DNA of 64,000 nucleotides from Sialis fuliginosa. Taxonomy: Eukaryota; Arthropoda; Insecta; Megaloptera; Sialidae. Shown piece by piece: positions 1 to 64,000 of this stretch; position 1 is the stretch's first letter, and every line of letters starts with the position of its first letter. The stretch is taken from the NCBI GenBank assembly GCA_961205875.1, contig OY540818.1:13924761-13988760 (forward strand), in the 5' to 3' direction. The notes beneath the pieces are model-generated. The model saw only the letters and a program-made list of their open reading frames with translations, did not search any database and had not been told where the DNA came from. Both the position numbers and the translations under genes were made by a program.

Positions 1-3000
1 TTTCCTATGTATTTGAAATTTAATTTTGCAAAACGGAATCGTAATCGTTATTTATTAAACTAAAAAACAACACAGCAGTTTAAAGAAGCGTTTTTAGGTT
101 TCCGAAGAAACCCTATTAATCTCACTTTGTCGTGCGTCCGTCCGTCCTTTTCAGTCAAAGCAAAATATCTCTTAAACTACATATATAAACTAGAAAATCT
201 GAAATTTTTACTGAACATATAACATCTAGTAAAAGATGTAATTTTTTTGAAAAAATAATTTTTCAGGGAAGGCGCTTAGGAGCTAAATGTATGTCTTGAA
301 CGAATTATTACTTTTTAACATAACTTTCTATTGAAGTCAAACTATAAGTATATAAAAAATGAGAAAAGAAAATAATAATTACAACTATTAAAAATTCAAT
401 GTTTGCATTTATTTATTGATTAAAGTTTAATTTAATAGCCCCTTTGATAATGTTCACATTTACACAAACCTACTTGTAAAGATATGTAAATATGTGTATA
501 ATATTTAAGTACATGTGTATAAATATTTAGATACGCGTATTATAATCATACTTTCAACAATCAATCATAATTAACATTTATCAATTGACTAGCAAGAAGA
601 AATAATATAATTAAAAAATAATTTCCACACAGTGATCGTTAACGCATTAACTTATTGACACACATAAAAGTTAAGAAACACTGGAAGAACAGGCGTTTCA
701 TTATACCACATATATATTAATAATATTAACACGTTGAATGCCTTATCGAATTTGTGGAAATTCTATTAATAATCATTTAATCAAATTGAAATTGGCTTAG
801 TCTTTGGGTTGCCGTTCAAGGTTAATAGTATTCGTAAATCATGCGATTTTTTTTATTTTCGTTTAGCAGCAACCGATACGTATAGGTATTTTTGTTTTTG
901 ATGATGTGTTGAAGTTTCCGGAGTCATGTTTTTGTACTTTTTCTCAACCTGACAATCGGTGACGCATAGTCCCCTCAAAAATTAATCGATACACCGTTGC
1001 GATAAATAATTTAAAAATAAAACCTGGACAGAAACTTTGTATATTGTAAATTAAGTTACTGCATTCATTTTTTAAGTTCGCAGTCCTTAATTTATTTTTA
1101 ATATACATTTTCTTGTGTTCCTTTCAATACGAAAAATACTTAACAATATAAATTTATTTAAACATATACAATAATATAGTTAACCACTACAATTTATCAA
1201 TAAAATATGAATTTCACATTTTATACTAGTCGTTAAGACCCAGATTTGAATAAAAAAATATAAATATTCATTGCTGAGTATTTTAAGTGAAAGCGAGATT
1301 TCATGGAACATATTTCATCAAAATCGGTTCAATATTGTTTTTATTTTTAAGTATAAATAGTACATGTTAACAATAATTTTAATATCTACGGTAATCAACC
1401 TGTTAATATAGAACTTATATCAAACTAGCTAAAACAATCGCTGTCTTTGTCACCAACGAGTGAAACCTGCGTGTAACAGAGAGGAAATGTCGCAATTACA
1501 AGTAAAACAAGTTTTTTCACTTTGTTGCACACAGGTCAAGACCATTTGGGTTATATATTTTATGAATGACAAGTATTATGTTAATAGCTGATGACTTAGT
1601 AACTTCCATACCGAGCTATTATTATTTTTATTATTATTTACTTCACTTTCTCATAAATCAAATGATTATGACGTTACAATAACCCAGTACCAAACCTAGA
1701 TTTTAAAAAATAATATCATATTGAAATGTCCATATAATATTTTTCAGATCATGTTGTAATGGGTGTAACTCAATATTCATTTAAATTTAAATAAACATTA
1801 AATGAATCCAACGTTATCTTCTATAACACTTTTGACAATTAATGTATTTTACATTATATTATCGAAATAACAATACAATGCCTATTATTAAAGAAATTCC
1901 TATAAAAAATGGATAAATAAATGTTTATAAAATGCAAATATATGTATACGCGTATTTTTAACTTTAGTCGTTTTCAAGGTTCATCGAGAAAAGCATTCAA
2001 CAAAAATATTCCAAATTTATTACTTATCGATTCATAAATATCACAAAATATTTTTATACTTTTCTTTTCAAGTTAAATTCTTTTAATAAACATGTCAAAA
2101 GCTAAATTATAATATAAGATCATCAGTATTCAAATCAAATAATTTAAAATATACTCAAGAGAAAAAATACTGCGTCACATAACCTGAAATTTATTACCTT
2201 CATTATCAACAAGCGGTTACATTCTAACATATTTAAATATAGTACCTCCAAGTACCTTCAATTGGCTTTAATAGACTGATTCACACATCTTTTATTTCTT
2301 CGAATACAAAATTAAAATACTACAATAAAAATATTAATTGAAAACATGAGGATTACTACATAAGCATTTCCTTCATCTATTATTCAGAAAATAAACCAAT
2401 TCATTTAATTAAAATAAAATATAAATTATCTATTCCATTAGACTTACATATAAGCATTTACTATAAATAGTTTATACAGCTCAATAAGAGCAGATTATTT
2501 TTTTTATAATTGTGAATAAATAGAAACGTTCTTAATAATACAAACGTACACAATATTTTATTGAAATGCTCACACTATCAAGATAATTTTCTTGACCCAA
2601 TTTGTATAGAAAATTGAATATTTTTTATATTATAAAATTTTCCATGTTAATACAGAAGCAAATATAAAAAATATACTGTACATAGCTCACATTTCAAATA
2701 TTAATCAACTCAAAGATTAATTAATTAACTACCATGAAAAATATAACTACAAAATAAGTTATATTTAAACAAAAAAGAAACGTAGAAAACAAAAGCTACT
2801 GTACATTTATAAGAAGAATTTAAATCTTCCATTTAATCAGATAAACAAAACATAGCAATCTCTACATTCCAGGGTACATACATAAAAAAAACATCAAAAG
2901 AGAAAATAATTTTTATCTATATGATATCATTTTACCTGATGTTATTTTTACATTTTAAGTAAAAAAAGAAAGTAAGAACAAAAATACATTTTATAGTATT

Positions 3001-3497
3001 TATATCAAAATTTTTGATACAAAAAACATACCAATATCAATTTACATACGATAACAACAGAACATTATCCAAACATTGTTTTCAATGTTTCTATACAATT
3101 TAATTCGTAGAGAAAACATTTTGAATATATGTAAGTATACATAAAAATTATTAAAATAGATATAAAAATATTAAAACTGAACAAAAATCTTTTTTCAGGG
3201 TAACAAACTGTTATTTTGTCTCTGAATATTGTTTGTAAAGAGATACTTGCGGGTAATAAGGCCTGCTAAGCTTAAATTTAAATAAAAATGAAAAACATTG
3301 CATATGTAATCAAGAAAATTTACTATCAATCTGATAAATTCTATCAATAACCAAAACAAAAATAGTCATTCTTAAAATTAACATATACTACGGTAGCATA
3401 ATAAGGCCTAAGGGTAAAATCTTCAAAAATAATCAAAGAATCAACATATATTTGAAAATTGAGATCAAATTAAATAGTTTTAACAACAATAATAAAT
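1..3497. other. AT-rich stretch without a recognisable gene
   Basis: I see no coding exon, RNA gene or complete mobile element here. The sequence is long A/T runs and short simple repeats. A phrase near 1310-1335 (TTTCATCAAAATCGGTTCA) is of the kind found in degraded arthropod non-LTR/SINE tails. If the exon-like segment just to the right (3498-3660, minus) is real, part of this stretch would be its 3' UTR. Confidence 0.5.
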
Positions 3498-3660
3498 CTA
3501 ATCACAGCAATTAGGGCATTCAAAATCATCTGCATGTTCTGCTGATAGACTGACATATTCTCCTGTATCGACTGCACTTCCTCATATCAGCCAGTCTGTC
3601 TTTTTCACAACCGCAGTAATGCCATTCCGTTTCAATTAATTCGGCACGAACATTCGAAAA
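3498..3660 (-). other. candidate terminal coding exon, frame-broken
   Basis: A GC-richer island in very AT-rich surroundings. On the minus strand an AG acceptor (ACACAG) precedes an open frame starting FSNVRAELIETEWHYCGCEKD. After about 30 codons a second frame, offset by one base, stays open, contains GEYVSLSAEHADDFECPNCC and ends at TAG (3498-3500), exactly where the GC-rich island ends. Third codon positions in the second frame are nearly all A/T, as in the confirmed genes of this window; in the third possible frame they are mostly G, so I disfavour that one. Together the two pieces look like the cysteine-rich C-terminus of a real protein with one frameshift (sequence error or decay). I do not recognise the family. 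No upstream partner exon was established. Confidence 0.35.
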
Positions 3661-6600
3661 CTGTGTACATTAATTACCAGTCATATGAAAATATTTTTTA
3701 AATGGCAATGTTCTTAATTCAAATCTTCAAAAATATGTTGTCTTATTTTTAAGTAGATATAATCGTTGTATTTTTCTCTAAAATCTCTTAAAATGTTCAT
3801 TTCAACAACAACATCATAGAATTAACATGGTGAAATATATTCCACATTCCTATTAATATTTTCTTTTCAAATAATTTCATACCGAATGATGTCTATCACT
3901 CAACAGCCTACATACATAAACACCATTTATAGGTTAGTCGAAAATAATAACAGGACTTAGTTTCTTCACACAAGGCCCTAGAGATTATGATATCACTTTA
4001 CACATAATGACATCATCTATTCCTGGTAAATGCCCAACCAAAATTCATTTCTAATAAATTTATTTGGACGCCTCGGGAAAACAGTAACGTTACATACACT
4101 ACACGAACATTTTTTCAGCAGTTAATTATATATTATACTGATTTATATATGGCATATATTATTAATAACGCCTGTTGATTTATTGATCGATGGACTCTAT
4201 TTTTACAACGCTTCAGTATATTAACAATATCTAAACACAACTTGTGTGTGTTTTATATTATACGGACACTTGAAACAACTGCGTACAAATATATGTATAA
4301 CCCCCTTTTTACAACCATGTGCCGAATGCCATATTGTATTTGCTAAAAAGATGTATTTGTTTTTCAAAGCAATAAATATTTTCTCTTGTTAGAAATTCAT
4401 TTTGCTGATTCATTTATAACTTGAAAGTACAAAGTTATCACCTAAAAAAATGCCAAGTGTGAATCGAACTTTGTGTACTATAATTAAATATTTTTGAAAA
4501 AATACAGAAGTGCTGATAATTTTCAATTTCCAATTTTCTAAATTTTTCTCACTGTAAACTTTCAGGGATATGGGTTAGAAGACTGTGACAGACAGACTGA
4601 CATAGTGTTGATTCTGTTTATTTATCCGATTTCGGTACGAAACACTAAAAAAAATACTTTTTTACACATTTCATAATCCTGACGTGAACGATTTCTTTAG
4701 GTAGGAGGTTACGACAATCTTTACAACAAAATCTTCGGTGGAGAAGCTAAATAAGATTTTAGATTAAAACATGATTAAATTTCCGCGACGACAAACTGTT
4801 TTATCACAACGTTGACGTGTTGGAATTATGAACTGCGAGGATTTTCATAAGACCCCTTTTCTAAAATAATATCTATATTTTCGTATAAATAAACTCTGTT
4901 GGTTACATGTTAAAATTTAGATTTTTGGAGTCTCTCTTTTCAAGAAAACCACTGAACCTATTTATATGGGACTTTCACTATTCGAAAGCCTAAGAATTAC
5001 GGAAAATTTATAAAAATGTAAAGGATAATCAATGGTCGTTGTTATATTAAAAAATTATAATTGATTGATATTGTTTAATAAAAAAATATATAAATGTAAA
5101 GGAATTGATTTTAGGGATAAATGTAAAGTTTAAAATAAATAAAGTACAAGCCATTCTATTGGTATGCAAAATAAAAGTTTAAAACCACTGTTCCAAATAC
5201 CAAACACCTACCGAAATAAATAACAATCTGCAAATCCAGAAGTCACACCACTTAAGGCAAACTATGACTATTTTTGAAAATTCATCAACTGCAAAAAAGA
5301 TAATTTAACGGGGCTTGCCTTTTAGAAAGGTTATATGGATTCCTCTCCACGACGGATAGAGACTCACGCGATTAATTACATAGATATACCGTCAGTGATC
5401 TCATCGCAACGGTCTTAGATACATTCTAGCCAAAACATGGGTCTGCTAATAAAAAAATCATACAAAATTACTAATACGCATATCATTATTGCGTCACCGA
5501 TTAAAATTAAAAATTGCAATGTACCAAACATTTATGCAAAACTTATATTATATTATATTCAATTAATATACAAATCGGTATTGGCTATTTCTTCAAAAGG
5601 AATAAAATGCAGTTGAAAATTGTTTATAAGTTATTTATTATATAATCAATTTAATTAAAATGATATACTTATAACTTTATAACATATAGTAACGATATTC
5701 AATGAAATACTTTCGGAACAGATATCTATATCACCCTTCTCGAAAAAAAATGTAATTAACAATTAAAAAGGATTTCTAAGTAAGAATTAAACCTAGGCAC
5801 ATCAAAATACTTAATTTTAATTATTGCAGTTATGTACATATTATAGTTTAACTGGTAGGTTGAATTCACCCTAGTGAAAATTTTGAATTAAGATTTATGT
5901 TTCAACTTTTTTTACGGTTTTCTTAAAGATGTGCGACATAATATAATATATATATTTTTTTAATTAAAAGGTTTATGTCAATATATAATATATAATATAC
6001 TCAATACACACTGAAACATTTCAAACTGATCCTTTCCTTGTATGTTCAGAAGTCAGGAACCAACCACATTTTTTTTATAATTCTTCTCAAAAGTATCACT
6101 TCGAAAAGCGACCGTTTTTTTTAATAACCATAGCTGATCGGTTTAGAGACATTTCATTGTATTTTCTTCTATATACAATATACGTATATAACCTTTACAC
6201 CACAGGGCTCGTCAACCGGCGTTTCAGAGCGTAACCGATACTGTTATAAATAGGCGTTTTCTTTTAATGTTGTTGATTGATCAACCAAGGTATCAGATAC
6301 GATTTAAACATAAATTCTCAATCTAAAGGGTAGTTTCTTGATTATTTTTTTAAATGAAAAATAAAAATGTATATCTTTAAACAATCCGAGTATCAGCTTT
6401 TTCTCATTGACAACTCTTGAAAATCAACCGTAATTAGTTTGGCGCAGTCTGCCAGACAGCACGTGTTCATTTTACGTTACTATATTCGACTGTGCATCGG
6501 TACATGCTTAAAAAATAATTTTTCATGATTTCTCACCATGATGTTTTAAATTTTAGCAAAATAAGTTAATATTTGTCTTAGTACTGTTTTATGTTTTGAA

Positions 6601-8919
6601 ATAGCCAAATTTTTGTATTTACTGCATTAAACTAATTTTCTAGTATCCTATTAAAAAATCTATTAACGATTTAGTAAAGTACAATACAATAATAAAGAAA
6701 TTTAAGATATTTTATCAGAATGTGGTTCGGGCACATAACCAGTAAAGGGTTAAGCCAACCAATAATACATAGTATAAATATAATACACCTTTTCTACAAA
6801 ATATCCACATCTACATACAATATCAGAGCACCAACAACAATAAAATCTGACCGCCAATAATGTCACACAACTGGCGTGAAAGTAAAAAAAAAAAAGGAAA
6901 CACATATTCAGAATCGACATCCCCGCACACACTCTTCAAATATTAACAACGGCGATCGTAAATAGTCCAATTCAATGAGAACCGAGTGCGACAGCAAAGT
7001 GACATACCGGCACATCAGACAGAGATAGGAACAAAGGTAGAATGAATGTATGAACCTTTCGAAGCGGCAGTTCCTGGTGGTGGCTCGCGACCTTTAGCAT
7101 ACATAAAAAGTTACCAGCCGTGCAGTCATGTGACAACGCCTGCGAACTGGAAAGTGCACGTGAACGAGTTAAGGGCTGGGAATTAGGGTACAAATCATTT
7201 AGGGGTTAGTATACATTGAATGTATAGATAATATTAATATATCTGGGCTCCCTACCCAGACGAGACCGTCTTAAAATTTTGATGAGATAATATATCAACT
7301 TTATTTATAAGAGTCTAGCTTTTATGGCACTATCAATATTTATTATTCTATGCACTGTATATTATTTATATCTGCGGTAAAAACAAAGAAGGGGAGGATA
7401 AAATGATATTATTTACATATTTTTTTAAATTTTAAGTCAATTTTTATTTTAATAAGGTTAAAGTTCGCTGCTTTTTAAAATATAATGTAAATTAATTTGT
7501 ATATAACTTTAACATAATAAAAAAAAACTATTTTTGCTATTATAAATAACACACTTACACATACAAAATTATTTTTAGAAAAAGTCAAATGAATCCGAGA
7601 CTAACGGTGTACGAGACGAGATCGAGAAAAACTCAGCTTAATTTTGACGAGACAATATTTACTTTAATCTCGTTTCGTCTCGTATGCGGCTCTATTAATG
7701 TCTTAAGTTATTTAACATTTTCTAATTGATATTTTACTTATTATGTCCAATAATAAAACAAAATATTTTTAGAAATGTCATCAATACTGCCAAACATCCA
7801 TAAAATATAAAATAGTTAAATAATTTATCATAGGGCATTAGAAAAGAATGCGATGATAGTAACTACACATATTTTCTATATTAAACATCTGGTCAACTTT
7901 TCCTTGTTATGTTATTACAAGTGTTTTCAATTAACTATCAATGTTTTCTATTTTACATCATTAATTTCATCCTTCAAATTTTTAAAACAGCCACAAACTA
8001 ATTGCGATAAGGAATGTCCAATATTTTTAAGATGCAAACTGCGTTTTCCTGGTCGAATCTTCGACACATTATTTTCTATTATATACATAGGTACAAATCA
8101 CCGTGAAAACTTTAGGGGCCGATCCAGACTATCGTACCCGTCCCGGTCCGGTCTCGCTCCAATCAAATATAAATATACAGTAAACAATGAAATCATTCAC
8201 ACTATAGGTATCGCTCGCAGGTCTCTCAAATATATACTATATTTGTAAAAATAATTATTTATACACATATTATAATTAATACGTAATCCTATAAACAAAT
8301 ACTCATAATATAATGGGCTTTATAACTACCACCTTTATAGGTATACTAGGCCTAACAATTGATTTTTAAATTTGATGAGAACAAATATCAGATTTTCTTC
8401 CTGCAGACGAAAATGAATCCTAAATATAAAATTTAACCATTGTCGTTTTTGAGTTACAGTGTCTTCAGACAAACAGACAGGTCAAAATAGATATTTAAAT
8501 CAAAATCCGGAATTAAAAAAAACTCATACGACTGTAGAAGAAAGTAAAAAGTAAAATGTATCTTACATTTCCTACATATCAATATTTTCTGTTTAAAAAT
8601 AGGTCAAGAAGATAACACTAAAAGAAGCACATCTCCACGTGTGAGTTCAAGACGTGACTGGTTTACCGTACAGACCAAAACTCGCATTTCGTTGTTAATT
8701 CAATTTGGTCGGGGCAAACTCTGCCCTCTGTGACGAGACAGAAAGAGGTCGATTCTCAACCATCCGTAAGAACGGACGCAAGATAACCATCGATGTTTTT
8801 GAACGCGCGAAAGTACAAGCATAATGCGAACACAGATGTTTTCACTAAAAAAAATATATATCGAAAGGATTGTTTTATTGTAATGCTGATATATTGGGTG
8901 CAGTTTTATTCCTATAGTA
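3661..8919. other. AT-rich gene-free stretch with scattered repeat debris
   Basis: No gene recognised. Items seen: a degraded dispersed repeat near 4580-4660 (GACAGACAGACTGACA followed by a 'gggttccgt'-type motif), AT microsatellite sequence around 5940-6000, an E-box CACGTG near 6460, and a GC-richer patch at 6960-7200 that again contains CACGTG (about 7158) and could be regulatory. At 7240-7700 there is repetitive GACGAGAC/GTCTCGTC sequence at both ends, probably an old mobile-element fragment. Another 'cagacaaacagacagg' repeat tail lies near 8465. Confidence 0.45.
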
Positions 8920-10090
8920 CAGTGCTTCTTAAAGTAGTGGGCCGCGGCCCCCTAGGGAGCCGTGGCCTTCCCACAAGGGGGCCGCGAAGAGCTGCAAATA
9001 TAACAAATAAATATATTATTGTTAAATACTATATATATATATTATGAATTGTACATCAGTGGCGAAGCGTCCATGGAAACAGGGGAAGCAGTGCTTCCCT
9101 TACTTTATTGGTAAATTAATACAAATCTGTGTTTTTAGTTAATAAATAATTTAAAAATATTATTAGAATATTCATCTTTATGCGCAACTCAAACATTTTA
9201 ACCAAAAATCAAAAATAGCATTTAATATTATTTTACACGCTCAATTATAAAACTGTAATACCTCTACGTCTTATTTTCTTGTATTTTAGTCGATATTTGT
9301 GTGACGAGTTGAAGTTCACTGTAAGAAATTTCTCTAAAAAATTTAGAATTTTTGATTTCGTTAAAAGTATGTTTATTGTATAGAAAATGACGTGAAAAGT
9401 TGTTTGTTTCAAACCGCAGGTCTGTATCTCAAACCGTTCTCGAGATATAGCCTCTCAAAATTTCAGCTTTTTCAAAATTTTGAAGAAAAATGGCCCTAAC
9501 TTTTGAATGCGTGGTCGGAATTGATTTTAGTTGACGGATTTGGAATCAGCGTGTCAAAATCTATCTAATGACATATATAATACCTTAAAACTCGAGAAAA
9601 AAAATTTAGCGAAAAATCGAAAAAATTCAAAGGGGTATACCTTAAAAAAATGTCGATTTTTGACCAAAATTTTTTTATCGGATTTTAAAGTATTATACAT
9701 GTCATTATATAGATTTTGACACGCTGATTTCAAATCCGTCAACTAAAATCAATTCCGATCACGCGTTCAAAAGTTATGGCCTTTTTTCTCCAAAAATTTA
9801 AAAAAACTAAAACTTTGAGAGGTTATATCTCGAGAACGGTTTGAGATACAGACCTGCGGTTTGAAACAAACAACTTTTCACGTCATTTTCTATACAATAA
9901 ACATACTTTTAACGAAATCAAAAATTCTAAATTTTTTAATGATATTTCCTGCAGTGAACTTCAACTCGTCATACAAATATCGACTAAAATACAAGAGAAT
10001 AAGACGTAGAATCATTTAGTTACTATATAAATATATAAGAATTTATTTAAAAAAGTAAAAGCTTTAACTTAAAAAGTTTAAGAAGCACTG
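8920..10090. mobile_element. non-autonomous hAT element with intact ends
   Basis: Perfect 14-bp terminal inverted repeats, CAGTGCTTCTTAAA at 8920-8933 and its complement at 10077-10090. They are bounded by a perfect 8-bp target-site duplication CTATAGTA at 8912-8919 and 10091-10098. An 8-bp duplication and a CAG-start terminus are the signature of the hAT superfamily. The left subterminal region is GC-rich (GGGCCGCGGCCCC), as in many hAT elements. No transposase frame is present, so it would have moved in trans. A second hAT-like end (CAGTGGCGAAGC at about 9058) and a large palindrome lie inside, suggesting nested insertions. Confidence 0.9.
9264..10009. repeat. spacer-less palindrome (foldback) inside the hAT element
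   Basis: Two arms of about 370 bp in inverted orientation around a dyad near 9636. The pairing CTACGTCTT (9264) with AAGACGTAG (ending 10009) and GACGGATTT (9533) with AAATCCGTC (ending 9740) gives the same centre, so the arms carry almost no net indels. Because of the symmetry, both strands show nearly the same 62-residue reading frame (starting MTDLESACQNL and MTDLKSACQNL). I read this as a consequence of symmetry, not as a protein gene. Phrases such as AAAAGTTATGGCC and ACGCTGATTT are echoed in the big foldback at 58.6-61.7 kb. Confidence 0.9.
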
Positions 10091-10098
10091 CTATAGTA

Positions 10099-11496
10099 CC
10101 CTATACTTAAATTGTTTTAGTTGGTAAAAAAGGTACATTATAAAACTAACTTCTCTCGTGTCGGAATAATGAGAAATGAATCAACCGTGTAGTAAAGGGT
10201 AAAGAAATATATTTTTATCGTTTAAAAGAAGATGGAGTTATTCAAGCAGTTAATTAAAATACGAATTTCTAATTTTTGTAGTTTATTTTTAAATTTTCTT
10301 AAAATAACGATATTATGAAACATGCTTTTATTTTAACAGTACGTAATTAGATATTACATAAGTTTAAAAAAAATTCCTTTTTACAAATATTTCACATCAG
10401 ATTCTGAGATTTTTTTACGTTGTAGAAAAAAAATAACAAATTAGCAGAATTCCAAATTATTTAATTACAATTAATCTACATAAAAATGTTTTTTACGTAA
10501 CACAATAAACAATAATTCAATAAAACGGAGAAGTGCGTGTTGGGCACACACTTGATAGGGTTCTGTAGTCATTCTCACTACGACTTTTTATAAAAAATGA
10601 TTATTCCAAAATGTTTCATAAACTATTTTTGCTATAATGTGTTATTGTTTTTTAAAACTACATTCTGAATTTTTTTTGATAACCACATTGAAAAGCAAAT
10701 AAATCGTGACTGAAGGGTTAAAATCAAAAGGTATAAGTGAAAAAAAATATTTTTTTTTTTTTCAAAAATCTCATCATTTCTGATTATACCAAATATTATC
10801 TTAATCGGTATAAAACTCATATAGACGGACAGACAGGGCGAAACTATAAGGGTTGCTAGTTTTCTACGGAACCCTAAAAACAATTTAACATAAATTTCTC
10901 AACGACCCCCAAAAAAGGTTGGTGCCAACAAATGTCACAGACAGCTGTTTCCCTCTAATATCAAAATTTATAGTAAAAGTAATCGAATAAGTCTCATTTC
11001 CAATTCACCTAACAAAATAACTCACATTCAACCACACATACATTTCCTGCAGACCACCTTCCTGACCTACTTCTACACCTCACTTATTGATTTTATTTTC
11101 GTTTAGAAAACTACTCCCTGACCTAATAAAAAAAAATTAAGAAGATAATTTCAAGCGTGTGTTTTCATTCAAAACGAATTATAATAATAACATACAAAAA
11201 ATAATTTGTAATTCTAATAAGAGCATCACAGGAAAAGAAAGAAAGCTGTTATTTAGACATGATTCAATAACTTCTATTCAGATATGGTTTTGAAGGGCTA
11301 TGAATTAGGGCCACAGTTCCGTACCATTATGACCATCAACAATTCTGATTCTCTATCATTACTGACATCATTTGCGGTATTTATAACAAAGAAAGTGTAT
11401 GTGTATATGTAAATACGTACACGTGGTCAACTGTTTTAAAACATGATTATTGTTTTGGTTTTCAAATACTTACACCGGAAAAATAGTTATTATATA
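10099..11496. other. AT-rich stretch with one degraded repeat tail
   Basis: No gene recognised. Around 10790-10880 a dispersed repeat tail is visible (ATCTTAATCGGTATAAA, GACGGACAGACAGGG, then ACGGAACCCTAAAAA), a common layout of old arthropod repeat ends. The rest is A/T-rich sequence without coding signal. Confidence 0.45.
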
Positions 11497-11653
11497 AGGT
11501 ACTGACACCAGTTTTGGCCACTATATAAGAGCAAGGTTTACTATTTTTGTGATTGACGTCCTACTTTTTTGTAAATCTCATTAACTCATGTTACTAATAA
11601 AACAAATAACTCTTTATTTAATCAATTTAATTACCAAAGTCCGCAAATATAGT
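11497..11653 (-). mobile_element. end fragment of TA-target MITE family A
   Basis: This segment begins TA|AGGTACTGACACCAGT and matches, in reverse orientation, the right end of the complete copy at 22557-23089. Shared features include the block GACTTTGGTAATTAAATT and the terminal inverted repeat. The rest of the element is missing, so it is a truncated copy. Confidence 0.75.
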
Positions 11654-13258
11654 GTTTTTTTTTAATTATAGATTTTTATTTTGTTTATGTTTTTTCTCTA
11701 GTAATTTTTATTTTCATGTCAAAATCATAGATAAATCGACGCATATTGCCAAAATTATTTAATTTCCTTTTTGAAAAATTATATTGTGATCATTATTACC
11801 GAAGTTATTTGAATATTACTGTTTCATGAACAGGCCTACAGTTGACCCAAAAATAATTTGTTTAAAAATCAGACCACAAATATACATATTTTCGTTAATA
11901 TCTCGACTCCAGCGCTACCTACCGGGTCCAAAAAAATTAACTTATCGGAGCATCAAACGAACATATGGTGTGAATATGGTTTCGATACATCCACTGGTTT
12001 AGGCGTGATGACATTACATACACATGCACCAACGTTTTTATATATTAAGATATAAAAACAATTAAATGAAATATTAGACAGTTATTTTGTTTTCGTAAAA
12101 CAGATGAAAATTATTTTAGTACAGCCATTAAAATATGAGCAGTATGCAGTCTTATATCGTCTTGGCAACTAAGCCACTGAAATAATACATTTTTTTTTTC
12201 AGTGTAGTTTTTCTCGGGACAGAACATAAAGTGCGTATATATTTTGACCTACTTTTCACAAATATATGTTACTTCTCCATTGTTTGCTTATTATATAAAT
12301 AATACATCAAGCATTGTATACCTTTTTATTTTATTACGTCCCTAATGAAATTTAAAGTACTGTATAATTCATATTTTAAAAAGGGAAAACTTATCATACA
12401 TGTAATATTCAAATGAAATAATATATTTAGAACTATTTTTATCAAATACATTTTGATTGCTACTCTAATCGAGATATTAATATTAAAACCCATATCCACT
12501 TCAATTTAACGTGTATCATTTCCCTTTAATTTACCCGGTTATTAAATATTTAAATCGCCATCACACCTTCCTGCATGCACATACATAGTTTATTATTTAT
12601 ACCTATTAACCTTCACCGCAAAAATGTCAACTTACGCGAATGTGACATTTCATTTAATTTTCCATCGCAGTGCACAAATCAGCGTCTCTCAAACAACATA
12701 CCTTTTATTAATACGTAGGTAAAAGCTAGTAAACTTATTTTTATTTAAACGATTTTCTACATATTCGTCATAAAATTAATCATTAAAAATGTTATTTAAA
12801 TAAATAAATAAATAATGAAATTTATGAAAAAAAAAATTATTAATTCAGTTTAAAAAAATCAAAAACTTTGAGTTCAGTTTTCTTCGTTTTTATTTTTACA
12901 CCTTACTACCCTTTACCTAAGCACGGCAGTATAGATACTTATACAAAACCTCGTTAAAAGTTTCTTCTAACTTTTTCAATAATGTTTTATACAGAATTTA
13001 TTCCTTCCACTTCAAAAAATAAACATTACAATTAGATAGGAAGTATAATACACGTGTATACAATGTTCGACATTGTAAACTAATAACAATCAATCAGTTT
13101 TCAGCGTTTATTATTCATTCGTTAAAAATTATAAGTTCAAAGGCGGATCTACATCAAAAGTCTTCAGTGCACATAAATCATTTAAAATTAACGTCATGAA
13201 ATATATATGTGAATTTAGAAAACAAAATAGAGCAAACAATACACCAAAAATAAATAAT
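11654..13258. other. AT-rich stretch with dispersed repeat B copy
   Basis: No gene recognised. At about 11880-12053 lies a copy of a dispersed repeat also found twice at 62.67-63.00 kb. The common core is ATCTCGACTCCA, then CTTATCGGAGCA, ACGAACATATGGTGTGAATA, GTTTCGATAC, a 'ggtttaggc' phrase and ACGTTTTTATATATTAAGAT at the end. Its A/T-rich tail resembles the 3' end of SINE or non-LTR remnants. A (AAAT)n microsatellite lies near 12800-12820. Confidence 0.5.
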
Positions 13259-13545
13259 GTACTGACACCAGTCATGGATATGACCACAGTAATGACTATT
13301 TTTTAATTAAATGTACTGAATTAGAAATAATTGTTGATATTTGATTACTAACTGTTTTACAGCGTGATTTGATGACAATCGGCCAATAAGTGTCAAAATG
13401 GTGGACATTTAACTGCTTTACATTATTTCAAATTTGACGATTCTTTCTTTTATATCTTTTGTGTAGTAGTACTTATAATTTTGCAATCATTAGCAAGTGT
13501 CCATCATTGCATGTACTTTACTGGTTTTACTTTATCCATTACTGG
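13259..13545 (+). mobile_element. truncated copy of MITE family A (left part)
   Basis: Begins GTACTGACACCAGTCATGGA and runs collinearly with the left two thirds of the complete copy at 22557-23089, including GTGATTTGATGACAATCGGC and GACGATTCTTTCTTTTATAT. The right terminus is absent. A separate dispersed tail (CAGACAGACGGACAAAGTGA, then GGAACCCTAAAAA) follows at about 13690-13760. Confidence 0.8.
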
Positions 13546-14960
13546 ACTGGAGAAAAAACATATTTTTTGCTGTATAAAATCATTCGTTTAGTTAGTGATA
13601 TTTTATTTTATTATTGCATTGAGTTAGAAACTTGGATTTATTACAGGACTATGATTTCTAGCCATTCCTGAAAAAAAAGATCTTGACGTCCAGACAGACG
13701 GACAAAGTGATCCTATATGGGTTCTGTTTTCCATTTTGAGGTAGGGAACCCTAAAAAGCAAATACATAATAAAATAATCAGTTTAATTAACTTTTCCACA
13801 GTATATACATATTTGTATACATACACACTATTTATATAACGAAAATTTCTGGCAACTATCCAAGTAATCATAATAGAACATCATGTTTTATTATTAATTA
13901 GCCCACAATATTTCCAACAACAATATCGGAGATACAACAAAAACAGCTCATTGGTTTAATTGGATTAGCTCTTTTGAAACATGAATGAGATTCAAATCGC
14001 GCGATATGTTTTAAATTTTCTTCTATTTTCATTGGACCAGTTTTGCTTTTTGTATCTAATTAGATGGCCCGTTGACAGACTCTAAAATAAATATTTGTTC
14101 TTGACACATATTTTGTAATATCACAATATCTGTCTAATAGTGTGTCCAACTTTTGATTTCACTTTAGTTTTCACAAACAGAATTTTTTCTGGTACATTAA
14201 TTTTAATACATACCTAATCATACCTTATGTCATATAGTTAATTGTTTAATGTGTAAAATAGCTACTAAAATTAATTAAACGCTGTTAATTGTATACGAGT
14301 TTCTTTTAATTATTTATTTTTACATTCTTGAAAGCGTAAAATATTGAATGATATCTTAATTCTATGTAACGTACGTATCTTTCACTCATTGTCAGATCTA
14401 GATCATTAATCCCAACAGTACAAAATCTCGATAAAACAGTACACTAGAAAAAAATATCTGCCATGGGAGCCACATGACTTTCTTATACGCCATTTTGAAA
14501 GGTATACAATTTTTTTTGGTTAAAATAATAATGAATAAGGTTGTAGAAAATGTAATTATCTGTTTAAAATCCGAAAGACGGGGTTGAAAGAATATTCCAT
14601 TCATTAGATACAGAGTGTTTACAAAATCCTTGTAAAACAAATTTTGGGTCCTTGGTTGAGGGTATTCCGGAGTAAATTTTGCTAGGGAGTTTTCAGGAAA
14701 TATACATCTGGACATGTTCTAATCACTGTTTAAATTTGGCACCTCATACATTTTCCTTGTACTTTTTCCTTTATTTCCTGGGCTAAATTCAGTATAATCC
14801 TTCTAACACTCAACTAAAAAATGCAACAAGAAAACCATAACATAAATACGATACAAGAAGGCCATTATATTTAATTTATTTATAAATCCAAGACAGTAGC
14901 ACGTTAACGTAAAAGATTAAACTGTCTGGAATTAAAAATACCGAGACATGAATACATAAA
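13546..14960. other. AT-rich stretch, no gene recognised
   Basis: The only long open frame (14398-14715, minus, 105 codons) has no recognisable domain and lies in repeat-like sequence. I found no splice-consistent exon and no complete mobile element. Confidence 0.4.
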
Positions 14961-14981
14961 TGAATAATAACAAATTACCGC

Positions 14982-15201
14982 ATAATGTCAAGGGATGCAG
15001 TGGCTCATCGCTTCTGGTATGTATGTCTGTTGAATGATGCGATGGTTACAAAACAACAATCTATTGATAGGTGCGCGCGTGGGTGGGTCAGCGGCAACAG
15101 CTCGCAGTAGCCGCCGGGACGCGACGCGCCGCCACACACGCAAGTATTTCTGTAACACGTTGCCACGCCGACGTATAAATCAAAGCGCAACATATTTTAT
15201 A
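14982..15201 (-). promoter_or_regulatory. GC/CpG-rich TATA-containing stretch, candidate promoter and first exon
   Basis: An unusually GC- and CpG-rich segment (GCGCGCGTGGGTGGGTC, CGCCGGGACGCGACGCGCCG) in an AT-rich desert. On the minus strand a TATAAAATA box (15193-15201) sits at its upstream edge. About 190 bp further on, a possible splice donor (ATGCG|GTAATT, donor at 14981 going left) marks the other edge. The layout fits a TATA promoter with a GC-rich non-coding first exon transcribed leftwards, perhaps of the same long-intron gene as the exon at 26.5 kb. On the plus strand a TATAAAT also exists (about 15173), so direction is uncertain. No protein function is claimed for the short open frames here. 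Confidence 0.35.
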
Positions 15202-15557
15202 GGCCACTATGCATTCTCAACATAGATCTACGTAACGTCGTCTTATGGACTTTTTTATATTCTCACTACTAAATATAATACATTACATTGTAACCATGAG
15301 AATATATACCTGTTCGCTGAAATATTGAATAAGTCAATAAATTTTTTGATCTCTACAGTAAATATTGTAAGCTTCTTAACTTTTCATATAAATATTTGCT
15401 TTCTCATATTCATTTATAAAGAAATTATTAAAATTATGAAAACCACTGGATCTTTTTTGATTTATCTTTCAATGGAGTATCTCTTGGAATATTTCACTCC
15501 ATGGAGTAAAGAGCGACGAGTTAACTAACTAATGCGATTACATTCAGCTATAGTTTA

Positions 15558-16304
15558 AGAGGTTACATACTTCCAAAATTAAAAAAAAAAACTTTTTATT
15601 TTTATTATAATTTTATGAACATTTTTTTAAATACTCGAAAATTCCTTATAATAACGAAGTTATAATGATAAATGTGGGGGCGCAATCGATTAAAACATGT
15701 CAAGATTCGCGCGACTCAAGCAATGACAGAAGCTTGAACAGTCCGCAGATTACGAAAAAAAAAGAACATAAAAAATACAAAAATTAAGAAGGAGATATAC
15801 CACATTAACCACAAAAATTGTATACACAAAATTCACTGCAGTTTTAACGCGTTTTCTCGAAACTACCTTTTTCTATGCAGTCTGCCTGATAACTCAAATA
15901 GTCAATATTTTTTAATGTTTTTTTTTTAATCTTCCAAAATACATTCTCTAGAGTCTGTCGAGCCATTTTTTTGATATTTTATTTAATAATTTTTTTATGA
16001 ACAATAAAGGAACAAAATTTTATCTTCAAAATGTCATAAAATGCTTATTTTTTCAAAATTAAAACAATTGGCTCGACAGACTATAAGGAAAACATTACTA
16101 TACAAGAATATTTTTGAATTTTTCAGATCGATCGACCTACGCCGAAGAAATCGTACAGACCATGAGGCAACATTTTTCAAATAATGGTTTTAAGAATTCC
16201 AAAATTTGTTTAATTAATATTTTGTCTTATTTTTAACAATAAACTCCTTAAAATACAACCTGAAAAGTACTGATTTTCACCAGCGCTGGAGGTATGTAAC
16301 CTCT
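15558..16304. mobile_element. TA-target MITE, complete
   Basis: Terminal inverted repeats AGAGGTTACATACTTCC (left) and GGAGGTATGTAACCTCT (right) are flanked on both sides by TA (15556-15557 and 16305-16306). The target duplication suggests Tc1/mariner-type mobilisation. No transposase frame. A second internal inverted pair (AGTCTGTCGAGCCA near 15951 and TGGCTCGACAGACT near 16068) forms a stem about 130 bp across. Confidence 0.8.
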
Positions 16305-16306
16305 TA

Positions 16307-18560
16307 TAGCAGCGAGTAAATTCGCTGTCGTAGCTAGTAATCTCACCCTGTCTAAATGTCTGTGACAGCATAATCTATCTTATAGATAAATCGCTAAAAA
16401 CGGACATTATATACATATAATGTAGGAGATGTCTCATTTGTCAATTTCGTGTTGACTGTCACCAACGAATTGATCCTAACAATAAAAACTGCAGAAGAAT
16501 AATAATTATAAATATTGTTAATTGATATTGTTCAGCCCATAAAAACAAATACTTTCGCAATACAGGTACACACATTTCAAAAATATTGATAAATACAAAA
16601 TATGTTTAGAAATTCTGCAAACATCGGAGATATCCGTAAATCATGTGACGATATTTTGAATCAAACAAACACACATACACAGAAGTATACATACTAAATA
16701 TACCACGTTTTTTAAATTTATGAAATACCGACTGGCTCGCATGTTTTCACACATTTTTTTGTGAATAATTCTATGTGACAGAGGTCGACAACCTTTATAA
16801 AAAGATCATATATTTTGTAAATATCATATTATATTAATTATAAAAGTACTTTTCCCAAGGCTTAGAAAAAAATATTTATATTAAGAAGATGTGTTTTTAA
16901 TCAAAATATACTGTTGGTAAAAAAATAAAAACCACAAATATTACTGACAATGAATAAAGTATTAAGGTTTAACGTTTCGACCGCTTACTTAAGAGGATTT
17001 TTTTTATAATTTCTTGAATAACATAGTTTCCATCATCATCTACATATCACACTCTGCTATCTATCAAGAAGATGAAATATCCTTGTTTAAAAAATTCCTG
17101 TTTCTCCTTAGAAAAAAATTGTTCAAGGATCATTTTAACATGGTTTACATTTCTATGTCTCTGATTTCTTAAATTTAAAATAGTCAAGTGTGGGTACATT
17201 TTTGTTGCATTTGTGTAGACCTGCCTAAAGACACCCCACTCAATGGGTAAGTGAAAAAAATTGAGTACATTTTTCAGTTTATGGGATGGAGTTCAAAAAA
17301 TTATTTTCTCAAAAATCTTATCATTTCTGTTTTTGGGTCATAAATCTATCATACTTCCGTAAGTATATCAAATTTCATCTTAATGGGTATATAAATGATA
17401 GAATGGGAGGGTTGTGAGCTGACATTATACAGACAAAAAAACGGACACACCGAAACCATAAGTTATTCAATTTACCGAAATAAGTAATAGTCAAAGGGTG
17501 CAATGTCCCACCAAATACTAGCTTTCTGATTTGGTGACAACCATTGTTTATTACGTTTTCTGTTGTCATAAATGAATCATTTTTCTTCACCTGTGGCATT
17601 ACGTTTTAAAAAAGTTTCGACTGGTCGCATAACACACTAATAGCAAAAACGAAAAAAAAAACTTTCCGGTACACCACACAAAGCAAAAAAGATTAAGTTT
17701 CTACTTGTTATGTAGAATAATAAATAAAAAATGAAATAAGAATGGTCACAGAATTGGTAACTATTGAAAATTCTACATTTTTTTTTAAATTAGAGAAAAT
17801 TCGCAACAGACAATTAAATCTGAAGTAAGATATACATTACAATATTTAGCACATGCAACCATCATGTCTACCACATTAACAAGTTGTACGTTTAGATTTG
17901 AAAATAAACAAGCGCCACGAAAACGTCAATCGCTTTTCATGATTCATTATAGGATTTATACACACTTGTCTATAGATCATAACACTGACGAACTGAAATG
18001 AGTCATAGCAGCGAGAGCTGAAATAAGTACAGAAAAATTAGATCATGTCAGATTTATCAAACGTCTTTATAAAACTAGTTTACGTATGTTTATATTTGAT
18101 AAATTGATATTTCTTTTAGAGAAGACATTTCAAACAAAGCGAATGTTCGACGTGCTAACAAAAATTATGCAGAGGAAAAAAAACGTAAGATGATTTTTTT
18201 AAGAACACATGTTTTATTGGTGAACTAGAATTTCCCCGTCGTGTCGCTCACATGTTTTTCAAAATCTGTGAATGCCCGTACGACCAATTATTCTAAAATC
18301 TTTAGCACAACCCCACCGATAGTGATATTTTAAGTATCACAACTGCAAGTGATTTTCCTTTCTATATTTTTATTAGAAAATATTTTGCTCCCCCCCTCGT
18401 TGGAAAATATTCTGCATACTCCCCTAGATACGTTCATAAAGGATGATATTGTTGTAACAATCACTCGTGTTCTGAGATTGGGAACAAAACCAGGACGTGT
18501 TTAGAATTACAGCACTTTATATTCTGGATATACAAAAATGTATTACCAATAAATAAACAA
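16307..18560. other. AT-rich stretch, no gene recognised
   Basis: No coding exon or RNA gene identified. Around 17330-17460 there is another degraded dispersed repeat tail (ATTTCATCTTAATGGGTATA, then ACAGACAAAAAAACGGACAC). Confidence 0.4.
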
Positions 18561-18706
18561 AAAAGGGCTCGAAATGTCAATTGGGTCAAAGAGAATATAA
18601 ACATATCAATCATCGTTCATTAAAATACGCCCTCCCACAACAAAAGCAAACGGAAACAAAGAACCTACAACGGTACAGTTTTTGTGCTGCTGCACCACCA
18701 CCGATA

Positions 18707-18724
18707 CGCAATGACGTCATTGCG
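18707..18724. promoter_or_regulatory. perfect 18-bp palindrome with a CRE (TGACGTCA)
   Basis: CGCAATGACGTCATTGCG is its own reverse complement and contains the consensus cAMP-response element bound by CREB/ATF-type bZIP factors. It sits in a locally GC-richer patch (about 18620-18740, with CGCCCTCCC upstream). That chance occurrence is unlikely, but no neighbouring gene could be assigned. Regulatory role is inferred. Confidence 0.45.
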
Positions 18725-19691
18725 GTCATACTGTCGCATCAGTATTTAGTAAAATCTATATACCTATATATACTTCTGAAACATTTTTTTTTAAATCTTA
18801 CCTAGATTACCTATATGTTATTTTATAGCATTTAAAAAAAAACACCATTATAATTTTTACAATTACTTCTTACCACGCTTCCGGTTTAAATCGCATCAAA
18901 GACTACCTGAAGATCAAAATCAAAATATGTTTGTCTGCAGTTTGTATGTCTTTTTCAATTTCTATTATATAAAAACATAGTAACCATGGAATATTAAATA
19001 TTTTAAAATATATTAATTGAAAATTGAAATATAAAGAAACATTACACTTCCAAGAAAGGTAAAATATCTAAATTGATTGTGATTGTTGCTAACCTATTTA
19101 TTTTTGATTTTCATACAAAATCTAAGACGGGACCTGGTGTTTCCTGGAAATTTGAAAATACATATTACGATTTTCTCAGTAAATAATGTACGGACTTTAT
19201 TTCGATTTTCACTAATAGATAGGTTTAGGTTTACGTGCATAATTCATGAAGACATAAAGTTGTGGACATGTTGGGTGGGCATGTTGAATATTTTAAATCA
19301 CTATGATTTTATGAATATTAACCCGAGTAACACCTGGTCCTATGCGCTAGTTTTTAATAAATAAAAATAGAAATTAAAATTTAATACACAGTTAAATTTA
19401 TGAAAATATTTTTGAATAAAAACAATTTTTGAAAGCACTGCTTCAAATTAAATATTGTGCTGAAATATGAAAGAATAAATAATGAATAATTTTGTACGCC
19501 GTTGTAACCAATTTTCATATATTTATATGTTTATATAAAAGCTAAATACGTTAATGATACTTATTCAAATGTACATGTACATAAATTTATTTATAAAACA
19601 CACATATTTCAAAAATAACATGCTAACGTCGTTCCCGTCATCTCTAACTCAAATATGTTGTGTCTCCTGGACCGGTATGCGATATTATAAT

Positions 19692-20467
19692 CAGGGATGG
19701 CAAAACGTTGTCATAATTATAAATACTAATATTCTCTTCTAAATTCCATAAAAAATTCATAGATACTATCACAAAATTAATACATCATTTGATTGAATTT
19801 ACAATTAGATTATGAAAGATTATGGATACATAACAACCTATGCTAGTTCATATTTTATGAAACTGTTACCAAAATTTATGGCGGCCATATTTTCTTAAAC
19901 GTCACTTTCGTCATTTCCATGCATATTATCCCAGAGGCGTCAGTTGAAAATTTATAAAATGCAAATATGCTTTAAATTACAATTGAATTTAGTAGTATGT
20001 ATGAGAAATGATAGTTCCAAATAGACGTTTCTCTGTTAATCAATTATCACTGAAATACTTTTAAAGACAATATAAAACATTTATTATTAATTAATTTTAC
20101 AATTCAAAGTAATTGATATTTATTTTAAAACCTGAATGATACGCCAATGACTCGTGGAGCAATTTTTCGTAGGGCGATATGATAACAATGCTAGGTAAAG
20201 TGTTATTTGTCCTTTACCTTTCCTTGTCTAAGGAAATACCTCTGTTCTAAATTTCATAACAAATCCATAGATATAATCGCAAAATTAATACCTCATTTGA
20301 GAGTATTTGCAAGCTTGCAAATATTTGTTAGCTAGACTGTAATACTGGAAGGTAATATACATAGAATGCAAAAAAATACGCTTAATAAGGAGCATATAGT
20401 GTCCTACAACCTACAAGGCAATGTATCGTAATATAATATAACAAAAAGTTTATTCGTTGCCATCCCT
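19692..20467. mobile_element. probable MITE with CAGGGATGGCAA ends
   Basis: Left end CAGGGATGGCAAAACG and right end CGTTGCCATCCCT are inverted repeats. No clear target duplication. Two copies of a roughly 55-bp block (CTAAATTTCATAACAAATCC and its relative) lie inside at about 19741 and 20248; a third copy is inside the MITE at 23462-23793, so these elements share or exchanged internal sequence. Confidence 0.55.
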
Positions 20468-22556
20468 ACTTACCACACACAACTTAAATTGAGATTATTT
20501 AATATTCTAGATGTAACTCGCATAAACGACAGTAAACATACAAACTCTATGATGTTAAATGAGCTCTTAGCGAGAAATAAATACACGTAGATCTGCCCAA
20601 TCTAAATAAACCACGGCGGCTATTTTACGTCCAACGATATACATACATTACACAAATCAATTTTGCGAACATTAGTAAATAAAAATTATCGACGTAAATT
20701 ATGTTTTTTCTAAAAACAAACATCAGTTTTGCGTTTATACGTGTATAAAAACAGCATTTAAGAACCCTAAGAAAATATTTGAGGTCCTTTTTTGTTCTTC
20801 ACCTTGGTCAAGGAGTCAAGAGGTCAAACAGGAAATATGTTGCATTGTATATTAATTTTAAGATGACAACAAAACTAAAGGTTTTTATATGAACCTTTAC
20901 CCCCATCAACCCCTTGATGTTTTCCTAAAATAAAAGATAATTTTGACATATAAAAACATAGTATTCCCATGTTCCCCAAAAAATCGTCGCGAAATGGTTA
21001 AATACCTACATTCAATAACATATAACTGTCAATAATATCAGGGCAGTATTGTGATTGTGTTTATCAGTCTATATATGTGTTTGTATGTGTAACATGTGTA
21101 ATTAAACAACATATAGTTACCGGTAATTTTTTTGATGCGGAATTTCGCTTCGTGTAACAAGAAACAAACAATTCTCGGTAACCCCTGCATTTATACATAA
21201 ACAGTAAACATGTCGTATTGAATAAAAACAGTAGCGTCGAAACTAGACTACTTGAATTTTGACTTTTTATTTAATCAAGAAAAATATGTCCAAAATGTAC
21301 CTAGTTTCAATTGTTAACAAAAACACATTTTATATTCGCAATCCGACAATTCATTAGTTTTAATTTCGTGCTTATATTTTAAATAAATTTGTTTTATTAA
21401 TATTTCAATTGCATTAACCCGTCGCCACTGCAGAACTTGAAATAGTTCAAAAAATGTCAAAATAAATAAAAAATGTGTAAGTAATATTCATAAATAAATG
21501 ACAATGTACACCACTGATATTAAAAACAATATAAAAACGAGATAATGCATTATCAACACAAAGCTTCTGTTGTTTAATATAAACGTAAAACTGTTATTTT
21601 AACTAAGTTCGTCTCACTTTAAAATAGTTCCAAGAAAAGACCAACTGAATTGTTTTACTTTTTCGTAGTACTATAGTATTTTAATTGAATTGCACTAAAA
21701 CAAATAAAATGAGTGCAGTGTATAATATCATGAATAGAAAAAACTTCACCCAACAACGAACGTTTCTATATTTAATTCAACATACATAAATAACTAAATG
21801 ATATTTAGGAAAATACGTATACTTAAAATTATTTATAGAAGATATAAATTCAAAATTACATGCCAGCAGTTTATATCAGTACAACGTCATAATTTAACGA
21901 ATTCATTTTGTCTTTTAAAACATATGTTTTTTGCATCTAATAAATAAAATTAAATTAATTGCCATATTAAATTGGAGTAATATATCAATTACATGTGCAA
22001 ATTATAAATATATTAATTTAAACAAATATTATATAACTAAAAAATATAACTACAGAAAACTCAAAGAGAATATTAGTTTTATATACTATTTGACGTTTCT
22101 AGTTTTTGTGTTATTTATTTCCCCCAAAAAATAAACAATTAAAATCATTCAAAAACTAATCAAAATTGTCCAAACTAAAACAAAAACATCCTCAAAAATG
22201 TTCGCATTTCTATATAACACAAGATAGAAATAAATATTAAAAATATAATATCAAAGAAACCCCATAATTCATGTTATAATTATATTATTCACACTACACA
22301 CCAGGCATGTCACATTATTTATTGTTAATATAAATGAATAGACATTTAATTTTCATAACAATGTGTCCAACTGAATAATCACTTTCTCTTCAGGGATCAC
22401 GCGAGAGCGTGACAAAACGGTACGCTAGCGATACAGCGTGAAAAAGAAGAAAGTATACAATAAAAACGAATTAAATATAAAAAAAATACAATTAACAATA
22501 AATTACAATAAAATAAGGCACCGTATTAAAGCTTTACCTTTTTCGTAACTTAAGTA
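20468..22556. other. AT-rich stretch, no gene recognised
   Basis: No supported exon, RNA gene or complete element. A short GC-richer patch near 22390-22440 (CACGCGAGAGCGTG, GTACGCTAGCGATAC) contains small imperfect palindromes of unknown meaning. Confidence 0.4.
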
Positions 22557-23089
22557 AGGTATTGGCAACAGTCTTGGATATGACCCCAGTGATGGTTATT
22601 TTTTAATTAAATGTACTGAATTAGAAATATTTGTTAATATTTGATTACTACTATTTCTGAATATTAATCTATATTAACTGTCTTACAGCGTGATTTGATG
22701 ACAATCGGCCAATAGGTGTCAAAATGGTGGACATTTATTACTATATTATCATAGCAACTGCTTTACATTGTTTCAAATTTGACGATTCTTTCTTTTATAT
22801 CTTTTGTGTCGTAGTACTTATCATTTTGTAATCATTAACAAGTGTCCAACACTACGTGTTCATTATTGGTTTTACTTTATCCATTACAGGAGAAATAACA
22901 CGAACAAAATAAAAATTTATAATTTAAAAAACAATCTATAATTGCGGACTTTGGTAATTAAATTGGTTAAAAAAAGAGTTAATTGTTTTATTAATAACAT
23001 GAGTTCATGAGAATTACAAAAAAGAAGCCCGTCAATCACAAAAACAGTAAACCTTGCTCTAATAGCGGCCATAACTGGTGCCAGTACCT
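22557..23089. mobile_element. complete MITE, family A, TA target duplication
   Basis: Ends AGGTATTGGCAACAGT and ACTGGTGCCAGTACCT are imperfect terminal inverted repeats flanked by TA on both sides (22555-22556, 23090-23091). Truncated relatives occur at 11497-11653 and 13259-13545, so this is a multi-copy family in the window. The TA duplication points to a Tc1/mariner-like transposase acting in trans. No coding capacity. Confidence 0.85.
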
Positions 23090-23461
23090 TATTTTAAATT
23101 ATCTCAAAATAACATTTATCAAATATATGAAACCCACATATCTTAAATAATATTAAATGAAAAAAAATCGATAAAATAATAATCAGGACTATTAAGCTTA
23201 TCTTATAGTAAATAAAATTAAGTAAATTATCAATATTTCCTATAATTTCATTATTACCTACTCGATGTTTTTATTACTTCTCACATTAGTCATATTTTAT
23301 ATTTACATTTTTACAAAACCTTATCGTAGATACGCATTACAACAAAATTAACTATAGTTTAGAAAGAAACATATAAGTAGAGGTATATTAATAATTATTT
23401 TAATTAGGTACATGTTACAAAAAGTTCTTGCTCTACCATCAAATAAAAAAAATACAACTCA

Positions 23462-23793
23462 TGCCCGGTATCATAAAGGACCTAACAAATTTGTTAGCTA
23501 ACAAACGCTTTCAACTGAGATATCAAACTTATATGACAGTTCTTTTGGAGTTTGTTGATGACTTTGACAAGTTTCGCGCACGCGTTGTAGGTAAATACAA
23601 ACGGTATTAAAACAGTGATGATGTTATGAAAATTATTTTGTACGGTCAAAGATGCCAACTGTGTTACAATTAGTTGAAGTGTCACTGCTCTAAATTCCAT
23701 AACTAATCCATAGATACTAGTACAGAATTAATACCCCATTTGAATGTAATTGCTAGCTAACAAATTTTGTTAGGTCTTTTATAATACCGGGCA
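23462..23793. mobile_element. PIF/Harbinger-like MITE with long inverted repeats
   Basis: Left terminus TGCCCGGTATCATAAAGGAC and the right terminus (ATACCGGGCA at 23784-23793) belong to inverted repeats over 40 bp long that continue through TAACAAATTTGTTAGCTA. A 3-bp duplication TCA flanks it (23459-23461, 23794-23796). A 3-bp target and a GCCCGGTAT terminus match the element at 47538-49385, so both probably belong to one superfamily. Two short open frames on opposite strands here are by-products of the inverted repeats. Confidence 0.75.
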
Positions 23794-23796
23794 TCA

Positions 23797-25454
23797 GCAT
23801 AAGATCTCATAAAAAATATTAAACGCATTACAAGTTGACCTCTGTGAAGAAATTCTGCCATGTAACGCCTTCTCAAGAAAGCATGACAAACACGGGGTTT
23901 AAAAACGAAAGTATATTAAATGCTATTTAATATTTATAAGAGCTGTTTGACAATGCTATTGTACAGATTATGCTAATGTTATTGTAACGTGAAACAAAAA
24001 TAATTCATTAAAAATGTAAACAGTAAATAAATAAAATTCTTAAAGCCGAGATATTCTTCTTCGATTCGAAAATAAAAGTAATGGTCTAATGACAATTATA
24101 TTTATAAACAATAGTAACTTTTCTGGTATCGGATTCTCAGTAAAAGCATTGCAGAATTTGTATAAAAAATCAACAGCGCTATATACGGAAATATCAAAAT
24201 TGTTTATAAAAACATCTTTCAAGTGACCATACAGTACTTCCTCGTGCTAAATTCACCATTCGTTTTTAAACAATTCCAATCAAAATCTAAAATTTTCTGC
24301 TAAGTAAACGTCAAAATGACAATTTATTATTATTATTATTTATTATTTTGGGATGTCACCTCCCCCTTACACACGATTTTAATGATTTTTAAATAGTACC
24401 ATACGCGTCCTCCGTATAGCCAAACTCAACCAACAAGCCAAGTTTCATTATTATAGATTCAATGGTTCATGAGTTATGCGTGTGACAGACATACACACGC
24501 ACAGACAGACAGACACGGAACAAAAAAAGTGTATGTATTGACCCCTGAAACGGAAATATCAAGTGAAAATTTTTAAATCAGAGAAAAAATAATAATCTTT
24601 GAAAAATGATCACAAAGCTTCTCGTATCTTTCAGATATGGCGAGGAAACAAAAAATGTGTTGCTTTTTTGATATATTAATATAAATATTTAGATTACTAG
24701 TTGTAAAATAAAAATGTGTAGGTGTCAAAGTCATGAATCGGCTAGGGGAAATAACAGATTTTGTAAAACATTGATTTATAGTTTGAATTTTCCACAAAAT
24801 GAGTTCATCCATCTTAATTTAATTAAATACATATGCCTACATATTTTCTTTGTTTCCGTTTGAAATTTTATCAGTCGACATTTTTTTTAAATTGAATTAT
24901 TGAAGTAAGAAAACTAAAAACATAAAAAAATATAAAAAACGAATAATCCTCAAATTTTAACAATTTGTATTTTTTTGGTATTCTCTAATTTTTTGAAAAT
25001 ATATATCACATAAAACAATACTTTTTCTTTAAATCACAATTTAACAAAGGTTTTTTCAAGGAACATAAAAACAAGTAAGAGGTTAACATAATATGAAAAT
25101 ATATACCTATCTACGCAATCATAAATAAAATAACATTTTTTTCTTCGGTTCATCGAACAACAAATACTGTATCAAAAAAATCTAGCACTTCTCAAGACAA
25201 AAATGTATCACATCTTTTATATTGTCATCCCTTTCACAATTTTTATTATTATATCGACATCGTTATTATTAGAACTGTTCACCCAAGCGTCAAATCGTAT
25301 ATTTGATCACCATCGCTTTCCGATCAATCGGCAATGCACATAGGTACACATATATCTCATAGGTCTTAGACGGAATCCTCTTTAACTTTCCGGACCGCTG
25401 CTATGGTTACTACTCGAATACACATCGCTGATTTATCTCAAACTATATTTATAC
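23797..25454. other. AT-rich stretch with one repeat tail
   Basis: No gene recognised. At about 24390-24520 a dispersed tail is visible (AGTTTCATTATTATAGATTC, GAGTTATGCGTGTGACAGAC, then ACAGACAGACAGACACGG). Confidence 0.4.
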
Positions 25455-26012
25455 CAGTGGCGTAGGTTCTTAATATTAAACCCGAATATAAACTACTGCA
25501 TAAAAGATTTTTTTTTCAGAACATTTCAAATTTTTAAATTTATAAGTAAATCTAAACTTTTAATTTTATTTGTTCTTATAATATGATCTTCATCAGTAAA
25601 GAAAGATGTGACGCAAGCTGAAAAAAAATTCGTTGAGATCCATATATCAAAAGTATGTGTTGAAAAACGCGTATAAATAGTACCTACTTCCGATTTGGTT
25701 AACCAAGCAACATTAGGTACTCCATAATATACACGCATAAAAGATAAAATATTGTTTAAAACAAAGAATCTATTGTTTTCGACCAACAATATTGCTTTAA
25801 AGAGAAACAATAACTTATGTTAGTTGGATTAAGAATATACTTATTCTTATATTAAGAAAATATTCTTTATGGCCCAAGGCAAATTTTTCTGTGTAATAAT
25901 ACTTTCAACATTACCCCTAAATTGAAAAAATAACTATTTTTTCCCCAACTAAAATTCCGGGGGTCCGGATAATAATAAACATTTTTATCACTTCGGCGTT
26001 ACTACGTTACTG
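25455..26012. mobile_element. possible degraded hAT-like element
   Basis: The left edge CAGTGGCGTAGGTTCTTA is a typical hAT-type terminus. A partly matching inverted copy (TACTACGTTACTG) ends at 26012, and the GC-rich phrase CCGGGGGTCCGG inside is typical of such elements. No target duplication could be matched, so boundaries are tentative. Confidence 0.4.
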
Positions 26013-26460
26013 AACTAAAGCAATGCAATGTTTTATAAGTGACGTCAACTTTTGATAAGGTCCGTTTTGAAATTACGTGATTTGTCAAATTTGAAACAAT
26101 ATGTCATAGGTTTGGTTTATAACAAAATTATATGTACATACATTTGGTATAATATATGAATTATTATTTTTAATTAAATTTTGATTATTTTCAATCATTA
26201 GCACCGAGCTTTATCAATGAAAGGGTATCAACTATCAATCCATCTAGATGGGTCGTGATACATTTTCATTAATACTGTATTTTAAAATATATATTATATT
26301 ATAAATTATAAATAAATTCGTTATGTAAATACTTTACATAATTTAGATCGATAAATTAACATTTACAACAACAAATTATTATTTATTTACACAATCGGAA
26401 TGTTGAACTATAAACATTTATTTGTGCTATTTTTTAATGTAATAATATAATTAAACTGAC

Positions 26461-26535
26461 CTGTGAATATCTCGATGTTTGGGGGGCTGCAACCGATGCA
26501 GCATTGTGTAATGCACTGTGTTCATCTTCTGCCAT
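26461..26535 (-). CDS. candidate first coding exon of an unidentified gene
   Basis: On the minus strand an ATG in a favourable context (CCAATGG) opens 25 codons, MAEDEHSALHNAAS..., ending TSRYSQ. They run straight into a strong splice donor CAG|GTCAGT, leaving phase 0. The exon is clearly GC-richer than its surroundings. The next exon should lie at lower coordinates on the minus strand, inside the gene-poor left 26 kb or beyond it. I do not recognise the N-terminus and could not join it to the exon-like segment at 3.5 kb, though a single long-intron gene covering both is possible. No domain visible in this short piece. Confidence 0.55.
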
Positions 26536-27936
26536 TGGAAATTTTACCTTAAAATTTAAAAAAAATCGTATTTTCGCATGTCTATGACGTCATATTACGA
26601 TTTAAATTCTCAGGTGTGCGTAATGAAATATGATGTATACATAAATCAAAATGATATTTAGATACATACATTTTTTTAACAAAAGGGTTCGACAGTGCAA
26701 GCAGTAGGTAGGTGCTTATATTAGTTAAAAATTATTTAAAAAACTTGCATGGAATATATAGTTAAGCCTATTTTTTTTGTAATACCTGCACTTTAATAAT
26801 AAATATTTACTTTTTTAAATAGTTCACCTAACTTACAAAAAATAATTAATACATAATACAGATAAATACTTCCTAAATGTAAGGGTATTTAGAAGCAAAT
26901 TAACTTAAATTACTCGTTACTTACTGAAGGTTATAATGTAAGTACATATGTACAAGAAATTAAAAAGAAAAAACATTAGCTGCAGAAATAAATGCAACAA
27001 CTGCGATTAGGTTATCTATCAGATACACAAGTTTCACTTAAAATACTTACATTATGAGTTGAGTTTTTTAATTGCTTTTACTTTTAAAAATGTATGTTTG
27101 CATTCCGCAAACATTTCATATTATTAAATTGATAACGTGTGTTTATAAAGCACAATTGTTTTACACGACACAAATAACACTGTCTTTTCTGACGTATTTA
27201 ATATAAATTAATTATGATATTAAATACAAAACATATGACCATGATGTAATACAATATCATATATTGTGGGATATTAGATATGTATTACAAGCAAAAATAA
27301 AAAGTGGTAACCTAGTCAGATGAAATTAAATATCTTTGCATATATGTATATACAAATGTGACTCACCTTTGACAATTATATATTGTTTTTAAATTGTAGC
27401 ATATGCTTCTGCACTTAATAAATTACCTATATTATAAGTCATAGACACCACATTGTTTACACACATCAAAACACTAATATTAAACACATTTCTAAAAATA
27501 GAACACTTTAAAACCAAAAAATGATACAATTTTTTAATGATAGCGTGTGAATATCTGTGCAGACAGCATCATGGTAATATGGCGACTAACGGAATATGGC
27601 AACTTTAAATGGAGTGTTGCCATCTATAGGCATTACTCAAAATCAATGGTATCTCCATAGCAACATGAAAATAAAGAAACCTGTATTATGTGAAAAAAAT
27701 TTAAATTCAAAACCTTCAAAAGTGATGAATAAAACGAATAAAAATAACCACAAATTTCATAATTATTTATTAATAAAAAATTTATCAAATATCACATATT
27801 TCAGAAAAACATTATAATACTAATATAATATTTTTAAATACTATTACATCCCATTCCATTTGCATATTTTCTTATAATATAAAAAAAAAAACATTTTTGA
27901 GTATTCTAATAAGCAACAATAAATGTAAAATTGTCA
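26536..27936. other. intergenic region between the 26.5 kb exon and GLOD4
   Basis: A/T-rich sequence. The upstream region of the minus-strand exon at 26.5 kb starts here, with TGACGTCA (about 26586) as a possible CRE about 50 bp upstream of its ATG. A short open frame at 27596-27817 has no recognisable domain. The right part would hold the GLOD4 3' UTR. Confidence 0.4.
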
Positions 27937-29014
27937 TTAGGCATCTTTCAACATATATCTGGTAAAAAGTTTATCTCCATCAGGATCCACTTCTGAAAGT
28001 TGTCGGAAAGCTTCATCATCAACAAAACAAATTTCATGGTCATCAGGATCAGCAAGAATAATAACTCTGACTGTGGCCTTTCCTGGCGTATCTAAAGAAA
28101 TCAATGGAGTTAAGATCTTGTTCTTTGTTTCTTTAATTTTTTCATCGATTATTGGTTGTTGATCATGAGGAACAGAAAATGCTATTCGGCCATACGCTTT
28201 TTCATGTCTAACAGGTTCACCTGGAATTTTTTAATGATATAAGCACACAATTAAATATTTTAAAATAACAAAAATTTCTCACCAATATCAACAAACTCAA
28301 GTTTTGTTTCATTATCATTGAACCCAAACAAAACCTTTTTATCATTTTCTTCATATATTTTCAAACCAAGAATGTTATTCCAATAATTTATGGTTTTTTT
28401 TAAGTCAGAACTACCTAATGTAACTTTCTTTATAGGATCTATAAATAAAACACTCATTTTATCATCTATAATTAACTAACACACATTGAAATACCTTCAT
28501 TTTCATTGCAAGTTTCTTCTAATATTTCAAACTTGTAGCCACCAGGTGCATTAATAATATTTCCACTCTCAATTTCCCAGTTTAAAGACTTAGCACGTTC
28601 TAATGCTACTTTGGATTTCAAGGTTATACTACGGAAATCATTACCCTTAGCATACTCACTGATCCCATAGTTATATGTTAATTCTATGGCAAAGTTTGTA
28701 TTCTCTGGACCATATCCAATCATGGTTTTACTCCATCGATTTGCATAAGGTCTAAAACACATATTGTACATCAAACATTTTAATCATTTTCAACAGAAAA
28801 GTGCTTGTACCCATTACAAGCAGCATCACAACCATCAGCAAACTCTTCATGACGAAGTACCTAATAAATATAAAAATATATATAAAAATTATTAAACAAC
28901 ATGTAGGTATTCATAAAAACTTACACTCATTCCTAAAATATCTTTATAAAATGTAGCAGTCTTCTTACGTTCAGGAATTTTGAATACAAAATGTAATGAT
29001 CTACCACGCAACAT
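27937..29014 (-). CDS. GLOD4: glyoxalase domain-containing protein 4
   Basis: Five coding exons: 29014-28925, 28860-28811, 28751-28495, 28438-28283 and 28220-27937, with GT-AG introns and continuous phase, giving 278 residues. Start chosen at [12 protein letters not shown] because this matches the family N-terminus; an in-frame ATG further upstream (29128) lacks family similarity. Family-diagnostic phrases: [93 protein letters not shown]. Two glyoxalase/VOC modules are expected (about 1-130 and 131-255). The protein is slightly shorter than the vertebrate one. Known family: a conserved, often mitochondrial, VOC-fold protein with no firmly established reaction. It is transcribed divergently from DNA2, the two start codons being about 600 bp apart. 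Confidence 0.93.
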
Positions 29015-29615
29015 TTTTAATAAAAAATCAAAAATTTGTAAACGTGTAAAAAATTTTTTTTTAATACAAAATACAAGTTCATAAATGTCACCTGTGACAT
29101 CTGTTGTCACAGAATAAAAATTTGACAATTAAATTAGATGACAAATGAACATGAAGAAAACTTAAGAAAACGAAGTTTTATTGGATTTAACTGTGAGTAT
29201 GAAAGAGTAATAAGGGTAATAAGTGTTAAAAACATATCTATTTGTTTTCTTCATTTCTGTCAAATAAATGAAAAATCTAGTTAAAGATTTTTATAATATC
29301 ATATCATCATATCTAATAATCAAAAATTAATTAAATAACATTTCAATTTTACGAATTTTACTATCAAATTATATCCGAAAATATATTATGTAGCAGTGTA
29401 AATTGTTTATGTACGGTGTAATTTACATATTAACAGTTTTTAAATTTTCCTTATGTTTATTATTCTGTGATTTGTTGCAATTTCACTTACATTTATTTTC
29501 CCGCCGAAAAACTAATGACAGTTATCATTTAAGCAATATTTAATTATTAATTAATGTATATATTATTTTGTATCATTATTACTTATAAGGAAAATGCAAA
29601 TACATTTTTTTAGAA
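29015..29615. promoter_or_regulatory. shared divergent upstream region of GLOD4 and DNA2
   Basis: About 600 bp separate the two oppositely oriented start codons, so both promoters must lie here. I see TTTTCCCGCCGAAAA at about 29497-29511: TTCCCGCC resembles an E2F site (TTTSSCGC), plausible for the S-phase gene DNA2. No TATA box stands out. Assignment is by position. Confidence 0.5.
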
Positions 29616-32600
29616 ATGAGTAAACTATCTTTACGAAAGGTAAATATATTATAAAATGTTATATTTTAAAATTGTATGATTGTTATCTTTTTGTAGTCCA
29701 ATTCAAATAAGAATCAACTGAAAATATCTTCATTCTTTACACCAGAAAAAAAATCCATTTTTCGATTGAAAAGTAATGATAAAAACAATGATTGTACATC
29801 ATCAGGTAAAAAAGGGCTTGAAGAACCAATTAATAAAGATACGGAATCGGTAAGTGACAAAACACTCAATGATATCACAAATAAAAATATTTCAAAAGAA
29901 AAATCAAACTCTTCTAATATTTTGGATAATGTTATTAATGAAAAAGAATGCTCTTTAATAAAGTGTTTAGCAATAAAGGATAGAAATAAACGTAAAAGAG
30001 AGACATCTCCCATTCACGAAGAAGATAAAAATATAATTCCTAGTTCATCACAAGCAAATAATAAAAGTACTAATTTTTCTAAACTGAATGTGTTAAACAA
30101 AATATTTCAATCAGTTAATGGAAGTTCTAACAAGGTTGATAAATTGAAGAATTCTACAGATGTTAGAAATATGAAAATACGTAAATTATCAGAAAAGGAA
30201 ATGAAACATATTGATCATACTTCAGGAAAGGGGGATAAAATGCCGTTAAATAAAAAATACAGTAGTGAAAATAATATTTCATCAAAGATATTTATGGATT
30301 TAACGGGAGATGATACAGAATATTGTGAAGATGGTAATACTAACAGCAAATATTTTCAATCTAGAAAATCATGGCCATTAACAAAGACAAAATGGTCCAA
30401 AGAACATGTACAAATTGATAACAAAGAAATATATGTGATTAATAAAAACATTGAATGTTCTTCTAGTGATAATAAAATAAAAAATAAGAAAGTTAGTATT
30501 AAAAACACCATTGACAATCTTAGTTCAGAGGAAGACTTCTTAGAAAAATTGATATCAGAAACAAAAGATCTCGCAAAGCCTGACCATGCATTAAGTGGAA
30601 ATAAAAAAGCTAAACCTGTGAATAAAAAAAATAATTCTTATACAAAAATAAAATTAGATAGTTCATCAGACCATTTATTACTCAAAGAAACATTTAAATA
30701 TATAGAACCTACTTCCAATATTGGAAATGATACAATAAAAAAAGTAAATAAATCTATTAGCACATCAGAAAACATGAAGTTAGTTCCTGAAAAATCAAAA
30801 ATAGATAATATATCGTTGATAGATAATATGTTTGATGAAGAATGGAATTTTGATGATTCTAACTCCATTATTCAAGAAGTATTTGACTTAGAAACATGGC
30901 AAACTTGTATAATTATTTCTGTAGAATTTATAAACAATTTGAAAATACTTCAATTAAAATCAACTAAGTCGGATCAATGTGCAACTTGCTATTTAAAAGA
31001 ATCATGGTAAATATTTTGTTCAAATATATATAAATATTAGTTGTAACAAAGAAATCATTTATACTACTATTTTTAATTTAATTTTTAGGTCTAGATGTTT
31101 AGTAGATGTAGGAGACACTGTAAACGTAAAGGGAGTAAAAGTAGATGATCATTATGTAATTGATAATACTAAAGGAATGCTTGTCTCATCTCCAAACACT
31201 TTAGTTAGCAGCACAACAATAGTCGGATCTGTATTTTGTCGCAGGAAAGCTATTCTTGCCGAAATGTATCGAGGTATAGATGGTTCTGCAGATATTATGG
31301 TGATAGGTTCTATTGTCCATCAAATATTACAACAAGTGCTCAATAAGAAATTGTACTCGGAAATTGAAATTAAAACAGTAATTGAGACTTATATCTCTTT
31401 ACCAGAAAATATGTTTCAAATGTATAGTAACAAAATGTCCATAGAAGATACTACAAAAAGGTTGTTTGAGTTTATTCCTCAGATTTTACATTTTGTTGAT
31501 AATTATATTGAAAAACCGAAATATAATTTCCAAAGAAAGGTTTGTTTATTTTATTTAATAATTTATTAAATTCTCAAATTATTTAAATGTTATTTAAAAT
31601 AAAATTTTGTGTAAAATATCTCAGACTGCAATATTTCTTTTAGAATAATTTGAAGCAAGATAACTGGGTAGGATCTATTGATACAATATTAGATATCGAA
31701 GAAAATATTTGGTTACCAACATTAGGTTTAAAAGGAAAAATAGATATGACTGTCAAAACTCAACCAGGCAATAAATTAATGGCATTTGAACTTAAAACAG
31801 GCAAATCTTCAATGTCTGTGGAACACCGAGGACAAGTTGCTTTATATGTCATGATGTTAGTTCACTTAGGATTTGATGTAGAATCAGGACTATTATTTTA
31901 TTTAAAGTAGGTATAATCATTTTAAATTAGCAAAATGTTTTACGATAAATTGTTTACATTAAAAAGTCTGTAAATCATCTGTATATATAGAATTGTGACA
32001 ATTTTTGGGTCACCTATATTATTAACAATCAGGGCTTTTTTGTAATGTAACGTGGTAGAATGGCGTTCCGGCTCCTTTTTTTCATAGTATAGGATGATAT
32101 TTGAATATATAAGGGATATTTTAGTGTGTATTTGTAGCTTGTTTCTGCAATTCCAAAACTGCAGTTGTAAAAGTTTATTTGTGCAGTTGAAAAATTTCAA
32201 TTAGGAAAAAATATATAAAAATGTATAAGTGTAAAGCAAAGGTCACTATAATTAATAAGAATGTAGAGCAAAAAAGCAAAAAAAAAGTATTTGCAGTTTA
32301 AATTTTTTTTTTTTTAAATAACCCCTGTGAAAAACTATAAGTAGGTGATAAACAAGCTCACAATATGGAATGGAGGGGATTTACACTATGGGTCTGTTCA
32401 CAGTATGGGATTTTTACTGTTCTCTTATTTAAAAATTAACTAATTTTTTAGTTAAATTTAAGATTGATTTATATTTCAGAGATGGTACACTAAAGGAACT
32501 AAAACCTAGTCAGTATGAAAAACGTGATCTTTTGTTATTAAGAAATGAGGTTGCATATTTTCTAACGCGTAAACCAAAAATTATAGAAGTACAGAAAACA

Positions 32601-35600
32601 TGTGATAATTCTTCAACCGATATACAAATTGAATTAGCAAATCTTCCAATCCCAATTAACAAACCATTTTGTAAAAATTGTTCTTATGCCACAGTATGTA
32701 CTGTATTATTGAGGTACTTATTTTTAAACATAAAACATACAAAAATGTTTTGATAACTTATGCATTAATTATTATTATTTAAGTAAAGACAAAAATACAC
32801 GTCTGCCAGAAAACCACTACTTAACACAATTAAAGTCAGAATTAATGGGCCATTTATCGAAGAAGCATATTGATTATTTTATTCACTGGACAACTGGAGT
32901 TATCTTTGAAACATCTACAATAACTAAACCTATAAGTGATATCTGGATGTTAAAACCACAAGAAAGGTACAAAGAAATTTATTAAATTTATAATATATTA
33001 ATTATATACATTTTTTAGGGAGAAGCTAAGTAAATCTTTAACATACCTTAAAATAAAAGGCTCAATTATTGAGAAAGATGATAGATATTTAACAACGTTT
33101 ATATATAATAAACTTATTGAAGGATGTGACATGCGTAAATCTGATTTTTCTGTTTCGGACTATGTGATTATCAGTATTGATGAGAGGCCTTCTTTAGCAT
33201 CTGGACTTATTGAAAATATTACTAAATACACAATCACAGTTTCATTAGAACGGTATAAAATAATTTTAATTAATTTGTATCACTGAATTAAATCTTAATT
33301 TATTTACAGAAATTTAACTGAGCGTTATAATAATTATTTATTTCATATTGATGCTTTTGACAGTAGTAGATTTCGTACACTTAACTTGTCAAACATTGCT
33401 CGACTAATGGAAAATACTGAAAAGTCACGAGAATTGCGTGAAATTATTATTGATAAGAAACCATCCATTATAGATGAAAATATACATCCAAAAGTTGCAG
33501 TATGTATATGTATATTGATATTATGTTAATGGTGCAGCGGCACATATATATTTATTAATCATTTAAATTTTCTTAAGGCTGCTGCGAGAGAAGTTTTGCG
33601 AGATCTTAACAATATACAACAAAGAGCCGCTCTTACTTCAATGGCTGTTAAAAACTATTATTTAATTAATGGAATGCCAGGAACAGGTAAAAACTAAATT
33701 ATTCATAAAAAATTATATCTTAATTTACAATAATATTGTAGGTAAAACATCAACGATTATTGGGTTAATTAAAATGATTATGAAGTTAGAAAAAAGTGTA
33801 TTAGTTACTAGTCATACCAATTCAGCCATTGATAATGTACTTATGAAATTGGAAGAACCTCCTAATAGTAAGCGAATTTTACGATTGGGCCGAAGTGGAC
33901 GTATTAATCCAATTTTGTATCCGTTTTCTGAAAAATGTTTGTCAGCAAAGACACCAGAAGATTTGGAAATTTGTTATAACAAACCGGTCAGTTTCTTTTT
34001 CAGTATTATAATTTTATAACAAAATGAATTATTATTTCTACTTGCAGTTAGTTGTTGGTGTTACTTGTTTGAATTCAACACATCCTTTATTATCACGAAG
34101 AAAATTTGATTTTTGTATCATGGACGAAAGTACACAAATATTTCAACCATCATCTTTACAACCATTATTTTCAGCAGATAAGTTTGTATTGGTTGGCGAT
34201 CCTAATCAGTTACCTCCAGTCATTATAAATTCAAATGCAAAGTAATTATTACATATATATTTCTTACTTAAACAGTTTTTTAAACCAACTGATTCTGATT
34301 TAATAACTGCTTACGTGTTACTACTCAAAGTACTTATTAAACTACTCATTTAAAGATATGTTACTCCTCGTTTCCATTTTTTTATTGCTTATATTTTATT
34401 GAACATACAATTTGTATTTTCATACTGACGGAAGCTGTAATATATTATAGCCTATTTAAATCATAGCCATTTTTTATAGATTAATGAAACTAGAAGAGAC
34501 AATTTTTGATCGTTTGTTCACTCCTTCGAATAGTATAAGTCTGTCTTTGCAATACCGTATGAACAAATGTATAACTGCACTTGCAAACCATCTTACTTAC
34601 AATGGAAAACTTTTATGTGGGAATGATAAAGTTGAAAATGCTATTATGAGTTTACCAGATAAAAATAGTTTGGTAAGTAATCTATTTTATCTTTTCCAAA
34701 CAATATTACTAAATTAACAATCATTTACAGTTGTACCAACAAAAAATTAAGAAAAAATGGCTAGAAGAAACTTGTTCGCAAAATATGGAAAAAGCAGTAG
34801 TTTTTCTTGATACAGGAAACACATTTAAAAAATGTCAAGAATTAGCAGAACGTTTTTTGGTTCCAGTAACCCATAGTAAAAAAAATTATCAATTGTGTAG
34901 TAATATTTGTGAAGCTGCAGTTTTATTTAGCATTATAAGTACATTGATTGAGGTGAATATTTATAATTTATGTCTGTTTAACATCAAACTAACAAAGCAG
35001 AAACATGGGATTATTAAAACAAGTTATTTTTTAGCTGAATTGTAAACTAATAGCTTATAGTATATCTAATTGAATAGCTTTTTAAAATAATAGTTTTTAT
35101 TTGTAAAGCATGTTTAGTCGCTAGTGCAATTCTTGTGTAAATAAATATAAGCATTTCTTAATTAATTCTTTTTTCAGGGTGGTGCGAAATTACAAAATAT
35201 AGGTGTTATGGCTCCATTTAGAGCACAAGTTGAATTACTTAAGAGATTATTACATACTTTTAACAGTGTTGATTGTATTGAAGTGAACACTGTGGATCAG
35301 TATCAAGGCCGTGATAAAAGTATTATAATTTATTCTTCCACTCGTTCTGGTGGTGCAGCTAATGTTAATTCTACAATTGTAAGTTTTCTTTATTAATTAT
35401 TAAATTGATGCATAAGTTCAGTTAATATCATTTTATTGAATGTCTTGAATTTTTCAATTTGTAGAAAGTTTGTTAATTGTGGGTTAAAAAATGAGGTGTT
35501 ACGTACAAATATTTTGTTTGAGTTTAACAAAAGAGTCAAGGCTTTGGAGGCATGTAAACCATTTGTGTTGCTTACGGGGAGAAAGCCATCGATGAAAATA

Positions 35601-35998
35601 TGGCATAAAAATGGTTTTCTCGTTTTAAAGAGAGTATGAATGATTCTTCACGTTCGAGAAGATCATTTGACTTTTATAAAGACTGTTTAAACACTGATTT
35701 ATTTAAAATAATTATACGACAACGTATTTATAAAAAATGTTGAAATTTGGTTTATTTTTTTTAGGATACCGGTATTTTACATGATCATCGTAGATTAACA
35801 GTAGCAGTAACAAGAGCAAAGCATAAACTGATAATGGTTGGAGATTGTTCAACACTCATTGCTTACAAACCGTTTAAAAAAATGTTTGAGTTTTTGAAAT
35901 CATCACAAATAATAAATCTAGAGAATCCGTTTAGCAGCATTGATTGGGAATCAGAATTAAATCAAATAGAACCTATTTATAAAAAGATGTATTCATAA
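29616..35998 (+). CDS. DNA2: DNA replication ATP-dependent helicase/nuclease DNA2
   Basis: Fifteen coding exons (29616-29639, 29697-31006, 31089-31539, 31644-31906, 32480-32713, 32784-32966, 33019-33252, 33310-33499, 33578-33686, 33742-33986, 34048-34241, 34480-34672, 34731-34952, 35178-35378, 35765-35998) join in phase to 1428 residues. Residues 1 to about 440 are a low-complexity, Lys/Ser/Asn-rich extension starting with a PIP box QLKISSFF (15-22). The nuclease follows: GSIVHQ, KGKID (D629) and FELKTGK (E644, K646), framed by four cysteines (C495, C747, C750, C756) with the spacing of the DNA2 Fe-S cluster. Superfamily-1 helicase: Walker A GMPGTGKT (995-1002, split by an intron), DEST (1107-1110), GDPNQLPP (1131-1138), QYRM, VNTVDQYQGRDKS, VAVTRAKHKL. 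All catalytic motifs are intact. Known role: cuts long Okazaki flaps and resects double-strand breaks with RPA, in the nucleus. The last intron (35379-35764) carries an extra 67-codon open frame of unknown origin. Confidence 0.96.
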
Positions 35999-36045
35999 CG
36001 TTTGTAATTTTGGAATATTCTGTGATTATTATTCATACTATTTAA

Positions 36046-36814
36046 AGCCATATCTCACTAGGATGACATAGCGGTGATGCTATGGATGCTCTTGGAATCT
36101 GTGGAATGCCAAAAAGAGAAGCTAAAGGAGATACCAATAATGCTAAACGTAATTTAGATTGTAGTTTTTTTATACTTATGCTGGAAAAAGATACAAAATA
36201 AAAATAAATTGTGGGTACATTCAGTGGTGGATTTAGGCATGGGCAACATGGGCTACTGACCAGGACGGTAAACTTTTGGGAGGCGGCAGATTCTGGGAGA
36301 ATACAATTTTTTTTAGTTTAATACTTCTAAAAAAAAGGAATACAAAAAAATTTTCCGATTATCAAAACAATTTTTCTACATCTTGTAAAAATTAATAAAA
36401 ATTTGTAAAAAAATAGGTTATATTTTCCTTTGGCAGAGGGGCGGCAATTTTTTTTTGCCCAGGGCGGCACTTAATATAGATCCACCGATGGGTATATACC
36501 TTAGAATAATACAAAATTGAATTAACTTTTTTTCATAGAATATTTAAAAAAAATTTTTGCTCCAAAAATATCCACAATTTCTTCCCAACATTTTTAAATT
36601 ATTGTTAAAATATTACACAAAGAAACTATACCAAATTAATTGTTTTTCCACAATATTTAGATGTCAAAAGTGTGCAACTTGGAAATCTTGATAGAATAAG
36701 TTGGCCGCACTGCCAAGTGACAGCCTGTATAATCAGATACCTTTCATAAGATTGCATGCGTTCTCTTTGGTGCTATTAATGCCGATGCCATGGCGTCCTA
36801 GTGAGATATGGTTC
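36046..36814. mobile_element. TTAA-flanked inverted-repeat element in the DNA2-ANAPC7 gap
   Basis: CCATATCTCACTAGGA at the left and TCCTAGTGAGATATGG at the right are inverted repeats, continuing imperfectly inward (GATGACATAGCGGTGATGC against GCCGATGCCATGGCGTC). Both sides are bounded by TTAA (36042-36045, 36815-36818), the target of piggyBac-type elements, although the first two or three bases of the two ends do not match exactly. No transposase. The element occupies most of the space between the convergent 3' ends of DNA2 and ANAPC7 and may supply DNA2 polyadenylation signals (AATAAA-like words near 36196-36203). Confidence 0.65.
36222..36490. mobile_element. hAT-like MITE nested in the TTAA element
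   Basis: Left end CAGTGGTGGATTTAGGC and right end ATAGATCCACCGATG are imperfect inverted repeats. Flanking octamers GGTACATT and GGTATATA differ at two positions, as expected for an old 8-bp hAT duplication. GC-rich interior phrases (GGGCGGCAATTTT, CAGGGCGGCAC) are typical of the widespread insect CAGTGGCGGAT-type elements. Being inside 36046-36814, it inserted later than that element. Confidence 0.65.
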
Positions 36815-37238
36815 TTAATGTAATTATTATGTAATGTTCTTGTATTTTCTTTCTTTTCATGTATTGATTATTAAACATATTAATTAATTTTCTTGATTTT
36901 TCATACAATTCCGTTGACAGAAATCTACTGTTTACAAAAATAAAATACTAATATTTTTACCAATTGATTTATTTATTTTCAAACGATAATTACATATAAT
37001 ATAAAAAATAAATTCAGTCTTAAACTAACTAAATTAAAACAATACTTTTTTTTGTTAAAATAAACAAAGTATTATTAAAGGATGGCAAATAAAATAAATG
37101 TGCACATCCAGATTCTGAATTATCTACATAAAATAAAGAATCCAGGTGTGAGCAAAAATTTATCGATTTATCAGTCCTCTTAGCAAGTATTATATTTACA
37201 CAATTATTATATACAATAAAAAAAACGCACGATCATAA

Positions 37239-39580
37239 TTAATGATTTGTTGCAGCTTCAAAATCCATATCAGACCAAACAGCTTCCATTTCAGTTTCGC
37301 TATCTTCTCTATCACTGCCAGCGACTACCCCACTTCCCGCTTCGTACGTGATACCTCCTCCTAGAGTATTGCTCTCATCTGCAACACTACTATCTACTTG
37401 TACGTCGTCACCTCCGACTCCACTATTAGATATATCAATTGCTGAAGGAGATGACATACTATATGCAGCCGAATCTAATTTACTTGAGTTTGCATGGTCG
37501 ATTCTTTGAATACCTTCAATAGCTCTTCGATTATTAGGATCTAAACTAAAATAAAAATAATTTAATTATAAATTTGCTGGCTTGTGTATATTTATTTACT
37601 TACTTTAATGCTATACTATAATGTTCGAGTGCTTGTTCTTGTTTACCAGCCCGAGCTAATAGATCTGCTAAAGTACGATGTAAACGACATGTAGAATGTA
37701 ACCGTAACTGTCTTTCTAACATTTGAATAGCTGGTTCAAAGTTTAATTCACGTTCATATAATTCTGCTAATAGATATACTGCCGGTAAATGAGTTTCATC
37801 TAATGCTAATGCTTTCTCCAAATACTTCTTTGCTTTATATGTTTCTAGCGGATCTTTCATAAACACTGATGCGTACAACTGAAAACCAAATATTTTGATG
37901 TTATTTTATCCTTTTTCCAATTTCACTTTTATAATAAAAATTTACCGTATAAGCACGAGGACTAGATTCTTTCATACAAGCATTACAGGCAATGGACAGA
38001 GCTTCACGTAAGCGATGTGTAGCTACGTAACAATCAACCAATCCTTTATGAGCATCAAACCTAAAAAAGTAAATTAATTTTTATTAAAACTCATAACTTT
38101 ATTTATTTATTTTCTTAATCATATTAATAGCATACCCATTTGGAAAAACTTGCAAAGCTTCTCGAAAATGTAATATAGCCTCATTATATTTCTGCAAATC
38201 AAGTAAGATATTTCCTTTGAGAATGAGAGCTTCAATATTACGTGGGCTCAAAAAACAAGCCTTCTGTGCAAAATATGCTGCTTTATCCCATTTTTTTGAT
38301 ACGTGCATATGATATGCTAACACTACCCAATTCTCTGCAGAATATTCTGATGGATGAAGTGTAGATGTTATTAAACGTTCGATATCTTTGTGTCTTCCTT
38401 CTTTTGCAAGTAATGATACTAACATGTCTAAACCTTTTTGCATATATGGATCCAAATTGTAAGCCTAAATCAAAATACATATTATCAAATAAAATATGAA
38501 AAAAACAATTTTATATTTTTATACAGGCAGTTCTTAATATACAAACAAGTTCTGTTTCTAAAAGTCGTTAAATACCTAAGAATGAATTAGTTACTTCACA
38601 TAAAATAAGCATACATATATCATTTGACACTGTTAACATTCATTTAAAAATTCACCAATAGAATAATAAGAGTATTTTTAAATTTAATATTCTATTCAAA
38701 AATAATAAACAAAAGAAAAGCTATTTACCCTTTGTAAATAAATCAGTGCGTTTTTAAAATCTCCAGCTTTGTATAAACACTCTCCAATATACACCACTAA
38801 TGTAGGATCATCAGCTAATACTGAAGGAATGTCAAGGGATTTAAAAGATGTAACAGCATTATTATATTCTCGACTATGTAAAAATGCAAGAGCTTTCATC
38901 CATGTACTTAGCCAGTCATAACTGCCAACACTTGACAATCCATCTAAAATCAATGTATTTACTTCTGTTCCACGTTCACTGAGTTTTAATAAACCTTCAG
39001 CTGCTTCTAGAGCAAGTGGGCACTCCTAAATTAAATAAATTCATTTAATATGGTATAAGGCACTTCAATTAATAATTTTTAAATAAAATGTATACAAATA
39101 TCTTACTCTTAATACTTCTTTATAAGCAAATACTGCACTGCGGTCCATTCCACTTTGATGGTAAAGTTTCGCCAATGCCATATTTACTTTAGGCGTTCTT
39201 TGTTTCCCCGGAATAGATTGTAGAATTAGCAACGCTTGCTGTGGATCTTTCATTTTTAAGTGACATATATGTACATTATATTTAACACTAATATCATACA
39301 TGTATTCCTTTTGATTACCAACAACTTTTGTAGCACCTTTGGATTTCAAAATACTTTTCTTTAATTGCAAAGCTTTTCGATAAATGGATTCAGCTTTCCG
39401 ATATTCATTTAAATAAAATAAAGAATCAGCATAATATATATACAAGTCAAATTTAGTTTGAGAATTGAAAAAATCTGGATTGTGATCACTGAGAGATAAA
39501 ACTAAATTTGCCAAACTCACAACATTACAATACAATTCTTGTTCGTACAGATTTTTGACCTGCTCAAATAATTGAGTCAT
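37239..39580 (-). CDS. ANAPC7: anaphase-promoting complex subunit 7
   Basis: Six coding exons (39580-39107, 39025-38729, 38464-38136, 38060-37946, 37878-37604, 37545-37239) join in phase to 598 residues, close to the vertebrate length. The start is the first ATG of an open frame beginning MTQLFEQVKNLYEQELY. The protein is a chain of tetratricopeptide repeats, seen as helix-pair phrases such as YYADSLFYLNEYRKAESIYRKAL, NMALAKLYHQSGM, ALILKGNILLDLQKYNEAILHFREAL and YLLAELYERELNFEPAIQMLERQL. Family-specific phrases NLDPYMQKGLDML and HFREAL match APC7. The tail (about 525-598) is acidic and Ser/Gly-rich with WSDMDFEA, like the acidic tail of the vertebrate protein. Known role: TPR-lobe subunit of the APC/C ubiquitin ligase that drives mitotic exit. 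Its 3' end faces DNA2. Confidence 0.93.
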
Positions 39581-41189
39581 TATTTGTTTGATGAAAAAAT
39601 AGTTAAAAAATATTTATTAGATTATTCGTTCAACAGAACGGACAGTATATTCCTTGGATTTTTGGAACTGACGTTACTTTCTAAAAATTTGAAATTTTTC
39701 TGTCAAAACAATTAGCCATGAAGATAAATACAAATTCCACAACAATATAGTCGTCCGTTGTACTAAACCAGTTCCATCCACAGAATAATATAGTTCCATG
39801 GTTTCAGGTTTCATCCACGGGGGTGTCACTCTGGTGCTAAAATTGGAAACTCAGTTTGACATTACCGGGTGTGGGGATCTCAGACGCATGGGCGGTAAGG
39901 GGATACCGGGTATTGGGATCTCGGACGTACAAGAGGTAAAGGGAAGTGTTTTGCACAATAGTGCAACGTTGATAAAAATTATACAACGTTGTAAAAAAAG
40001 TTTGGTGATAAAGACGCCAAGTTCTTCTAAAATGGCGTAAAGAATTTGTAGAAGAATATCGTTTGCAGAACGTTGACATTATTTTTTAGTGTTCATGTAA
40101 GTATTTAATTATTATTAGTTTTTCTATTACATATGACAAATTTGCATGGTTATTTTAATGTATATGCGTGAGATACAACTTTTGATTTCACTTTTTTTAT
40201 TAAAAACAAGTGCAAATATTTTTATGCTAATAATTAACTTAAAATTTAATAATATTTCTTCCTCAGTTTACAGATACTACGTACACCGTGTTTCCTGATC
40301 TCCTTGAAGATAAAGAAACATTTAGGATATCGGTATGTGACAATAAGGTTTACGTGATTTTATTAAATTTTATTATTAAATCAAATATTTAACTATATTA
40401 AAAGCAAGCAACAAGATATGTTATATTCTTTTAATTCAATAAATGAATAAATTTAGTGAATTTACTGTACAAAAATGTGAAACGTGTAATTCATCGTAAT
40501 AAACAAATTAAAACAATATTATATTTTTATTTCATTCGCCTTTACGTAAGAATATTCTATTTATCTTTTAACAATCCGTGATGTTTTATTGTGTCTGACA
40601 TAATTTGTACATTTATATTTTGTACAATCAAAAATATTCTTTGACATAATAAAACATCATGGGTTGTATAGGTTAGGTTTAATTCCAATAAACAGAAAAC
40701 ATATGTGGATTTCAAATATTTGTATACTGCTACGTGATTGGTGCAAAGAAAATGTTTACCCAACCAATCAGATCCGTCCCACCTCGTAATGTCAAACTAT
40801 GTTTCCAGTAAAATAACGTTGAGTGTCGCTTCTGTATATTTATTATTCTGTGGTTTCATCCATTCCATCGTGATTCCATCGGTTCCATCACTGATCTGGC
40901 TACATTACTGGATTGATGACAAGTTCAAATTTAAGATAATGAATTATTTGATTTATGTATTTGTAATTAATTTATATGTTACTTACATTAATAAATTATT
41001 ACATAATTTAATGTTAAAGTCTATTTATAATCATTATTTTTTTCTATATAATATTTAATGTTAAAAATTAACAGTTATAAGATTTTTTTAACCACATTAA
41101 TATTTCTGTTACATCAAATGTTTTATACAATCTATAAATAAAATTACATATCTTCAATAAATTAAAAACTGGTAATTTTTGTTGTTTTT
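39581..41189. other. ANAPC7 upstream region and VPS53 downstream region
   Basis: The left edge must contain the ANAPC7 promoter. A GC-richer patch at 39770-40080 and an exon-like segment at 40267-40332 are described separately. Inverted CCAAT-type motifs (GTGATTGG at 40735 and CCAACCAATCAG at about 40760) occur, as does an inverted 12-bp pair CCACAGAATAAT (39778) and ATTATTCTGTGG (40842). VPS53 3' UTR is expected just left of 41190. Confidence 0.45.
39798..40332 (+). other. possible divergent spliced transcript next to ANAPC7
   Basis: On the plus strand a GC-richer segment holds an 80-codon frame (39798-40040) and is followed by a donor CAT|GTAAGT at about 40098. A second segment, 40267-40332, is bounded by acceptor TTCCTCAG and donor TCG|GTATGT and is open for 22 codons (FTDTTYTVFPDLLEDKETFR). 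The two are consistent with a short transcript divergent from ANAPC7, coding or not. I recognise no protein family and found no third exon. Confidence 0.3.
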
Positions 41190-43901
41190 TTACGTAGGTA
41201 ATCTCTTCTTAATGAGCTTTTCTAATTTTCTAATTCTTCCTGCTTCATGCTCTGGACTATTGAGATTTCCTTCTGAACTAAAGTCTCCTGTACTGTGATT
41301 TGAAGACGATGCTTTTGTTTTAAATAATTCAATTAACTGTACTTGCTCATTTCTCTTTAAGCCTTTCATATCAAGTATTTTTTGAAACTCTGATAACTGA
41401 GAATCTGGCAATAATTTTAAATACTGATCAACAAACACTGTAATATTAGAATCTAAACGAGACATAACCACTTTCAAAATCATTTCAGCTTTTGTCATTC
41501 CTTTAATGACAACTTTTGTATAACTTGACGGGGCTTTTCTGTTTACTTGTGATCCAATAGATGGCAAATCTAACAAAATTGTTTTTAACATGTGTGTGTC
41601 CAAAAGTAATTGTTCTGCTCCTACGGTGCTGATTGGTTTACATTTATACACATTTTGTATAAATTTTGGTATAAAAGAGTTTGCAAATTTAATACAAAAC
41701 TGAGTGAAGTACTTTCGAGAAGATGATAAGTTATCTCGAACAATTGGAACAGTCTGTTTTAAATGAGACGTTATTGCACTAACATAAGTACTCTGATCGC
41801 CTACACTTTCCACATTTTGCCATTGAATCTAAAAAAATATATATTGTTAATTTAAAAGTGTACATTCATATTTAAAAAAATATACCTTGTTCATTGCAAC
41901 TAAGGCAGGTTCACAAGCCGATTCTAAATCTTGTACTAATATCTGAATACAGTTTGATATAATATTATGAAATATATCCTTTTCTTGTGATAAATTAATT
42001 TGTTCAGTTAAAGTAGGATCGATTTTTTCTTTTAATTTTTCTTCAAGCTGTTGAGTTGTTTCTAAACAATATTCTGCTGTTGATAGAATACAACATATAC
42101 GCATTTGTTCTTCTTTTGTAAACCTTATTATTTCGCCTTCTTTTAATAAACTACTGAAATTTTGTATGAGACCCGAAGTTGATAAGTTTTGCAAGTCTCT
42201 TGTTATTGAAGAAACACTGGATCCTAAACAAAAGTAATTGTAAATAGTTTTTTTATTTTTTATTAATGACAGTTTATTTACCTATTGACTGAGAGCCTAT
42301 TTTTGGTAGATTATTTTGTAATAGTCTAACAGCATAGTCTCTTAAATATTTCTGGAATGTAGTAGCCAATCCTAGCATTGGTTGTCCTGTACTGAGTTGT
42401 GTACACTGAATCATACACTTTTTATAAAATACAAATAAATCTGCACAAGATGGTAAAATAACAGATCCTCCGTCATTTGACTCGATTTGCCCTGGTGGCA
42501 TTTGTTTAGCATCTTGAACAAATCTGTCAATTAAATCTGCTAAGTTACGGTTAACGCTTTCTATATATATATACAAGTATGGTTCAAAACATTTTCCAAT
42601 CAGACCATCAAATAGTGACAATTGGATAGTTTCATTTGGGTTTTCGTGTTCATCACGTTGTATATTTTTTTTAAGATTATTTTCTTCTAGAGTCACTCCT
42701 GTAAATCGTCTTCCAAGTAAATTTTCAAAGTTTGTTGTTCGTTGGATGGCATAAAGTAATAATTTTATATCTATTTCATTCTTTCTTCTTAGCATAATTT
42801 TTGAAAGTTCATCATGTGTTATACGACAAAATTCAACAGTCATTCTTTCAGATACTTCCCAATTAACAGGAAACATTGAACCAAACTTATCTTCAAACTC
42901 AAGTAAATGCCGTTTTAACCATGCATACCTTTTATCTATTTTATCTAGCCATGCAGTATCCTGATTTTCTTGAAATAAATGAATGTATTCTTGTAATTGT
43001 AAATTGATAAACCATTTCAGTAAGTCTTTTTTAACTTTTTGATCTAATATAGATATGATATTACATGCTTCGGCCAACTGTTTATTGGGAACAAAACTTT
43101 TAGAATTTGGTCCTGCAAAGGCATCCTTAAAATCAGCAGTGATTTGTTGAGCTAATTCTACACGAATCTTAGCTACTTGTTGAGATAAATCTCTTATCTG
43201 TGGAATGTCATTATAATTTTCAAACCGAGACATAACTTCAATAATAGCTTGCAAAGGAAGTACTATTTCACCATATTGCCGTTTTTCTGCAAGATTTTTT
43301 AAATTTTCTACTCCGCCAACAAGTAAATGAAGATGATTTAATGTTGCGATTGCAGCTGTTAAATTTTTTTTAGCACAATCAAGTTGTTTAATATCCCTTG
43401 TTATTTCTCGTACCATTTCTTCTGATTTTTCAGCTTTCATTTTGATATCTTTAACTTGAACAAATAATTGTCTTATAACTCGTTGTGCTTGTTCTAAAGC
43501 TAATCTCCCATCTTGACTAGATGTTGTTTGACCTCGTACGACAGTACTGATTTCTTCATCAATATTTTGCATTTTTGTTTTCATATCTGATATAACATCA
43601 TCTATATTTGATAATGATTGTTCGTTTGGAAAAAGACAATTAATATAGTCAACGGCATTAAAGTCTGGTTGATCTAATGGATCTTTGCTTGGAAATACCT
43701 AACAAAGAAAATGTAATTTAACAAATTTAATACACATTCAAAACATATCTATATCAATAACAATCAACATGGACATAGAAACATAATGAAAATAATGATA
43801 AATACCTGTTCAATTGCACTTTGAACTTCAGGAGGAAAATTGATTATTAAATTTGGTCCTTCTTCGTCTAGATAATCATCATCATCTAAATACTTATCCA
43901 T
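41190..43901 (-). CDS. VPS53: vacuolar protein sorting-associated protein 53
   Basis: Four coding exons (43901-43806, 43698-42282, 42223-41886, 41828-41190) give 829 residues, the full family length. Start [18 protein letters not shown] precedes the diagnostic [17 protein letters not shown] and [13 protein letters not shown]. Further signatures: [141 protein letters not shown] and the C-terminal [13 protein letters not shown]. The N-terminal half is coiled-coil (about 60-150), the part that assembles with VPS51/52/54. Known role: subunit of GARP and EARP tethering complexes at the trans-Golgi network and recycling endosomes. Divergent from the PRR11-like gene. Confidence 0.96.
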
Positions 43902-44545
43902 TTTTTATTAAATATAAAATTTTGTAGTATGTATTGTGTTATTAGTTATCGCTAATCTGTCATCCATTTATGTTTGACGTTTCTTAGTATTCATTCAATC
44001 CTGAAAGCATAAAATATTTTTGAAAATATAAGGATTTAGTAATTCCCTGATAAATACAAATTTAAAGTATATTTAAAATATATTTTACATTACAAGTACG
44101 TGTGTTTACTTTTTTCAGTAAACTTATTAATGTTCAAAACTTTTAAAAATATTTTTTTAAATATTATCGTTATAAATTTGTAAATTGAATGCACCCTTTT
44201 TAGAATTCGTTAATTTTAATAATTTGAATTTTCTATAAATGATCGTGAAATTGTGAAGTGAAGTGTTCGCTTTTTTGTGCAAATATTAAATTATATATTA
44301 TAATTTATAGATTTTATACATTTTATGTGCTTTGTTATCTTTACGATATATAGTAACTAAAAATTATAAGACTAAAAAACAGGTAAATATTTAAATTACT
44401 TTTTCATGTACAGAATTTAACATGTTCAAACTTAGAATATAAATACAGTACTACCTATATAATATATACTACGTTACTTATTTTAATATTTAATAACATC
44501 AAAACTTTATTCATTATTAATCATACCAAAATTATTTATTGCAGA
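43902..44545. promoter_or_regulatory. divergent upstream region of VPS53 and the PRR11-like gene
   Basis: Both genes start outward from this 640-bp stretch. A non-coding first exon of the plus-strand gene probably ends at the donor CAG|GTAAAT (44382/44383); its partner acceptor TTATTGCAG (ending 44544) lies one base before the ATG at 44546. No TATA or clear factor site identified. Confidence 0.5.
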
Positions 44546-46810
44546 ATGCCTAAAAATCGTCGAAAACCTTCAAAAAAATATAAAAAAATTACATCACAAA
44601 AGAAGATTCAAAAAGAAAACTCATCACCGTCATATAATAAATTAACAAATTGTTCACATTATTCTGAGGAAATTAAAACACCTATTTCAAATTATGAACC
44701 AAATAATAACACACCTTTAATACAAAGTACACCCAAAAGAAAATCTTCAAAAAATAGTTTTTTACAATATTCAGGTATTTTAACTGCTCCATCAAATGTA
44801 TCAAAATATCACAAAATTCCACCTCTCATATCGCCAGTTAGTGCTGATTTATTAAACACTCCTAAAAGACCTTCCAAATACAATATCTATTTACATAACA
44901 AGAAAAAGTCTAAAAGTAAACATGTTCAAAGTAAATCTTTGAATTTTTTATCCATGCAAAAATGGATAAACAAAATAGAGGGGAAAGAAAATGTTGAATT
45001 TGATGAAACACCAAAAGGAAATTATTATTTACAAAATATATTTAAGACGCCTTCAGTAAAACAAAATGATTCTCCTGTTGATTTATTACAAACTCCAATT
45101 AAGAAGAATGTACATGAAATTAGTTGTTTAAGAACACAGGATATGAGTCATTGTGATTATCTTATTCCTGATGTAGTTCCTGTTGATTTAAAGACTCCAA
45201 GCAAACGTGTCCGTACTGATTCAATAGAACATCTTATATCACCTCCTCTGGTACAATCAGAGAAACGAACGAAAAATGCAACGATAGAAAATTTTGCTCA
45301 AAACTACACATCTTTGTTTACAACTGATAAATTAACTGGCAGTCATATATCAACACCTAAAAACCTAAGCGATGATGATCAAGTGACCATTATTAATAAA
45401 CGTATATCATTTCTGCAGAAAAAATTTTCTTTTAATGGAATTCGTAAAAAAAACGTACCATCACAATACAATTCTACGAAAGATGTTATTATTACTATTG
45501 ATCGATTGTCTTCTCCAAATTGTAGTATTTTTCAAAGGTGTTCAAAGTCAATTGTAAATTTTTTTACAAATTTTGGTACTACTGTTCATAGGGTATGTAT
45601 ATAATATGTATGTATAATATATTTTATATATTATATCTATATTATAGAGGTATAAAATCGTATCTTCAGTGGCAGTGGCAAATTTCTGCACAGGTGGTGG
45701 AGACAACCGCCTCAGGCCTCATGAGATAGTTGGGGACCCCTATCAGTAAAAATTTATATTAGGTATATACAAAATTAGAACTAGGTATTTCTGGCAAGTA
45801 AAGTCGAGTTAAGGGCCCTGAAATCAGTTGACACTTATGGCCTCTAATTCAGTAAATTTGCCACTGTCCTTTACCTTTATTAATGCACAAATTATAAATC
45901 CTTACAATCAAACATATTATTTACATCTTAACTAAGTCATACAGTAATAATTGTAAAATAAATTAATGTAGTGCAAATGTAATATCACAGAAACCGCAAG
46001 GTCTTCCAGGTGCTAGTCCTAATTTTTGCTACCTTCAATTTCTCTTCAAGAAATTTGATTTTGCAGGAATATACATTTATTTGATTTAGATTTCCTTATA
46101 CAATATCTAAAACCTATTATCATTATAAGTTACAAGTTTGATCTTTTCTAGAAATTGTCTTCAATTCGAACATTATTTAACAAAAAAATATCTATCAATG
46201 AACGATTTGAAGATCTTTACACACAGATGACCGAAATTAAAAATGAAAATGAAAACCTTAAAATGAAAATAGATTTGTTGGTTAATGTAGTAAATGATTT
46301 AAAAAGTGAAATTGCATCAAAAACAACAGCTCCACCATGCGCTCCCCCACCTCCTCCTCCTCCTCCTCCTCCTCCTCCCCCACCACTCCCTCTTGGAATA
46401 TCCTCAACACCTAGATCATTCAAAACAGCAACAAGAAAATTAGAAAAACAAAATACATTTAATAATTCTCGACCGACAATCAGCTTAGATGATATTTTGA
46501 ATGTCAAACTAAAGAAAACATCGGTAAATGGTTATATTTGTACTAAATATACATTGAATAGAAATTAATCTAATTTTTAATTTATTTTTAGACTCGAACA
46601 AATCCAATTCGTAAAAATATGGAGTCAATTAAAACAACATTCATACCTGAAAATATGTTGAGAAAAACAAGTTTACGGTCAAGTACAAGAACAATCAGTC
46701 CTCTACGAGTGCATGCCAGTTTAGTAAACATTCTACAAAGTACAGATGTCGACATTGGTTTTAAAAAAAGATTTAACAAGTATAAAACAGTTATGGACAA
46801 TACACATTGA
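44546..46810 (+). CDS. PRR11-like proline-rich cell-cycle protein
   Basis: Three coding exons (44546-45592, 46152-46523, 46592-46810) join in phase to 545 residues. The start ATG lies one base after a splice acceptor. Residues 1-349 are basic and disordered, starting MPKNRRKPSKKYKK. They carry KEN boxes at 23-25 and 147-149 and several S/T-P-x-K/R sites, including three copies of a motif of the type DL(L)xTPxK (LLNTPKR, LLQTPIKK, LKTPSKR). A coiled coil (about 366-403) is followed by a 15-proline run (about 414-428), then SLDDILNVKLKKT and a C-terminal FKKRFNKY. The order basic start, coiled coil, polyproline, D-[IL]-L-x-V-K-L-K-K-T, KFxR-like end resembles vertebrate PRR11; mitochondrial fission regulators (MTFR) share part of it and are the alternative. 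Vertebrate PRR11 acts in S to G2/M progression; role here is inferred. The 5' part is longer than in vertebrates. Confidence 0.65.
45673..45866. mobile_element. short hAT-like MITE in intron 1 of the PRR11-like gene
   Basis: Perfect 13-bp terminal inverted repeats CAGTGGCAAATTT and AAATTTGCCACTG enclose 194 bp with GC-richer interior (GGGGACCCC, AAGGGCCCTG). No matching 8-bp duplication could be read; an extra CAGTGG directly outside the left end blurs that border. Confidence 0.7.
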
Positions 46811-47537
46811 TATATTTATTTATAAAAATGCAATCTGAAACATATGCTTTATATTATAGATTATAGATTAATAGTTTTATATTTTAGAAGTACTAGGTAT
46901 AGAAGTGTTCACTATATTGTGACAAATACATTTTTTCTTATAAATTGTACACTTAATAGATATATCCCAAATGCCACCGCAACTCTCTCACTACAATGTT
47001 ACACCATTATGTTAATACAGAATGGCGTGGTTCATATATGCTCTATGTCTATACTGGGTACAATATATTATGTTTAACATTAAATGAAAATTATATTTCA
47101 AATATATGTATGTATTTTAAAAATAATATAAAGATTTTTATTAATATAATTATATTTAATAGTTAAATGTGTATTTTATATAATTTATGTATAACAGCAA
47201 TTAGTAAAAAAAATAATTTAGTTATTTGTTATTCAATAGTAGTTTTATGTGCAATCTGAATTTTATCTCATACTTTTATTTTGTGATATTTTGTGCATTC
47301 TTAATTTCTAAAATAATAAAATAAACTTTAATATTATTTGTGTGTCTGTTTATTTTGAATATAGTACATTTTTATAAAATTTTATTATATTTTTCAAAAA
47401 ATATATATTTGGCGGGTTTTTATCGTTGAGTACAATGGAACGTGATTGGCCGGTTTAAAATAGAGAACTCTAGCTTATCGATTGAACGGACGCGGCAACG
47501 CTTTATTGATGTACTAAATGTCATTTTCTGCAACTAA
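46811..47537. promoter_or_regulatory. PRR11-like 3' flank and candidate original BRPF1 promoter
   Basis: The left part is the 3' flank of the PRR11-like gene, with AATAAA-type signals near 47316-47330. At 47409-47520 lies a short GC-richer cluster: TTGGCGGGTTTTTATCG (E2F-like), GTGATTGGCCGG (inverted CCAAT box) and GAACGGACGCGGCAACGC. This looks like a housekeeping promoter pointing towards BRPF1. It ends right at the border of the transposon at 47538, which separates it from the BRPF1 start codon. Function inferred from motifs only. Confidence 0.4.
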
Positions 47538-49385
47538 GGCCCGGTATTATAAAAGCCAGATAACTTTTACTCTAGGGAATAAATTTATTCCACAAATAGT
47601 TTACACATTCTATGAGGTCCTTATTTGAGAAATGTCATTGTCAGAAATGTCATATCGATTTCGGTTTTTTTACACAAAATAATGTTGAGACATATTAAAT
47701 ACAAAGTAAAAAGTGATTATATACATATAAAAACTCCAAAATATCAATTTTTAATTCAATATTATGGAGATTTCTAATAAATTTTTACATTTGAAAATAT
47801 TGCAACCAATAACGTCTATATGATTTCTTTATCTATGTACATATTGAAACGTCAAACGTGCATCAAACAAATAACCTAAAACTTCATACGTAAATGCATA
47901 TAACGCATAACATGAAATTTGAATTTTTACAGTATTTAAAATTCTTATGAATTTTATTATGTGCTCAAAATGAAGGTTAAATTTTATTGATATATAATAA
48001 TACAACAATATTGGCACATATTTCTTCATTTTTAGATGGGATGGTATAAAACATGCAGAAAATTATTTAAAAAAAAGGTTTGATAAAATAAAAATTTGAA
48101 TGTATTTGAAAATCCATAAGACAGTTCGGTATCTTTAGGTCTTTAATTTTCTATATTACTGTATTCCTTCGATCTAAATTTATACAATTTTTCCCCATAT
48201 AAATGTCCAAAAAGATTTTAGAATCGATAATGTCTTTCAGTCGCAGGTATAATAATTGACTGCGTATTACATTATCATTTAAAATTTGCTGGTTTATTAA
48301 AATTAGACTACAGTTAAAAGAAACAGGAATGATTTAATACTTTATTTTATTTCTTATTGATGTTATCGTAGAGTACAGCTTCGGGTATGAAATAAAAATG
48401 TAAATAGTTATGCAAAAAAATTTATTGATTATAATTATACATTAATTTTCAAAACAATGTACAAGAAACAAAAATATTTTTCTTGTGAAACTGTTAATAA
48501 TATGATTTCTAGTTAAAAAAAAAATTTATATGTACTTACGATGTTGTTCGGTACAAACCTTTAGAAAACATTAATTCCTCCGTAACAAACAGCAAAGTAA
48601 TTTTGGTTTAGTTTTTTGTATTTATTCGTATAAATACGATGTTATTTTGTTCGGTACAAACCTTTACAAAACATTAATTTCTTTACGTATCAAACTGCAA
48701 ACTAATTTTTATTTAATTTTTTGTATATTCGTATCTGCTTCAAATGAAAAAATCTCTTTCGTCTTTTTTTATGTTTCTTTTGCTTGAGTCATATCACATA
48801 CATATGTACAATGTATGGATATTTGTATATATGTACTATGTACATATAAATAAACAGGCTTGTTTCTAAAAATTATAAAAATATAAAACTAGCACAAAAT
48901 CTACATTATTATAAGCACAAATAATTATTAATTAAGTTACCATGTTTTTGAAAAATTATTATTAAAGCATTCCTAGCTGGTCGCAGTTTCAATATCTTCA
49001 TAACATTATATATTACTCCTTAAATAATACACAAAACAAATTTGACATTTACGTGTGAATTGTAGGTAAGCATATTTCCACAAAACAGCTGTGACCTATG
49101 ACTATGGCTGCCACAATTTATTCTAATTACCACGTGACCAAGTAAATATTTATTCCTTGCAAAAAGATGGGAATAAATTTAATGGTATATTATAGTGATA
49201 TTTATAGTGAATTTGTTATTTTTATTCCGTTTTTAGTAATTTTTCGTTCCGAATGTTGAACTAGTCGACATCAGAAAGAGAAGAACTTATCTGTAGCAAG
49301 TGAAACAACAATACTATTTTTACTACCTAGTACTGTCGCTATTTATTCATCGAGTAAACTTATCTGCCTTTTATAATACCGGCCC
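47538..49385. mobile_element. 1.85-kb PIF/Harbinger-like element just upstream of BRPF1
   Basis: Left end GGCCCGGTATTATAAAAGCC and the right end (AATACCGGCCC, finishing at 49385) are inverted repeats of about 35 bp, continuing as AGATAACTTTTACTC against GAGTAAACTTATCT. The flanks carry TAA on both sides (47535-47537, 49386-49388). A 3-bp TWA target and GGSCC termini fit PIF/Harbinger. No transposase frame of useful size. It contains a 16-bp palindrome GGAATAAATTTATTCC at 47577, a 98-bp tandem duplication at 48539-48735 and an E-box CACGTG at about 49132. It ends only 31 bp before the BRPF1 ATG, so the 5' UTR of that gene must lie largely in it or be spliced across it. Confidence 0.8.
48539..48735 (+). 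repeat. two-unit tandem duplication, about 98 bp per unit
   Basis: Both units contain TTCGGTACAAACCTTTA followed by AAAACATTAATT and end with a TTTTTTGTAT phrase. They diverge by scattered substitutions and a few short indels. Located inside the PIF/Harbinger-like element. Confidence 0.8.
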
Positions 49386-49416
49386 TAAAAGTTTCTGTTC
49401 GTAAAATAATTTTAAA

Positions 49417-55863
<6,447 letters not shown>

Positions 55864-56369
55864 AAATATAATTTCAATGGTAGCTTATTCTCCTTTATCC
55901 GTGCATGCAGATTTGCTATGTATAAAATTTATTTTAAAGTAAGTATGTAATTTATATTTTTATAAAAAAGTGATGAAATCTCAAAAATTTTGAATTAAAA
56001 AATGAAATTGATTAATTTTAAATAACAAATAGTATTTGTTAGTATTATAATTGTAAATATTTTATATTAAAATATATAAATGCATGTTTATTTCTGTTTA
56101 TTTTTTTTATACGGTATAGCAGTTCAGAATTGTATTTTTTATTACAGTGCCTTTTTTTTCTAAAAATTAAAACAGTGTGGCTATAAAATTATTAATACAG
56201 AAATAAATTGAAATATCAACTTTTATATCATAACATTATTTTATTTTATATTATCTGTTCCTGAAAGGCACGTTACTGTGTAATTTTAGACTAAAAACTA
56301 TTAAAAAGGAAAAACTGATAGAATTATCTTGCGATATTTCAAACAAACATTTCAGAGTGAGACCCGAGT
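55864..56369. other. BRPF1 3' flank
   Basis: A/T-rich sequence following the BRPF1 stop codon, expected to hold its 3' UTR. Several AATAAA-like words occur (for example near 56200). No other feature recognised. Confidence 0.45.
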
Positions 56370-56647
56370 TCAATTTTGGTTGAATCGAAGTTCATGCAAT
56401 GCGATGCAAGTACTGCTAGCATTCGTAACATCATATTTATGCAAAGTGGGGTTTTCAGCATTAATTGCAATGAAATCAAGCACATTCTTCTATCAATTAC
56501 GTTTTTTTAATTTTTTTTTATTAGGCAATAAATTTTATACTTTTTTAAAACGTGTCTTTATTATTTTATAAAATAAAGGGGAGGTAGGTGCCAAGATTAG
56601 ATTTTTTTTAAAAGGAGGCGTAGTAACATAAAGTTTGGAAACCACTG
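56370..56647 (+). pseudogene. C-terminal fragment of a hAT transposase with its right terminus
   Basis: The open frame around 56410-56481 reads LLAFVTSYLCKVGFSALIAM, which matches the conserved C-terminal dimerisation signature of hAT transposases of the ZBED5/FAM200/SCAND3 type (pattern TTYLCExGFSALxxIK). Upstream residues (FWLN...AMQVLL) fit the same region. Downstream the frame loses similarity. At 56631-56647 the sequence AAGTTTGGAAACCACTG is a hAT-type right terminus. The rest of the transposase and the left end are missing, so this is a dead fragment. Confidence 0.75.
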
Positions 56648-57618
56648 ATCTAGAAGGTGAAGTCAGGTATAAATGCATTTGGGATTGTAAAACCGATAAA
56701 AACAAAATATTTACATGCCTAATATGTACTTTTTTAACAAAAAGATAACTTTTTTACTCATTCTGCAATTAAAAAAAAGGAACGCTAAAGTACCAGTAAA
56801 CGGTTTTCATTGACAATTTGACTGAATGTTTACATGACTGCAAATATTTACAATGTAGGTATATTTTATATGTATAAATTTTTTTCAGATCTCTGAAGCG
56901 GTAAATTTCAGGGGGAGGGTTGTATAATTATTGCAATTCTATCATAGACAAAAGGAAAATATAATTTTTCAAAGTTTAAATTTTTAAAGTTTAACTCAAG
57001 ACCTCTTAATTTATCGATAATAAAACCCTAATTTATTTTTTTAACAAAATTTTAACAAAAAAACATTTTTTTAGTTGAGAAAATTTTTTAAATTTTTACT
57101 TGATATTTTGAGCATCACAAGATTTATGACTTTCTCAACTACATATTTGTTTTCCTTATTGTCTGGTGTACTGATAATTTTTTTTTTAAATTAGTCAATC
57201 AAAATTTTTAATACATAATACAAACGTATGTAACTAATTTTTTTATGATCATGTGATTAATAATTCCGAAGCACTATGTCACCAAATTAAGACGTTTTTA
57301 TATATCCATCCGGTATATTCCAAATTATTAATGACAGCAAATATACTACTAATTGAAGTTTACACAACATAGTCGTTATAATCAGTGCCGTCATGATACA
57401 TTTTTACAAATCGAACATTTGACCCGTTACAAAATTTTTACTAATAAAAAAAATTTACTTTCGACAGTTAAGTACCCCAAACCAAATTACTCTCTAGGCA
57501 TTTCAAATTTACAGTAAACAAAGTTCTCTTTTAAACAACTGTATTGTAACTATCAGGTGTTAATTTACATGCAATATTTATTGTTTCTTATTGTTAGTGC
57601 GATTTTATAATTTTCAAT
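56648..57618. other. AT-rich spacer, no gene recognised
   Basis: I see no exon, RNA gene or complete mobile element between the hAT remnant and the tRNA gene. Long T and A runs dominate. Confidence 0.45.
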
Positions 57619-57623
57619 AAAAA
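57619..57623 (-). terminator. pol III terminator of the tRNA gene
   Basis: On the minus strand a run of five T lies about ten bases after the tRNA 3' end, the standard RNA polymerase III stop signal. Confidence 0.75.
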
Positions 57624-57633
57624 GTTATCAATT

Positions 57634-57705
57634 GGGCTCGTCCGGGAGTTGAACCCGGGACCTCTCGCACCCGAAGCGAGAATCATACCCCTAGACCAAC
57701 GAGCC
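57634..57705 (-). tRNA. tRNA-Pro, anticodon CGG
   Basis: A 72-nt cloverleaf read on the minus strand: acceptor GGCTCGT pairing with ACGAGCC, D arm with box A TGGTCTAGGGG, anticodon stem CTCGC/GCGAG with loop TTCGGGT (anticodon CGG at 57671-57673, reading CCG), and T arm CCGGG/CCCGG with box B GGTTCAACTCC. Discriminator C at 57634. No intron. No CCA encoded, as usual in eukaryotes. The sequence is almost identical to the widely conserved animal proline tRNA, so it is very likely functional. Confidence 0.95.
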
Positions 57706-58639
57706 ACTTGGAATATTGTCGATTATTGTGTATTTTATAAATGTACTCAACAGCTCACAAAGGAGTTTTTATTTTTGTACTGCTATTTTATGATTCGAGA
57801 CTCACAATTTAATTTATAAAAGATGTATTATCACTCACTCAACTGATATTTTTATTTAAAATATATAAAATTACAGGTATAATAAGTATTTCACAATATT
57901 TAATATTTTATCGGAAACGGAAGTGTAAAATTTGTAATTTTATTTTTCGCGCGTAGGTGCATTCAGTTCTTATCAGCGATGCTAGCCGCAATTATTACAT
58001 CACACTTTACAGTATTACAGTCGTTACAGTGTTTAATACATACTGTTTATTATTTAATGCGTATTATATTACGGCTTTTTTTTATTTGTATGTTTTCTTG
58101 TATTCATACTTAATAAATACGAACGTTCAAAATTTACAAAAATATTTAATTTATAATAGTATTAACTGAACGCATACTTTATTTAAATATAACTTTCCTG
58201 TGGCGGCAGCACTATTATTAATTAACGATAAAGTAGAAATACATTGGTTTATATCTCCGCTAAAATAGTACATATTCATTATAATGATTATAATGGTGTT
58301 TAATTTAAATACCAGTAAATCTTTAATTTATACCTTGCCACGTCCTCGTAGAACTGTTTAGCTGTTATCTTTCTAGATAAATAGATGTTGAAAATGCAGT
58401 CAATACACGTACATGTCGTTTACACCTGTGTAGATAAATAGTATATTATAAAATTAAATAGCATATCCAAATAGATACATTAATAATTATATTTTTATAC
58501 TATCACTCTTTTGGAATTAAAATATCTTCTTATACGCTCATTAAATATTACATTATACAGGTTGTCCGAGAAGTTGATTCACCTAAATTGGTTAAAATGA
58601 CATGAACCATCTATTTAATAAATATGGTTTTCTTTATTC
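57706..58639. other. spacer between tRNA and foldback, with flank repeats
   Basis: No gene recognised. A block at 58425-58460 (CCTGTGTAGATAAATAG then TATATTATAAAATTAAAT) is a direct copy of the one at 58814-58850 in the foldback arm. The phrase ACAGGTTGTCCGAGAAGTTG at about 58557-58577 resembles a mariner-type terminus, but no partner end was found. Confidence 0.5.
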
Positions 58640-61600
58640 AAAAAATTTTGTATTATTTTGTTTTATTCCATTTTCAGCAATGTAAGTATGAATTATTCAA
58701 GTATATACTTTATGTATATATGTGTAGATAAACAGGTAACACAAAACTAATTAAGATGATCTATGTAGATAAATAGATATCAATTCAGTAAGTTCGTAAA
58801 TAGAAGTATTATACCTGTGTAGATAAACAGTTATATTATAAAATTAAATCGAATAGGATGCCCTAATCTAATACATACGATAGCATCTCTAGCTTGCAAA
58901 AAAATAATTTATAAATAAAGTCGGAGTGGTTCTATGAAAATATTCAAATTTGAAAATACATGTGGCGTCATCTAGCGGGAAAAGCTTGAACTATCAAAAA
59001 CTTTTAAGTTCGAGCTGTTTTTGTTATATGGTACGACAAGTACTTTTTAAATGTCAATATTTTTTTCAGAAGCCATTAAGACTAATTCAATTTTTTAACG
59101 AGTTAAAGATGCAGTCGTATGTATTAGGCTACCCTATTTCCAAAAATGCACATTAAAAGTTTTACTCGGATCGATAAAACTGTTTTTTATCAACATTTGT
59201 CCAAAAAATTTGTTTGAAATTTTTAACAAACGAAGGAATTTTAATCTGGTGTAATATATGATATCAGCGTGTCCTTTTACATACGATGTCATGTATAATT
59301 CTATTAAATTAATAAAGAGTGTATCAAATACCGTACTGAAAAACTCATCCTTATTGAATTTGAAAATAATTGACACACCATCGTATGTAATATGACGCAC
59401 TGATATCAGAAATGATAATAGATTTTAAATCAATTCACTGGTTCAAAATATGTTGAAATTTTTAAAGACAAAAGTTGATAAAAAACCGTGTTATCGATCC
59501 GAGCGCAACTTTTGATGGGCATATTTGGAATCAGGGGGCCCTAATACATACGATAGCGTCTCTAACTCGACACAAAAAATTTTTTCCAAAAAAGAAGCAA
59601 GGCTATAGTATGGCTTAAAAAACACCCGAAAAACACTTTTTTCGATTTTCAAATAATTAGATACGTTATCGCATGTAAAGGGATACGCTGATTCGACTTT
59701 TATTATCAGTTGCAAAATTCATCAAAGGGTTCAAAAGTTACAGCCATTTTACGACGAAAAATTGATAAAAAACTGTGATAGGGGTCCGAGCGGAACTTTT
59801 TATCAACATTTTTGGAATCACCATGCTGTTCTACATACGATACCGTGCCTAACTCGACAAAAAAAAATTTGTAGCGATGACGTAACACGACGGCGCCTCC
59901 ACCATATATAAATATGTACAAAAATAATATGTATGTATTTGGTATTTTTGAATAAGGAATACAAAAATATCAATAAATATTTTATTCTGTATATTTTTTT
60001 ATATGGTTGAGATGCCGTCGTGTTACGTCATCAGATAAATTTTTTTTTATCGAGTTAGGTATGCTATCGTATGTATAACAACATGGTGATTCCAAAAATG
60101 TTGATAAAAAGTTCCGGTCGGACCCCTATCACCGTTTTTTATTAATTTTTCGTCGTAAAATGGCTGTAACTTTTGAACCCTTTGATGAATTTTGCAACTG
60201 ATAATAAAAGTCGAATCAGCGTATCCCTTTACATGCGATAACGTATCTAATTATTTGAAAATCGAAAAAAGTGTTTTTCGGGTGTTTTTTAAGCCATACT
60301 ATAGCCTTGCTTCTTTTTTGGAAAAAAATTTTTGTGTCGAGTTAGAGACGCTATCGTATGTATTAGGGCCCCCTGATTCCAAATATGCCTATCAAAAGTT
60401 GCGCTCGGATCGATAACACGGTTTTTTATCAACTTTTGTCTTTAAAAATGTCATCAAATTTTGAACCAGTTAATTGATTTAAAATCTATTATCATTTCTG
60501 ATATCAGCGCGTCATATTACATACGATGGTGTGTCAATTATTTTTAAATTCAATAAGGATGAGTTTTTCAGTACGGTATTTGATACACTCTTTATTAATT
60601 TAATAGATTTATACATGACATCGTATGTAAAAGGACACGCTGATATCATATATTACACCAGATTAAAATTCCTTCGTTTGTTAAAAATTTCAAGCAAATT
60701 TTTTGAACAAATGTTGATAAAAAACAATTTTAGCGATCCGAGCGAAACTTATAATATGCATTTTTAGAACCAGAGTAGTCATATACATACGACTGCATCT
60801 TTAACTCGTTAAAAAATTGACTTAGTTGGAATGGCATCTGAAAAAAATCTTGAAATTTAAATGGTTCATGGACGCCATCTGGCAGAAATAGCTTGAACTA
60901 ACAATATAATTCAGCTAGTTTTTTGATAGTTTAAACTTTTCACGCTAGATTTTGTTACATGTACTTTTTAAATTTCAATTAATTTTTCAGATGCCATTTC
61001 GAGTAAGTCAATTTTTTTTGTCCAGTTAGAGACGCTTTCGTATGTATAAGGCTACCCTGATTCCAAAAATGCACATTAAAAGTTTTGTTCGGATCGATAA
61101 CACTCTTTATGTGTATTTTTGAACTCATGATATCCTTATACATACGATTGCGTCTTTCTCGCTAAAAAATTGAATTAGTCTTAATGGCTTCTGAAAAAAA
61201 TATTGACATTTAAAAGGTACATGTCGCACCATCTAACAAAAACAGCTCGAACTTAAAAGTTTTTGATAGTTCAAGCTTTTTCCGCTAGATGGCGCTACAT
61301 GCACCTTTTAAATATCAATATTTTTTTCAGAAGTCATTCCGACTAAACAAATTTTTTTACGAGCTACAGATGTTATCGTATGTATTAGGACATCCTGAAT
61401 GCAAATGCGCATAAAAATTAATACACCTTTCGATTTAATTTTATAATATAACTGTTTATCTACACAGGTATAATACGTATATTTACGAACTTACTGAATT
61501 GATATCTATTTATCTACATAGATCATCTTAATTAGTTTTGTGTTACCTGTTTATCTACACAGATATACATAAAATATATATTGTTATAATACTTACTTGA

Positions 61601-61660
61601 ATAATTCATATTTCATAGAACTTGTTGAAAACAAAATATTACTATATTTAGTATTTTATT
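58640..61660. repeat. 3-kb multi-palindromic foldback structure
   Basis: The core is an inverted repeat with dyad at about 59953/59954: positions 59491-59715 (minus) and 60192-60416 (plus) encode the same 74-residue frame with only two differences, and matching extends out to about 59099 and 60807. Outer arms (58687-58855 against 61435-61612) pair around about 60141. The shift shows that the right side has an extra module of about 375 bp (about 60985-61340), itself palindromic. Smaller dyads lie near 58995, 60910, 61092 and 61262. The word ACATACGAT or close variants occurs about 14 times in alternating orientation, next to phrases such as GATAAAAAAC, TCGGATCGATAA and CTAACTCG. The arms also carry CTGTTTATCTACACAG. 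No transposase, no clear target duplication. Confidence 0.85.
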
Positions 61661-62669
61661 TATAATATATAAATACCTTACTTAGGACATTTACTTTAAA
61701 ATGCATTTAAAACACAATATTCTACAGATGATTTTGAAAAAATTATATTTATGAATATATAGATTAGTATGTCTAGTATCTATTAAATGTAATACACTTT
61801 AGATAATAATAGTTTAAATACCGTTTTCAAAACTAGAATTTTAGTTATTTTAAATTTGAATAGCTCAAACAACGAATCGTGGAAGAAATTGTAGAAAATT
61901 AAATTTTCTACAAGATTGTTATTTAACATTTTAATGTAAAATCAACAGTTTACGAAATATAAAAAAACAAACTATTTTTTAAAAACTTTTCGGCGTTGCA
62001 ACTCGTAAACTATGTACGAGTACTTAGACCGATGTCTGTATAAGAAATTGTAGAAAATTTAATTTTCTAAAAGAGTGTCTTAGATGCATTAGACACAAAA
62101 AATACAAATTATTAGTAGATGATTATATTCTTTGGTTTCAACAACTTACCACTCGTTAAAATTACAAATTTAAAAATGTTTTCTATTAATAGAATCAATT
62201 GAAACAAATGACCATTTTTTAATTTATTGATAAATTAGAGATTAATTGATTATTATTTATTTTGCAGAATAAAAAAAAATTTATATCTTTTTGTAGATAT
62301 AAAAACTCCGTGTAATGCAGTCCCATGTTTAAATTTAATATCTTCTTATTTTTCTTTTGAATCTAGATGAGACATTATATGAATAACGGGGGGAGGGGGG
62401 GGGGAGACTTGCCAGGGCAAGATGAAAAAAAAATAAATTATACAAAATTTAACCTTTTCTTTCTACTGGACATATTATAAGTTTTGGGCCAGTGGTCCCG
62501 GGAGCTCTAAATCCGTGTCTGTTTGTAGTTCAATGAGCGTTTTGATAAATTACCTGAATTTATAAATACCTCACTTACTAATATAAGTAATTTTTGTGCA
62601 AAAATAAGCAAATTTTATATTTTTTATAGTTTGTTTTTTACTGATTTAAAAAATATTTGCCAAATCGAT
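61661..62669. other. AT-rich stretch with short palindromes and a G-tract
   Basis: A short block AAGAAATTGTAGAAAATT, followed by AATTTTCTA, occurs twice (61884 and 62041). At 62388-62404 there is a run of six and then ten G separated by one A, a potential quadruplex former. No gene recognised. Confidence 0.45.
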
Positions 62670-63003
62670 CCATAAATACACATTCTCAATCCCAGCGTCA
62701 CTTACAGGGTCTAATCAAAATAAACCTAATGGATAACAAAATGAACACATGGATGAATATGGCTTCGATACGTACAGTGGTTTAGGCCTGACGATTTCAT
62801 ATACAAAAAAACAACGTTTTGATTTATTTTTTAAAAGGAAAAAATACAATTTTTCGAAATATCTCGACTCCATTCACTCCATATAAACTTATCGGAGCAC
62901 CAAACGAACATATGGTGTGAATATGGTTTCGATACGTCCAGTGGTTTAGGCCTAATGAGAATACATACATAGGTACCTACTAACGTTTTTATATATTAAG
63001 ATA
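62670..63003 (+). repeat. two tandem copies of dispersed repeat B
   Basis: Two diverged copies (about 62670-62820 and 62855-63003) share ATATGGYTTCGATACGT, CAGTGGTTTAGGCCT and an ending in AACGTTTT with the single copy at 11880-12053. The second ends ACGTTTTTATATATTAAGAT exactly as the distant copy does. This fits the 3' tail of a degraded non-LTR element or SINE. Identification of the parent family was not possible. Confidence 0.65.
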
Positions 63004-64000
63004 ATAAATGCGTGTACGAGATATAACCAAGACGAAACAGATTGATTTTTTTATGTGACGATTATTACGAGACGAAACTGTTCCTTGTAAAATACAAGTG
63101 TGCAGCCCTAATTCAAAATATCTGATACCTTTAATATATTTCGATATTACCTACAAGTATTTTGATTATTTTGCGTATAATGGTAAAAACATTATACCTG
63201 TCTTCATCGTCACTGCATACCGGCCAGTGCAGCTGTCTCTTTCTTGCAGAAAGGAATTCTCAGTGCAAGAAGTGGTTGTACAGAAGATGGAGTAGCGGTC
63301 ATGGCCATGTCGATGTCGATGGGCCCGTTATAATGCTGTATGTATGCGGCTGCGCGCATAGAAAGATAGACGTGTAAAAGAAAAGTGCGCTGGCATTTAA
63401 AAGAAAACTCGAAAAGGATTCAAATACCAAACACACAAAATATGTGAAATTAGGTTTAGTGCAAAAACAATTTTAGTTTAGTGTTTTATAAAATATGTGA
63501 ATTGAAAAAATATATTAATAATAAAATTTAAAAAGATGTTCTGAAATAATTAATTAGGTTTATTTGATATATAATATTTCATCAGTGGTTTTATATTACA
63601 TATTATAACTATTTGTACTTTTATTCTGTGATAGAAATACATAGGACTAAATATTATTTTTATTAATATAAATTCAAATTTATATTTCTGTGTCAAGAAT
63701 TTATATTAATTAATAAGGTATAAGAAAGCATAAAGTTTATAAAAACAGTTTAGTAAGTTAGAAGAAAGTTGTTAATGTTAAAACAAGAGTACAATAAAAT
63801 CACTCATACATTTTCTAGGAAGGAAAAGTTTACAACAATAAAGAGTTATCATATGTAAAATGATGCTGGTAACCATATAAAAAATGTGACCCACTTATGC
63901 AAAAAACGAGCAACAGCAAAGTTTTTAATTAAATTCATTACACGAAGAAATATTGTATACGTGCAATCAAATACAATCGATCTACATTGGTAATATTAAT
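63004..64000. other. terminal stretch with hAT-like end and GC-richer patch
   Basis: CACTTG-type terminus: CAAGTGTGCAGCCCT at 63097-63111 resembles a hAT right end (complement AGGGCTGCACACTTG), preceded by GAGACGAAAC repeats like those at 7600-7680. A GC-richer patch follows at 63210-63370 (GGCCAGTGCAGCTG, GGCTGCGCGCATAG). It has an acceptor-like TCTCTTTCTTGCAG, but its short open frames show no known domain. It may be an exon or promoter of a gene outside the window. Confidence 0.4.

Follow-up and report, generated by a model that had tools for sequence, protein, structure and literature searches.

A dispersed family of nested foldback elements in Sialis fuliginosa and its probable derivation from PIF/Harbinger transposons

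The palindrome and its surroundings

The window analysed here is a stretch of 64,000 nucleotides from Sialis fuliginosa (C10:13924761-13988760), and the genome to which it belongs (392 Mb, 20 contigs) was searched as well. It includes frames that we take, by name, to be VPS53-, DNA2- and BRPF-like, and a tRNA-Pro (CGG) gene at 57634-57705. Located 1 kb to the right of the tRNA gene is the copy of the repeat described below (the window copy), the center of which is an imperfect 2.2-kb palindrome at 58868-61050 that is 88.4% identical to its own reverse complement over the 2213 columns of a self-alignment and is enclosed by wider inverted arms. In addition, a transposon-like end, ACAGGTTGTCCGAGAAGTTG, adjoins the window copy at 58560, and a separate, widely dispersed repeat occupies 62646-63009 (76-81% identity among the best 40 of 1412 first-look candidates). 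The parts of the window copy and its margins are as follows.

58366..58466, plus strand: partial extra end block (E) outside the left arm; matches 58759-58855, 61433-61523 and positions 1390-1488 of L027
58640..58853, plus strand: end block of the left arm, E2 type, consisting of polypyrimidine-CAG, GTAAGTATG and then GTGTAGATAAACAG repeats (self-comparison, genome search)
58868..61050, no strand: palindromic core with 88.4% arms (self-alignment)
59114..59287, plus strand: R1 unit with inverted words at both borders (word segments, unit classification)
59380..59554, plus strand: R2 unit, about 75% similar to reverse-complemented R1 (word segments, unit classification)
59668..59841, plus strand: R3 unit (word segments, unit classification)
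59842..60065, no strand: central joint spacer, itself a dyad of 59860-59923 and 59985-60048 (self-comparison, word segments)
60066..60239, minus strand: mirrored R3 (word segments, unit classification)
60353..60527, minus strand: mirrored R2 (word segments, unit classification)
60620..60793, minus strand: mirrored R1 (word segments, unit classification)
61037..61148, plus strand: extra shortened R unit (103 between its words), confined to the right side and too short for the R1/R2/R3 classes
61429..61820, minus strand: end block of the right arm and outer arm (self-comparison, genome matches)
61880..62079, minus strand: stretch like a 155-bp tandem repeat, with internal copies at 61883-61919 and 62042-62078

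A preliminary description of this DNA had proposed a nested palindrome and not a simple one, which was confirmed by self-comparison of the window. As it had also noticed, smaller dyads lie inside (about 490 nt, with a mean likeness of 73%), and the right side alone carries an extra module, the region 61037-61415 with an additional short unit and a spacer. The inner arms (59037-59870 and 60037-60870, 834 nt) are 95% complementary and the outer arms (58684-58853 and 61429-61598, 170 nt) 94% complementary by self-comparison, and the shared frame reported earlier is present as 75 codons with two residue differences (59491-59718 on the minus strand, 60189-60416 on the plus strand). The frame is not coding. 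Over the whole palindrome the arms reach only 88% and are not near-identical, and the term young applies with reservation, the window copy (88.4% overall) not being among the most symmetrical copies of the family, of which L033 (98.4%) is the foremost. The proposed limits of 58640..61660 were too narrow, as family sequence extends to about 58366 on the left and to about 61820 on the right.

The ACATACGAT word is found 16 times within 2.5 kb of the window copy (58873-61375; 11 exact matches and five with one mismatch); strict alternation of orientation, applying to all 16 words, agrees with what had been described, whereas the count had been put at about 14. The rest of the window (61 kb) holds 16 further matches with at most one mismatch, a single one of which is exact (at 3044). 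Exact matches to CTGTTTATCTACACAG, which the terminal arms were said to carry, occur at 58815, 61452 and 61547.

Family members across the genome and their symmetry

The genome-wide copy count that had been envisaged yielded many dispersed copies: a 961-base core query gave 416 first-look candidate places, 40 of which were scored with 488 matches, and the end block alone gave 453 first-look candidates genome-wide (40 scored). We fetched 33 places from the best-scoring matches, and counts on these copies are thus not those of a random sample. All 33 contain palindromes with flanks of their own, the best self-inverted alignment being 84-98% identical. Family similarity stops on both sides within most of the fetched stretches, except in L011, L012, L032 and L034, which hold core sequence at or near the fetched edge, and the outer limits are ragged, most fetched copies lacking one or both termini. 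Arm length varies across the dispersed family, and inverted arms with internal repeats make up most of the element, both of which are foldback features. This is a real, dispersed family of the foldback type; the earlier remark that no named element has such an architecture is not supported, since foldback-type transposons are a known kind. A chromosome-specific family was considered and rejected: core matches were fetched only from C7-C11, C13 and C14, and other queries also matched C1-C6 and C12. The exact pattern had no match in the viral collection and none in the prokaryote collection.

Palindromes are a classic assembly problem, which counts in favor of an artefact, but the 34 copies (33 fetched and the window copy) differ in flanks, arm identities and axis positions. 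Since every fetched place is palindromic with independent flanks, such an explanation, whose overall chance we consider negligible, is very unlikely for the family.

The core has a regular anatomy. Among 276 segments running from a minus to a plus word in the fetched copies, 254 are 164-167 long, and the 266 spacers from plus to minus words are chiefly 101 (91 cases) or 122 (79 cases) and mostly 220-260 at joints. After exclusion of the R segments outside 160-170 (18 of 276), the remaining 258 units were classified as R1 (70), R2 (105) and R3 (83); R1, when reverse-complemented, is about 75% similar to R2. In the canonical arrangement R1-R2-R3 leads into mirrored R3-R2-R1, and in longer copies such halves alternate via two joint types, with exceptions. 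One abnormal half-module (2011 long) of 53 was dropped before the halves were compared; of the other 52, which come from 29 loci, 39 are exactly 728 long. Half-module lengths are almost free of indels despite approximately 10% divergence and no coding.

A coding role for the half-modules was rejected: the longest open run in their consensus (103 codons) is unremarkable (P 0.086), stops interrupt the three longest runs in 30, 14 and 18 of 39 copies, and none of these runs has its highest variability at third positions. A CCGCTAGATGGCGC-like motif, which we liken to the CTCF motif, is present in the joint spacer of 29 of 34 copies (67 matches versus 0 in one shuffle of each), with CTCF-like cores at 58965 and 61282 in the window copy. 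A CTCF site was likewise rejected, the CCGCTAGATGGCGC core being no more conserved than its flanks (0.81 versus 0.78 and 0.84). The end block in most copies opens with an AAG|GTAAGTA-like word, which at both arm starts resembles a splice donor reading inwards, and in one subfamily an acceptor-like TTTTATTCCATTTTCAG precedes a further donor-like word by about 10 bases.

Long arms and nearly indel-free unit lengths would also suit a long hairpin RNA locus maintained for siRNA production. However, there are hundreds of candidate places, the arms are at all stages of decay, no RNA family was found at the locus (the sole Rfam match being the neighboring tRNA), and the constancy of length may merely reflect shared descent, and we give this reading little chance.

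Halves of the same copy are on average 95.6% alike across the R3 joint (12 pairs) and 97.4% across the R1 joint (8 pairs), compared to 90.4% for halves of different copies (1296 pairs). The range of 92-99.9% within copies, set against the mean between copies, bears out the earlier view that the arms are recent or homogenised. The nearest relative of a half is found in the same copy in 28 of 41 cases and in another copy in 13, and halves are mosaic and common to different copies (L011/L016). The axes of 10 copies with a self-symmetric axis of at least 3.5 kb were compared together with module axes of 1.5-2.3 kb. The long axis was the most symmetrical in six copies (L010, L021, L025, L033, L037 and L039) and one of two long axes was so in L012, whereas in L011, L026 and L028 a module axis equalled or exceeded the long one in symmetry. 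Across the family, the 490-nt dyads are 68-83% alike (mostly 73-79%), module dyads 84-94% and whole-copy dyads 86-98%. Because identity is graded by dyad size, the comparison of sequences suggests that serial inverted duplication may have been followed by homogenisation along the whole-copy axis. A further proposal, which strikes us as quite unlikely, is a transposon copied by folding, in which a copy would be rebuilt from one arm (hairpin-primed or arm-to-arm), symmetry would be reset on the whole-copy axis, and the fractal palindromes would record their order of origin.

Termini, transposase pieces and origin

PIF/Harbinger elements have a DDE_Tnp_4 transposase, a second, Myb-like protein, a short terminal repeat and a 3-bp TWA duplication. 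In some family copies, similarity continues past the end block to a common terminus, which in copies with both ends is a short inverted repeat of 7 bases plus TTTTCA. Sixteen ends were read at 13 loci, 13 of which are readable as TTT[T/C]CA; the end probe itself began with TAA, and the match rests on the inner 60 bases. With the 7 bases fixed, TAA or TTA stands just outside 12 of the 13 readable ends versus 59 of 843 background sites in the 33 fetched loci, the exception being the left end of L028, which fits with one extra T. The three other ends (L013, L017 and L021) are too degenerate for a reading, and TAA/TTA is absent from L021. Four of the fetched copies (L028, L033, L044 and L045) are two-ended, and TAA is found on both sides, on one strand, in L033, L044 and L045, as well as in L028 if one extra T is allowed; taken one base longer, the left ends of L044 and L045 give TTA and ATA. 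In these four copies the flanks agree over 3 bases only, and at the family level a 3-bp TWA target duplication of the PIF/Harbinger kind is present. The 8-10 bp target duplication of Mutator/Foldback elements was not found: repeats of at least 8 within 450 bases of the end blocks are in no clear excess (6.0 per copy versus 5.4 in mismatched pairs). Within window positions 55001-64000, no terminus above chance was detected, and the window copy shows neither the terminal repeat nor the duplication of PIF/Harbinger.

The arm between terminus and end block gave 78 first-look candidates (40 scored) and encodes broken pieces of a transposase. Inverted pairs of this gene-bearing arm number at least six at a distance of 4.7-6.2 kb, and two others are separated by 9-11 kb. 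One 43-aa arm piece matches DDE_Tnp_4 at 4e-4 and its L034 counterpart at 0.001, both below the curated cut-off, and the remaining arm pieces tried gave no DDE_Tnp_4 match. A clean 152-aa frame with a DDE_Tnp_4 match of 1.8e-23, which provides the PIF/Harbinger transposase at the family level, is found in L046, a diverged, non-palindromic relative with the same terminus type on one side and no core match. Used as a query against L009-L046, this frame matched five of the 37 other loci at E 1e-5 to 1e-45: in L044 and L045 each of the two arms matched, in L021, L034 and L038 a single arm. Because no match goes past residue 105, the transposase-bearing foldback copies seem, as far as their sequences tell, to share a loss of the C-terminal part. 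Nearly the whole of L044 and L045 is one inverted repeat, whose arms run from a broken Harbinger transposase gene through the end block to a core composed of mirrored units, each about 165 bp long, and two copies have a gene-bearing arm of approximately 1.15 kb on either side. Read by eye, the gene includes a GTATGT...TTACAG stretch that resembles an intron. The two-ended L028 and L033 have no match to the L046 frame, and a tblastn search of the window with this frame returned nothing at E 1, leaving the window copy with no detected transposase.

The window copy probably belongs to a family of foldback-type DNA transposons that derives from PIF/Harbinger, is non-autonomous and is moved in trans. 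A PIF/Harbinger origin is well supported for copies with ends and gene pieces, and we infer it for the window copy. Transposase supplied in trans by a Harbinger element would cut and paste complete copies, which would make the family mobile; the core would have grown by successive inverted duplications, and the arms within one copy would be made alike by arm-to-arm copying or gene conversion. Several findings count against this explanation: the window copy has no above-chance terminus or transposase piece, two of the four two-ended copies lack a transposase match, and no intact transposase with matching ends was present among the loci examined. The core and the Harbinger parts may also differ in origin. 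The core and end blocks could be a palindromic repeat in its own right, which inserted a single time into a Harbinger element and was carried along with it; Harbinger would then be the carrier and not the ancestor. The core has no coding content, many core copies are free of detectable Harbinger arms, L046 possesses terminus and gene but no core match, and the surroundings of the ACATACGAT word, which we had considered as a copy of the Harbinger terminus and rejected as such, resemble that terminus no more than by chance (best score 16 versus a null mean of 18). On the other hand, the order from arm to core recurs in L021, L034, L044 and L045, and each two-ended copy has the appearance of one insertion accompanied by a single TAA duplication. 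We regard the carrier role as a distinct possibility, although a somewhat doubtful one.

Outer arms and known foldback elements

The right arm of the window copy runs to about 61820, as judged by a match to L031, and then into the 155-bp-repeat-like stretch at 61880-62079. For the 241 bases at 61560-61800, three other places in the genome match 237-241 bases and two more match 211. A search for the 155-bp repeat scored the best 40 of 173 candidates, and the matches listed, those in the window and at C6:5635935 apart, are located no more than approximately 2.3 Mb from the start of a contig or 1 Mb from where C8 or C9 ends. In L047, end blocks and core sequence lie between inverted 155-bp arrays. 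The repeat is possibly a satellite of near-telomere regions with a link to the foldback family, and the window copy is most plausibly either a member that was truncated or rearranged or part of a subfamily with 155-bp tandem repeats as outer arms. The 155-bp arrays (for example, C5:106693-110544, C9:22.29-23.19 Mb and C8:23.42-23.89 Mb) form inverted pairs about 2 kb apart in several places, L047 being the one whose middle was fetched. A further type of outer arm consists of tandem repeats of about 160 bp, which flank L011, L012, L015, L016, L028 and L034 and are joined to pieces of the core in several of them. Another transposon-like end, TACAGGGTGGCGCAACG..., occurs in L043 beside a family member.

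The inverted 155-bp arrays near contig ends, together with outer limits that are ragged, outer arms of three kinds, mosaic halves common to copies such as L011 and L016, and the concentration of 16 of the 33 fetched places on C10 (a query-biased figure), would be compatible with a family that spreads mainly like a satellite, through gene conversion, unequal exchange and inverted segmental duplication, and that transposes little or not at all today. This is in our judgment unlikely, given that copies are found on many contigs with different flanks and that TAA stands on both sides of two-ended copies.

Most foldback elements have been assigned to the Mutator superfamily, although some, Galileo (P) among them, have not. 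Tetris of Drosophila virilis is a modular, non-autonomous foldback element (PMC4079207) that resembles the Sialis family in its long inverted arms, which are divided into flanking, tandem-repeat and inner domains, in its lack of conserved open frames, and in tandem repeats that also occur as satellite-like arrays. It differs in its 8-10 bp duplications, for which a Mutator relationship was suggested by its authors, in contrast to the 3-bp TAA and PIF/Harbinger pieces found here, and the mirrored units of the Sialis family run to the center. Galileo (PMC4168063, PMC3688188) is alike in its long dynamic arms and its non-autonomous variants, and its inverted repeats have taken up transposase gene sequence, a recruitment that its authors considered unique so far; repeats within its arms bind transposase. 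However, it belongs to the P superfamily with 7-8 bp duplications, its recruited frame pieces measure 69 to >500 bp compared to gene-bearing arms of approximately 1.15 kb in Sialis, and the Sialis family adds a core in which inverted units alternate. The Mutator/Foldback family Tm1 of root-knot nematodes (PMC3169594) shares composite inverted repeats of variable length and the coexistence of MITE-like and transposase-bearing members, but is a Mutator element with 9-bp duplications. PIF/Harbinger includes none of these three.

Ordinary PIF/Harbinger elements have short terminal repeats and one copy of the gene, whereas L044 and L045 are inverted almost from end to end with a broken gene in each arm. 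No PIF/Harbinger foldback came up by title or abstract in searches of an open-access library, although one may have been published. The foldback form is already known; this lineage and the degree of nesting look new. A PIF/Harbinger foldback with transposase in both arms would again show the repeated evolution of the foldback form, and the graded nesting (arm identities of about 75%, 84-94% and up to 98%) would offer a natural record of palindrome growth and the upkeep of symmetry. In addition, the 155-bp arms connect the family with repeats located close to contig ends, much as Tetris is connected with satellites.
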